Assembly (NCBI GenBank): GCA_009838965.1
Contig: VXQP01000047.1
Span: 1 to 38,472, forward strand
DNA: 38,472 bases
Source of the DNA: Chloroflexota bacterium
GTDB taxonomy: Bacteria; Chloroflexota; Dehalococcoidia; Lucifugimonadales; Australimonadaceae
Direction: 5' to 3'
Shown one piece after another: positions 1-38,472 of this stretch. The first letter of the stretch is position 1; each line of letters starts with the position of its first letter. The position numbers and the translations under genes were made by a program. The notes below the pieces were generated by a model. That model was given only the letters and a program-made list of their open reading frames with translations. It did not search any database and was not told where the DNA came from.

Positions 1-80
1 CCTCTCCCAGAGGGCGAGGTGGCTGCGAGGTTCCTGCCTGCGCAGGAACGACGGAAGGGCACCACGAGGGTGCCCTTCCC
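1..80. repeat. Composite intergenic palindromic repeat
   Basis: Three small modules lie in tandem: a CCTCTCCCAGAGGGCGAGGT hairpin at the left edge, the perfect palindrome GTTCCTGC-CTGC-GCAGGAAC at 30-49, and the hairpin GGAAGGGCACC/GGTGCCCTTCC at 53-79. The same modules recur in other intergenic regions of this window (5908-6012, 30969-31142, 38323-38342) but in different order, so this is a mosaic REP/BIME-like element and not unique sequence. Confidence 0.75.
53..79 (-). terminator. Hairpin downstream of rpoD, possible terminator
   Basis: A perfect 11-bp stem (53-63 with 69-79, 5-nt loop) begins about 25 bp past the rpoD stop. There is no T-tract on the rpoD strand after it, so intrinsic termination is uncertain. 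It may be a repeat module that also shapes mRNA 3' ends. Confidence 0.4.
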
Positions 81-103
81 GGGTCGTTTGTGCTGTGGCG
101 CGG

Positions 104-1849
<1,746 letters not shown>

Positions 1850-1893
1850 TGCTTCCTCCTCAGATAGGGGAGAGGTGTTCTGCTGCAGGCGGG

Positions 1894-3732
1894 TCAGTCG
1901 ACCCCCTTGGTGAAGAGATCCCGCAGCCGTTCGTTGACCTCCAGGGCTTGCCGTTGAACAGCTTGCACGTACTCAGGATCTGCAGGGGCATCGCCGACGG
2001 CGTCCGAGGAGAACGCTGCCGCCTCTTGTGCTTTCAAGTTACGGAGGCGCCTCTCCTCGAGCCTCCGCAAACAGCCGGTCCATTCCTCGGTGCGCTGCTT
2101 TCGATCGGCGGGAGGAAGCGCCTCCAGCGAATGCCTGACAAGTCGGTCGGCAAGTTGGCCGTCGAGCTGCGCTATCGCACCTTCCATCGTACCAGCATCC
2201 CGGAGTGCGAACAATACGGCCCGGTTCTCAGGTCGGACGAATGTGTCGGGGTCCACCTCCTCGACCTGCGCCAGAAACTCAGGGTCCTGCGCGAGCAGCG
2301 TAAGCACGCGTTCCTCAAGCGGGTCGTGCTCCGCGACGGTGAACACGGACTCCAACTCCCGGTTCCCGGCTTCCGGGGCGGGCCGCCGGGCGCGTTGCCG
2401 GCTGTGCAGCGGGCCCTGCATGCGCCCCACTGCGGCTTCCAGCGTCGCGACAGGGACGCCGACTATCTCCGCGAGCCTGCTGAAGTAGCGCTCCTGGTCC
2501 GCCCAGTTCGGCACGGCGAAGACGACCGGGAGGAGGCGCTCGACCAGCGCCGACTTGCCCTGCGCGGAGCCCATGTCGAGGCGGGACGCCTCGGCCCGGA
2601 TGAGGAACTCGACCGCCGGAACGGCGTCTGCCAACAGGCGCTGCCACTGCCCGGGGTCGTTGCGGATCAGTTCGTCCGGGTCCTTCCCCTCAGTGATGAG
2701 CGCGATGCGGAGCGAGGAGATGTCGTCCGGACGGTTCAGCACCTCGGTGCGCCTGCGGCCGGCCGCGGCGCTGCCGACGAGTTCCCACGTCGTGCGCAGC
2801 GACTGGAGCATCGCCTCCTGTCCCGCGGCGTCGGCGTCGAGCGCGAGCACGATGCGCTGCGCGCGCGCCTTGAGGAGCGCGACCTGCGTCTCCGTCAGGG
2901 CGGTGCCCATGGACGCGACGACGTTGCGGTAGCCGTTCTCGTGCGCGGCGATGACGTCCATGTACCCCTCGACTACGACCGCCTCACCCTCCGCGCCGAT
3001 GGCTTCACGGGCGCGGTCGAGGGCGTAGAGCATGCGGCCCTTGTCGAAGACCGAGGTCTGCGGGGTGTTGATGTACTTGGGGTCGGAGCCGTCCAGCGAG
3101 CGGCCCGCGAACCCGGCGATGCGTCCGTCCACGTCGCGCAGCGGGAACATGAGCCGTCCGCGGAACATGTCCCGCGAGGGCGAGCCGTCGTCGCCGCGCA
3201 GGACGAGGCCCGACCGGAGCAGCAGGTCGTCGTTGAAACCGAGCGCGCCGAGGCTGCGCAGGAGTTCGCTGCCGGTGGACGGAGCGTAGCCGATGCCGAA
3301 GCGGGCGGTGGCGTCCTCGCCGATATGTCGCCCCTCCACGTAGGAGCGCGCCTGCGCTCCGCGCTCGGCGTTGAACGACTGCTTGAAGAACTGCTGCGCG
3401 GAGTCGTTGAGAGCGTAGAGCGGGTCGTCGTCGTTGCGCTGGCGCCGCTCCTCGATGCGGACGCCCGCCTGCGCGGCGAGGAGGCGCATCGCGCCGGTGA
3501 AGTCGGTGTTCTCCGTCCGCATGACGAACGAGAACATGTCGCCGCCGGTCGCGCATCCGCCGAAGCAGCGCCAGTTCTGGGTGTCGGGGAAGACGACGAA
3601 CGAGGGGGTGCGTTCCTGATGGAAGGGGCAGCGAGCGTGGTAGTTCTTGCCGGTGCGTTTCAGGTCAGGGACGTAGCCGGAGACGACATCGACGATGTCG
3701 AGGCGCGCCCGGATGTCGTCCACTGTGCTCAT
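1894..3732 (-). CDS. dnaG: DNA primase DnaG
   Basis: Synthesises RNA primers at the replication fork with the DnaB helicase. The 612-aa protein has the usual order: an N-terminal CHC2 zinc finger (C35, H38, C56, C60), an RNA-polymerase core, a TOPRIM domain with EGYMD (255-259) and the metal-binding DAD (299-301), and a C-terminal helical DnaB-interaction region. The last zinc pair is spaced CX3C (CFGGC), one residue longer than the CX2C of the E. coli type; I recall this insertion from Chloroflexota primases but could not check it. The ATG has an AGGGGAG ribosome site. rpoD lies 44 bp downstream. A TAGAAT -10-like hexamer lies just upstream in the 103-bp gap shared with the divergent MFS gene. 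Confidence 0.97.
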
Positions 3733-3835
3733 GCTCCCCTACTTGATTCTACGTCGCCGGAGCCCCTGAGGTTGCATGTTTTCGGGCGACTATGCGTGCC
3801 GGAACCAGTAGCGTAACCTGCCCGCGAGCGTTCTC

Positions 3836-5152
3836 TTGACCACCCCCAACCCGAAACCCCAGCGCCGCATCTTCTACGGCTGGTACATCCTCGGCGTCAT
3901 CCTGCTGACGGGGCTGTTCGCAGGCCCCACAAGCCAGGTCTTCATCGGCATACTCGTCGACCCGATCAGCGAGGACACGGGATGGAGCGCCACCGCCATC
4001 GCGGGAGCCGTGACCGTCGGCGGCGTTCTGGCGGGCGTGGGCTCGCCGCTCGTGGGGTTCCTCGCCGATCGCTACAGCCCGCGCGTGCTGATGACGCTGG
4101 GCGTGGTGCTCATGGGCGCCTCTTTCTTCCTCATCGCGGCCGCGCCGGGTGTCTGGGTGCTGATGGCGGGGTACGCCATCGCCCGGGGTATCGCGCAGAA
4201 CATGATCGCGGGCGTCGTTCCGCGCGTGGTTGCCGTCAACTGGTTCCGCAGGATGCGGGGCCGCGCCATCGGGCTCGTGGGGACAGCGCATCCGATAGGC
4301 ACATTCGTGCTGGGCCCTGTTGCGCTGCTGATCATCAGCGCGGGATACAACTGGCGGAGCGTGTGGGTCGTCCTCGGCATCGCCGTCATCGTCTTCCTCG
4401 TTCTGCCCAATGCGCTCATCATCCGTCGAACGCCGGAGGAGATGGGGCTGCTGCCGGACGGCGACGACGTTACGGAGGCGGGCGGGCAGGCGGCGGTCGA
4501 GGCGAGCGCACGGGAGGCCGCGCAGTCGTGGACGTTCCGTGAGGCGATGCGGACGCCGTCGTTCGTCCTCATCCTCATCGCCATCGTGCTCACGAACTAC
4601 GGTGGCGGAGGGCTGCCGTTCCACATGCCGCAGTACTACGGACAGGAAGGATTCGCAGTGCAGATAGGCGTCGCCGCTGTGAGCATGTTCGCCATCTCAG
4701 GCGCGTTCGCGAACACGCTCTGGGGGTTCCTGGCAGAGCGGATATCGGAGCGCCTGCTGGGCATCTTCACGATGCTCATGGGAACGGCGCTCGCGCTGGG
4801 CTTCCAGTTCGTGTCGAACCCCGTTGTGGCGGTCGCGTACGGCGTCCTGCTCGGCGTGGCGTCGCGCGGGGAAGGTTCCATCCTGATGATCCTCATCGCA
4901 AACTACTACGGCAGGCGCTCCTACGGCGCCATCTCCGGAGTCGTGCAGACCGCGCTGCTCGTCGGGCTTGCGCTCGGCCCCTTGATCATGTCGATGGTCA
5001 GGGAGTCCACGGGCTCTTATCTTCCCGTCTTCTACTCCGCCGCCGTAACCTTCACCATCGCAGCCGTGCTGCTGGCGCTTGCCGCGAAGCCGAAGCGCCC
5101 GCAGCACGCGCCCAACGCCGCAATCAATGCAGGAGGAGGCTCGCAGCCATGA
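3836..5152 (+). CDS. MFS transporter (monocarboxylate/oxalate-formate antiporter type)
   Basis: Predicted inner-membrane secondary transporter of 438 aa with about 12 hydrophobic helices in two halves. The N-terminal FYGWYILG motif before TM1 and the LADRYSPR loop between TM2 and TM3 are typical of the MCT/OFA branch of the major facilitator superfamily, whose members move small organic acids. A polar linker around residues 205-225 separates the halves. The start is TTG at 3836; no ATG lies near the N-terminus. Its stop overlaps the start of the following class II aldolase gene by four bases (ATGA), so the two are translationally coupled and the substrate is probably the one handled by that aldolase. 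The exact substrate cannot be read from sequence. Confidence 0.85.
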   Translation: MTTPNPKPQRRIFYGWYILGVILLTGLFAGPTSQVFIGILVDPISEDTGWSATAIAGAVTVGGVLAGVGSPLVGFLADRYSPRVLMTLGVVLMGASFFLIAAAPGVWVLMAGYAIARGIAQNMIAGVVPRVVAVNWFRRMRGRAIGLVGTAHPIGTFVLGPVALLIISAGYNWRSVWVVLGIAVIVFLVLPNALIIRRTPEEMGLLPDGDDVTEAGGQAAVEASAREAAQSWTFREAMRTPSFVLILIAIVLTNYGGGGLPFHMPQYYGQEGFAVQIGVAAVSMFAISGAFANTLWGFLAERISERLLGIFTMLMGTALALGFQFVSNPVVAVAYGVLLGVASRGEGSILMILIANYYGRRSYGAISGVVQTALLVGLALGPLIMSMVRESTGSYLPVFYSAAVTFTIAAVLLALAAKPKRPQHAPNAAINAGGGSQP

Positions 5153-5895
5153 CGACGAACACGGAGATCGAGGCGCTGAAGCGCCAGGTAGCGGACAGTT
5201 CGCACGTGCTCGACCACCAGGGGCTGGTGGACTTCCACGGCCATGTCAGCGCGCGCGTACCAGGCACGAACGTGCTCTACATCAAGCCGGTGCTGCGTCC
5301 GCACAATCAGATACGCGCGGAGGACATCATCGCGGTCGACATCGACGCCTATCTCGAAGGCGGCGACTCGCAGTGGAACCCGTTCGACCAGCGCGGACGG
5401 ACGATAACCGAGCCGGTGCCGCCGCGCGAGACGGCGCTGCACGCGGCCATCATGCGGGCGAGGACGGACGTGAACTCGGTCGTGCACACGCACCAGATGG
5501 TGGCGACCTCGATAGGCGCGGGAAACGTTCCCATCAGGGCACTCCAGAACCAAGGCATCCCGTTCGCGCCGGAGACGCCCATCTACCACAGACCCGACCT
5601 CATCACGACGACCGCACTGGGGGAGGAGGTCGCGGAGACGCTGGGCGACCGGACCGCGGCGCTGCTCCGCGGGCACGGCGTCGTGGTGGTGGGCGAGTCG
5701 ATGGACCACTCGGTGTCGAACACGATCTATCTCGAACGCGCCGCGATCACCCAGGTCATCGCGACTATCGTGGGGACACCGACTCCGCTGACGGACGAGT
5801 ACGTCGCGCGGTTCGGGCCGGACTGGTCGCGCCGGGCGTCGCACGCGTACGAGTACTTCAGGTCGCTCGTGCCGAGTTTGAAGGTGATGGAGTAG
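5149..5895 (+). CDS. Class II aldolase/adducin family protein
   Basis: Zn-dependent aldolase or decarboxylase fold of the fuculose-phosphate aldolase/AraD type, 248 aa, cytoplasmic. Visible are the HGHVSAR substrate loop (near residue 27), the metal-ligand HTH in VVHTHQM (near residue 106), and a third His in the RGHGVVVVGES loop (near residue 174). The family retro-aldolises sugar phosphates or decarboxylates hydroxy acids; the substrate is unknown here. Translation is coupled to the upstream MFS transporter by an ATGA overlap. A second family member lies convergent at 6021-6776, but the two differ clearly and are not a recent tandem duplication. Confidence 0.88.
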   Translation: MTTNTEIEALKRQVADSSHVLDHQGLVDFHGHVSARVPGTNVLYIKPVLRPHNQIRAEDIIAVDIDAYLEGGDSQWNPFDQRGRTITEPVPPRETALHAAIMRARTDVNSVVHTHQMVATSIGAGNVPIRALQNQGIPFAPETPIYHRPDLITTTALGEEVAETLGDRTAALLRGHGVVVVGESMDHSVSNTIYLERAAITQVIATIVGTPTPLTDEYVARFGPDWSRRASHAYEYFRSLVPSLKVME

Positions 5896-5907
5896 GGGCA
5901 ATCCAAA

Positions 5908-6012
5908 CCCTCACCCGCCTCTGCGCGGCGACCTCTCCCAGGGGGAGAGGTGAGGAAGGGCACCCACAAGGGGCGCCCCTACATCAGGCGAGGTTCCTGC
6001 CTGCGCAGGAAC
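5908..6012. repeat. Composite intergenic palindromic repeat
   Basis: Between convergent genes. It contains a CCCTCACCCGCC lead-in, the stem ACCTCTCCC/GGGAGAGGT (5931-5951, 3-nt loop), an AAGGGCACCCACAAGGGGCG module (from 5956), and the palindrome GTTCCTGCCTGCGCAGGAAC (5993-6012). These modules also occur at 1-80, 30969-31142 and 38323-38342. Hairpins here could end transcription from both sides, though no T-tract is present. Confidence 0.8.
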
Positions 6013-6020
6013 GACGGCAG

Positions 6021-6776
6021 TTAACGTTGGGCGAGGGCGGCGTAGTGGTGCCAGATGCCGCTGGGCTTGCGCGGCGTCGGGGCGACCTCCGGGGTGAGGT
6101 GGTCGGCCTGGGGCAGGGAGCGCATGTTGGCGACGAACTCGGCGGCCTGCTCGGGCGTGAGGACGGCGTGCCCGCTGCCGACGGCGCAGAACGCAAGGTA
6201 GTTCATGCGCGCCTGCTCCTCCAGGTGCAGCATGTTCACGATGGCGTCCTCCATGTCGCCGCCGACGGTCGCCGCGCCGTGGCCCTGCAGGAGGATGGCG
6301 CTGTGGCTGCCCATCAGACGTGCGACCTCCGCACCGTCCTTCTCGTGGATGATGAGGCGCGGGCTGGGGAACATCGGCAGCGGCTCCGCGAAGAGCGGCA
6401 TGCCCTCGATGCACATCGGCCCCATCTGCTCCTGCAGGACGCTCATGAGCACGGTGTAGCGCGGGTGGACGTGGACGACGGAGTTGACATCCGGGCGCTC
6501 GCGCAGCAGGCATGAGTGCATCTTCACCTCGTTCGGGAGGTTGAGCTCCTTCGGGCCGCCCGCCTTGTAGCCGTTCACGTCCACGACGACCATGTGCTCG
6601 GCGTAGGTCTGGGAAAGCGCGGGGCCGAGCGCCTTGATGACGAACCTGTCCGGGTCGTCCGGGAGGCGCACGCTCACGTGCCCGCGTTCGATGGTTGAGG
6701 CGTCGGCGAGCCCCATCTCGTACAGCATGCGGCTCGCCAGCGCGGCCTCTTCCATGAGTTCGGTCAGGTCTGCCAT
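6021..6776 (-). CDS. Class II aldolase/adducin family protein (second copy)
   Basis: The 251-aa protein has the class II aldolase hallmarks: GHVSVRLPDD near residue 33, the metal-binding HVH in VVHVHPRYT (near residue 103), and QGHGAATVGGD near residue 164. It is likely a Zn-dependent aldolase or decarboxylase of small hydroxy acids or sugar phosphates. An AAGGAG ribosome site lies 7 bp before its ATG. It follows the amidase gene by 21 bp and is the last gene of the minus-strand operon AtzG-like protein, amidase, aldolase. This suggests one pathway in which an amide is hydrolysed and the product cleaved; that pathway is inference. Confidence 0.88.
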   Translation of the reverse strand: MADLTELMEEAALASRMLYEMGLADASTIERGHVSVRLPDDPDRFVIKALGPALSQTYAEHMVVVDVNGYKAGGPKELNLPNEVKMHSCLLRERPDVNSVVHVHPRYTVLMSVLQEQMGPMCIEGMPLFAEPLPMFPSPRLIIHEKDGAEVARLMGSHSAILLQGHGAATVGGDMEDAIVNMLHLEEQARMNYLAFCAVGSGHAVLTPEQAAEFVANMRSLPQADHLTPEVAPTPRKPSGIWHHYAALAQR

Positions 6777-6797
6777 GTCGGACTCCTTGTTGTCGTA

Positions 6798-8207
6798 TCA
6801 GCCCAGCGGGGGCTGGCGCATGTGCCAGTCGGTCGCGGTCTGGTAGGCGTGCGCGGCGCGGAGCACGAGCGCGTCGTTCAGGCGCGCGCCGCCGAGCATG
6901 AGTCCGAGCGGCAGACCGTCGGGCGAGAAGCCGCACGGCACCGATGCACTCGGCATGCGCGCGAGGTTGAAGACGCGCGTAAGCTTCAGCAGCGCCTCCC
7001 GTGACGATATCTCGACACCCCCGAGACTCAGCGTGTCCTGCTCCGCGAGCGGGGCGGGTGTGGCAACGCTGGGCATCGCTATGAGGTCTACGTGTGTGAG
7101 CGCCTGCGCCACCGCCTGCGCATACGCGACGCGGGCCTGCTGCGCCCGGGCGTAGGCCGTCGCGGGGACGAAGAAGCCGGACTCGAAGCGGCGGCGTATC
7201 GCCTGGTCCATGCGGTCGCCGTCCCGGAGCACTCGCGCGCCGTGGGCCATCGCGGCCTCGGCGGTTGTGATGCCGGCGGCGATGGGGGTCGTCCACTCCA
7301 GCTCGGGCAGCGATATCTCCATCACCTGCGCGCCGAGCCCTTCCAGCGTGCGCCTCGCGGCCTCGAACGCGAGCGCGACGTCGGTGTCGATCGCCTCCCA
7401 GACGTACTGCAGGGGCACGCCGATGCGGAGCCCGCTCACGCCGCCCTCCAGCGACGCGACGTAGTCGGCCTTCGGGGCGGTTATCGAGACCGGGTCACGC
7501 TCGTCGTGGCCCGCGAGGACGTTCAGGAGCAGGGCGAGGTCCTCGACGGTGCGCGCCATCGGGCCTGCGGTGTCGAGCGAGTGCGAGAGCGGGGTGACGC
7601 CGAAGCGGCTCACGAGACCGAACGTCGGTTTTATCCCGGAGATGCCGCAGAGCGAGGACGGTATGCGGATGGAGCCGCCGGTGTCCGAGCCGAGGCCGAA
7701 GGGGAAGAAGCCCGATGCAACGCCTGAGCCGGTGCCGCTGGACGAGCCGCCGGGCATGCGGCCCTCGCCCCACGGGTTGCGCGGCATGCCGTAAGTGGCG
7801 TTCTGTCCGGTGGGGCCGAACGCGTACTCGACGGTGTTCACCTTGCCCATGGAGATAGCGCCCGCTTCGCGGAGCAGGCGTACGGCGGTGGCGTCTTCAT
7901 CCGGTACGAACTCGGCGTCGATCGCCGAGCCGGAGGTCGTCACGATGCCTGCGCTCCAGTAGATGTCCTTGATACCGAACGGCACGCCGTGCAGCGGGCC
8001 GCGCGAACGCCCCGCGGCGAGCTCGGCGTCGGCGGCGCGGGCGTCGGCCATCGCATCCTCGGAGGTGCGCGTGATGAACGCGCCGACCTGCGGTTCGAGG
8101 GCGTCAGCGCGGGCGACGAACGCACCCACGGCCTCGGTTGCGGAGAGCTCCTTCGTGGCGATGCGGCGTGCGAGGTCGGCTGCGGAGAGAGAGGTGACGT
8201 CCGTCAT
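6798..8207 (-). CDS. Amidase (amidase-signature family, AtzE/GatA-like)
   Basis: Hydrolyses a C-N bond of an amide or carbamoyl substrate with a Ser-cisSer-Lys triad. In the 469-aa protein the triad is visible as K80 (in VPFGIKD), S155 (GGSSSG) and S179 (DTGGSIR). The 24-residue gap between the two serines matches characterised family members. Length is normal for the family. The C-terminus ends with a W...PPL tail shared with the second amidase at 15447-16850. The start overlaps by ATGA the small AtzG/GatC-like gene upstream, and a class II aldolase follows 21 bp downstream. It is not GatA of the tRNA amidotransferase as far as context shows, since no gatB is nearby. Substrate unknown. Confidence 0.88.
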   Translation of the reverse strand: MTDVTSLSAADLARRIATKELSATEAVGAFVARADALEPQVGAFITRTSEDAMADARAADAELAAGRSRGPLHGVPFGIKDIYWSAGIVTTSGSAIDAEFVPDEDATAVRLLREAGAISMGKVNTVEYAFGPTGQNATYGMPRNPWGEGRMPGGSSSGTGSGVASGFFPFGLGSDTGGSIRIPSSLCGISGIKPTFGLVSRFGVTPLSHSLDTAGPMARTVEDLALLLNVLAGHDERDPVSITAPKADYVASLEGGVSGLRIGVPLQYVWEAIDTDVALAFEAARRTLEGLGAQVMEISLPELEWTTPIAAGITTAEAAMAHGARVLRDGDRMDQAIRRRFESGFFVPATAYARAQQARVAYAQAVAQALTHVDLIAMPSVATPAPLAEQDTLSLGGVEISSREALLKLTRVFNLARMPSASVPCGFSPDGLPLGLMLGGARLNDALVLRAAHAYQTATDWHMRQPPLG

Positions 8208-8389
8208 TCCATGCCTCCGACGGCCAGCTCGACGGGGATGTGGTCGACCGGCAGGTCGTCCAGCGGAGCGATGCGTCCGAGCATCGCCTCCACCTCGGGG
8301 CGCAGCTTCTCCAGGTGTTCGGGACCGGCGGTAATCCTGGCGGCGCGCGCCATCGAGGCGAACGCGTCCGGGGTCAGTTCAGGGGACAT
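8204..8389 (-). CDS. Small AtzG/GatC-like amidase partner protein
   Basis: A 61-aa protein starting at an ATG with a GGAGA ribosome site about 6 bp upstream. A longer frame upstream would run into the divergent HAD gene and is rejected. Sequence is weakly conserved, but helical content, an LTPDAF start, an acidic middle and a PVDHIPVELA end resemble GatC and AtzG, the small subunits that stabilise GatA/AtzE-type amidases. The strongest evidence is context: it is translationally coupled (ATGA) to an amidase, and an analogous 73-aa gene precedes the other amidase at 15236. Assignment is by size, position and faint similarity. Confidence 0.65.
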   Translation of the reverse strand: MSPELTPDAFASMARAARITAGPEHLEKLRPEVEAMLGRIAPLDDLPVDHIPVELAVGGME

Positions 8390-8418
8390 GGCAGTCTCCG
8401 TCGGGCAGGCTGCGCGCA

Positions 8419-8453
8419 AGTATAGCGGCTCATCGCGAGCGCGCTCGTATAAT
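8419..8453. promoter_or_regulatory. Divergent promoter pair with palindromic operator candidate
   Basis: In the 70-bp gap between the AtzG-like/amidase operon (minus) and the HAD gene (plus), a TATACT -10 reads leftward (8424 to 8419) and a perfect TATAAT -10 reads rightward (8448-8453). Between them, abutting the rightward -10, is the perfect 12-bp palindrome CGAGCGCGCTCG (8436-8447), which also covers the -35 position of the leftward promoter. Neither promoter has a consensus -35, fitting control by a bound regulator. No experiment supports this. Confidence 0.5.
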
Positions 8454-8459
8454 GGCGGG

Positions 8460-9128
8460 GTGAGCATCCCCTTCCGCGCTATCGTTTTCGATTTCGACGG
8501 CCTCATCGTCGACACCGAGCAACCCATCTACGAGGCGTATTCATCGATATTCGCGGAGCTGGGTGCATCGCTTCCACTGAGCGTCTGGCAGGACGTGATC
8601 GGCCAGGGCGTGGGTAACGATGCCGCATTTGTCCACCTCGAAAGCACTATCGGGCGAGAGGTGGACCGTGAGGCGATACGCGCAGAGGCGCGGGCGAGGC
8701 GTCGCGACGTGACACTCACGCTCCCGCCGCGCGAAGGCGCAGGCGAACTCATCGCGGAGGCGAGAGAGGCTGGCCTCTCGCTCGCTGTGGCGTCGAGTTC
8801 CACGCATGCCTGGGTGGACTGGCATCTCGACCGGCTCGGGTTGCTGCCCTCGTTCGACGCTGTCTGCACCCGCGACGACGTCGGGGAGCCGAAGCCGAGC
8901 CCGGCGGTGTACTGCCTGGCGCTCGACCGGCTGGGGATGCAGCCGCACGAGGCGTTCGCGATCGAGGACTCGCCGCACGGGGTGACGGCGGCGAAGGCAG
9001 CGGGACTGCGGTGTGTCGCCGCGCCGAACCCGCTCACGGCGAACATGGACCTGCGCCACGCAGACCACCTGTTGCCGTCGCTGGCGGGCGTCTCGCTCTC
9101 GGACGTCGTGGCGGGACTGGTGGAGTAG
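8460..9128 (+). CDS. HAD-superfamily phosphatase, beta-phosphoglucomutase/PGP-like
   Basis: The 222-aa HAD hydrolase has all four motifs: DFDGLIVDTE (nucleophile D11, acid D13), the VASSST serine/threonine of motif II, the motif III lysine in GEPKPSP, and FAIEDSPHGVTAAKAAG (motif IV). It likely dephosphorylates or isomerises a small phospho-metabolite. The start is GTG at 8460, the only start that places the motif at the expected distance; the ATG at 8452 is out of frame. There is no ribosome site, and a perfect TATAAT ends six bases before the GTG, so the mRNA is probably leaderless. It ends 10 bp from the convergent lipoprotein gene. Confidence 0.9.
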   Translation: MSIPFRAIVFDFDGLIVDTEQPIYEAYSSIFAELGASLPLSVWQDVIGQGVGNDAAFVHLESTIGREVDREAIRAEARARRRDVTLTLPPREGAGELIAEAREAGLSLAVASSSTHAWVDWHLDRLGLLPSFDAVCTRDDVGEPKPSPAVYCLALDRLGMQPHEAFAIEDSPHGVTAAKAAGLRCVAAPNPLTANMDLRHADHLLPSLAGVSLSDVVAGLVE

Positions 9129-9138
9129 GCAATGCCCT

Positions 9139-10416
9139 TTACTCCGTTGCCGAGGGCACCCAGAACGCGAGGCGGCCTTCGGCGACGGCGCGCGGCGGAG
9201 CGTTGCCGACCATGTCCACGATCCAGACCTGCGGCCCTACGTCCCGCTCGACAGCGCCCGCGAACACCAGTTTCGTGGAATCCGCCGACCAGATGAGGTG
9301 CGAGGGAGCGAACTGGTCGAAGAACTGGGTGTGGGTGAGGAAGTCCGGCGTCGAGATGAAGCGGGTCAAGTGCCCCACGCCACCGGAAGGGTCGACGACC
9401 TGCCAGGTGAGGGCATCGTCGTAGGCTGCACGGGCGATAAGCTCGCCATCCGGGGACCAGAAGAAGGCGGCCGTGCGGCCAGGCGCGAGCAACCGAGGCA
9501 GGTCTGAGCCGTCGTCCTTCACGACGCGCAGTTCGGCATAGAACAGGCTCGACGACCGCTTGGTGGCGACCGCGATGCGGTCACCGGCGGGCGACCAGGC
9601 GAAGGCTGCCTCGCCGGAGATATCCATCAGGGTGACGCGGTCCGTTCCGTCGAGGTTCGAGGTGACGAGCTTGCCCATGCCGCTCTCGTCGACGACGTAG
9701 GCGATGCGCTTGCCATCCGGACTGAACGCTGGGACGCGGTAGCGGAACGAGTCCGCGTCGAGGTCGAGGGTGGAGCGGTCGTGCGTATCGTGGAGCAGCA
9801 ACTGCTCACGCCGGTGTACGAGGATGTACCTGCTGTCGGGCGACCAGACGTGGTAGAGCGGGGCGTTAGCTGAGACCTCGTAGGGCTCGCCGCCGTCGGC
9901 GCGGACGGCGAAGAGGCCGAGTCCCTGACCGGGACCTCGCGGAGCGACGAACGAGAGATGCCGCGAGTCCGGAGCCCAGAGAGCGTAGTGCGGGGCGCCG
10001 TTGGCGACGAGGGGGACGGAACCAGGCTGGGTCTCGTGGAGCTGGCGCTCCGTCGAACCGTCGGCGTCGAGCAGGATGAGGCCCGCGAGCGCGTTACCGT
10101 CGAGGCCTGGCGTGCGCGAGATGGCGATGAGCCTGCCGTCCGGAGACCAGGTTGGCCAGGTGTAACGGACGCTCTGGGTCTGCTGCGGGCGTAACGCGAT
10201 GTTCGTACCAGAGGGGGCTGACGCGCTTCTGCTGGTGAAGCGTTCGGGGTTGCCGCCGCCGCCCTCCACGGTCCAGACGTCGAAGTGCGGGCTGACGAAG
10301 ACGATGCGCTGGGTGCTGGATGGTTCCGGCGTATCGGGTGCCGGCTCGTCGTTGCCGCACGCCGCTATGGCGAGAAGCAACGGGGCTATGAATGCGGTAC
10401 GGAGCAGTAGCCTCAA
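9139..10416 (-). CDS. Beta-propeller (TolB/WD40-like) lipoprotein
   Basis: An exported protein of about 425 aa with repeated blades carrying TWSPDG, LWAPDS, VWSPDS, AFSPDG, AWSPAG, FWSPDG and IWSADS, the PD40/TolB signature of a six- to seven-bladed propeller. With the TTG start at 10416 (GGGAG site nine bases upstream) the N-terminus is MRLLLRTAFIAPLLLAIAAC, an ideal lipoprotein signal with lipobox LAAC. The frame stays open to a TTG at 10455, but those codons fall in a dispersed repeat. The protein probably sits on the outer face of the membrane as a binding scaffold; ligand unknown. Not part of a Tol-Pal cluster. Confidence 0.8.
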   Translation of the reverse strand: MRLLLRTAFIAPLLLAIAACGNDEPAPDTPEPSSTQRIVFVSPHFDVWTVEGGGGNPERFTSRSASAPSGTNIALRPQQTQSVRYTWPTWSPDGRLIAISRTPGLDGNALAGLILLDADGSTERQLHETQPGSVPLVANGAPHYALWAPDSRHLSFVAPRGPGQGLGLFAVRADGGEPYEVSANAPLYHVWSPDSRYILVHRREQLLLHDTHDRSTLDLDADSFRYRVPAFSPDGKRIAYVVDESGMGKLVTSNLDGTDRVTLMDISGEAAFAWSPAGDRIAVATKRSSSLFYAELRVVKDDGSDLPRLLAPGRTAAFFWSPDGELIARAAYDDALTWQVVDPSGGVGHLTRFISTPDFLTHTQFFDQFAPSHLIWSADSTKLVFAGAVERDVGPQVWIVDMVGNAPPRAVAEGRLAFWVPSATE

Positions 10417-10430
10417 CCTGGCCGTCTCCC

Positions 10431-10487
10431 GAGAGATGCTTCGACTGCGCCTCAAGGCTACGCCCTTCGGCTTCGCTCAGCATGACA
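10431..10487. repeat. Dispersed repeat of the GAGATKCYTCGACT...CTCAGCATGAC type
   Basis: A roughly 57-bp unit reading GAGAGATGCTTCGACTGCGC and ending CTTCGCTCAGCATGACA. Related units form the inverted pair at 38173-38206 and 38236-38292. It abuts the 5' end of the lipoprotein gene and, read through, would add a spurious N-terminus. A CCCTCACCCGCC module (10510-10521), shared with the other mosaics, follows it. Confidence 0.7.
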
Positions 10488-10539
10488 GCCCCGCGTCCCG
10501 CCGGAGTACCCTCACCCGCCGCCGCTCCAGCGGGGCGGA

Positions 10540-11394
10540 TCACCCGTCTACGCGGACCTCGAGGCTGATGTCGAGGGCAGTGACCGAGTGCGTCACCGCG
10601 CCGGTGGAGAGGAGGTCGACACCTGTCTCGGCGACGTCGCGGACGGTGTCGATGGTGATGCCGCCGGACGCCTCGGTGAGCGCGCGGCCCTTGCAGATGG
10701 CGACGCCCTCGCGCATCTGCTCCGGCGTCATGTTGTCGAACAGGATGATGTCGGCGCCGGCCTCGACGGCCTCGCGCACCTGGTCGAGCGTGTCGCACTC
10801 GACCTCGATGCGGATCGTGTGGGCGGCGTCGCGCTTGGCGCGCTGGATCAGCTCGGTCATGCTCTCGCCGCGAGTGGCCATCGCCGCGATGTGGTTGTCC
10901 TTGATGAGGATGCCGTCGCCGGTGCTCATGCGGTGGTTGTGGCCGCCTCCCATGCGGACGGCGTACTTGTCCAGCAGCCGCCAACCCGGGAGCGTCTTGC
11001 GCGTGTCGATCATCTGTGTGGGCAGGCCGTCGATGGCGCGCACGTAGCCGTTGACGGCGGTGGCGATGCCGCTCATGCGCTGCACGAAATTGAGGGCGGT
11101 GCGCTCCGCGCGGAGGATGCTCGACATGCGCCCGCGTATCGCCGCGACGTACATGCCGCGCTCGACGGGCGAGCCGTCGACGACGAGGCGGGTCGTTTCG
11201 AGCGTGGGGTCGGTCTCGCGGAAGACCTCGAGGGCAACGTCGACGCCGGCGAGGACGCCGTTGGCCTTCGGCATCATCAGCGCCTCGCTCGTGAGGTCGT
11301 CGGGCAGGAGCGAGGAAGTGGGGTCGTAGGCGACCTCGTCCTCGGCCAGCGCCATGCGTATCAGTTCGCGTGTTCCGTGCCAGTGGTGGAGCAT
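10540..11394 (-). CDS. nadC: Nicotinate-nucleotide pyrophosphorylase (carboxylating)
   Basis: Converts quinolinate and PRPP to nicotinate mononucleotide, CO2 and PPi in de novo NAD synthesis. The 284-aa protein matches the family length and shows ERTALNF (97-103), DTRKTLPG (130-137), the GGGHNHR phosphate/quinolinate loop (149-155), then KDNHI and a VECDT strand of the alpha/beta barrel. The ATG has a GAGGTG ribosome site. No nadA or nadB is adjacent, so it appears as a stand-alone gene. The 94 bp upstream of it (11395-11488) hold nothing recognisable. Confidence 0.96.
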   Translation of the reverse strand: MLHHWHGTRELIRMALAEDEVAYDPTSSLLPDDLTSEALMMPKANGVLAGVDVALEVFRETDPTLETTRLVVDGSPVERGMYVAAIRGRMSSILRAERTALNFVQRMSGIATAVNGYVRAIDGLPTQMIDTRKTLPGWRLLDKYAVRMGGGHNHRMSTGDGILIKDNHIAAMATRGESMTELIQRAKRDAAHTIRIEVECDTLDQVREAVEAGADIILFDNMTPEQMREGVAICKGRALTEASGGITIDTVRDVAETGVDLLSTGAVTHSVTALDISLEVRVDG

Positions 11395-11488
11395 GGTTTC
11401 ACCTCGCGCCAGGTGGATTTTCGCTTGTGAGAGGGAATTCTACGGCGGCGCAAGGGGTACTTTGTGACGGAACGCACAAAGTAGAAGA

Positions 11489-12088
11489 CTACGGGTCAAG
11501 CCATGCCCTGACTTCCGTCCACCGCTTCAGGTCGCTTGCTCGTGGCCACTGGCCTCGGAGCTGGGGCTTTGCGTGCCGGGGTTGCCGCTCGATCTTCGTC
11601 AAACCGAACGTGTATAGCCTGTTCTCACAGCCTGCGCCGACGAGCATCCTGACAACCTCTCGACCTCGTCCTTCGAAACCGCCCTTGCCTCCCCAGGCGC
11701 AGACGATGCGGTCTGCATGACCCGCAGCTTCCATGAGGTGGCGGTCGTTGACGTGCAGATCACTCTGGGAGCCGGTTCGGCAAAGCACACATCCGGCGAA
11801 TCCACCTCCCGGCTGGCACGGCCCCATCCGGTCTTGTGGAAGCGTATCCCAGTTACCGCCACGTACGGGGAACAGGTTGCACACCCAGAGCGTGCGGTAG
11901 TCCCACTCCTGAGCGAGGTCCTTGCACCGGTCGATAGTCTCGTCCGAGCGGTCCCAGTCGGCCCTGTTCGGGTTCAGCATCAGGAACAGGCAGATGCCAT
12001 TGGAACCGCTCGACAGTCTGGCTTCGAGCCAGTAGCGGTAGCGGTGTCCGGCGGGCTTTTCCCAGGAACAGACGTTATGCAAAGCCAA
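11489..12088 (-). CDS. DUF1643 family protein
   Basis: A 199-aa protein with the DUF1643 landmarks: YRYWLEARLS at the N-terminus, FLMLNPNRADWDRSDETIDRC, a WVCNLFPVRGG strand, NDRHL, IVCAWGGKGG, and a C-terminal FGLTK...QPRHAK motif. The biochemical role of DUF1643 is not established; it is often found in mobile or phage-related regions. The start is a TTG without a convincing ribosome site. There is a Cys-rich stretch between residues about 90 and 107 (CQPGGG, GCVLC) not typical of the family as I recall it. Codon use is less GC-biased than its neighbours, consistent with acquired DNA. Confidence 0.72.
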   Translation of the reverse strand: MALHNVCSWEKPAGHRYRYWLEARLSSGSNGICLFLMLNPNRADWDRSDETIDRCKDLAQEWDYRTLWVCNLFPVRGGNWDTLPQDRMGPCQPGGGFAGCVLCRTGSQSDLHVNDRHLMEAAGHADRIVCAWGGKGGFEGRGREVVRMLVGAGCENRLYTFGLTKIERQPRHAKPQLRGQWPRASDLKRWTEVRAWLDP

Positions 12089-12123
12089 CAGGGGTATCCC
12101 GCGATGCTCCGGCAGGCCTCGCC

Positions 12124-12324
12124 TCAGACTGACTCGAACTCCAAGGCCGAGAGGTCAAGGGCGGAAGAACGCTTTGAAAGATGGAGCATCTCGATGCCTA
12201 CAACTTCATTCGACGCGCTGTAATCAAGCACGATTCCGGGCGAGACTTCCTCGGACTCGACGATGGGCGAGTCATCCAGGCACAGGTAGAAGGCATCGGC
12301 TTCTTTGTCAACGTTCAGTTTCAT
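12124..12324 (-). CDS. DUF2283 family protein, probable antitoxin
   Basis: A 66-aa protein of the DUF2283 type: a short beta strand with DKEADAFYLCLDD, then VSPGIVLDYSASNEVVGIEML. The gene overlaps the preceding DUF4258 gene by four bases (ATGA), the usual arrangement of a DUF4258/DUF2283 pair that is predicted to be toxin-antitoxin. In this order the presumed toxin comes first. The antitoxin role is inference from this pairing; no DNA-binding motif is visible. Confidence 0.75.
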   Translation of the reverse strand: MKLNVDKEADAFYLCLDDSPIVESEEVSPGIVLDYSASNEVVGIEMLHLSKRSSALDLSALEFESV

Positions 12325-12572
12325 AGTCTGCCTCGCATGCCACGGTCAAAGAATACGCTGATAACCCGCCAGGGAGCAACGCGAGTGTTCACGACTACAC
12401 ACAGCGCCCTGCTCCCTCGTTCGGGAACATTCCGAAAGAACCTCTCCAATTCGGTGTCGTAGGGGTCCGGCTCACGCATCGCTGGTTCGGCTACCGCTTG
12501 CGCGACCCACTCGTTGGGGAATCTCCCTTCCTCCATGACTTGGAGCGCGTGCCGGGTGAACTCCAGCCGCAT
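12321..12572 (-). CDS. DUF4258 family protein, probable toxin
   Basis: An 83-aa protein resembling DUF4258 with FTRHALQVMEEGRFPNEWV, an acidic loop, and a C-terminal ALCVVVN...VISVFFD strand pair reminiscent of the RelE/BrnT-like fold. The frame is open to a GTG at 12602, but the conserved domain begins right after the ATG at 12572, so I prefer the shorter form. The gene is coupled by ATGA to the DUF2283 gene. The pair lies in a patch of reduced GC between miaB and the DUF1643 gene. Function as an mRNA-cleaving toxin is plausible but unproven. Confidence 0.65.
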   Translation of the reverse strand: MRLEFTRHALQVMEEGRFPNEWVAQAVAEPAMREPDPYDTELERFFRNVPERGSRALCVVVNTRVAPWRVISVFFDRGMRGRL

Positions 12573-12612
12573 CGGTGAGGCCGGAGGATGACCATCGACC
12601 ACAGGAACTGCC

Positions 12613-13914
12613 CTATGCAGGTGTCGCGATGCGCGCCTTGCCCTGCAGCGACCAGGGGGTCGTGCGGGTGATGCGGACGTTCAGGACGTCGCCCAGCGTC
12701 ACGCCGTCGTCCTCGGTGTGCTCGAAGAAGACGAGCTTGTCGGTGCGGGTGCGGCCCTGCCAGCGGCCCTTGTTGTGGCCGTCGACCAGCACTTCCTGCG
12801 TCGTGCCGAAGTAGGCGGTGTTGATCTCCGAGAGGATGGTCTCCTGCGCGGCCTCGACGGCCTTCAGGCGGCGGTGCTTCTCCTCCTGCAGCACGTCGTC
12901 GGTCATCTTCCGCTCGGCGAAGGTGTTGGGGCGGGTGGAGTACATCGCGGAGTGGACCTTGTCGAAGCGAATGTCGCGCACCATGTCGAGCGTGTCCTCG
13001 AACTGCGCCTCGGTCTCGCCAGGGAAGCCGACGATGAGGTCGGTGACCATCGCGACGCCGGGGACAGTCTCGCGGATGCGGGCGACGAGCTCGCGGTACT
13101 GGGCGTTGGTGTAGCCGCGGCGCATGTTCGCGAGCACCTCGTCGTTCCCGGCCTGGAACGGGAGGTTGATGTTCTTCATCACGCGCGGCAGGCCGGCGAC
13201 CGCCTCGATGATGCGCTCGCTCATGTCGTTGGGGTGGGAGGTGAGGAAGCGGATGCGGGCCAACTCCGGCACCTGCTCGTGGACAGCCTCCAAGAGGTCG
13301 GCGAGGTCGGGTGCGCCGGGAAGGTCGTGGCCGTAGGAGTCGACGTTCTGGCCGAGGAGCGTGACCTCGCGGACGCCGCGCGCTACGAGCATGCGGCACT
13401 CCTCGACGAGCTCCGGGATGGGCCGCGAGACCTCGCGTCCGCGCCGGTAGGGGATGATGCAGAACGTGCAGAACTTGTCGCAGCCGTGGATGATGGGCAC
13501 GTGCGTCGTGACCGAGGGATGGCCCGGCACGAACGGCCCCGCGCAGCCGTCGGGATCGACGCCCATCTTGTCGCCGACGAGCTCGATGAGTGGCTCGAAC
13601 TGCTGCGGCTGCATGAAGACGTCGACGTAGGGATAGCGCTTGCGGAGGTCGTCCTGCTTCGGGCCGACCATGCAGCCCATGAGGGCGAGCGTCTTCTCCG
13701 GGAAGCGCTGCTTCCACGGCTTGAGTGACGTGAGCATGCCGGTGACGCGGTCCTCCGCCTGCTGCCGCACGACGCAACTGTTGAGGACGATGACGTCGGC
13801 CTGCTTGGGCGTGTCGGCAGACTCGAGGCCGAGTTGCTCCAGGCCCGCCCCCATCCGCTCGGAGTCGGCCTTGTTCATCTGACAGCCAACGGTCCAGATG
13901 TAGTAACTCGGCAT
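12613..13914 (-). CDS. miaB: tRNA-2-methylthio-N6-dimethylallyladenosine synthase MiaB
   Basis: Radical-SAM methylthiotransferase that modifies i6A37 of tRNAs reading UNN codons. In the 433-aa protein the N-terminal UPF0004 domain holds the auxiliary-cluster cysteines C11, C47 and C81. The radical-SAM CX3CX2C follows at C145, C149 and C152 in HGCDKFCTFCIIPYRRGR, and a TRAM domain closes the C-terminus. GREVSRP and the SHPNDM stretch favour MiaB over RimO or MtaB. It starts at ATG 13914, six bases past the stop of the upstream protease-like gene at 13920. Confidence 0.93.
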   Translation of the reverse strand: MPSYYIWTVGCQMNKADSERMGAGLEQLGLESADTPKQADVIVLNSCVVRQQAEDRVTGMLTSLKPWKQRFPEKTLALMGCMVGPKQDDLRKRYPYVDVFMQPQQFEPLIELVGDKMGVDPDGCAGPFVPGHPSVTTHVPIIHGCDKFCTFCIIPYRRGREVSRPIPELVEECRMLVARGVREVTLLGQNVDSYGHDLPGAPDLADLLEAVHEQVPELARIRFLTSHPNDMSERIIEAVAGLPRVMKNINLPFQAGNDEVLANMRRGYTNAQYRELVARIRETVPGVAMVTDLIVGFPGETEAQFEDTLDMVRDIRFDKVHSAMYSTRPNTFAERKMTDDVLQEEKHRRLKAVEAAQETILSEINTAYFGTTQEVLVDGHNKGRWQGRTRTDKLVFFEHTEDDGVTLGDVLNVRITRTTPWSLQGKARIATPA

Positions 13915-13919
13915 GGCGC

Positions 13920-14270
13920 TTACTTCATCAGAGCGTCCACCGGCGTGAGACGCTGATTGCGCATATCCACAGCGAGGCTGAGGTTCTCCAATGCTGTGGC
14001 TCCGAGCAGTGGAGATGCAGCGTCGTCTCCGAAGACGACGAGCACCGGTACGCGTTCACCTTCGTAGAGCAGATCAACCGACCCTACTTCGTACTCCACG
14101 CGTGCCTCATCTGCCAGGCGGAAACCGCGCCGCCCCGAGGGCTGCACTCCGATTGAACGCAGGGCTGCAGCGGGAACGACGGGGTAGGTCGCCGCGGTAT
14201 CCACGAGCGCGTCAACGTTCAACTGCCCCTGCGGCCCCTCGAAGGTTACTTGTACGGTGAATGTTCCCAT
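13920..14270 (-). CDS. Retropepsin-like (clan AA) aspartic protease domain protein
   Basis: A 116-aa protein starting MGTFTVQVTFEGP at ATG 14270; a longer frame would run through the tRNA-Ser and is rejected. ALVDTAATYPVVPAAALRSIG matches the flap and active-site strand of single-domain retropepsin-like proteases, and the later SPLLGATALENLSLAVD matches their second conserved strand. The usual DTG/DSG triad reads DTA here, so activity is uncertain. It has no signal peptide, so it is probably cytoplasmic and would act as a homodimer if active. Its stop lies five bases before the miaB start. Base composition is more balanced than the core genes, hinting at acquired DNA. Confidence 0.65.
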   Translation of the reverse strand: MGTFTVQVTFEGPQGQLNVDALVDTAATYPVVPAAALRSIGVQPSGRRGFRLADEARVEYEVGSVDLLYEGERVPVLVVFGDDAASPLLGATALENLSLAVDMRNQRLTPVDALMK

Positions 14271-14296
14271 GACGCTTGTGCTACTTGTGTCAGTAG

Positions 14297-14389
14297 TGGC
14301 GGAGGGAGCGGGATTCGAACCCGCGAGGGAGCTCATCACCCCCAACCCGCTTAGCAGGCGGGCGCACTAGGCCACTATGCGATCCCTCC
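14297..14389 (-). tRNA. tRNA-Ser (anticodon GCU)
   Basis: A 93-nt cloverleaf on the minus strand: 7-bp acceptor GGAGGGA/TCCCTCC, anticodon loop CTGCTAA with GCT (14353-14355) decoding AGC and AGU, a long class II variable arm, T arm GCGGG-TTCGAAT-CCCGC, discriminator G and an encoded CCA end. The long variable arm and anticodon agree on serine. Confidence 0.97.
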
Positions 14390-14437
14390 ACGCCACTCGT
14401 CAGGATACCAAATCGGGCAAGGGCGGGCACTCGATGG

Positions 14438-15178
14438 TCATCGCGGCATAGGTGTCGGAGTAGCCGTGGGACGGGGAGTGGGAGTATGTGTTGCGGGAGG
14501 AGGGACGATGCGGAAAGCTTCTCCGAAGCGATTGTAGGTGGCCGTTGAGAGGCCGTCGTAAGTTTGCTCCTCAGCCTGCCTGTCTTCTGGCGTAGTCGCA
14601 ATGGTGATTGCAGCCCTCGCTTCCGAACGGACCAGTAGGAGCGTTGCTGCGTCGATGAAGAGGTCGAACGTCCAGTGTGAAGTTCTTATAGTGGTTATTC
14701 CGCTAGTCGTTTCCTCGTCGGGTAGCCGGGTTCCCCGGAGGTGGTAGACACGTGTGTCGTCCAACGTCGCATCGTCGAGCCGTTCGAGGTCATACAGGTC
14801 GTCCGGGAGGGCGTATCTCGGAGGAGACCCCGATCCCTTATAAGCTTGGGGCGCGAATCTCTCCCCATCCACAACCGCAACTTCCCATGGTCCCATACGG
14901 GGGTGAGGAGCACCTTCATCAGATACAGTCAGGGTGCTGCGGTAGTTCTGCTCATCCTGGAGTTCGTTCTCTGTAGTCACCGTTTCAGTGCCTATGGTCC
15001 ATTCGTGGAGGGAGGCGAAGGAACCGACCCTTCTCATGGCCTCTTTCGTCGCAGTGAATATCTCTTCAGCGCTAGCATCGTCGTAGGAAGGCGCACCGGC
15101 GCGGCACGCAACTGCAAGCAGGGCGACGGCTAACGTGACAGCCACGAGGATGGCGATGGCCTTCTGCACAACGGTCAT
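14438..15178 (-). CDS. Putative lipoprotein, unknown function
   Basis: A 246-aa protein starting MTVVQKAIAILVAVTLAVAL with a lipobox AVAC (Cys near residue 25), so probably a membrane-anchored extracellular lipoprotein. The body shows an EEIFTATKEAMRRVGSF helix and beta-rich segments (ETVTTENE, WEVAVVDGERF, WTFDLFIDAATLLLVRSEA). This pattern resembles LppX/LolA-like half-barrel lipoproteins that carry lipids, but similarity is too weak to assign. The C-terminus is a Pro/Thr-rich tail (HTPTPRPTATPTPMPR). Longer upstream reading is rejected because it would erase the signal peptide and overlap the divergent AtzG-like gene. It lies between tRNA-Ser and the divergent amidase pair. Confidence 0.65.
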   Translation of the reverse strand: MTVVQKAIAILVAVTLAVALLAVACRAGAPSYDDASAEEIFTATKEAMRRVGSFASLHEWTIGTETVTTENELQDEQNYRSTLTVSDEGAPHPRMGPWEVAVVDGERFAPQAYKGSGSPPRYALPDDLYDLERLDDATLDDTRVYHLRGTRLPDEETTSGITTIRTSHWTFDLFIDAATLLLVRSEARAAITIATTPEDRQAEEQTYDGLSTATYNRFGEAFRIVPPPATHTPTPRPTATPTPMPR

Positions 15179-15235
15179 GCTAGCAGGCCGTGTACAATCC
15201 GCCCTTGCACGGTAGTCGCTGCCGGAGGTTCCCGT

Positions 15236-15457
15236 ATGCCCGACCTGACGACCGAAGAGGTGCGCTCGCTGCTGCGGGCGCTCGACATGAAGCCGCTCGA
15301 CGCCGTCGACCTCGACGAGATCACGAACCGTGTGAACGCCATCAACGAGGCCGCAGCCGCGCTCGAAGATCCCGAGGCCGACGCGATAGAGCCCATCCCC
15401 GTCTTCTGGCTCACCGCCGAAGGCGCCGAGGCAGAGGAGGCCGGCGATGGTCGATGA
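15236..15457 (+). CDS. AtzG/GatC-like small amidase partner protein
   Basis: A 73-aa acidic protein: LTTEEVRSLLRALDMKPL, a second helix with EITNRVNAINEAAAALED, then EPIPVFWL. The VRSLLRALDM...INEAAAALED...EPIPVF layout recalls GatC and AtzG, which wrap around amidase-signature enzymes. It overlaps the amidase gene downstream by 11 bp. A GGAGG ribosome site (15223-15227) lies eight bases before its ATG, and a TACAAT -10-like hexamer sits at 15193-15198. It is a structural analogue of the 61-aa gene at 8204. The function is inferred from size, faint similarity and coupling. Confidence 0.7.
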   Translation: MPDLTTEEVRSLLRALDMKPLDAVDLDEITNRVNAINEAAAALEDPEADAIEPIPVFWLTAEGAEAEEAGDGR

Positions 15458-16850
15458 CCTGACGCTCCGCTCCGCGACGGAACTCTCCGCGCTCATCACC
15501 CGTGGCGAGGTGTCGCCTGTCGAGCTGACCGAGGCGTTCATCGCGCGGGCGAAGCGCTTCGAGCGACTGAACGCCTACATCACGCTCGACGAGGCGGGCG
15601 CGCTGCGCGCCGCGCGGGCGGCGGAGGGCGAACTCTCACGCGGCATGGCGCGGGGGCCGTTACACGGGCTGCCCGTCGCGGTGAAGGACCAGTTCGACGC
15701 GAAAGGGATGCGGACGACGCTCGGCGGCAACATCGTGGACTACGTCGCAGACGAGGACGCCACCGCAGTCGGGCGTCTGCGCGAGGACGGCGCGGTGCTG
15801 CTGGGCAAGCTGAACCTGAGCGAGTACGCGCTCGGCGGCAACGTGCAGCACCCATTCGGCGTGCCGCACAATCCGTGGGACGAGACGCGGCAGGCGGGAC
15901 AGTCGAGCAGCGGCTCCGGCGTCGCGGTCGCGGCGTCGCTCTGCGCGGCTGCGCTCGGCGGCGATACGGCGGGCTCGATACGCGGCCCGGCGGGGTGGTG
16001 CGGCATCGTGGGACTGCGTCCGACGTGGGGCGCGGTCAGCCGTCACGGCGCTTTCCCGATGGCATGGTTCATGGACACGATAGGCCCCATGACCAAGACG
16101 GTCGCCGACACCGCGATGCTCCACCAGTCGATCGCGGGCCACGACCCGAAGGACAAGTACTCCTCGACGCGGCCGGTGACGCCGTTCGAGCCGGACGACG
16201 ACCTAGGCGGGCTGCGTATCGGGGTCGTGCGCGAGAGCATCGACAACGGCATGGCGAGCGCCGAGGCGGCCGCAGCCCTGGAAGCCGCGATGCGGGTGCT
16301 GGAGGATGCGGGGGCGCGCGTCGCCGACGCGTCGCTGCCGCTCTTCGAGCGCGGCGGACTCATCGCGAACACGCTGTCGGACGTTGAGGCTGCGAACACG
16401 CACCGGAAGTGGCTGCGCACGCAGGCGGAGAAGTACGACTTTGCGACGCGGCGCAGGTTGATGGCCGCGAGTCTCGTTCCCGGCGCGGTGTACACGAAGC
16501 TGCTGCGCTTCCGCACGCTTATGCGCCGCCATGTCATGCGCGAGCTCGGCAGGTACGACGTCATCGTGACGCCCGCGCAGGCGGGAGGCGCGCCGCCCAT
16601 CCCGACGGAGACGGGGCTGACGTCGAAGGAGGCGGTCATCGCGCAGTTCTTCGGCATCCGCTCGCACCGGAGCCCGTTCAACCTCTCCGGTGTTCCGGCG
16701 ATGGCGGTGCCGTGCGGGTTCACGGAGGGCGGCCTGCCGCTGAGCATCCAGATCGCGGGGCGTCCGTTCCAGGAGAACACGCTCTTCCGCATCGGGCACG
16801 CGTACCAGCAGCGCACCTCTTGGCACGAGGCACGCCCGCCGCTGGAGTAG
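15447..16850 (+). CDS. Amidase (amidase-signature family)
   Basis: A 467-aa amide hydrolase with the triad K80 (LPVAVKD), S153 (GQSSSG) and S177 (DTAGSIR). The Gly before GSIR found in most relatives is Ala here, which should be tolerated. The serine spacing of 24 is canonical. The C-terminus is WHEARPPLE, similar to the W...PPL ending of the amidase at 6798. It overlaps the AtzG-like gene by 11 bp. The two amidases share the fold and several motifs but differ over most of their length, so they probably act on different amides. Substrate unknown. Confidence 0.88.
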   Translation: MVDDLTLRSATELSALITRGEVSPVELTEAFIARAKRFERLNAYITLDEAGALRAARAAEGELSRGMARGPLHGLPVAVKDQFDAKGMRTTLGGNIVDYVADEDATAVGRLREDGAVLLGKLNLSEYALGGNVQHPFGVPHNPWDETRQAGQSSSGSGVAVAASLCAAALGGDTAGSIRGPAGWCGIVGLRPTWGAVSRHGAFPMAWFMDTIGPMTKTVADTAMLHQSIAGHDPKDKYSSTRPVTPFEPDDDLGGLRIGVVRESIDNGMASAEAAAALEAAMRVLEDAGARVADASLPLFERGGLIANTLSDVEAANTHRKWLRTQAEKYDFATRRRLMAASLVPGAVYTKLLRFRTLMRRHVMRELGRYDVIVTPAQAGGAPPIPTETGLTSKEAVIAQFFGIRSHRSPFNLSGVPAMAVPCGFTEGGLPLSIQIAGRPFQENTLFRIGHAYQQRTSWHEARPPLE

Positions 16851-16885
16851 CGGGGCGTGTTGCCAAGCCGAGGGGGAGCCGGTCA

Positions 16886-17092
16886 ATGGAAGTGAACCTC
16901 GCACGCTTCGGCAGGGTGCTGGTCAAGGTCGGTCTTGCGGCCCTGGCCATAGGGATAGCCCAGACGTTGTTGTGGCCGAACGCGCCCGACCCGGTCCAGA
17001 CCGCGATGAACTTCGTCTTCTTCTTCGGTGTTGTGACGGGCCTCATGCCGACGCTGGCCAGCCTGCTGTCCCGCCACTGGCCGAGGTGGTAG
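16886..17092 (+). CDS. Small two-helix membrane protein
   Basis: A 68-aa protein with two hydrophobic helices: about residues 11-29 (LVKVGLAALAIGIAQTLL) and 41-62 (MNFVFFFGVVTGLMPTLASL). A GGGGGAG ribosome site lies about 7 bp before its ATG. It sits between the amidase gene and the relic of an amidase tail. No family recognised. Confidence 0.5.
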   Translation: MEVNLARFGRVLVKVGLAALAIGIAQTLLWPNAPDPVQTAMNFVFFFGVVTGLMPTLASLLSRHWPRW

Positions 17093-17101
17093 CGGAAGCA
17101 T

Positions 17102-17131
17102 TGGTACGAGGCATGCCCGCCGCTAAAGTAG
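17102..17131 (+). pseudogene. Relic of an amidase 3' end
   Basis: Ten codons reading W-Y-E-A-C-P-P-L-K-stop match the last ten codons of the amidase at 16821-16850 (W-H-E-A-R-P-P-L-E-stop): 26 of 30 bases are identical, and all four changes are transitions. Nothing upstream of it is amidase-like. It is probably a scar of duplication or recombination, at the left edge of the low-GC island. Confidence 0.5.
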
Positions 17132-17141
17132 GCGGCAGGCG

Positions 17142-19991
17142 CTACGAAGCAGTGAGGTCGGCGACTGCCACTAGCACCAAATCGTTTGGGTGGCGCAAGG
17201 TTGTGCAGGCAGCGGCCAACTCAGCACTGGCACAATTTCGCAGACGTACCATTACTTCGCGTCGATCACTTTGTATCATGGGATAGATGAACTCCTTCGG
17301 TTCGAGGAGCAAGCTAGCGAAGAAGCTAGGGTGAATAGTTGCTTCGAGGCTGTCTTGTGGCAAAAAGACAGGTACCAATGCCTCCCAACGAGGGATGCCT
17401 TGATCGTTCTGCCAGCGAAGTTTATAAACGCCCAACGTACCAGAAATCGGAAATGATACGCCTGTATACTCTCCTTTGAATTCAGAAGACTTAGCATACT
17501 CAATCAGCATGCGAAAGAAGGGGCTGTAAAAGTCCATTAAAACCAATCGTGAATCGCGTATGGCTAACTGGCGATCTACTGTGACACGGACAACCGATGC
17601 CCGCTGGGGGAATTCCGAAAACTGGCCGCGTAGGTCTTCAGGTAATTCTACTTCCAGCACTCGGCCATTATAGAGCCGCTCCCTGATATTGACATCTAAG
17701 TGAGGGAGGATTCTCTCCAAAAAGCTCAGTAGCTCTCTAGGGCCGAATGTATGCAGTATGCCAGCAGAACTAGGATCGTAACTTTCAATATTTGAAAAGA
17801 GCCTCTCTTGCTGAGAACGAGATTGTTGGGCACGGACAAGCGCTGCCTCAATTTCTGTTGCCGTCCTGGTAATTTCCATTTCCCTATTCTGAGCTAGCAG
17901 GGAAGCAATATCAAGCCTATCCATGATTTCGCCAATAATCTCAGTCGTTATACCTTCCCTGAACTCCGACCCAACCTGAGATAAATCTTGTGCGATGTTC
18001 AACACTCTTCTCATCATTAATGCCAAGGCTTGATTGTCGAAACTATCTTCCGCCATGAGGTTGAATACCATAACACGTTCTGTTTGCCCATACCGATACA
18101 AGCGACCGGCACGTTGTACTAGGCGACGCGGATTCCAAGGCAAATCATAATTGACTAGAATATGACAGCGTTCATGAAGGTTGATGCCTTCGCCTCCTGC
18201 TTCAGTGGAAACCAAGAACTGGGTATCGGTATTGAACCTGTCGATGTTTGCGCGCTTTTCATTCAATGACATGCTGCCATGGATTTGCGCAATGCCGCTA
18301 TCTAGATATCGTTGCTGCAATTCTGAAATCAAGTACTCTTGCGTGGCTCGGTATTCGGTAAATATCAACACCTGCTTTCCTTCTTGAAATAGCGGATCGA
18401 TGATGTCCTTGAGGAAGTGCTGCATTTTATAATCTTCGTCGCGAAGTTCTGCGGCGGCGTAACAAAGGCTGGTGAGCTGATGCAGTTCATCTTCAAAGAA
18501 CGGAGATGCACCTGTATAGGAATGCGATAAAGCTTCCGCTACCTCGTGCAGATTGTCCATGCCGTCAGACCCTTCCTCAAATGGATCCTCTATTTCCTCT
18601 AAAGAAATATGTTCCGTGTTTAGCGTACCTTGAGCGCTTAAGCCCAGTAACCGATCTCGCCGCCGCTGCAATGCTCGCTCTATCGCTGCGATACTTGATG
18701 ACGCGAGCTTGCGATAGGTTGTCATCACAAACCCGATAGCACGTCCTGTGTTGCCACCAGCTTCCGATGCGGTGTAGCCCTCATGAAGATACCGTTGGAG
18801 CTCTGCATTAAAAGCGGTAGCGGCATGCGATAGAGGAACTTCAATCAAAGTCGTGCTTTGACCCTTGAATATGAACTGACCACTCGCGTCAGTAACCAAG
18901 CTCTTGCGGTTACGCAGCACAACTTCGGCAACGACTGATGGGTCAGAAAACATCGTTCGGATTCGCCGACTGAGATCCGGACGCAGTAGCAGTAATAAAT
19001 TGGCAAACTGGTCGGTTCTCCCTTGATGGGGAGTACCTGAAAGAAATATAAGGCTATCGGTCATCTGTTGCAGAGTTTCTGCTAGTCGATAACGGAGAGT
19101 GGTTGCTTGACTTTCAATCTTACTCAGGTGATGGGCCTCATCAAAAACGATAACATCCCATTCTCCAGAGTCTTGAAACACAGGTTTATGCAAATCCGTT
19201 TTGGCGCGGTCGATTGACACGATTACTTTGTCGAATGACGACCAGTGCGATGGTTGATTGATGTTGAAGTCCAAACCGTATATCCGAAAATCTTCGTTGA
19301 ATTTATAGCGCATTTCATCTTGCCATTGACGGACTACTGCGGCTGGACAAACAACAAGAACTCGCCGCGCTTGCCGCCGCCGCTTCATCGCTGCGAGAAG
19401 AAGACCTACCTCTATTGTTTTGCCTAATCCCACGTCGTCAGCTATGAGCCAATTAGAATGGTCGGAGGTCATGATACGGTGGACTAAGTCAATTTGGTGA
19501 GGCAATGGGTCGACATCAAACCTGTCAAGAGCGCCTGTCACTTGATTCCATGAATCTAAGGCATACGCTAATGTCTTCAATTGAAACCTTTCCACCTCAT
19601 TTGTTTCGAGTCTGAGGTATTGTTGTTCGGTGTCTTTGATACGCACGAGGTTTTCATAAGGAATCCATCTACTCTCACCTGTGTTGTGAAACTGTACGAG
19701 CACCAATTCTCTTCCTGCAATGTCCCGGACTGAGCGAACCACCCCAGAACCGAGCGTTCTTCTCGTGTTAGAAAGTGGCTTGTCTTGTACTATATGACCA
19801 TTTCGAAACCCATTGCGTAGTTCATCTACAGTATGCCATTCAGTAATGCCTTCGCTTCCCCATTGCACTTGTATGGAAGTTAGATGCCCTTGTTGTTCAT
19901 GGCTAACTACAACACCCAATTTATTCGGGTAGCGTTCGATGTGCGATACAAAGCACCCTGCTCCGGGGAAGAGCCGACTAGTCAATGCCAT
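17142..19991 (-). CDS. RapA/SNF2-family DNA helicase-like ATPase
   Basis: A 949-aa superfamily 2 ATPase. Two small beta-barrel-like segments at the N-terminus (about 10-60 and 79-118) recall the tandem Tudor/KOW domains of RapA. Then come Walker A DDVGLGKT (185-192), the DEAH box in VIVFDEAHHLSK (284-287), motif III SGTPHQG (318-324), motif V STEAGGEGINL (595-605) and motif VI QRAGRLYRYGQ (626-636), followed by a long C-terminal region of unknown fold. Length is close to E. coli RapA (968), but no other housekeeping context supports that role. Codon use is far less GC-rich than its neighbours. It overlaps the tryptophan-rich gene upstream by 14 bp; a GGGAG site precedes its ATG. A role in defence or DNA remodelling is inferred. 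Confidence 0.85.
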   Translation of the reverse strand: MALTSRLFPGAGCFVSHIERYPNKLGVVVSHEQQGHLTSIQVQWGSEGITEWHTVDELRNGFRNGHIVQDKPLSNTRRTLGSGVVRSVRDIAGRELVLVQFHNTGESRWIPYENLVRIKDTEQQYLRLETNEVERFQLKTLAYALDSWNQVTGALDRFDVDPLPHQIDLVHRIMTSDHSNWLIADDVGLGKTIEVGLLLAAMKRRRQARRVLVVCPAAVVRQWQDEMRYKFNEDFRIYGLDFNINQPSHWSSFDKVIVSIDRAKTDLHKPVFQDSGEWDVIVFDEAHHLSKIESQATTLRYRLAETLQQMTDSLIFLSGTPHQGRTDQFANLLLLLRPDLSRRIRTMFSDPSVVAEVVLRNRKSLVTDASGQFIFKGQSTTLIEVPLSHAATAFNAELQRYLHEGYTASEAGGNTGRAIGFVMTTYRKLASSSIAAIERALQRRRDRLLGLSAQGTLNTEHISLEEIEDPFEEGSDGMDNLHEVAEALSHSYTGASPFFEDELHQLTSLCYAAAELRDEDYKMQHFLKDIIDPLFQEGKQVLIFTEYRATQEYLISELQQRYLDSGIAQIHGSMSLNEKRANIDRFNTDTQFLVSTEAGGEGINLHERCHILVNYDLPWNPRRLVQRAGRLYRYGQTERVMVFNLMAEDSFDNQALALMMRRVLNIAQDLSQVGSEFREGITTEIIGEIMDRLDIASLLAQNREMEITRTATEIEAALVRAQQSRSQQERLFSNIESYDPSSAGILHTFGPRELLSFLERILPHLDVNIRERLYNGRVLEVELPEDLRGQFSEFPQRASVVRVTVDRQLAIRDSRLVLMDFYSPFFRMLIEYAKSSEFKGEYTGVSFPISGTLGVYKLRWQNDQGIPRWEALVPVFLPQDSLEATIHPSFFASLLLEPKEFIYPMIQSDRREVMVRLRNCASAELAAACTTLRHPNDLVLVAVADLTAS

Positions 19992-20991
19992 CTATAACTA
20001 CTCCCATTGAAACTGGGCACCATCCTAGATTGTCATGCCACTCGCTGGAGTCATACCAATCCTGTTCCACGAGGTGCAGGGGCACACGTTGACCTTCTGC
20101 GGCATATAATGGCCACGCGTATCCTGCCGGCTCGTCATCTCCTTCAGGGACAACAGGTGCTTCCAGATAGCCTTCCCAATTCGTGAATTGGGCGCGCAGG
20201 AGCGCGAATGAAGCAAACGTGGGAAACCCGAGCTTCCATATCTCACGCTCGATCCAATCACTATACCATTGATCATCGATTATTTCGTGCCATTCATATT
20301 CTAAGCGATTCTGGATTAACTCATACGTAGCATTCAAACTTAGATTGTACCGGTTGAATGATGAAATCCAACATCCCGCGTAGGTGTGCCAATAGCAGGA
20401 TTCCCACCAATCAGACCTAGTTTCCGACTCCCACAGTTTGCGAAATTGCAAGAACAGAAGGAAGCTATGCCCTGTCCACTCGTGCTCGCTTAGCCAGGGG
20501 AGCCATGACTGCAACCGCCGTAGACTCAACTCTTCGAGGAGTGCTATTACCTGTTCCCTGTCTTCTTGCGGCAGAATTAGGGCTGATACGAATTGGTCAA
20601 TTCTCAGTCCCCGAGATAGCTCTGTAATGCTCTGATCGACCACATACAGCGGCGCGTGCAAGTCCGAGTCAACCTCGGCGAAATAATCAGGTTCATCCCA
20701 ATCCCCCGATTCATCGAAGCTGTCAAGGTACTCCGCAACGGTGTACGAGTCTGCTGATGCGTGTCGGTATGTGCCTTCTAGGGCTTTCGGCAGCGGCTCC
20801 ATGGGAACGTGGCTCATAGGAGAGTGCAGCGTGAGAACGTGGACAGAGCCTGGGGGATGAGGCGCGGTCGGGAGGGCCCATGGGTCATCCTCCTGTGAGT
20901 GTGAAGGGGTGGAGTCTAAGAAGTCTTCAAAGCTCCATTGGATTACGACGTTGGAAGGCACGGTGGGTTTGTATAGGTGGCACATAGGCAT
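19978..20991 (-). CDS. Tryptophan-rich protein of unknown family, partner of the helicase
   Basis: I do not recognise a family. The protein is about 337 aa and contains 20 tryptophans (about 6%), clustered in DWWESCYWHTYAGCW and YEWHEIIDDQWYSDWIEREIW. The N-terminal third is acidic and probably disordered; the rest looks alpha-helical and soluble. It has no signal peptide and no obvious catalytic motif. Start is uncertain: the frame is open to ATG 21057, but that would overlap the cimA promoter. ATG 20991 and GTG 20961 are alternatives, and a TTGACA-N16-TATACA pair (20997 to 20970) would favour the last as a leaderless start. Its stop overlaps the helicase start by 14 bp, so the two are made together. 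Low GC like the helicase. Confidence 0.7.
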   Translation of the reverse strand: MPMCHLYKPTVPSNVVIQWSFEDFLDSTPSHSQEDDPWALPTAPHPPGSVHVLTLHSPMSHVPMEPLPKALEGTYRHASADSYTVAEYLDSFDESGDWDEPDYFAEVDSDLHAPLYVVDQSITELSRGLRIDQFVSALILPQEDREQVIALLEELSLRRLQSWLPWLSEHEWTGHSFLLFLQFRKLWESETRSDWWESCYWHTYAGCWISSFNRYNLSLNATYELIQNRLEYEWHEIIDDQWYSDWIEREIWKLGFPTFASFALLRAQFTNWEGYLEAPVVPEGDDEPAGYAWPLYAAEGQRVPLHLVEQDWYDSSEWHDNLGWCPVSMGVVIDGID

Positions 20992-20997
20992 TGTCAA
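20970..20997 (-). promoter_or_regulatory. Candidate promoter of the helicase operon
   Basis: On the minus strand TTGACA (20997-20992) is followed after 16 bp by TATACA (20975-20970). Transcription would start near 20961-20963, at or beside an in-frame GTG of the tryptophan-rich gene. It lies inside the longest version of that reading frame, so it also bears on the true start. Confidence 0.45.
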
Positions 20998-21045
20998 CCG
21001 TACTCTGTTAGTAGTGTTCTGGTCAGCTAGCGCGTCGGGGGGCTG

Positions 21046-21074
21046 CTGACGGAGCATTCACGTTGTAGTATCAT
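21046..21074 (+). promoter_or_regulatory. Promoter of the cimA T-box transcript
   Basis: CTGACG (21046-21051), a 17-bp spacer, then TATCAT (21069-21074) gives a plausible sigma-70 promoter with start near 21081. This is just where the T-box Stem I begins. Confidence 0.55.
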
Positions 21075-21287
21075 TCGTGTAACGGCGTCGACGGAGACGA
21101 GTAGACGGGCCCACGGCGGTCGAGCGAGCCGGTGACGGTGTGAGACCGGTGCGCCGCCCCAGTCGAAGATCCCTCCCGAGCCGTCAGCCGAAGGCTCGCA
21201 CAGCGAGTGAGTAGACCTGACCGGGTTCGCCGCCCGTTACCGAAGGCGGGAGCGTGATGGCGCTCCGCTGAGGGTCCCCGCCCTCCA

Positions 21288-21316
21288 CTGGATTCCCGCC
21301 TTCGCGGGAATGACGG
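21288..21316. repeat. Palindromic repeat inside the T-box leader
   Basis: The palindrome ATTCCCGC-CTTC-GCGGGAAT (21292-21311) followed by GACGG is identical to the copy at 31119-31138. It lies in the linker between the Stem III-like part and the T-box antiterminator. Confidence 0.8.
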
Positions 21317-21374
21317 AAGAGAACGGAATGGCGCAAGGAGAGACGGGGAAACCAGGGTGGTACCGCGGGTGATG

Positions 21375-21401
21375 CCCGTCCCTGTCAGGGGCGGGTTTTT
21401 T
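21375..21401 (+). terminator. Intrinsic terminator of the T-box leader
   Basis: Stem CCCGTCCC/GGGGCGGG (one G-T wobble) around a TGTCA loop, then TTTTTT (21396-21401). It begins eight bases after the T-box motif, the classic layout in which the antiterminator and this hairpin are mutually exclusive. Confidence 0.92.
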
Positions 21402-21438
21402 GTTGGACGCTGGAGGAGAGTGAGAAGGAGTGGATGTC

Positions 21439-23019
21439 ATGGCGAGCGTAACGCTGTACGACACGACGCTGCGCGACGGTTCGCAGATGGAAGGCGTGAG
21501 CCTCTCCGTGCACGACAAGCTGCGCATCGCCGAGCGGCTGGACCAGCTGGGCGTCCACTTCATCGAGGGCGGCTGGCCCGGCTCCAACCCCAAGGACGAG
21601 GAGTTCTTCCAGGAGGCGAAGAGCCTTAACCTGACGCACGCCAAACTGACCGCCTTCGGCAGCACCCGCCGCGCGAACTCTGCCGTCGAGGACGACGCGA
21701 ACATCCAGGCGCTGCTCGACAGCGGCGCGGAGGTGGTCACGCTCGTCGGCAAGTCGTCGGAGATGCAGGTTGCGGACGTGCTCGAAGTGCCGCTCGAAGA
21801 GAACCTCGCGATGATCCGCGATTCAGTCGCCTACCTGCGGGAGCAGGGGAAGCGCGTCTTCTTCGACGCCGAGCACTTCTTCGACGGTTACGTAGCGAAC
21901 CCGGAGTACTCGCTGCAGTGCATCCGCGCCGCGGCGGAGGCGGGGGCGGAGTACGTCGTGCTGTGCGACACGAACGGCGGCACGCTGCCCGTGGACGTGT
22001 TCGCGACCGTCAACGCGGTGGCGAAGGCCGTGGACTGTGGCATCGGCATCCACTGCCACAACGACGCCGACGTGGCGGTCGCCAACACCATAGCGGCGGT
22101 GCAGGCCGGCGCGACACAGGTGCAGGGCACCATCAACGGCTACGGCGAGCGGTGCGGCAACGCGAACCTGCTCTCCGTGATCCCGAACCTCCAGTTGAAG
22201 CTGGGCATGGACGTCATCAGCGAGGAGCAGATGGGCCACCTTACCGAGCTGCACCGGTTCACGGCGGAACTCGCGAACATGCCGCGCAGCCGGTACCAGC
22301 CGTACGTGGGAGAGAGTGCATTCACACACAAGGGCGGGCTGCACGTCTCCGCCGTCACGAAGGTCGAGGACAGCTACCAGCACATCAAGCCGGAGCTCGT
22401 CGGCAATGCGAAGCACGTCGTCGTCTCGGAGCTCGCGGGGCGGAGCAACATCGCGGTCAAGCTGCAGGAGGCGGGGCTGAGCGCCGACGTCTCCGGCAAG
22501 CGGCTGAGCGCGCTGCTGCAGATCGTGAAGGAGCGCGAGAACGAAGGGTTCCAGTACGAGGGCGCCGAGGGGTCGTTCCGCCTGCTCGTGGAGCGCACGG
22601 AGACTGGCTATCAGCCGCCGTTCGACCTCGTGGACTTCATGGTGGTGATGGAGAAGCGGCGCAGGCCGGGGAACTGGACCGGCGAGGACTCGCTCTGCGA
22701 GGCGATGGTGAAGCTCTCCGTGAATGGCGAGGTGCGGCATACCGTCGCGGAGGGGAACGGCCCGGTGAACGCGCTCGACCAGGCGATACGCAAGGCACTG
22801 CTCGACTTCTACCCGCACCTGAAGGACGTGGAGCTGACCGACTACAAGGTGCGTGTCGTCTCACAGGGGCCGGGGGGCACCGGTGCAGTCGTGCGGGTGC
22901 TCGTCGAGTCCACGGACGGTGAGCAGACCTGGGCGACAGTCGGGGCGTCGACGAACATCATCGAGGCGTCGTGGCAGGCGCTGTCGGACAGCCTCGAATA
23001 CGCGCTGCTGCAGCGATAG
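21439..23019 (+). CDS. cimA: (R)-citramalate synthase
   Basis: Condenses pyruvate and acetyl-CoA to citramalate, the first step of the threonine-independent isoleucine route. The 526-aa protein has an HMGL-like barrel with YDTTLRDGSQMEGVSLS, HFIEGGWPGSNPKD, a CDTNGGTLP strand and the GIHCHNDADVAVANT metal site, and a C-terminal LeuA-type dimer domain (about 400-520) for end-product feedback. GGWPGSNPKD and overall length favour the CimA/TIGR00977 group over LeuA. ATG 21439 is chosen because AAGGAG (21425-21430) is eight bases upstream; a GTG at 21430 would overlap that site. Expression is governed by the T-box leader. Confidence 0.93.
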   Translation: MASVTLYDTTLRDGSQMEGVSLSVHDKLRIAERLDQLGVHFIEGGWPGSNPKDEEFFQEAKSLNLTHAKLTAFGSTRRANSAVEDDANIQALLDSGAEVVTLVGKSSEMQVADVLEVPLEENLAMIRDSVAYLREQGKRVFFDAEHFFDGYVANPEYSLQCIRAAAEAGAEYVVLCDTNGGTLPVDVFATVNAVAKAVDCGIGIHCHNDADVAVANTIAAVQAGATQVQGTINGYGERCGNANLLSVIPNLQLKLGMDVISEEQMGHLTELHRFTAELANMPRSRYQPYVGESAFTHKGGLHVSAVTKVEDSYQHIKPELVGNAKHVVVSELAGRSNIAVKLQEAGLSADVSGKRLSALLQIVKERENEGFQYEGAEGSFRLLVERTETGYQPPFDLVDFMVVMEKRRRPGNWTGEDSLCEAMVKLSVNGEVRHTVAEGNGPVNALDQAIRKALLDFYPHLKDVELTDYKVRVVSQGPGGTGAVVRVLVESTDGEQTWATVGASTNIIEASWQALSDSLEYALLQR

Positions 23020-23032
23020 CGGGAGAGGCCAC

Positions 23033-23554
23033 ATGGCCACCGAGGTCTTCCACATGGACGCGAACGGCGTCCGCATCTCGGCGCAGCGCGCCGTGTTCGC
23101 CGAGCATGCCTACGCCCCGCGCAACATCAGTGGAGTGGAGCGTGTCGAGGACAAGGGCATCCGCTGGCCGGGGCAATCCACACTCATCCTCGGGTTCGCC
23201 ATCATCGTCGCGGGGTTCATCATGCAGCACACCATTACAGTGATGGTCGGCGCGGTGGCCGTGATGTCGGGCTCGCTGAACCTGGCGCGGAAGCGCCCAC
23301 GGTACGGCATCCGCATCACGACGCAGCGGGGGCCGGTGTACGTGCTGGCGTCGCGGGACCAGCGCTACGTGGAGGTCGTTGCCGATGCACTCCTGCGCGC
23401 CGTCTCTGCTGCACACCGGTCACGGGAGGCGTCGCGGGAGGAGCGTGCGGATGGCGGCGAGGAGCGCAGTACTGAGCCCGCACCCACACTGGAATCGCAG
23501 GCGCCGCCCCGCCGTCGTGGAGGTCGTCCTACGCCTCGTAGGAGAAGGCGTTAG
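23033..23554 (+). CDS. DUF6232-like membrane protein
   Basis: A 173-aa protein with an N-terminal beta-rich part (VFHMDANGVRISAQRAVFAE, YAPRNISGVE), two adjacent hydrophobic helices about residues 49-80 (LILGFAIIVAGFIMQ and ITVMVGAVAVMSGS), then a YGIRITTQRGPVYVLASRD strand pair. This layout fits the DUF6232 group of small membrane proteins of unknown role. The C-terminal 45 residues are Arg/Pro/Glu-rich and likely disordered, ending RPTPRRRRR. A GGGAGAGG ribosome site precedes ATG 23033, 13 bp after the cimA stop. Its stop overlaps that of the convergent dehydrogenase by three to four bases. Confidence 0.65.
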   Translation: MATEVFHMDANGVRISAQRAVFAEHAYAPRNISGVERVEDKGIRWPGQSTLILGFAIIVAGFIMQHTITVMVGAVAVMSGSLNLARKRPRYGIRITTQRGPVYVLASRDQRYVEVVADALLRAVSAAHRSREASREERADGGEERSTEPAPTLESQAPPRRRGGRPTPRRRRR

Positions 23555-26481
23555 CTGAGCGCGTCGGCGAGGTACTCCGCCCAGTGGCGGGGCTTCTTGG
23601 ACGTGAAGTGGCCGATCTGCTGGCGGCACGAGATGCCGGAGACGGCGACCGGCCAGCCGCGCTTCTCCTCCGCCTCGATCGCGGGGAAGAGCTTGAGCGA
23701 GCCCATCGCCTTCGACGTCTCGTAGTGCTCCTTCTCGAAGCCAAACGTCCCCGCCATGCCGCAGCACGCGGAGTCGATCAGCTCCGGCTCGTAGCCCGCG
23801 AGGCGCAACGCCTCGAGCGTCGGGCGTGCGCCCACGAGCGCCTTCTGGTGGCAGTGGCCGTGCACCTGCACCTGCGCCTTGGCGGCGTCGGTGAATGCGG
23901 CGCGCACGGCGTCCGGCTCCTCGGCGGCGAGCTTCACGATCAGTTCGTCCAGCATGAACGCCTGGCTCGCCACGGACCTCGATGCGTCGTCGCGCAGCAG
24001 CTCGGGGTACTCGTCGCGGAGCGTAAGCAGGCACGACGGCTCCGTGCCGACGATGAGCGTTCCGCGCTGCGCGTGCGGCGCGAGTACCTCCACGTTCTTC
24101 CGTGCCCAGCCTTTCGCCTTCTTGAGTTGCCCCTTGGAGATGAGCGGCCTGCCGCAGCAGCCGCGCTGCGTCTCGATGCTGACGTTGTAGCCGAGCGCCT
24201 CCAGCACACGGACGGCGGCGCGTCCCACCTCCGGCGTCATGTACTCGGTGAAGGTGTCGTGGAAGTAGACGACGTCGCCGCGCGTTCCCTTCTGCGCCTG
24301 CGCGTCCCTGCGTGCGAACCACGACGAGAAGCGTCGCAGCGCGAACCTCGGCAGCGGGCGCTCGCGGGCTATGCCGAACACGCGCTCGGCGAAAAGCTTC
24401 GACGGAGGCAGGCTGCCGAGCAGATTGGTGACGGGCGCGATGGCCTGCCCGATGCGGCTGAGGCGGGCGACCTCGCCGAACGCGCGGGCGCGGAGCGGCA
24501 GGCCGTGCTTCTCGTAGTACTTGCTGAGCACTTCGGACTTGAGCTTGGCCATGTCCACGTTGGAGGGGCACTCGGCCTTGCACGCCTTGCACTCGACGCA
24601 GAGGTCCATCGTGTCGTAGAGGCGCTTGCCGGTGAGTTCGTCGGCGGGGAGCCTGCCGCTGATGATCATGCGGAGCATCGTGGCGCGGGCGCGGGTCGAG
24701 TGCTCCTCCTCGCGCGTCGCCATGAAGGAGGGGCACATACCGCCGTCCAGCTTGCGGCAGGCGCCCTGGCTGTTGCACATCTCGACGTGCGCGCCGAAGC
24801 CGCCGTCCTCGCTGAAGTCGAGGTACGTGGGGACGTCGATGGCCGTGTAGTCGGGTCCGATGCGGAGGTTCTCCCGCAGGCCGGGCGTCTCGATGATCTT
24901 GCCGGGGTTCATGATGCCCTCAGGGTCGAACGCCTGCTTCAGCTCCTTGAACGCCTGGTAGAGCTCGGAGCCGAACATCTTCTCGGTGAAGACGCCGCGC
25001 ACGATGCCGTCGCCGTGCTCGCCGGTGAGGCTGCCGCCGAACTCAAGGACGAGGTCGGCGATCTCCTCGGCGATGGAGGCCATCTTCTCGACACCTTCGT
25101 GCTGCTTGAGGTTGACAACGGGGCGGATGTGCAGGCAGCCGGTGGACGCGTGGCCGTAGTAGGCGGCCTCGGTGTCGTGCTTCGCGATGATCTCCTCGAA
25201 GCGGCGCACGTACTGCGGCAGCTGCTCCGGCGAGACGGCGGTGTCCTCGACGTACGGCAGCGGCTTGGCGTCGCCCTTGAGCGCCATCGCCAGGCCCAGC
25301 CCGGCCTCGCGAAGCGCGTACCAGCGCTGCTGCTCGATGGGGTCGTTCGTGATCATCGTTGCGTAGCCGAGGCGGCGGTGCTCCATGTCGGCCTTCATCG
25401 CCTCGAGCCTCGACTGCACCTCGCGCGGGGAGTCGCCGTAGAACTCGACGAACAGCAGCTCCCGCGGCTCGCCGATGAAGTAGTCGAGCAGGCTGCGGTA
25501 GCCGGGGTTCACCTTGCAGTTGTCGATGATCATGTGGCCGACGAGCTCGACCGCCGAGGGGCTGTGCTCCAGGAGCGGGACGGACGCCTCCATGCACTCG
25601 ATGAGGTCAGTGAAGTGGACGACGCCGAGCCCCTTGTAGCGCGGCAGGGGCACGAGGTTGACGCGCGCCTCAGTGACGGCGACGAGCGTGCCCTCCGACC
25701 CGACGACGGCGCGGGTGAGGTTCATGGGGCCGTCGCCGGTGAAGTCGTCGAGGTTGTAGCCCATGACGCGGCGCAGGATGCGGGGGAAGCGCTGGGAGAT
25801 CTCGTCGGCGTGCTCCCAGGCGAGGCGGCGGGTCTCGCGGTAGATGGCGCCCTCGAGGTCGTTGCGAGAGAACTTGTCCTCCAGCGCCTCGCCGGCGACG
25901 GGCGAGAAGCGGGCGCGGCTGCCGTCCGAGAGGATGGCGTCGACCTCGAGGATGTGGTCGAGCGTCTTGCCGTAGATGACGGAGTGCGGGCCGCAGGAGT
26001 TGTTGCCGATGCCGCCGCCGACCGTGGCGCGCGCGCTGGTGACCGGGTCAGGCCCGTACATGAGGCCGTACTGGCGCACGGCGGCGGAGAGGTGGTTGTT
26101 GACGATGCCGGGCTGCACGCGCGCCCACCGCTCCTCCGGCGAGACCTCCAGCACGTTGCGCATGTACTTGGAGAAGTCCATGACGATGGTGTGGTTGGTC
26201 GTCTGCCCCGCGAGCGCCGTCCCGCCGCCGCGCGGTGTAACCGGCACGCCGTGCTCGCGGGCGATGCGGATGGTGGCCTCCACGTCGTCGGCCGTGCGCG
26301 GGACGACGACGCCGACGGGCGTCATCTGGAAGATGGAGGCGTCGGTGGAGTACATGAGGCGGTTGTAGTGGTCCATCCGCACTTCCCCGGCGATCTGGCC
26401 ACGCAGCCTGTCGGCGATGGCGCTGACCTCGGAGGGGGCGATGGAGGCGCCCTTGCGGGCGGTTTCGTACAGCAGTGGCAT
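23551..26481 (-). CDS. FAD-linked oxidase/Fe-S oxidoreductase fusion (D-lactate / D-2-hydroxyacid dehydrogenase, YdiJ-like)
   Basis: A 976-aa fusion of a GlcD-like flavoprotein and a GlcF-like iron-sulfur half. FAD_binding_4 carries the PP-loop TPRGGGTALAGQT (82-94) and VGGGIGNNSCG. The FAD-oxidase C domain spans about 270-535 with GEHGDG near 488. The iron-sulfur part has C569/C575/C583 and CVECKACKAECP (C628, C631, C634, C638). Two CCG-type segments follow (RGCCGRPLISKG; SACCGMAGTFGFE) with HGHCHQKALVG between. It likely oxidises a D-2-hydroxy acid and passes electrons to the quinone pool at the membrane. GGGAG lies nine bases before the ATG. The substrate cannot be told from sequence. Confidence 0.9.
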   Translation of the reverse strand: MPLLYETARKGASIAPSEVSAIADRLRGQIAGEVRMDHYNRLMYSTDASIFQMTPVGVVVPRTADDVEATIRIAREHGVPVTPRGGGTALAGQTTNHTIVMDFSKYMRNVLEVSPEERWARVQPGIVNNHLSAAVRQYGLMYGPDPVTSARATVGGGIGNNSCGPHSVIYGKTLDHILEVDAILSDGSRARFSPVAGEALEDKFSRNDLEGAIYRETRRLAWEHADEISQRFPRILRRVMGYNLDDFTGDGPMNLTRAVVGSEGTLVAVTEARVNLVPLPRYKGLGVVHFTDLIECMEASVPLLEHSPSAVELVGHMIIDNCKVNPGYRSLLDYFIGEPRELLFVEFYGDSPREVQSRLEAMKADMEHRRLGYATMITNDPIEQQRWYALREAGLGLAMALKGDAKPLPYVEDTAVSPEQLPQYVRRFEEIIAKHDTEAAYYGHASTGCLHIRPVVNLKQHEGVEKMASIAEEIADLVLEFGGSLTGEHGDGIVRGVFTEKMFGSELYQAFKELKQAFDPEGIMNPGKIIETPGLRENLRIGPDYTAIDVPTYLDFSEDGGFGAHVEMCNSQGACRKLDGGMCPSFMATREEEHSTRARATMLRMIISGRLPADELTGKRLYDTMDLCVECKACKAECPSNVDMAKLKSEVLSKYYEKHGLPLRARAFGEVARLSRIGQAIAPVTNLLGSLPPSKLFAERVFGIARERPLPRFALRRFSSWFARRDAQAQKGTRGDVVYFHDTFTEYMTPEVGRAAVRVLEALGYNVSIETQRGCCGRPLISKGQLKKAKGWARKNVEVLAPHAQRGTLIVGTEPSCLLTLRDEYPELLRDDASRSVASQAFMLDELIVKLAAEEPDAVRAAFTDAAKAQVQVHGHCHQKALVGARPTLEALRLAGYEPELIDSACCGMAGTFGFEKEHYETSKAMGSLKLFPAIEAEEKRGWPVAVSGISCRQQIGHFTSKKPRHWAEYLADALS

Positions 26482-26617
26482 CGGGTCGTTCTCCCTGCGC
26501 GCGGGGTACTCACTCCCGCGGAACTTTCACGAGCGTCCCCCAATCTTACGCCAGCGCGGAGCGTCACGGGGGCTAAGGAGGCTTGCCTGAATCACTGAAG
26601 CCTGCGACCGCTCCCGG

Positions 26618-26646
26618 TTGACACTCCTCCTGCGTGCTCTTACGTT
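26618..26646 (+). promoter_or_regulatory. Candidate promoter of the blaI-rsmG cluster
   Basis: A perfect TTGACA (26618-26623), 17-bp spacer, then TACGTT (26641-26646, weak -10). The predicted start near 26653 is 33 bp before the BlaI-like gene. The rest of the 204-bp divergent gap (26482-26685) shows only a TAAGAT -10-like hexamer for the leftward dehydrogenase gene. Confidence 0.5.
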
Positions 26647-26685
26647 GAGTAGGCAACACGTCCGTGAAAGTGCGAGCGCGAGGCC

Positions 26686-27180
26686 ATGCAGGAAGCGACA
26701 GAGCATAAGACGCCGGTGACGACGCTGGGACCGCTGGAGACGCGGCTGATGGACGTCGCGTGGACGGCGGGACGCTCGCTCTCGGTGCAGGACGTCGTGG
26801 ACAGGCTTGGCGGCGGGAACTACAAGACCGTCATGACGGTGCTGAACCGCCTCGTCGAGAAAGAGATGCTGGCCCGCGAGCTGGACGGACGGGCCTACCG
26901 CTATCACCCGACGCATGGCAGGGACGAGTTCCTGCGCGCCGCGGCCGACGGGCTGGTGCGCGGCTACGTCGAAGCGTTCGGCGACGACGCGGCGAGCCAC
27001 ATCGCCGATGCGGCGCGTGTTGCGTCGCCGCCGGCTGACAAGCCGGCGGACCCGCAACCGCTCCCTGTCGCATACCGCATCTACCACTCTCCCACGTCCC
27101 GTAAGGGACCACTGTTCATCGCCGGGGCTGCGGCAGCCATCGCCGCGGTCTTCATCCTCTCAAGGCGGCGTAAGAGCTAG
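26686..27180 (+). CDS. BlaI/MecI-family regulator with a C-terminal membrane anchor
   Basis: A 164-aa protein. Residues about 12-90 are a BlaI/MecI/CopY winged helix: TTLGPLETRLMDVAWTAGRS, VDRLGGGNYKTVMTVLNRLVEKEML and GRAYRYHP. A Pro/Ala-rich linker follows and then one hydrophobic helix (142-158) with RRRKS at the end, so it appears tethered to the membrane with its DNA-binding domain in the cytoplasm. Normal BlaI and MecI lack such an anchor. No BlaR/MecR sensor protease is nearby. Its stop overlaps the rsmG start by one base. It may regulate its own cluster; targets unknown. Confidence 0.82.
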   Translation: MQEATEHKTPVTTLGPLETRLMDVAWTAGRSLSVQDVVDRLGGGNYKTVMTVLNRLVEKEMLARELDGRAYRYHPTHGRDEFLRAAADGLVRGYVEAFGDDAASHIADAARVASPPADKPADPQPLPVAYRIYHSPTSRKGPLFIAGAAAAIAAVFILSRRRKS

Positions 27181-27920
27181 TGTCCTACGCGCCGTTGGAG
27201 TGGGACGATTTCGCCGACGCGGCGGCGACTGTATCACCCGGAACGCCGCTCTCTCTTACGCAACTTGAGAACATCCGCCGGATGGTCGAGAAGCTGAACT
27301 CCTACAACGCGTCGGCGTCGCTGATGTCGGACGCGGCGCTGGCCGATGTGCTGCGAGGGCATGTGCTCGATTCGCTCACGCTGCTGCCGCTCATCCGACG
27401 GGTGAACCTGCACGAGGGAAGATTGGTGGACGTGGGGACGGGCGGGGGCTTCCCGGGCCTCGTGCTGGCGATAGCCGAGCCTGCGCTGCGCGTGACGCTG
27501 ATGGACGCCACGCGCAAGAAGACGGCGTACCTGGAGCGCGCCTGCGAGGAGCTGGGGCTGGACGTGGACGTGCTGCACGCCCGCGCGGAAGACGCTGCCC
27601 ACGATCCTGCGTTGCGCGAGTCCTTCGACATCGTGGTCTGCCGTGCGCTCGGCCCCTGGCCGGTCGTGCTCGAACTCACGCTGCCCTTCTGTACGACGGG
27701 CGGCGTCCTGCTTGGGCAGCGGGGGTACGACGCATCGTCAGAGGCCGTCGCGCATGCCGAGACCGCCGCCCTCCTCGGCGGACGCGTCGTGGGAATCGAG
27801 CAGGTAGGCGTCGAAACCGGTCTGGAGAACCGCCACGTAATCACGGTCGAGAAAGTAGAATCCACGCCGCCCCGGTATCCGAGGAAGGCAGGGATACCGG
27901 CCAAGCGTCCGCTGATTTAG
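27180..27920 (+). CDS. rsmG: 16S rRNA (guanine527-N7)-methyltransferase RsmG
   Basis: SAM-dependent methylation of G527 in 16S rRNA. The 246-aa protein carries the GidB fold: VDVGTGGGFPGLVLA (83-97, SAM loop I), LMDATRKKTAYLERACEELG, HARAEDAAHD and the catalytic-face VVCRALGPWPVVLE. The start is a GTG overlapping the upstream stop (taGTG), so translation is coupled. rsmG is often near parAB and mnmG, but those are absent here. The C-terminal tail (RNRHVITVEKVESTPPRYPRKAGIPAK) is standard for the family. Confidence 0.94.
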   Translation: MSYAPLEWDDFADAAATVSPGTPLSLTQLENIRRMVEKLNSYNASASLMSDAALADVLRGHVLDSLTLLPLIRRVNLHEGRLVDVGTGGGFPGLVLAIAEPALRVTLMDATRKKTAYLERACEELGLDVDVLHARAEDAAHDPALRESFDIVVCRALGPWPVVLELTLPFCTTGGVLLGQRGYDASSEAVAHAETAALLGGRVVGIEQVGVETGLENRHVITVEKVESTPPRYPRKAGIPAKRPLI

Positions 27921-27930
27921 GCTTAAGTAC

Positions 27931-28977
27931 GTGGCAAACGTCCTGGCATCGCTCAAAGCCAACCAGTCGCTGAAGCGCAGGCTCCTCACGCCGAAGACCG
28001 GCATACCGCTGGTTGCGCTCATCCTGGTGATCGCGCTCCTCACGAACAAGGTGGACATCGGGTTCAGCGACACATGGGAGCACATCACCACGCTGAACCC
28101 GTGGTGGTACGTCCTGGCGTTCGTCTCGCACTACACCACGTTTGTATTCAGAGGTGCGCGATGGCGCGCGCTGATAGCCAACGCTCACCGTCATGGGGGC
28201 GGGCCTCCGCCCTCGGTGGCCTACGCCGGACGGGTCATCCTCATGGGCTGGTTCGTGAACTCGGTGACCTGGTTCAGGATGGGCGACGCCTACCGCGCCT
28301 ACGCGTACGCGAGCGACACCAACACGAGCTTCTCGCGCAGCATGGGCACGGTGATGGCAGACCGCTTCATCGACCTCGTCGTCGTCGCGGTACTCATCAC
28401 GATAGGCGTCGGTGCGCTGTTCATCGGCGGGCAGATCGTCCCGCCGGTCTTCCTCGTGGGGGTTGCGGTGGGGGCGCTCATGGTTGTCGGCGCGGGGCTC
28501 GTGGCGATGGTCCTCGCGCGGCGGTGGGTCGCTCCACGATTGCCTGAGAAGTTGCGGGATATGTACCACCGGTTCCACAGCGGGACGATGGACAGCTTCG
28601 GGCGTATGCACGTCGTGTTCGCGCTCGGCGTGCTCGGGTGGCTCTCGGAAGCCGGACGGCTCTTCTGCGTCGTGATGGCAGTCGGGACGCCGGTGGCGCT
28701 GGGGCTGGTGCTCTTCGTGCCGATGGCGAACGGCCTGCTCACCGCCGTTCCGCTCACCCCTGGCGGGCTGGGGCTGGTGGAGACCGGCGTGACGGGCCTG
28801 CTGGGCCTCGAACTCGCGGTGGAGGCGGCGCTGGCGGTGGCGCTGGTGGACAGGAGCATCAGCTACTTGAGCATCGTGGTAACGGGCGGCGCGGTATTCG
28901 TGGCGCACCAGATCAAGGCAGCGAAACAGGCGTACGCGCAAGAAACGTACGCGCCTGAAAAAGGAGAGACGGCATGA
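27931..28977 (+). CDS. YbhN/AglD-like flippase family membrane protein (LPG synthase TM region)
   Basis: A 348-aa integral membrane protein with about 7-8 hydrophobic helices, of the COG0392 group to which the transmembrane part of lysylphosphatidylglycerol synthase belongs. Typical signs are the FRGARWRALI motif after TM2, VNSVTWFRMGDAYRAY, VMADRFIDL and a PLTPGGLGLVETG loop near the end. It probably moves a lipid or lipid-linked sugar across the membrane, substrate unknown. There is no synthetase domain. Start is GTG with a poor ribosome site. Its stop overlaps the next gene by ATGA. Confidence 0.85.
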   Translation: MANVLASLKANQSLKRRLLTPKTGIPLVALILVIALLTNKVDIGFSDTWEHITTLNPWWYVLAFVSHYTTFVFRGARWRALIANAHRHGGGPPPSVAYAGRVILMGWFVNSVTWFRMGDAYRAYAYASDTNTSFSRSMGTVMADRFIDLVVVAVLITIGVGALFIGGQIVPPVFLVGVAVGALMVVGAGLVAMVLARRWVAPRLPEKLRDMYHRFHSGTMDSFGRMHVVFALGVLGWLSEAGRLFCVVMAVGTPVALGLVLFVPMANGLLTAVPLTPGGLGLVETGVTGLLGLELAVEAALAVALVDRSISYLSIVVTGGAVFVAHQIKAAKQAYAQETYAPEKGETA

Positions 28978-29741
28978 TCGATGGCGCATTCAGGGCGAAA
29001 CTGCGGTCGGGCGACCCCCTCGTGGGCGTGTTCATCAGCATCGAGTCCCCGACCACGGTGGAGCTGCTCGCGGTCGCGGGAGTGGACTACGTGATGATCG
29101 ACGGCGAGCACAACCCCATCGCGGCGGGCGAAGCGGTGGATATGGTGCGCGCGGCGGAGGCGAAGGGCGTCCCGGCGATGGCGCGCGTGGGCGAGAACAC
29201 GCAGCAGGTGATGGCGAAGTACCTGGATGCGGGCGTGCTGGGCGTGATGATCCCCATGGTGAACAACGCCGCAGACGCCAGGTACGTCGTGGACTCGGTG
29301 AAGTACCCGCCGATGGGGAAGCGCGGGCTCGCGGGCGTGCGCGCCAACGACTTCGCCACCACCCCCGGTTACACGGACATGGCGAACGAGGCGACCGTCG
29401 TGATGGTCCAGATCGAGACGCGCGACGGCATCGACAACGCGGACGAGATCATCAACACGGACGGCGTGGACTCGGTCTTCCTCGGCCCGTCCGACCTCTC
29501 GGTTGCGCTCGGCGTTCCGGGCGAGACGAAGCACCCGCTCGTGCTGGAGACGATCGAGCAGCTGACGGAGAAGATCGTGGCGGCAGGCAGGACGGCAGGT
29601 ACCATCGCGCGCACGCCGGAGGACTACGCCTACTGGCGCGACCGGGGCGTGCAACTCTTCCTGACGGGCGCGAACGCGCTGCTGCTGGGCGCTGCGAAGG
29701 CGTACGTGGACGGCGCCCGCTCCGCCGAGGAGGGCCGGTGA
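28974..29741 (+). CDS. HpcH/HpaI-family aldolase
   Basis: A 255-aa class II pyruvate aldolase of the HpcH/HpaI type, which cleaves 2-keto-4-hydroxy acids with a divalent metal. Visible catalytic positions: H46 (MIDGEHNP), R71 (MARVGEN), metal ligand E148 (VQIETRDG) and D174 (FLGPSDLSVALG). An AAGGAGAG ribosome site lies upstream, and its start overlaps the YbhN-like gene. The following gene encodes a hydroxyacid dehydrogenase that could act on an aldolase product or substrate. Likely related to 4-hydroxy-2-oxoheptanedioate or similar substrates; not assignable. Confidence 0.9.
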   Translation: MIDGAFRAKLRSGDPLVGVFISIESPTTVELLAVAGVDYVMIDGEHNPIAAGEAVDMVRAAEAKGVPAMARVGENTQQVMAKYLDAGVLGVMIPMVNNAADARYVVDSVKYPPMGKRGLAGVRANDFATTPGYTDMANEATVVMVQIETRDGIDNADEIINTDGVDSVFLGPSDLSVALGVPGETKHPLVLETIEQLTEKIVAAGRTAGTIARTPEDYAYWRDRGVQLFLTGANALLLGAAKAYVDGARSAEEGR

Positions 29742-30640
29742 TGACTGAGACCGTTGGCGTCGTCGGGACGGGCATCATGGGCGCGCCGATGGCGCGCAAC
29801 CTTGCGAAGGCGGGGTTCGAGGTCATCGCCTACAACCGCACCGCATCGCGGGCGGAGGCGCTGCGCGAGGACGGCTGCGCGGTCGCGGCCTCGCTGGCGG
29901 AGGTCGGGCAGACGGCGTCCGTGGTCATCACGATGGTGCCGGACACGCCGGACGTGCTGGCCGTGGTGGAGGGCGAGGGCGGACTCGCAGGGGCGATGCA
30001 CGAGGGCTCGGTGCTCATCGACATGAGCACGATATCGCCCGGCGAGACGCGGGCGCTCGCGGGGCGGCTGGCGGAGCGCGGCATCGCGATGCTCGACGCG
30101 CCGGTCAGTGGCGGCTCGTGGGGCGCGCAGCAGGGCACGCTCACCATCATGGCGGGCGGCGAGCCGGAGACGTTCGAGCGGTGCCTGCCGGTGTTCGAGG
30201 CGATGGGCAAGAGCATCACGCTGATGGGGCCGTCCGGCATAGGGCAGACGACGAAGCTGGTGAACCAGATACTCGTCGCGGGGACGTGCGCGGCGGTTGC
30301 CGAGGCGCTCGTGTTCGCGGCGTCGCAGGGCGCGGACCTGCTCAAGACGGTGGAGGCGGTATCGGGCGGCGCGGCGGGCTCGTGGCAGCTGGCCAACCTG
30401 GGGCCGCGGATGGCGCAGCGGGACTTCGCGCCCGGCTTCATGGTGAAGTTGCAGCAGAAGGACCTGCGGCTCATCCTGGAGGCGGCGCAGGAGCAGCACG
30501 TGCCGCTCGCAGTGACGAGCCTGGCGCGGCAGTACCTGACCGCGGTCGAGGCGATGGGCGGCGCGGACGAGGGCACGCAGGCCGTCGTGAAGGCGGTGGA
30601 GGCGCTGGCAGGCGTCGAGGCGCGGCAGGACGCCGGATGA
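29741..30640 (+). CDS. NAD(P)-dependent beta-hydroxyacid dehydrogenase (3-hydroxyisobutyrate dehydrogenase family)
   Basis: A 299-aa oxidoreductase with the Rossmann start VGVVGTGIMGAPMARNLAKA, the substrate loop DAPVSGGSWGAQQGTLTIMAGG and the catalytic lysine in GIGQTTKLVNQ. C-terminal helices carry a DLRLILEAA stretch. It fits the 3-hydroxyisobutyrate, tartronate semialdehyde and glyoxylate reductase group. ATG 29741 is chosen with GAGGAGGG six bases upstream (TGATG overlap with the aldolase stop); a GTG at 29738 is possible. Coupled to the aldolase gene, suggesting sequential steps on short hydroxy acids. Substrate not assignable. Confidence 0.9.
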   Translation: MTETVGVVGTGIMGAPMARNLAKAGFEVIAYNRTASRAEALREDGCAVAASLAEVGQTASVVITMVPDTPDVLAVVEGEGGLAGAMHEGSVLIDMSTISPGETRALAGRLAERGIAMLDAPVSGGSWGAQQGTLTIMAGGEPETFERCLPVFEAMGKSITLMGPSGIGQTTKLVNQILVAGTCAAVAEALVFAASQGADLLKTVEAVSGGAAGSWQLANLGPRMAQRDFAPGFMVKLQQKDLRLILEAAQEQHVPLAVTSLARQYLTAVEAMGGADEGTQAVVKAVEALAGVEARQDAG

Positions 30641-30662
30641 CACTTCCCTGCCCCGACGCCGT

Positions 30663-30968
30663 ATGAGCGCGCGCGCCCGACAGGCGTGGGACGCGCTGCA
30701 CTACCCCATCGTGATGCTGGTGTTCGCGGTCAACGGCGCGCTGGCGGCGTCGCTGGGGCACGTCCTGCTCAACGACGTCATCGGAGTCGAGGGGTCGCTA
30801 TGGGGCGGGCCGTGGGGCTACCGCGTCCTCTACGTTGCGCTCATCACGCCGTCGTACTCGGTGCTGCTGGTCGTCACGGGCACGGTGTTCGGGAAGGGCG
30901 CGTACTTCAGGATGCGCGTGCGGCGCATCTGGGGGCGCGTGCTGCCGGTGCCGTGGCTGCGGGGGTGA
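30663..30968 (+). CDS. Small two-helix membrane protein (possibly DUF6787-like)
   Basis: A 101-aa protein with two hydrophobic segments (about 14-38 and 56-76), the motif EGSLWGGPWGYRVLYVALITPSY between them, and a basic C-terminus (RMRVRRIWGRVLPVPWLRG) that would face the cytoplasm. The GSLW..PW.YR.LY...ITP.Y pattern recalls DUF6787 proteins, recalled from memory. It follows the dehydrogenase by 22 bp. Function unknown. Confidence 0.55.
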   Translation: MSARARQAWDALHYPIVMLVFAVNGALAASLGHVLLNDVIGVEGSLWGGPWGYRVLYVALITPSYSVLLVVTGTVFGKGAYFRMRVRRIWGRVLPVPWLRG

Positions 30969-31142
30969 ACCCTCACCCGCCACGCTGGCGCGCGGCGACC
31001 TCTCCCAGGGGGCGAGGTGAACGAAAGGGCGCCCACAAGGGACGCCCCTGCACCAAACAGGTTCACCCTCATCCCAGCCCCTCTCCCCTCAAGGGAGAGG
31101 GGGCCAGACGGATGCTGGATTCCCGCCTTCGCGGGAATGACG
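30969..31142. repeat. Composite intergenic palindromic repeats between convergent genes
   Basis: In order: CCCTCACCCGCC lead-in, ACCTCTCCC/GGGCGAGGT hairpin (30998-31018), AAGGGCGCCCACAAGGGACG module (from 31025), the 10-bp stem CCCCTCTCCC/GGGAGAGGGG (31078-31102), and the palindrome ATTCCCGCCTTCGCGGGAAT (31119-31138). The first modules match 5908-6012; the last matches the T-box insertion. The hairpins could terminate transcription from both sides. Confidence 0.8.
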
Positions 31143-31146
31143 GGAC

Positions 31147-31764
31147 TTACGACTGCGGGAACATCTCGACCGGCGTCTGGCGCGGGCCGAGGCTCTCGTA
31201 GTAGTAGTTGGTCTCCGGGTCGTAGCGTCCCTGGTTGAAGCCGCCGGACTTCTCGCTGCGGATGATGATCGCGACCGTGCGCTCGCCGACCGTGATCTCC
31301 GTGTGGACCTCGTACGGCTTGACGAGGTCGATCTCGCCGGGGCCGACGAGGACGTCCGAGGCCAGCGCGATCTCGGCGTAGTCCGGCTTCGAGCGGTCGT
31401 CCAGGCGGTCGTAGCGCTCGATGCGCTCGTGGCCGTCGAGCACGCCGTAGAGGGTGTAGATGTGGGCGTGGTCGTGGATGCGGGCCCTGCCGCCCTGGCG
31501 TGCCTCGCCCTTGGTGAGGCCGTTCACCGCGAAGCCGTAGTCCGGGTCCTCATAGAAGATGAGGTTCTCGGCGCGGCCGTCGGCGGGGACGCAGTCCGGC
31601 CAGGACTTCGACGCCTCGACGACGGTGGGGTCGGCGAGCAGCTCGGCGAGGACCGGCGCGAGCGCCGCCCAGCGCTTCTCGAGGTCGGGCTCCGATGCGA
31701 AGAGTTCGCGGGTCTTCGAAACGAACCGGTCCAACGCGTTCTGGGTCCTCGTCTCTATCACCAT
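31147..31764 (-). CDS. Cupin-fold protein (cysteine-dioxygenase-like, COG5553 type)
   Basis: A 205-aa protein. The N-terminal half is helical (DRFVSKTRELFASEPDLEKRW). The C-terminal half is a double-stranded beta helix with the metal-site HDHAH in ARIHDHAHIYTLYGVLDGHE, then VHTEITVGERTVAIIIRSEK. The HDHxH motif with a Gly-rich turn matches cupins related to cysteine dioxygenase and to predicted metal-dependent enzymes. It is the last gene of the Rieske/amidohydrolase operon, 59 bp after the preceding gene. The larger frame upstream overlaps the amidohydrolase and is a shadow. Likely an Fe-dependent oxygenase or isomerase; substrate unknown. Confidence 0.75.
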   Translation of the reverse strand: MVIETRTQNALDRFVSKTRELFASEPDLEKRWAALAPVLAELLADPTVVEASKSWPDCVPADGRAENLIFYEDPDYGFAVNGLTKGEARQGGRARIHDHAHIYTLYGVLDGHERIERYDRLDDRSKPDYAEIALASDVLVGPGEIDLVKPYEVHTEITVGERTVAIIIRSEKSGGFNQGRYDPETNYYYESLGPRQTPVEMFPQS

Positions 31765-31823
31765 GGCGTCCCTCCCTTGTTCTGTCGTGTGCACTATACG
31801 CCCAACGCGGGCGCCGCGCACCC

Positions 31824-32957
31824 TCACGCGGGGCTGGGGACGCCTGCGATGGAGTAGAAGCGGGCGCAGTTGTCCCAGAGGATCTTGCGGCGGTCCTCGT
31901 CGGTGAAGGGCAGCTCGAAGAAGTTTTCGACCGCCGCGGGGTACTTCGAGTCGCCGTGGGGGTAGTCGGTCGAGAAGACGATGTTGTCGTTGCCGAAGGC
32001 GTCGATGGTGTACTTCGCGGGCAACTCGTCGGGCTCGACCGACACGTAGCACTGGCGCCTGAAGTACTCGCTGGGCGGCATCGTGAGGTCTTCCATGAAG
32101 ATGTCGGCCTCGCGCTCGTACCCCTCGTCCATGCGCCAGAGCATCCACGGGAGCCACGCGCAGTTCGCCTCGAGGAAGGCGACGTTCAGGCGCGGGTGAT
32201 GCTCCAGGACGCCTCCCGCCGCGAAGCTGCCGATGGCCAGCATCTGCTCGAACGGCTGCGCGTAGATGCGGCGCAGGCCGAAGTTCGGGTCGTAGTTCTC
32301 CGCGCTCTGGCGCGACCGCGACCCCGACGCCTCGTGGAAGCCCAGCGGGATGCCGAGCTCCTCCAGCGCGTCCCAGAGCGGCTCGTAGCAGGGGTCGTGC
32401 CAGCTCTTGCCGTTCACGATGTTGGAGCGCACGAACACGGCCTTGAACTTGAGGTCCTCGACGACGCGGTGCGCCTCCTCGACGGCGTCGTTGACGTCGT
32501 AGACGGAGATCATGCCCGCGCCGAGCAGCCGCGCCGTGTCGCCCTGGCAGAAGTCGTACAGCCAGTCGTTGTAGGCGCGGGCGATGGCGGCGGCGAAGCG
32601 CGGGTCGAGGTCGGGGATCGTCAGCACGCTGAGGCCCCGGCTGGGGAAGAGCACCGCGACGTCCAGCCCTTCGGCGTCCATCGCCTCCAGCTGGACCTCC
32701 GGCGACCAGCCGCGCGCGGAGTGGTCCCGGTAGAGGGCCTGGTTGCGCTCGTAGTTGTGGCCGCGGTGCGGCGTGCGGGCCCCGCGCATCGAGCGCTCGC
32801 GGTCGGGGAAGTAGACGCCGAGGTCGCGCACGTTCTCGGAGGTCATGCCGATGGGGGCCGCCGACTTGAACTCGGGGTCGATGTAGCGCTCCCAGAGGTC
32901 GGGCGGCTCCATGATGTGCATGTCGCTGTCGATGATGCTGAACCCGTTCTTTGCCAT
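31824..32957 (-). CDS. Amidohydrolase (ACMSD/amidohydro_2 family)
   Basis: A 377-aa TIM-barrel metal-dependent hydrolase or decarboxylase. The N-terminal DSDMHIMEP carries the first metal ligands, then LGFHEASGSRSR (barrel His) and STDYPHGDSKYP with the catalytic Asp near residue 335. The WERYIDPEFK segment is usual for COG2159-type proteins that decarboxylate or hydrolyse aromatic or dicarboxylic acids. A GGGAGAG ribosome site lies upstream. It starts 12 bp after the other amidohydrolase; the two are divergent paralogues, not a recent duplication. Operon: Rieske, amidohydrolase, amidohydrolase, cupin. Confidence 0.88.
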   Translation of the reverse strand: MAKNGFSIIDSDMHIMEPPDLWERYIDPEFKSAAPIGMTSENVRDLGVYFPDRERSMRGARTPHRGHNYERNQALYRDHSARGWSPEVQLEAMDAEGLDVAVLFPSRGLSVLTIPDLDPRFAAAIARAYNDWLYDFCQGDTARLLGAGMISVYDVNDAVEEAHRVVEDLKFKAVFVRSNIVNGKSWHDPCYEPLWDALEELGIPLGFHEASGSRSRQSAENYDPNFGLRRIYAQPFEQMLAIGSFAAGGVLEHHPRLNVAFLEANCAWLPWMLWRMDEGYEREADIFMEDLTMPPSEYFRRQCYVSVEPDELPAKYTIDAFGNDNIVFSTDYPHGDSKYPAAVENFFELPFTDEDRRKILWDNCARFYSIAGVPSPA

Positions 32958-32969
32958 CGTTGTCTCTCC

Positions 32970-34037
32970 CTAGACGTTGAAGAAGCGCTTGGCGTTGCCG
33001 CCGAGGACGGCGGCCTTGTCGTCGTCGGTGAGGCCGGGGTAGTGGGCGAGCTCGTCGATCTCCTCCTCGGCCTTGAGCGCGTCGACCTCGTGCGGGTAGT
33101 CGGAGGCGTAGGCGAACGGCGTCGCCCCGACGCGCTCGACGAGGTGGCCGAGCGTGCCCTCGCTCCCCTCGCAGCCGATCAGCACGTTGCCGCTCTTGAC
33201 CCACTCCTCGGCGTCCAGGCCCGACGCGCGGGGGCGGTACTCGTCCTCCCGCGCGATGCGGTCGAGCACGAACGCGAGCCAGCCGGCGCCGCCCTCCATG
33301 AAGCCGAGTTTGAGGTTGGGGAAGCGGTCGATCGCGCCCTGCCGGAAGAACGAGACGAAGTTAATGATGAGCGGCAGCGGGTGGTGGAGGATGTGGGATG
33401 CGCCGTTGTCGATGAAGCCCTCCATGCCGAGGTTGAGGTTGGAGCCGCCATGGAGCGCGAGCACGCAGCCGAGCCGTTCCGCCTCCTCGTAGACGGGCCA
33501 GTACATCTCGTGGCCGAGGTTCACGGGGAGCCCGCGCGTGGGGAGCATCGCGCCCGGCAGGCCGAGGTCCTCGACGGCGCGGCGGAGCTCCTTGACCGCC
33601 TCCGGCACGTTCTGCATGGGGATGAGCCCCATCGGGTGCAGGCGGTCGCTCACCTTCCGGTAGGCGGCGTGGACGTAGTCGTTGAAGCCCTGGCAGACGG
33701 CGACGGCGTAGTCCGGGTTCTGGATGATGCCGACCGCGAGCCCCTGGGTGGTGAACATGACCGCCTTGTCGATCTCGGCGCGTTCGAGGAAGGCGACCCA
33801 GTCCTCGCCGGAGCCCATGCGGTGCTCGCTGGCGTTGACCCGCTCGCGTCCGGCGGCCCCCGACGGCCGCGCCTGCGGCATGTGCATGCCGTCCAGGCCC
33901 GGGAAGAGCCTGCCGCCGGCGCTCCTGCTGCCGCTTATGACCGATTTGAACGGCTCCGGCATGAAGTCGAGCATCTCCATACTTGCCTCGATGATGTGCC
34001 CGTCGCAGTCGACGACGGGGAAAGCGCGCTTCGCCAT
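32970..34037 (-). CDS. Amidohydrolase (ACMSD/amidohydro_2 family), second paralogue
   Basis: A 355-aa paralogue of the preceding family member, with VDCDGHIIE at the start (HxE/H metal site), ALHGGSNLNLGMEG mid-barrel and YASDYPHEVDALK near the C-terminus (catalytic Asp in SDYPHE). FPNLKLGFMEGGAGWL is the usual penultimate barrel strand. GGAGG lies seven bases before ATG 34037; the frame upstream of that is an overlap with the Rieske gene. Likely a decarboxylase or hydrolase of a ring-cleavage product supplied by the Rieske oxygenase; that pathway is inference from operon position. Confidence 0.88.
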   Translation of the reverse strand: MAKRAFPVVDCDGHIIEASMEMLDFMPEPFKSVISGSRSAGGRLFPGLDGMHMPQARPSGAAGRERVNASEHRMGSGEDWVAFLERAEIDKAVMFTTQGLAVGIIQNPDYAVAVCQGFNDYVHAAYRKVSDRLHPMGLIPMQNVPEAVKELRRAVEDLGLPGAMLPTRGLPVNLGHEMYWPVYEEAERLGCVLALHGGSNLNLGMEGFIDNGASHILHHPLPLIINFVSFFRQGAIDRFPNLKLGFMEGGAGWLAFVLDRIAREDEYRPRASGLDAEEWVKSGNVLIGCEGSEGTLGHLVERVGATPFAYASDYPHEVDALKAEEEIDELAHYPGLTDDDKAAVLGGNAKRFFNV

Positions 34038-34057
34038 GTCTGCCTCCTCTCGCTGTT

Positions 34058-35359
34058 TCAGCGGCTCGTTGCTTCGACCCAGGGCGTTTCGCCCGCCCAG
34101 GTCGCCAGGACGCGTTCCACGTCCCTGATCATGTCCGGGCTCTCGCCCAGCTGGGCGGGCCAGTACTTCGTGATGCGCTCTGTCGAGTTCATGGACTGCC
34201 AGCGCTCCAGCGGCAGCTCGATGGAGTCGTTCAGCGCGGGGTCGCGCACGACGGCCATGGGGTCGCCGCCGTCCTCCACGATGCGCATCTGGTCCTTCAG
34301 CAGCTTGCGGTACATGATGACGCCGATGTCGGAGACGCCGAGCATCTCCTTCGTGCGGTCGGCGTTGGGCCCCTGCGTGATCCACGCGACGAAGTCCTGG
34401 TGGTTGCCGAGGTCGGAGGTGAGCCGTCCGTCGGGGTCGTAGAGCGGCACGTTGAAGTACGGCACGCGCTCCTGTTCAGGGATCGTGTGCCCCTCCGCCG
34501 CGGGGTAGAAGAACTTGGTGATGTGCATCGTGTGGGTGTCGTCGACCGGCACGCGGTACTGGAGGTGGCAGTTGAGCGTCCCGCCGACGAACAGCACGTT
34601 GGGGAAGAGGATGGGGTGCCCGATCGCCCAATCGTGGTGGAACTCGTCGCTGCCCTCCACGATGCGGCGCTTGATCATGCCGTGCTCGAAGACGTCGAAG
34701 CCTATCTTCTGGTGGCGCTTCGGTATCGTCGGGAACGTCTCGGCCTCGGCCAGCCCCAGCGCTATCGCCTTCTGCTGCTGCGTCCAGACGCCCCAGTAGC
34801 CGTGCAGCCACTCCAGATGGACGGGGTCGAGCGAGTTCTCCATGCACTGGAGCCAGTTGCAGGGGAGGTCGGCGATGCCGATGTCGCTCCAGGTGTTCTC
34901 CCACTCGTACGGCTCCCAGTGGGGGAGCAGGGGCGCGGGCTGCGGGCCCATGTAGGCGAAGACGAGCCCGCCGTACTCCTGGACGGGGTAGCCGGTGACC
35001 TTCACCTTCTCCTTGAAGCGCCCGTCCGGGTGGACGGTCTCCTCGAACGGCTGCTCGATGCACTGGCCGGTCTCGTCCATCATCCAGCCGTGGTACATGC
35101 AGCGGAGGCCGTGCTCCTCCGGTATGCCGTAGGAGAGGTCGACGCGGCGATGCGGGCAGAAGCGATCGATCAGTCCGAGCGTGCCGGAGCGGTCGCGGTA
35201 GAGGACGAGGTCCTCGCCGAGGATGCGGACGGCCCTGGTGGGGCGCTCCTCGAGTTGAGCGGCGGCGGCGACGGGATGCCAGTAGCGTCGGAAGAGGTCG
35301 CCCATGGGCGTGCCGGGTTCGATGCTGGAGAGTAGGTGGTTCTCTTCGGCTCCGAGCAT
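34058..35359 (-). CDS. Rieske non-heme iron oxygenase, aromatic ring-hydroxylating type
   Basis: A 433-aa oxygenase alpha subunit. The Rieske [2Fe-2S] ligands are C68 and H70 (FCPHRR) and C87 and H90 (CMYHGW). The mononuclear iron site is ENSLDPVHLEWLH (H181, H186, with a C-terminal Asp to complete the triad not pinned down). It resembles phthalate 4,5-dioxygenase-type enzymes that hydroxylate or demethylate aromatic compounds, taking electrons from a separate reductase that is not in the window. AAAGGGAGG precedes its ATG. First gene of the minus-strand operon with two amidohydrolases and a cupin. Confidence 0.9.
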   Translation of the reverse strand: MLGAEENHLLSSIEPGTPMGDLFRRYWHPVAAAAQLEERPTRAVRILGEDLVLYRDRSGTLGLIDRFCPHRRVDLSYGIPEEHGLRCMYHGWMMDETGQCIEQPFEETVHPDGRFKEKVKVTGYPVQEYGGLVFAYMGPQPAPLLPHWEPYEWENTWSDIGIADLPCNWLQCMENSLDPVHLEWLHGYWGVWTQQQKAIALGLAEAETFPTIPKRHQKIGFDVFEHGMIKRRIVEGSDEFHHDWAIGHPILFPNVLFVGGTLNCHLQYRVPVDDTHTMHITKFFYPAAEGHTIPEQERVPYFNVPLYDPDGRLTSDLGNHQDFVAWITQGPNADRTKEMLGVSDIGVIMYRKLLKDQMRIVEDGGDPMAVVRDPALNDSIELPLERWQSMNSTERITKYWPAQLGESPDMIRDVERVLATWAGETPWVEATSR

Positions 35360-35434
35360 GACATCCTCCCTTTGTCACGATTCTCGTCGTGTGCGCATGG
35401 TACAGCGGCTGATGGCGGCTGTACACGGGGAACT

Positions 35435-35595
35435 GGTTAAGGGGGCCAATGCCCCCGGAATCCTGGCCCTCTTAACCGTGATCCACGAGTGAACCGGACT
35501 GCAATTCTGGCCACTTGGCCACCTTAATCCGGGGTGTTCCGCAGGCGGTGGCCTGCTTCCCACTATTAAGGGGGCAAGGGGGCCATCGAAAACAA
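35435..35595. repeat. Cluster of TTAAGGGGGCCA motifs in alternating orientation
   Basis: Within the gap 35360-35908, which holds no gene I can support, are four copies of a 12-bp motif: TTAAGGGGGCCA at 35437, its complement at 35464-35475 and again at about 35514-35525, and TTAAGGGGGCAAGGGGGCCA at about 35575-35594. The first two form a 14-bp hairpin with one mismatch (35435-35448 with 35464-35477). A second, mutually exclusive hairpin GGGGGC-CAAT-GCCCCC lies at 35441-35456. The last two form a longer imperfect inverted repeat. Confidence 0.7.
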
Positions 35596-35837
35596 AGTTT
35601 ACGGGCCGGAGCCACCCTCACCGCGCACTGAAGCGCGTAGCAGACCGGGTGCTGCGGCAAGAGGTCATGCAACCAGCGTACGCGGCCGGGGCGCCATCGT
35701 GAAAGGGGCGCGTGTCAGCAGTTCACCAATCGAAGTGCAACTCGATGAGCCCGCCGTGCTGCCGCTCGTCCTCTTCCTCAGCGTTGCTCGGGGGGGTACG
35801 GAGCGAGTGTGTCGCGCCATCCGTCCCACGGCACGAC

Positions 35838-35866
35838 TTGATAACTGTCCGCTTGCCTGGGTAGGT
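35838..35866 (+). promoter_or_regulatory. Candidate promoter of the small acidic protein/HNH operon
   Basis: TTGATA (35838-35843), 17-bp spacer ending in TGG, then GTAGGT (35861-35866). The TG just before the weak -10 makes an extended -10 likely. Predicted start near 35873, about 36 bp before the first gene. Confidence 0.4.
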
Positions 35867-35908
35867 TGTGCCTCTGGTAGTTTGCACAGGCATCAGGGAG
35901 AAGGAACT

Positions 35909-36304
35909 GTGGACGTGACACGTTGGATGTTCCCTACCGAAGAAGAGGAGATTGCGGAAGTCTTGTCGTTGGCTCGCCGTATCGTCTCCACCGGATGGGA
36001 CAGCGGATGGGCATCTGATAAGGACGGCAACCAAGTTGAAGAATGGCAGGACGAGGCAGTCAACTTCAATCTGCTCGCAGCGTTCCTGAAAGTGGACGAC
36101 GTAATCGACGGCAGAATAGACTACGTGGTGCAGAGTAAGGCTACTGAGCAAGTCTTCGATATAATCCGGAATGAGATGGGCTCAGAAGAACTGAACGTAT
36201 ATGATTGGCAAACGGACCCCAACCGGACGAAAGAAGACGTATTGGGTGTGCTCGATAAAGCCTTACAGAACATGAAGGTGGATTCAAATGGTCACCAACC
36301 GTAG
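35909..36304 (+). CDS. Small acidic protein of unknown function, upstream of HNH nuclease
   Basis: A 131-aa protein starting at GTG 35909 or GTG 35915, with AAGGA just before (spacing favours 35915). The longer frame from 35699 has a different composition and is rejected. The protein is rich in Asp and Glu with FPTEEEEIAEVLSLARRIV, WQDEAVNFNLLAAFLKVDDVIDG and a C-terminal helix KEDVLGVLDKALQNMK. No recognised domain or signal. It overlaps the HNH gene by 17 bp and shares its low GC, so the two were probably acquired together; a partner or inhibitor of the nuclease is possible but only inferred. Confidence 0.6.
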   Translation: MDVTRWMFPTEEEEIAEVLSLARRIVSTGWDSGWASDKDGNQVEEWQDEAVNFNLLAAFLKVDDVIDGRIDYVVQSKATEQVFDIIRNEMGSEELNVYDWQTDPNRTKEDVLGVLDKALQNMKVDSNGHQP

Positions 36305-37058
36305 GTGGACGCGAAATGAATTGCTGGCAGCGCTCAATATGTACTGCCAGCTACCGTTCGGCAGGCTGCATGCCAGCAATCCGGCAATCATCCAACTCGC
36401 CCACGCGATGGGCCGCTCGCCTTCTGCGCTGGCGATGAAACTGGTCAACATAGCCAGCCTCGACCCCAAAATCACCTCTACAGGCCGCAGCGGGCTGCAG
36501 AATGCCTCCTCTCAAGACCGCCAGATGTGGGCAGAGATGCAAGACGACTGGGAGCGATTCGCTGTTGAAGCCGAGCGAGCCACTGCTGAGCTTGGCTTGG
36601 GAGAAGAATCTACTGAAGATCAAACAAGAGAAGATTCTTCTTCGTACGTAGGTGAGGATCGACCGATAGAGACAACAGCACGCATAGGGCAGAGATTCTT
36701 CAGAATGGCAGTACTTAGTGCATACAATGGGCGATGCTGTATCACAGGACTGTCATTTCCAAGCCTGCTCGTGGCCAGCCATATCGTGCCATGGAGCCAT
36801 GATAGAGACAACAGGGTCAACCCTCGTAACGGTCTGCTGTTGTCGGCTTTGCACGACAAAGCATTCGATTCTGGAATACTGACAATCAATGACGATATGA
36901 CCGTACGTGTTTCCAGCAACATTCTCGCAAGAGCGGACAGATTCTTTTCAGAATCAATCAGTAGTTATAACGGATATCCAATCACCCTTCCCCAGAAATT
37001 CGAGCCTGATAGAGGTTTCCTGCGCTACCACAGAGAGAACATCTACGTAGGTGACTGA
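36288..37058 (+). CDS. HNH endonuclease (HNH_2 type) with N-terminal helical DNA-binding domain
   Basis: A 256-aa protein. Residues about 7-60 (RWTRNELLAALNMYCQLPFG; GRSPSALAMKLVNIASLDP) form the helical domain seen at the N-terminus of many stand-alone HNH proteins. The catalytic domain has H165 (VASHIVPWS), N181 (NGLLLS) and H189 with D190 (LHDKAFDSG), plus GRCCITG upstream. The middle (95-125) is acidic and probably flexible. It likely cuts DNA as part of a restriction or defence function. It overlaps by 17 bp the small acidic gene upstream; no methylase is beside it. One sampled line is about 42% GC, far below the core genes. Confidence 0.85.
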   Translation: MVTNRRWTRNELLAALNMYCQLPFGRLHASNPAIIQLAHAMGRSPSALAMKLVNIASLDPKITSTGRSGLQNASSQDRQMWAEMQDDWERFAVEAERATAELGLGEESTEDQTREDSSSYVGEDRPIETTARIGQRFFRMAVLSAYNGRCCITGLSFPSLLVASHIVPWSHDRDNRVNPRNGLLLSALHDKAFDSGILTINDDMTVRVSSNILARADRFFSESISSYNGYPITLPQKFEPDRGFLRYHRENIYVGD

Positions 37059-37176
37059 ATAGAGGTCCCCCACTGCCATCCGGCCCTTGCCCCTCTCGCT
37101 CCTCGCCACCTACCATGGAAGGCCGGTGCACAGACTCAGGGTCGATGCGGCGGGCACCCGCCGGGCGGGAGCGCAG

Positions 37177-37206
37177 TGGCACCGAATGGCACCAAATGTC
37201 ACCATG
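37177..37206. repeat. Three tandem 10-bp repeats upstream of the LLM oxidoreductase gene
   Basis: TGGCACCGAA, TGGCACCAAA and TGTCACCATG follow each other without gap, sharing TGGCACC with a 10-bp period, i.e. one helical turn. They lie 44 bp before the LLM gene start. A perfect 7-bp inverted repeat CGGCGGG-CA-CCCGCCG (37148-37163) precedes them and may end the HNH transcript, though no T-tract follows. They could be an operator array. Confidence 0.5.
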
Positions 37207-37249
37207 AGAAAAGCGTCCCAGGAGTGAGCGGGGCGCGGTCAGGAGTGCA

Positions 37250-38167
37250 ATGGCCATCGCAGACCGCATGAAAGTCGGCATCGCGTCGCCGCATATCTTC
37301 ACGGACGGGAACGTGGACATGACGTTCGCGGCCTCGTACGTGCGCCGTGCCGAGGAGCTGGGCTACGCGAGCCTCTGGACGCAGGAGCGCGTCACCGGCT
37401 CGCCCACCGTCCTCCACCCGCTCTCGTTCCTCGCGTGGCTCGCGGGGCAGACGTCGACGGCGCGCATCGGGGTGTCGGTGCTGGTACTGCCGCGCCACAA
37501 CCCGGTGATGCTGGCGAAGCTGGCCGCCGACATCGACGTGATGAGCGGCGGGCGGCTCGTGCTCGGGGTCGGGCTCGGCAACAGCGGGGCGGAGCTGCCG
37601 ATGTACGGCATCACGGCAGAGCGCCGCGTCACGCGGTTCGTCGAGCAGGTGCAGGCGATCCGTGCGCTGTGGGGGCAGTCGCCGTCCGGCCACTCCGGCA
37701 CGTTCTACGACATCGCGGACGCGAGCATCTCGCCGAGGCCGGGGCATCCGCCGATCATCTTCGGGGCGAACGCCGACGCCGCCCTCGCGCGCAGCGTGCG
37801 CCACGCCGACGGGTGGATGGGCGCGGGCAGCGGGCCGCTCGCCGACTTCCCGCGCAAGGTGGCGCTCGTGCAGTCGCACCTCGCGGAAGCCGGGCGCGAT
37901 CCGGCGTCGTTCCCCATCTCCAAGCGTCTCTACCTGGCGGTCGACGACGACGAGGAACGTGCGAAACGCCGGCTGCGGGAGTGGTTCGGCTACTACTACG
38001 GCAACCCGGACAACGCGGAGCAGGCCGCCATCTGGGGCAGCGCGTCGAAGATAGGCGAGCTGCTGGAGGAGTGGGCCGAGATGGGGGTGGACGAGGTGCT
38101 GCTCAACCCGGTGTTCGACATGGATGAGCACCTGGAGCGGCTCGCGGACATCACGGGGCTGGCGTAA
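37250..38167 (+). CDS. LLM-class flavin-dependent oxidoreductase
   Basis: A 305-aa luciferase-like TIM barrel that uses FMN or F420. Typical strands: VGIASPH at the start, AEELGYASLWTQERV, TARIGVSVLVLPRHNPVMLAKLAADIDVMSGGRLVLGVGLG, and PIIFGANADAALARSVRHADGW. The NPVMLAK...SGGRL...GVGLG stretch is the family hallmark. AGGAG precedes its ATG. Enzymes of this group oxidise or reduce diverse small molecules; the substrate cannot be predicted. Such genes are abundant in SAR202-like genomes, recalled from literature. Confidence 0.88.
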   Translation: MAIADRMKVGIASPHIFTDGNVDMTFAASYVRRAEELGYASLWTQERVTGSPTVLHPLSFLAWLAGQTSTARIGVSVLVLPRHNPVMLAKLAADIDVMSGGRLVLGVGLGNSGAELPMYGITAERRVTRFVEQVQAIRALWGQSPSGHSGTFYDIADASISPRPGHPPIIFGANADAALARSVRHADGWMGAGSGPLADFPRKVALVQSHLAEAGRDPASFPISKRLYLAVDDDEERAKRRLREWFGYYYGNPDNAEQAAIWGSASKIGELLEEWAEMGVDEVLLNPVFDMDEHLERLADITGLA

Positions 38168-38172
38168 ACGTG

Positions 38173-38344
38173 TGTCATGTCGAGCGTAGCCGAGGCATCT
38201 CTCGGGGAAAGCGTCTGCGGAGGGCGAGATGTCACCTGAGAGATTCCTCGACTCCGCCACCGACTGCGTCGACGGCTCCGCTCGGAATGACAGGCGGGGG
38301 ACAAGGGAAGGGACCAGACGAGGTTCCTGCCTGCGCAGGAACGA
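38173..38344. repeat. Composite intergenic repeat with inverted pair
   Basis: TGTCATGTCGAGCGTAGCCG (from 38173) and the facing GGCTCCGCTCGGAATGACA (ending 38292) are imperfect inverted copies of the unit also seen at 10431-10487; together they could form a long hairpin after the LLM gene. The palindrome GTTCCTGCCTGCGCAGGAAC (38323-38342) follows, identical to those at 30-49 and 5993-6012. Confidence 0.75.
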
Positions 38345-38359
38345 CAGAGGCACTCTCGT

Positions 38360-38388
38360 TTGACACCCTTGGGGGCGGAGGATAGACT
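38360..38388 (+). promoter_or_regulatory. Sigma-70-type promoter
   Basis: Perfect TTGACA (38360-38365), 17-bp spacer, TAGACT (38383-38388). The predicted start near 38395 is about 43 bp before the ATG at 38438. This is the closest match to a consensus promoter in the window. Confidence 0.7.
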
Positions 38389-38437
38389 CGTGCTGTTCCC
38401 GCTCACCTTGCGGGGCCTACGGAAGAAGTTGCGTTAG

Positions 38438-38472
38438 ATGTACGGCGAACGCCGACCCGAATTCGATCCGGA
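38438..38472 (+). CDS. 5' end of a gene cut by the window edge
   Basis: ATG 38438 opens a frame (MYGERRPEFDP) that stays open to the last base. GGAAGAAG (38421-38428) is a plausible ribosome site nine bases upstream, and the promoter at 38360-38388 lies before it. Too short to identify. Confidence 0.45.
   Translation, partial: MYGERRPEFDP

What the first reader, a model, noticed from the sequence alone, without database searches (positions are those of the whole stretch)
17142..20991. Low-GC island with a tryptophan-rich unknown protein overlapping a RapA/SNF2-type helicase gene
Sampled lines are about 48-50% G+C against about 68% in flanking genes. The two genes overlap by 14 bp and have a promoter-like pair of their own. 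The helicase has intact SF2 motifs; its partner matches no family I know and has 20 tryptophans in about 337 residues. SNF2-like helicases paired with novel proteins are typical of antiphage systems such as DISARM and Zorya, but none of their companion genes is here. This is the best candidate for an undescribed two-gene system.
Basis: partly seen in the sequence, partly recalled or inferred. Interest (0 to 1): 0.75.

Follow-up and report, generated by a model that had tools for sequence, protein, structure and literature searches.

The report
Undescribed helicase-plus-adaptor gene pair
This stretch holds two overlapping genes, a DNA-translocating motor and a partner with a protein domain not found in any family library searched; the pair moves together between unrelated bacteria, often sits among known virus-defence genes, and looks like an undescribed two-part defence module, although no protection has been tested.

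Summary
In detail: a 4.2-kb block at 48-52% GC in a 67% GC chromosome carries a 327-aa Trp-rich protein (probable start GTG 20961, not 20991) overlapping by 14 nt a 949-aa RapA/BrxHII-type SNF2 ATPase with intact motifs. The interpretation largely survives. I recovered 17 loci in Chloroflexota, Pseudomonadota and Deinococcota. In every one the helicase orthologue is preceded, on the same strand, by a partner sharing one core domain. Fourteen pair-bearing genomes each hold exactly one copy of that domain, always beside the helicase. The domain matches nothing in Pfam, NCBIfam, PADLOC, PHROGs or PDB/BFVD folds; AlphaFold models it confidently (pLDDT 87). The helicases form one clade (UFBoot 100), away from E. 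coli RapA and below the DrmD, DpdE and RapA cut-offs. The pair is mobile: one congener has an empty site, another a synonymously saturated allele in the same slot while flanking genes show dS 0.2-0.35, and gammaproteobacterial copies nest among chloroflexotal ones. At least 5 of 14 loci with readable surroundings have defence neighbours; in one the pair directly follows hmaB-hmaC. Best reading: an undescribed, horizontally moving defence-type translocase-adaptor pair. Antiphage activity and mechanism are inferred.

The parts
19978..20961 (-). Partner gene (adaptor/sensor candidate), GTG start, 327 aa; reading from ATG 20991 gives 337 aa
   Evidence: Open frame; start chosen by promoter spacing and by the register of the conserved Trp with L033; orthologues in the same place in 16 other loci
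20185..20652 (-). Partner core domain: helical with one beta-hairpin, Trp-rich, shared by all 17 partners
   Evidence: 14-sequence joint alignment A5 gives AF2 pLDDT 86.9, pTM 0.79; profile finds it once per pair-bearing genome
20653..20961 (-). Acidic N-terminal segment of the partner with W-x2-(E/D)DF-x-D and (E/D)(D/S)DPW motifs; low model confidence, probably disordered
   Evidence: Invariant W19, D23, E34, D36, P37, W38 in seven short partners; pLDDT mostly under 50; pI 4.36
17142..19991 (-). RapA/BrxHII-type SNF2 (SF2) ATPase, 949 aa, no nuclease domain detected
   Evidence: Pfam PF00176 and PF00271; full-length orthologues 40-83% identical
18963..19499 (-). First helicase lobe (SNF2-rel_dom, residues 165-343) with DDVGLGKT and DEAH
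18087..18413 (-). Second helicase lobe (Helicase_C, residues 527-635) with QRAGRLYRYGQ
19978..19991 (-). 14-nt overlap of the two genes (partner stop, helicase start), suggesting coupled translation
   Evidence: gap is -14 to +35 nt in most loci, 86-262 nt in three
20970..20997 (-). Promoter-like TTGACA-16-TATACA, 8 nt before GTG 20961
   Evidence: same layout in L033
16851..21064 (.). Accessory block absent from the congener G905, where 49 bp replace it
   Evidence: identity drop against L033 confined to about 17.1-21.1 kb

Best explanation
A horizontally moving two-gene module, most likely antiphage or anti-mobile-element. One promoter drives the partner and then the helicase (inferred from sequence). 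The helicase is a RapA/BrxHII-type dsDNA translocase without a fused nuclease (family shown; activity inferred). The partner binds it through its conserved helical core and tunes or targets it (inferred). Its fast-changing acidic front part, extended by TPR or coiled-coil segments in other lineages, would sense the invader or recruit another factor (inferred). ATP-driven translocation on incoming DNA would then strip or block its transcription or replication, or hand it to a nuclease encoded elsewhere (inferred). Where hmaB-hmaC precede it, the pair stands in for the missing HmaA helicase-nuclease (position shown, function inferred).
For: Obligate pairing: 17/17 loci in three phyla; one partner domain per genome in 14 genomes, always adjacent; tblastn of the L139 partner against 72,556 plasmids hits only three, each right beside the helicase (E 1e-22, 9e-5, 2e-4). 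Adding the long partners to the short ones and trimming to the core lifted the AF2 model from pLDDT 50 to 87, as expected if both are one domain; profile-profile E 0.022. Mobility: rare (3/343 Dehalococcoidia, 5/369 Gammaproteobacteria), on plasmids, low GC, empty site in a congener, allele replacement (helicase dS 2.6, partner saturated, flanks 0.20-0.35), cross-phylum nesting. Defence neighbours: HmaB 1541 bits, HmaC 1170, HEC-01A 521; MksE, WYL, HsdM; WYL and Type I R-M; Type III MTase and GajB-like helicase, Dsr1 2207 bits. Sister helicases carry a PLD-type N-terminus and one sits next to a Type IIG enzyme. The partner evolves faster than the helicase (57 v 83% between congeners; 25-35 v 63-64% beyond).
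Against: No phage-protection, ATPase or interaction data. Nine of 14 loci with context show no obvious defence neighbour, including the window, and background co-location was not measured. Mobility and fast evolution also fit plasmid-maintenance or stress modules. No nuclease or other effector is recognisable, so how it would harm an invader is unknown. Short-long partner homology is weak by sequence alone.
Confidence: 0.6

Rival explanations
1. Accessory module of larger restriction-type systems (Hma/DUF499 'BR', Type I R-M) rather than an autonomous system: the pair replaces or boosts their helicase-nuclease step.
For: In L137 the pair follows hmaB-hmaC on the same strand by about 80 bp, in the hmaA position; Type I R-M genes lie just downstream in L139 and L151; Type III MTase near L153.
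Against: In the window, L033, L034, L037, L140, L149 and L150 no such partner system was seen nearby; partner systems differ from locus to locus.
Confidence: 0.2
2. A RapA-like transcription-recycling or DNA-repair ATPase with its own cofactor, serving host physiology and only incidentally mobile.
For: RapA is the closest solved structure (E 8e-31) and the size and layout resemble RapA; two copies sit on large Deinococcus plasmids.
Against: RapA equivalog score 159 against a cut-off of 576; E. coli RapA lies on a long separate branch; present in about 1% of genomes; repeated gain, loss and allele swapping; defence neighbours.
Confidence: 0.12
3. Toxin-antitoxin-like or plasmid-maintenance pair, the acidic partner restraining a toxic helicase.
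For: Acidic upstream partner, overlapping genes, plasmid copies.
Against: Partner and helicase are both large and modular; the conserved core is structured rather than a small antitoxin; chromosomal copies are common; the Deinococcus partners are basic overall (pI about 9).
Confidence: 0.08

Closest known systems
BREX type 3 BrxHII helicase (PMC12839542)
   Same: Best PADLOC profile (BrxHI|BrxHII, 311 bits); about 940 aa RapA-like helicase without fused nuclease
   Different: No BrxC, BrxXI or PglZ beside it; obligate novel partner instead
Hma / DUF499-centred BREX-related systems (PMC8565338, PMC12839542)
   Same: SNF2 helicase; in L137 the pair sits directly after HmaB and HmaC
   Different: The related Type-1 and Type-2 BR helicases usually carry a REase or PLD nuclease; this one does not, and most loci lack HmaB/HmaC
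DISARM class 1 DrmD
   Same: SNF2 helicase, 331 bits to the DrmD model over residues 159-735
   Different: Far below the 610-bit cut-off; no drmA, drmB, drmC or methylase
ARMADA (PMC12458937)
   Same: Uses a BrxHII/RapA-like helicase (ArmA)
   Different: ARMADA also has a YprA helicase and a PglX-like methylase; none here
PLD-SNF2 helicase beside a Type IIG restriction-modification enzyme (L052; similar pair in L163/L015)
   Same: Sister clade of the helicase (UFBoot 100); also a two-gene unit
   Different: PLD-type N-terminus and a Type IIG enzyme as partner
E. coli RapA
   Same: Helicase core and overall size
   Different: Core transcription factor, no partner gene, distant in the tree

Membership tests
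DISARM | Helicase above the DrmD equivalog cut-off (610 bits) | tested here: not met
   330.7 bits
DISARM | drmA/drmB/drmC and a methylase alongside | tested here: not met
   Neighbours are cimA-like, amidase, miaB-like and others read from the ORF list; partner has no PADLOC hit
Dpd | Helicase above the DpdE cut-off (500 bits) | tested here: not met
   189.6 bits
Zorya | ZorD above cut-off (1500 bits) with ZorA/ZorB | tested here: not met
   62.9 bits; no ZorA/ZorB neighbours seen
RapA (core transcription) | Above the RapA equivalog cut-off (576) and grouping with RapA | tested here: not met
   159.3 bits; separate clade
BREX type 3 | BrxHII with BrxC, BrxXI and PglZ | tested here: not met
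   Helicase resembles BrxHII (311 bits) but the companions are absent
Hma / BR systems | HmaB methylase and HmaC (DUF499) ATPase in the locus | tested here: not met
   Absent in the window; present only in L137
[quoted passage not shown]
   Absent from neighbouring ORFs
Antiphage defence system (general) | Protects cells from phage or plasmid | not testable with these tools
   Needs an infection assay
Antiphage defence system (general) | Recurrent location among defence genes | tested here: inconclusive
   At least 5 of 14 loci; background rate not measured
Known fold for the partner core | Clear structural match in PDB or BFVD | tested here: inconclusive
   Best Foldseek E 0.29, best VIA-align Z 4.4 to a designed protein

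The most novel reading that the evidence does not exclude
An autonomous, undescribed antiphage system in which a nuclease-free RapA-type translocase is aimed by a modular adaptor with a previously unrecognised domain, interference coming from translocation itself; in some hosts the pair has replaced the helicase-nuclease of Hma-type systems.
Probability: 0.4. Interest if true: 0.75.

Novelty: new variant of a known kind. Interest (0 to 1): 0.57.

Why it matters
SNF2/RapA-type helicases recur in BREX, DISARM, Dpd, Hma and ARMADA, but the role of the helicase inside those many-gene systems is hard to isolate. A self-contained two-gene unit with a conserved, model-able adaptor domain would let one ask directly what the translocase does and how it is aimed. 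The domain also gives a search handle for a family that current defence finders do not annotate.

Tried and rejected
Single-protein searches with the window partner failed in 400 phylum genomes, viral contigs, plasmids and phages; the family surfaced only through helicase orthologues. AF2 on seven short partners was poor and its fold search meaningless. Plain HMM cross-searches between short and long partners were not significant; joint alignment, hhalign E 0.022 and the joint AF2 model were needed. Giant proteins before the helicases in L159 and L160 lack the core domain, so those loci are not counted. PADLOC 'DpdF' on L154 3732-5666 looks like RecQ and is not counted as a defence neighbour. 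The uteroglobin-construct hit of the partner is weak and was set aside. Fold libraries gave no clear match. Literature searches and the three papers consulted (PMC12839542, PMC12458937, PMC8565338) turned up no description of this pair; subscription papers are not held and supplements were not read.

Full report
WHAT IS THERE. On the minus strand, 17142-20961 holds two overlapping genes. The upstream gene (19978-20961) encodes an acidic, Trp-rich protein; the downstream one (17142-19991) encodes a 949-aa SNF2-family ATPase. The block is 48-52% GC against 67% in the flanks. The next start, GTG 20961, puts the conserved Trp at residue 9 as in the relative L033, and in both genomes the -10 box ends 8 nt before the start. 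The transcript is therefore probably almost leaderless (inference).

HELICASE. All SF2 motifs are intact. It scores below every curated cut-off for named families: DrmD 331 of 610, DpdE 190 of 500, RapA 159 of 576, ZorD 63 of 1500. The best PADLOC model is BrxHI|BrxHII (311 bits), and RapA is the closest solved structure. No nuclease domain was detected. The Tudor/SH3-like N-terminus and RapA-like C-terminus are inferred from size and layout, not from a domain hit.

THE PAIR IS CONSERVED. A genome scan with the helicase gave six full-length orthologues at 63-83% identity, and plasmid tblastn three more at 40-43%. Profile searches added seven. With duplicates removed there are 17 loci: the window, L033, L034, L035, L036, L037, L038, L149 (short partners, about 325-400 aa) and L137, L138, L139, L140, L150, L151, L042, L040, L041 (long partners, 410-1315 aa). 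In every one the gene immediately upstream on the same strand encodes a partner, usually overlapping or within 35 nt. Long partners add TPR-like segments or, in Deinococcus, long coiled-coil-like and proline-rich stretches (reading).

ONE PARTNER DOMAIN. Short and long partners are only weakly similar by sequence (hhalign E 0.094, then 0.022 with more members). Three things join them: the same position beside orthologous helicases; a collinear alignment; and the effect on structure prediction, where seven short sequences alone gave pLDDT 50 and pTM 0.34 while the joint 14-sequence alignment of the core gave 86.9 and 0.79. The first run modelled the whole protein and the second only the core, so part of the gain comes from trimming; the same core residues had block means of 47-87 in the first run. 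The core is helical with one beta-hairpin and has no clear match in PDB or BFVD, nor in Pfam, NCBIfam, PHROGs or PADLOC. Its profile hits once in each of 14 pair-bearing genomes, always beside the helicase. The L139 partner hits three of 72,556 plasmids, all beside the helicase, and no phage.

TREE. In an IQ-TREE of 37 helicases the 17 form one clade with UFBoot 100; E. coli RapA is a remote outgroup; the sister is a pair of PLD-type helicases (UFBoot 100), one of which adjoins a Type IIG restriction-modification enzyme. Gammaproteobacterial L035-L037 nest beside the window and L033, inside the chloroflexotal copies (UFBoot 100). Transfer between phyla is the simplest reading, with the caution that L035 and L036 are short MAG contigs.

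MOBILITY AT THE SITE. In the congener G905 the amidase and the cimA leader are 49 bp apart; here 4.2 kb separates them. Another congener, L033, has the pair in the same slot. Its flanking genes differ from the window's by dS 0.20-0.35, but the helicase by dS about 2.6 and the partner beyond saturation. DNA identity is mostly 86-97% on either side and falls to 49-87% between about 17.1 and 21.1 kb. Simple vertical descent does not give this; replacement by divergent alleles at one slot does (inference). That pattern is common for defence loci (general knowledge).

CONTEXT. Of 14 loci with readable surroundings, at least five have recognised defence genes within about 10 kb: L137 (HEC-01A, HmaB, HmaC immediately upstream), L139 (MksE and SMC-like genes, WYL, HsdM), L151 (WYL, a Type IIG-like protein, Type I R-M), L153, the L038 region (Type III methylase and GajB-like helicase, with IS elements between) and L042 (Dsr1). 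L041 has a further helicase of a PADLOC family. The window, L034, L037, L140, L149 and L150 do not show such neighbours. I did not measure the background rate.

MECHANISM. Shown: conserved pairing, intact ATPase motifs, a conserved partner core, absence of a detected nuclease, mobility. Inferred: the partner core docks on the helicase; the acidic, fast-evolving front senses or recruits; the translocase acts on invading DNA. In L137 the pair occupies the hmaA position, suggesting it can serve as the motor of an Hma-type system. In the literature read, RapA-like helicases act in BREX type 3, BR and ARMADA systems and share ancestry with DISARM components (PMC12839542, PMC12458937); this partner is not mentioned there in the passages read.

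VERDICT. A real, recurrent gene pair not described in the resources searched, most likely defence-related. New variant of a known kind (RapA/BrxHII-type helicase defence) with an unrecognised partner domain. Function is untested.

Noticed in passing
window 21079-21386 (+): T-box-like leader before the cimA-like gene: 66 bits, E 2.4e-14, below the Rfam gathering score of 93; followed by a terminator-like stem at 21374-21396.
   Followed up: partly
window 35699-37058 (+): A second low-GC island (about 51-57%) with a 201-aa unknown protein overlapping an HNH endonuclease (PDLC04132, 389 bits).
   Followed up: partly
L137 61-13309: HEC-01A ATPase, HmaB, HmaC, then the TPR partner and helicase on one strand: an Hma-like locus with no HmaA helicase-nuclease seen in 19 kb.
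   Followed up: partly
L159 372-8655 and L160 1-8457: Different two-gene units: a giant unknown protein (1853 aa or more) directly before a RapA-like helicase, in L159 about 4.5 kb from drmC; the giants lack the partner core.
   Followed up: partly
L052 2005-8619; L163 7168-13712: Type IIG restriction-modification enzyme (shown for L052) next to a PLD-SNF2 helicase, the sister group of this helicase family; L052 comes from a viral contig.
   Followed up: partly
window 16887-17092 (+): Small ORF of 67-68 aa inside the insert relative to G905, but with flank-like synonymous divergence to L033 (dS 0.23), so possibly gained separately from the pair.
   Followed up: no
L154 3732-5666 (-): PADLOC DpdF profiles score about 800 bits on what looks like an ordinary RecQ helicase; a caution on reading those profile names.
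   Followed up: no
window 11489-12088 (-) and 14297-14389 (-): A DUF1643-like gene in a mild GC dip and a tRNA-Ser(GCT) near a second dip.
   Followed up: no
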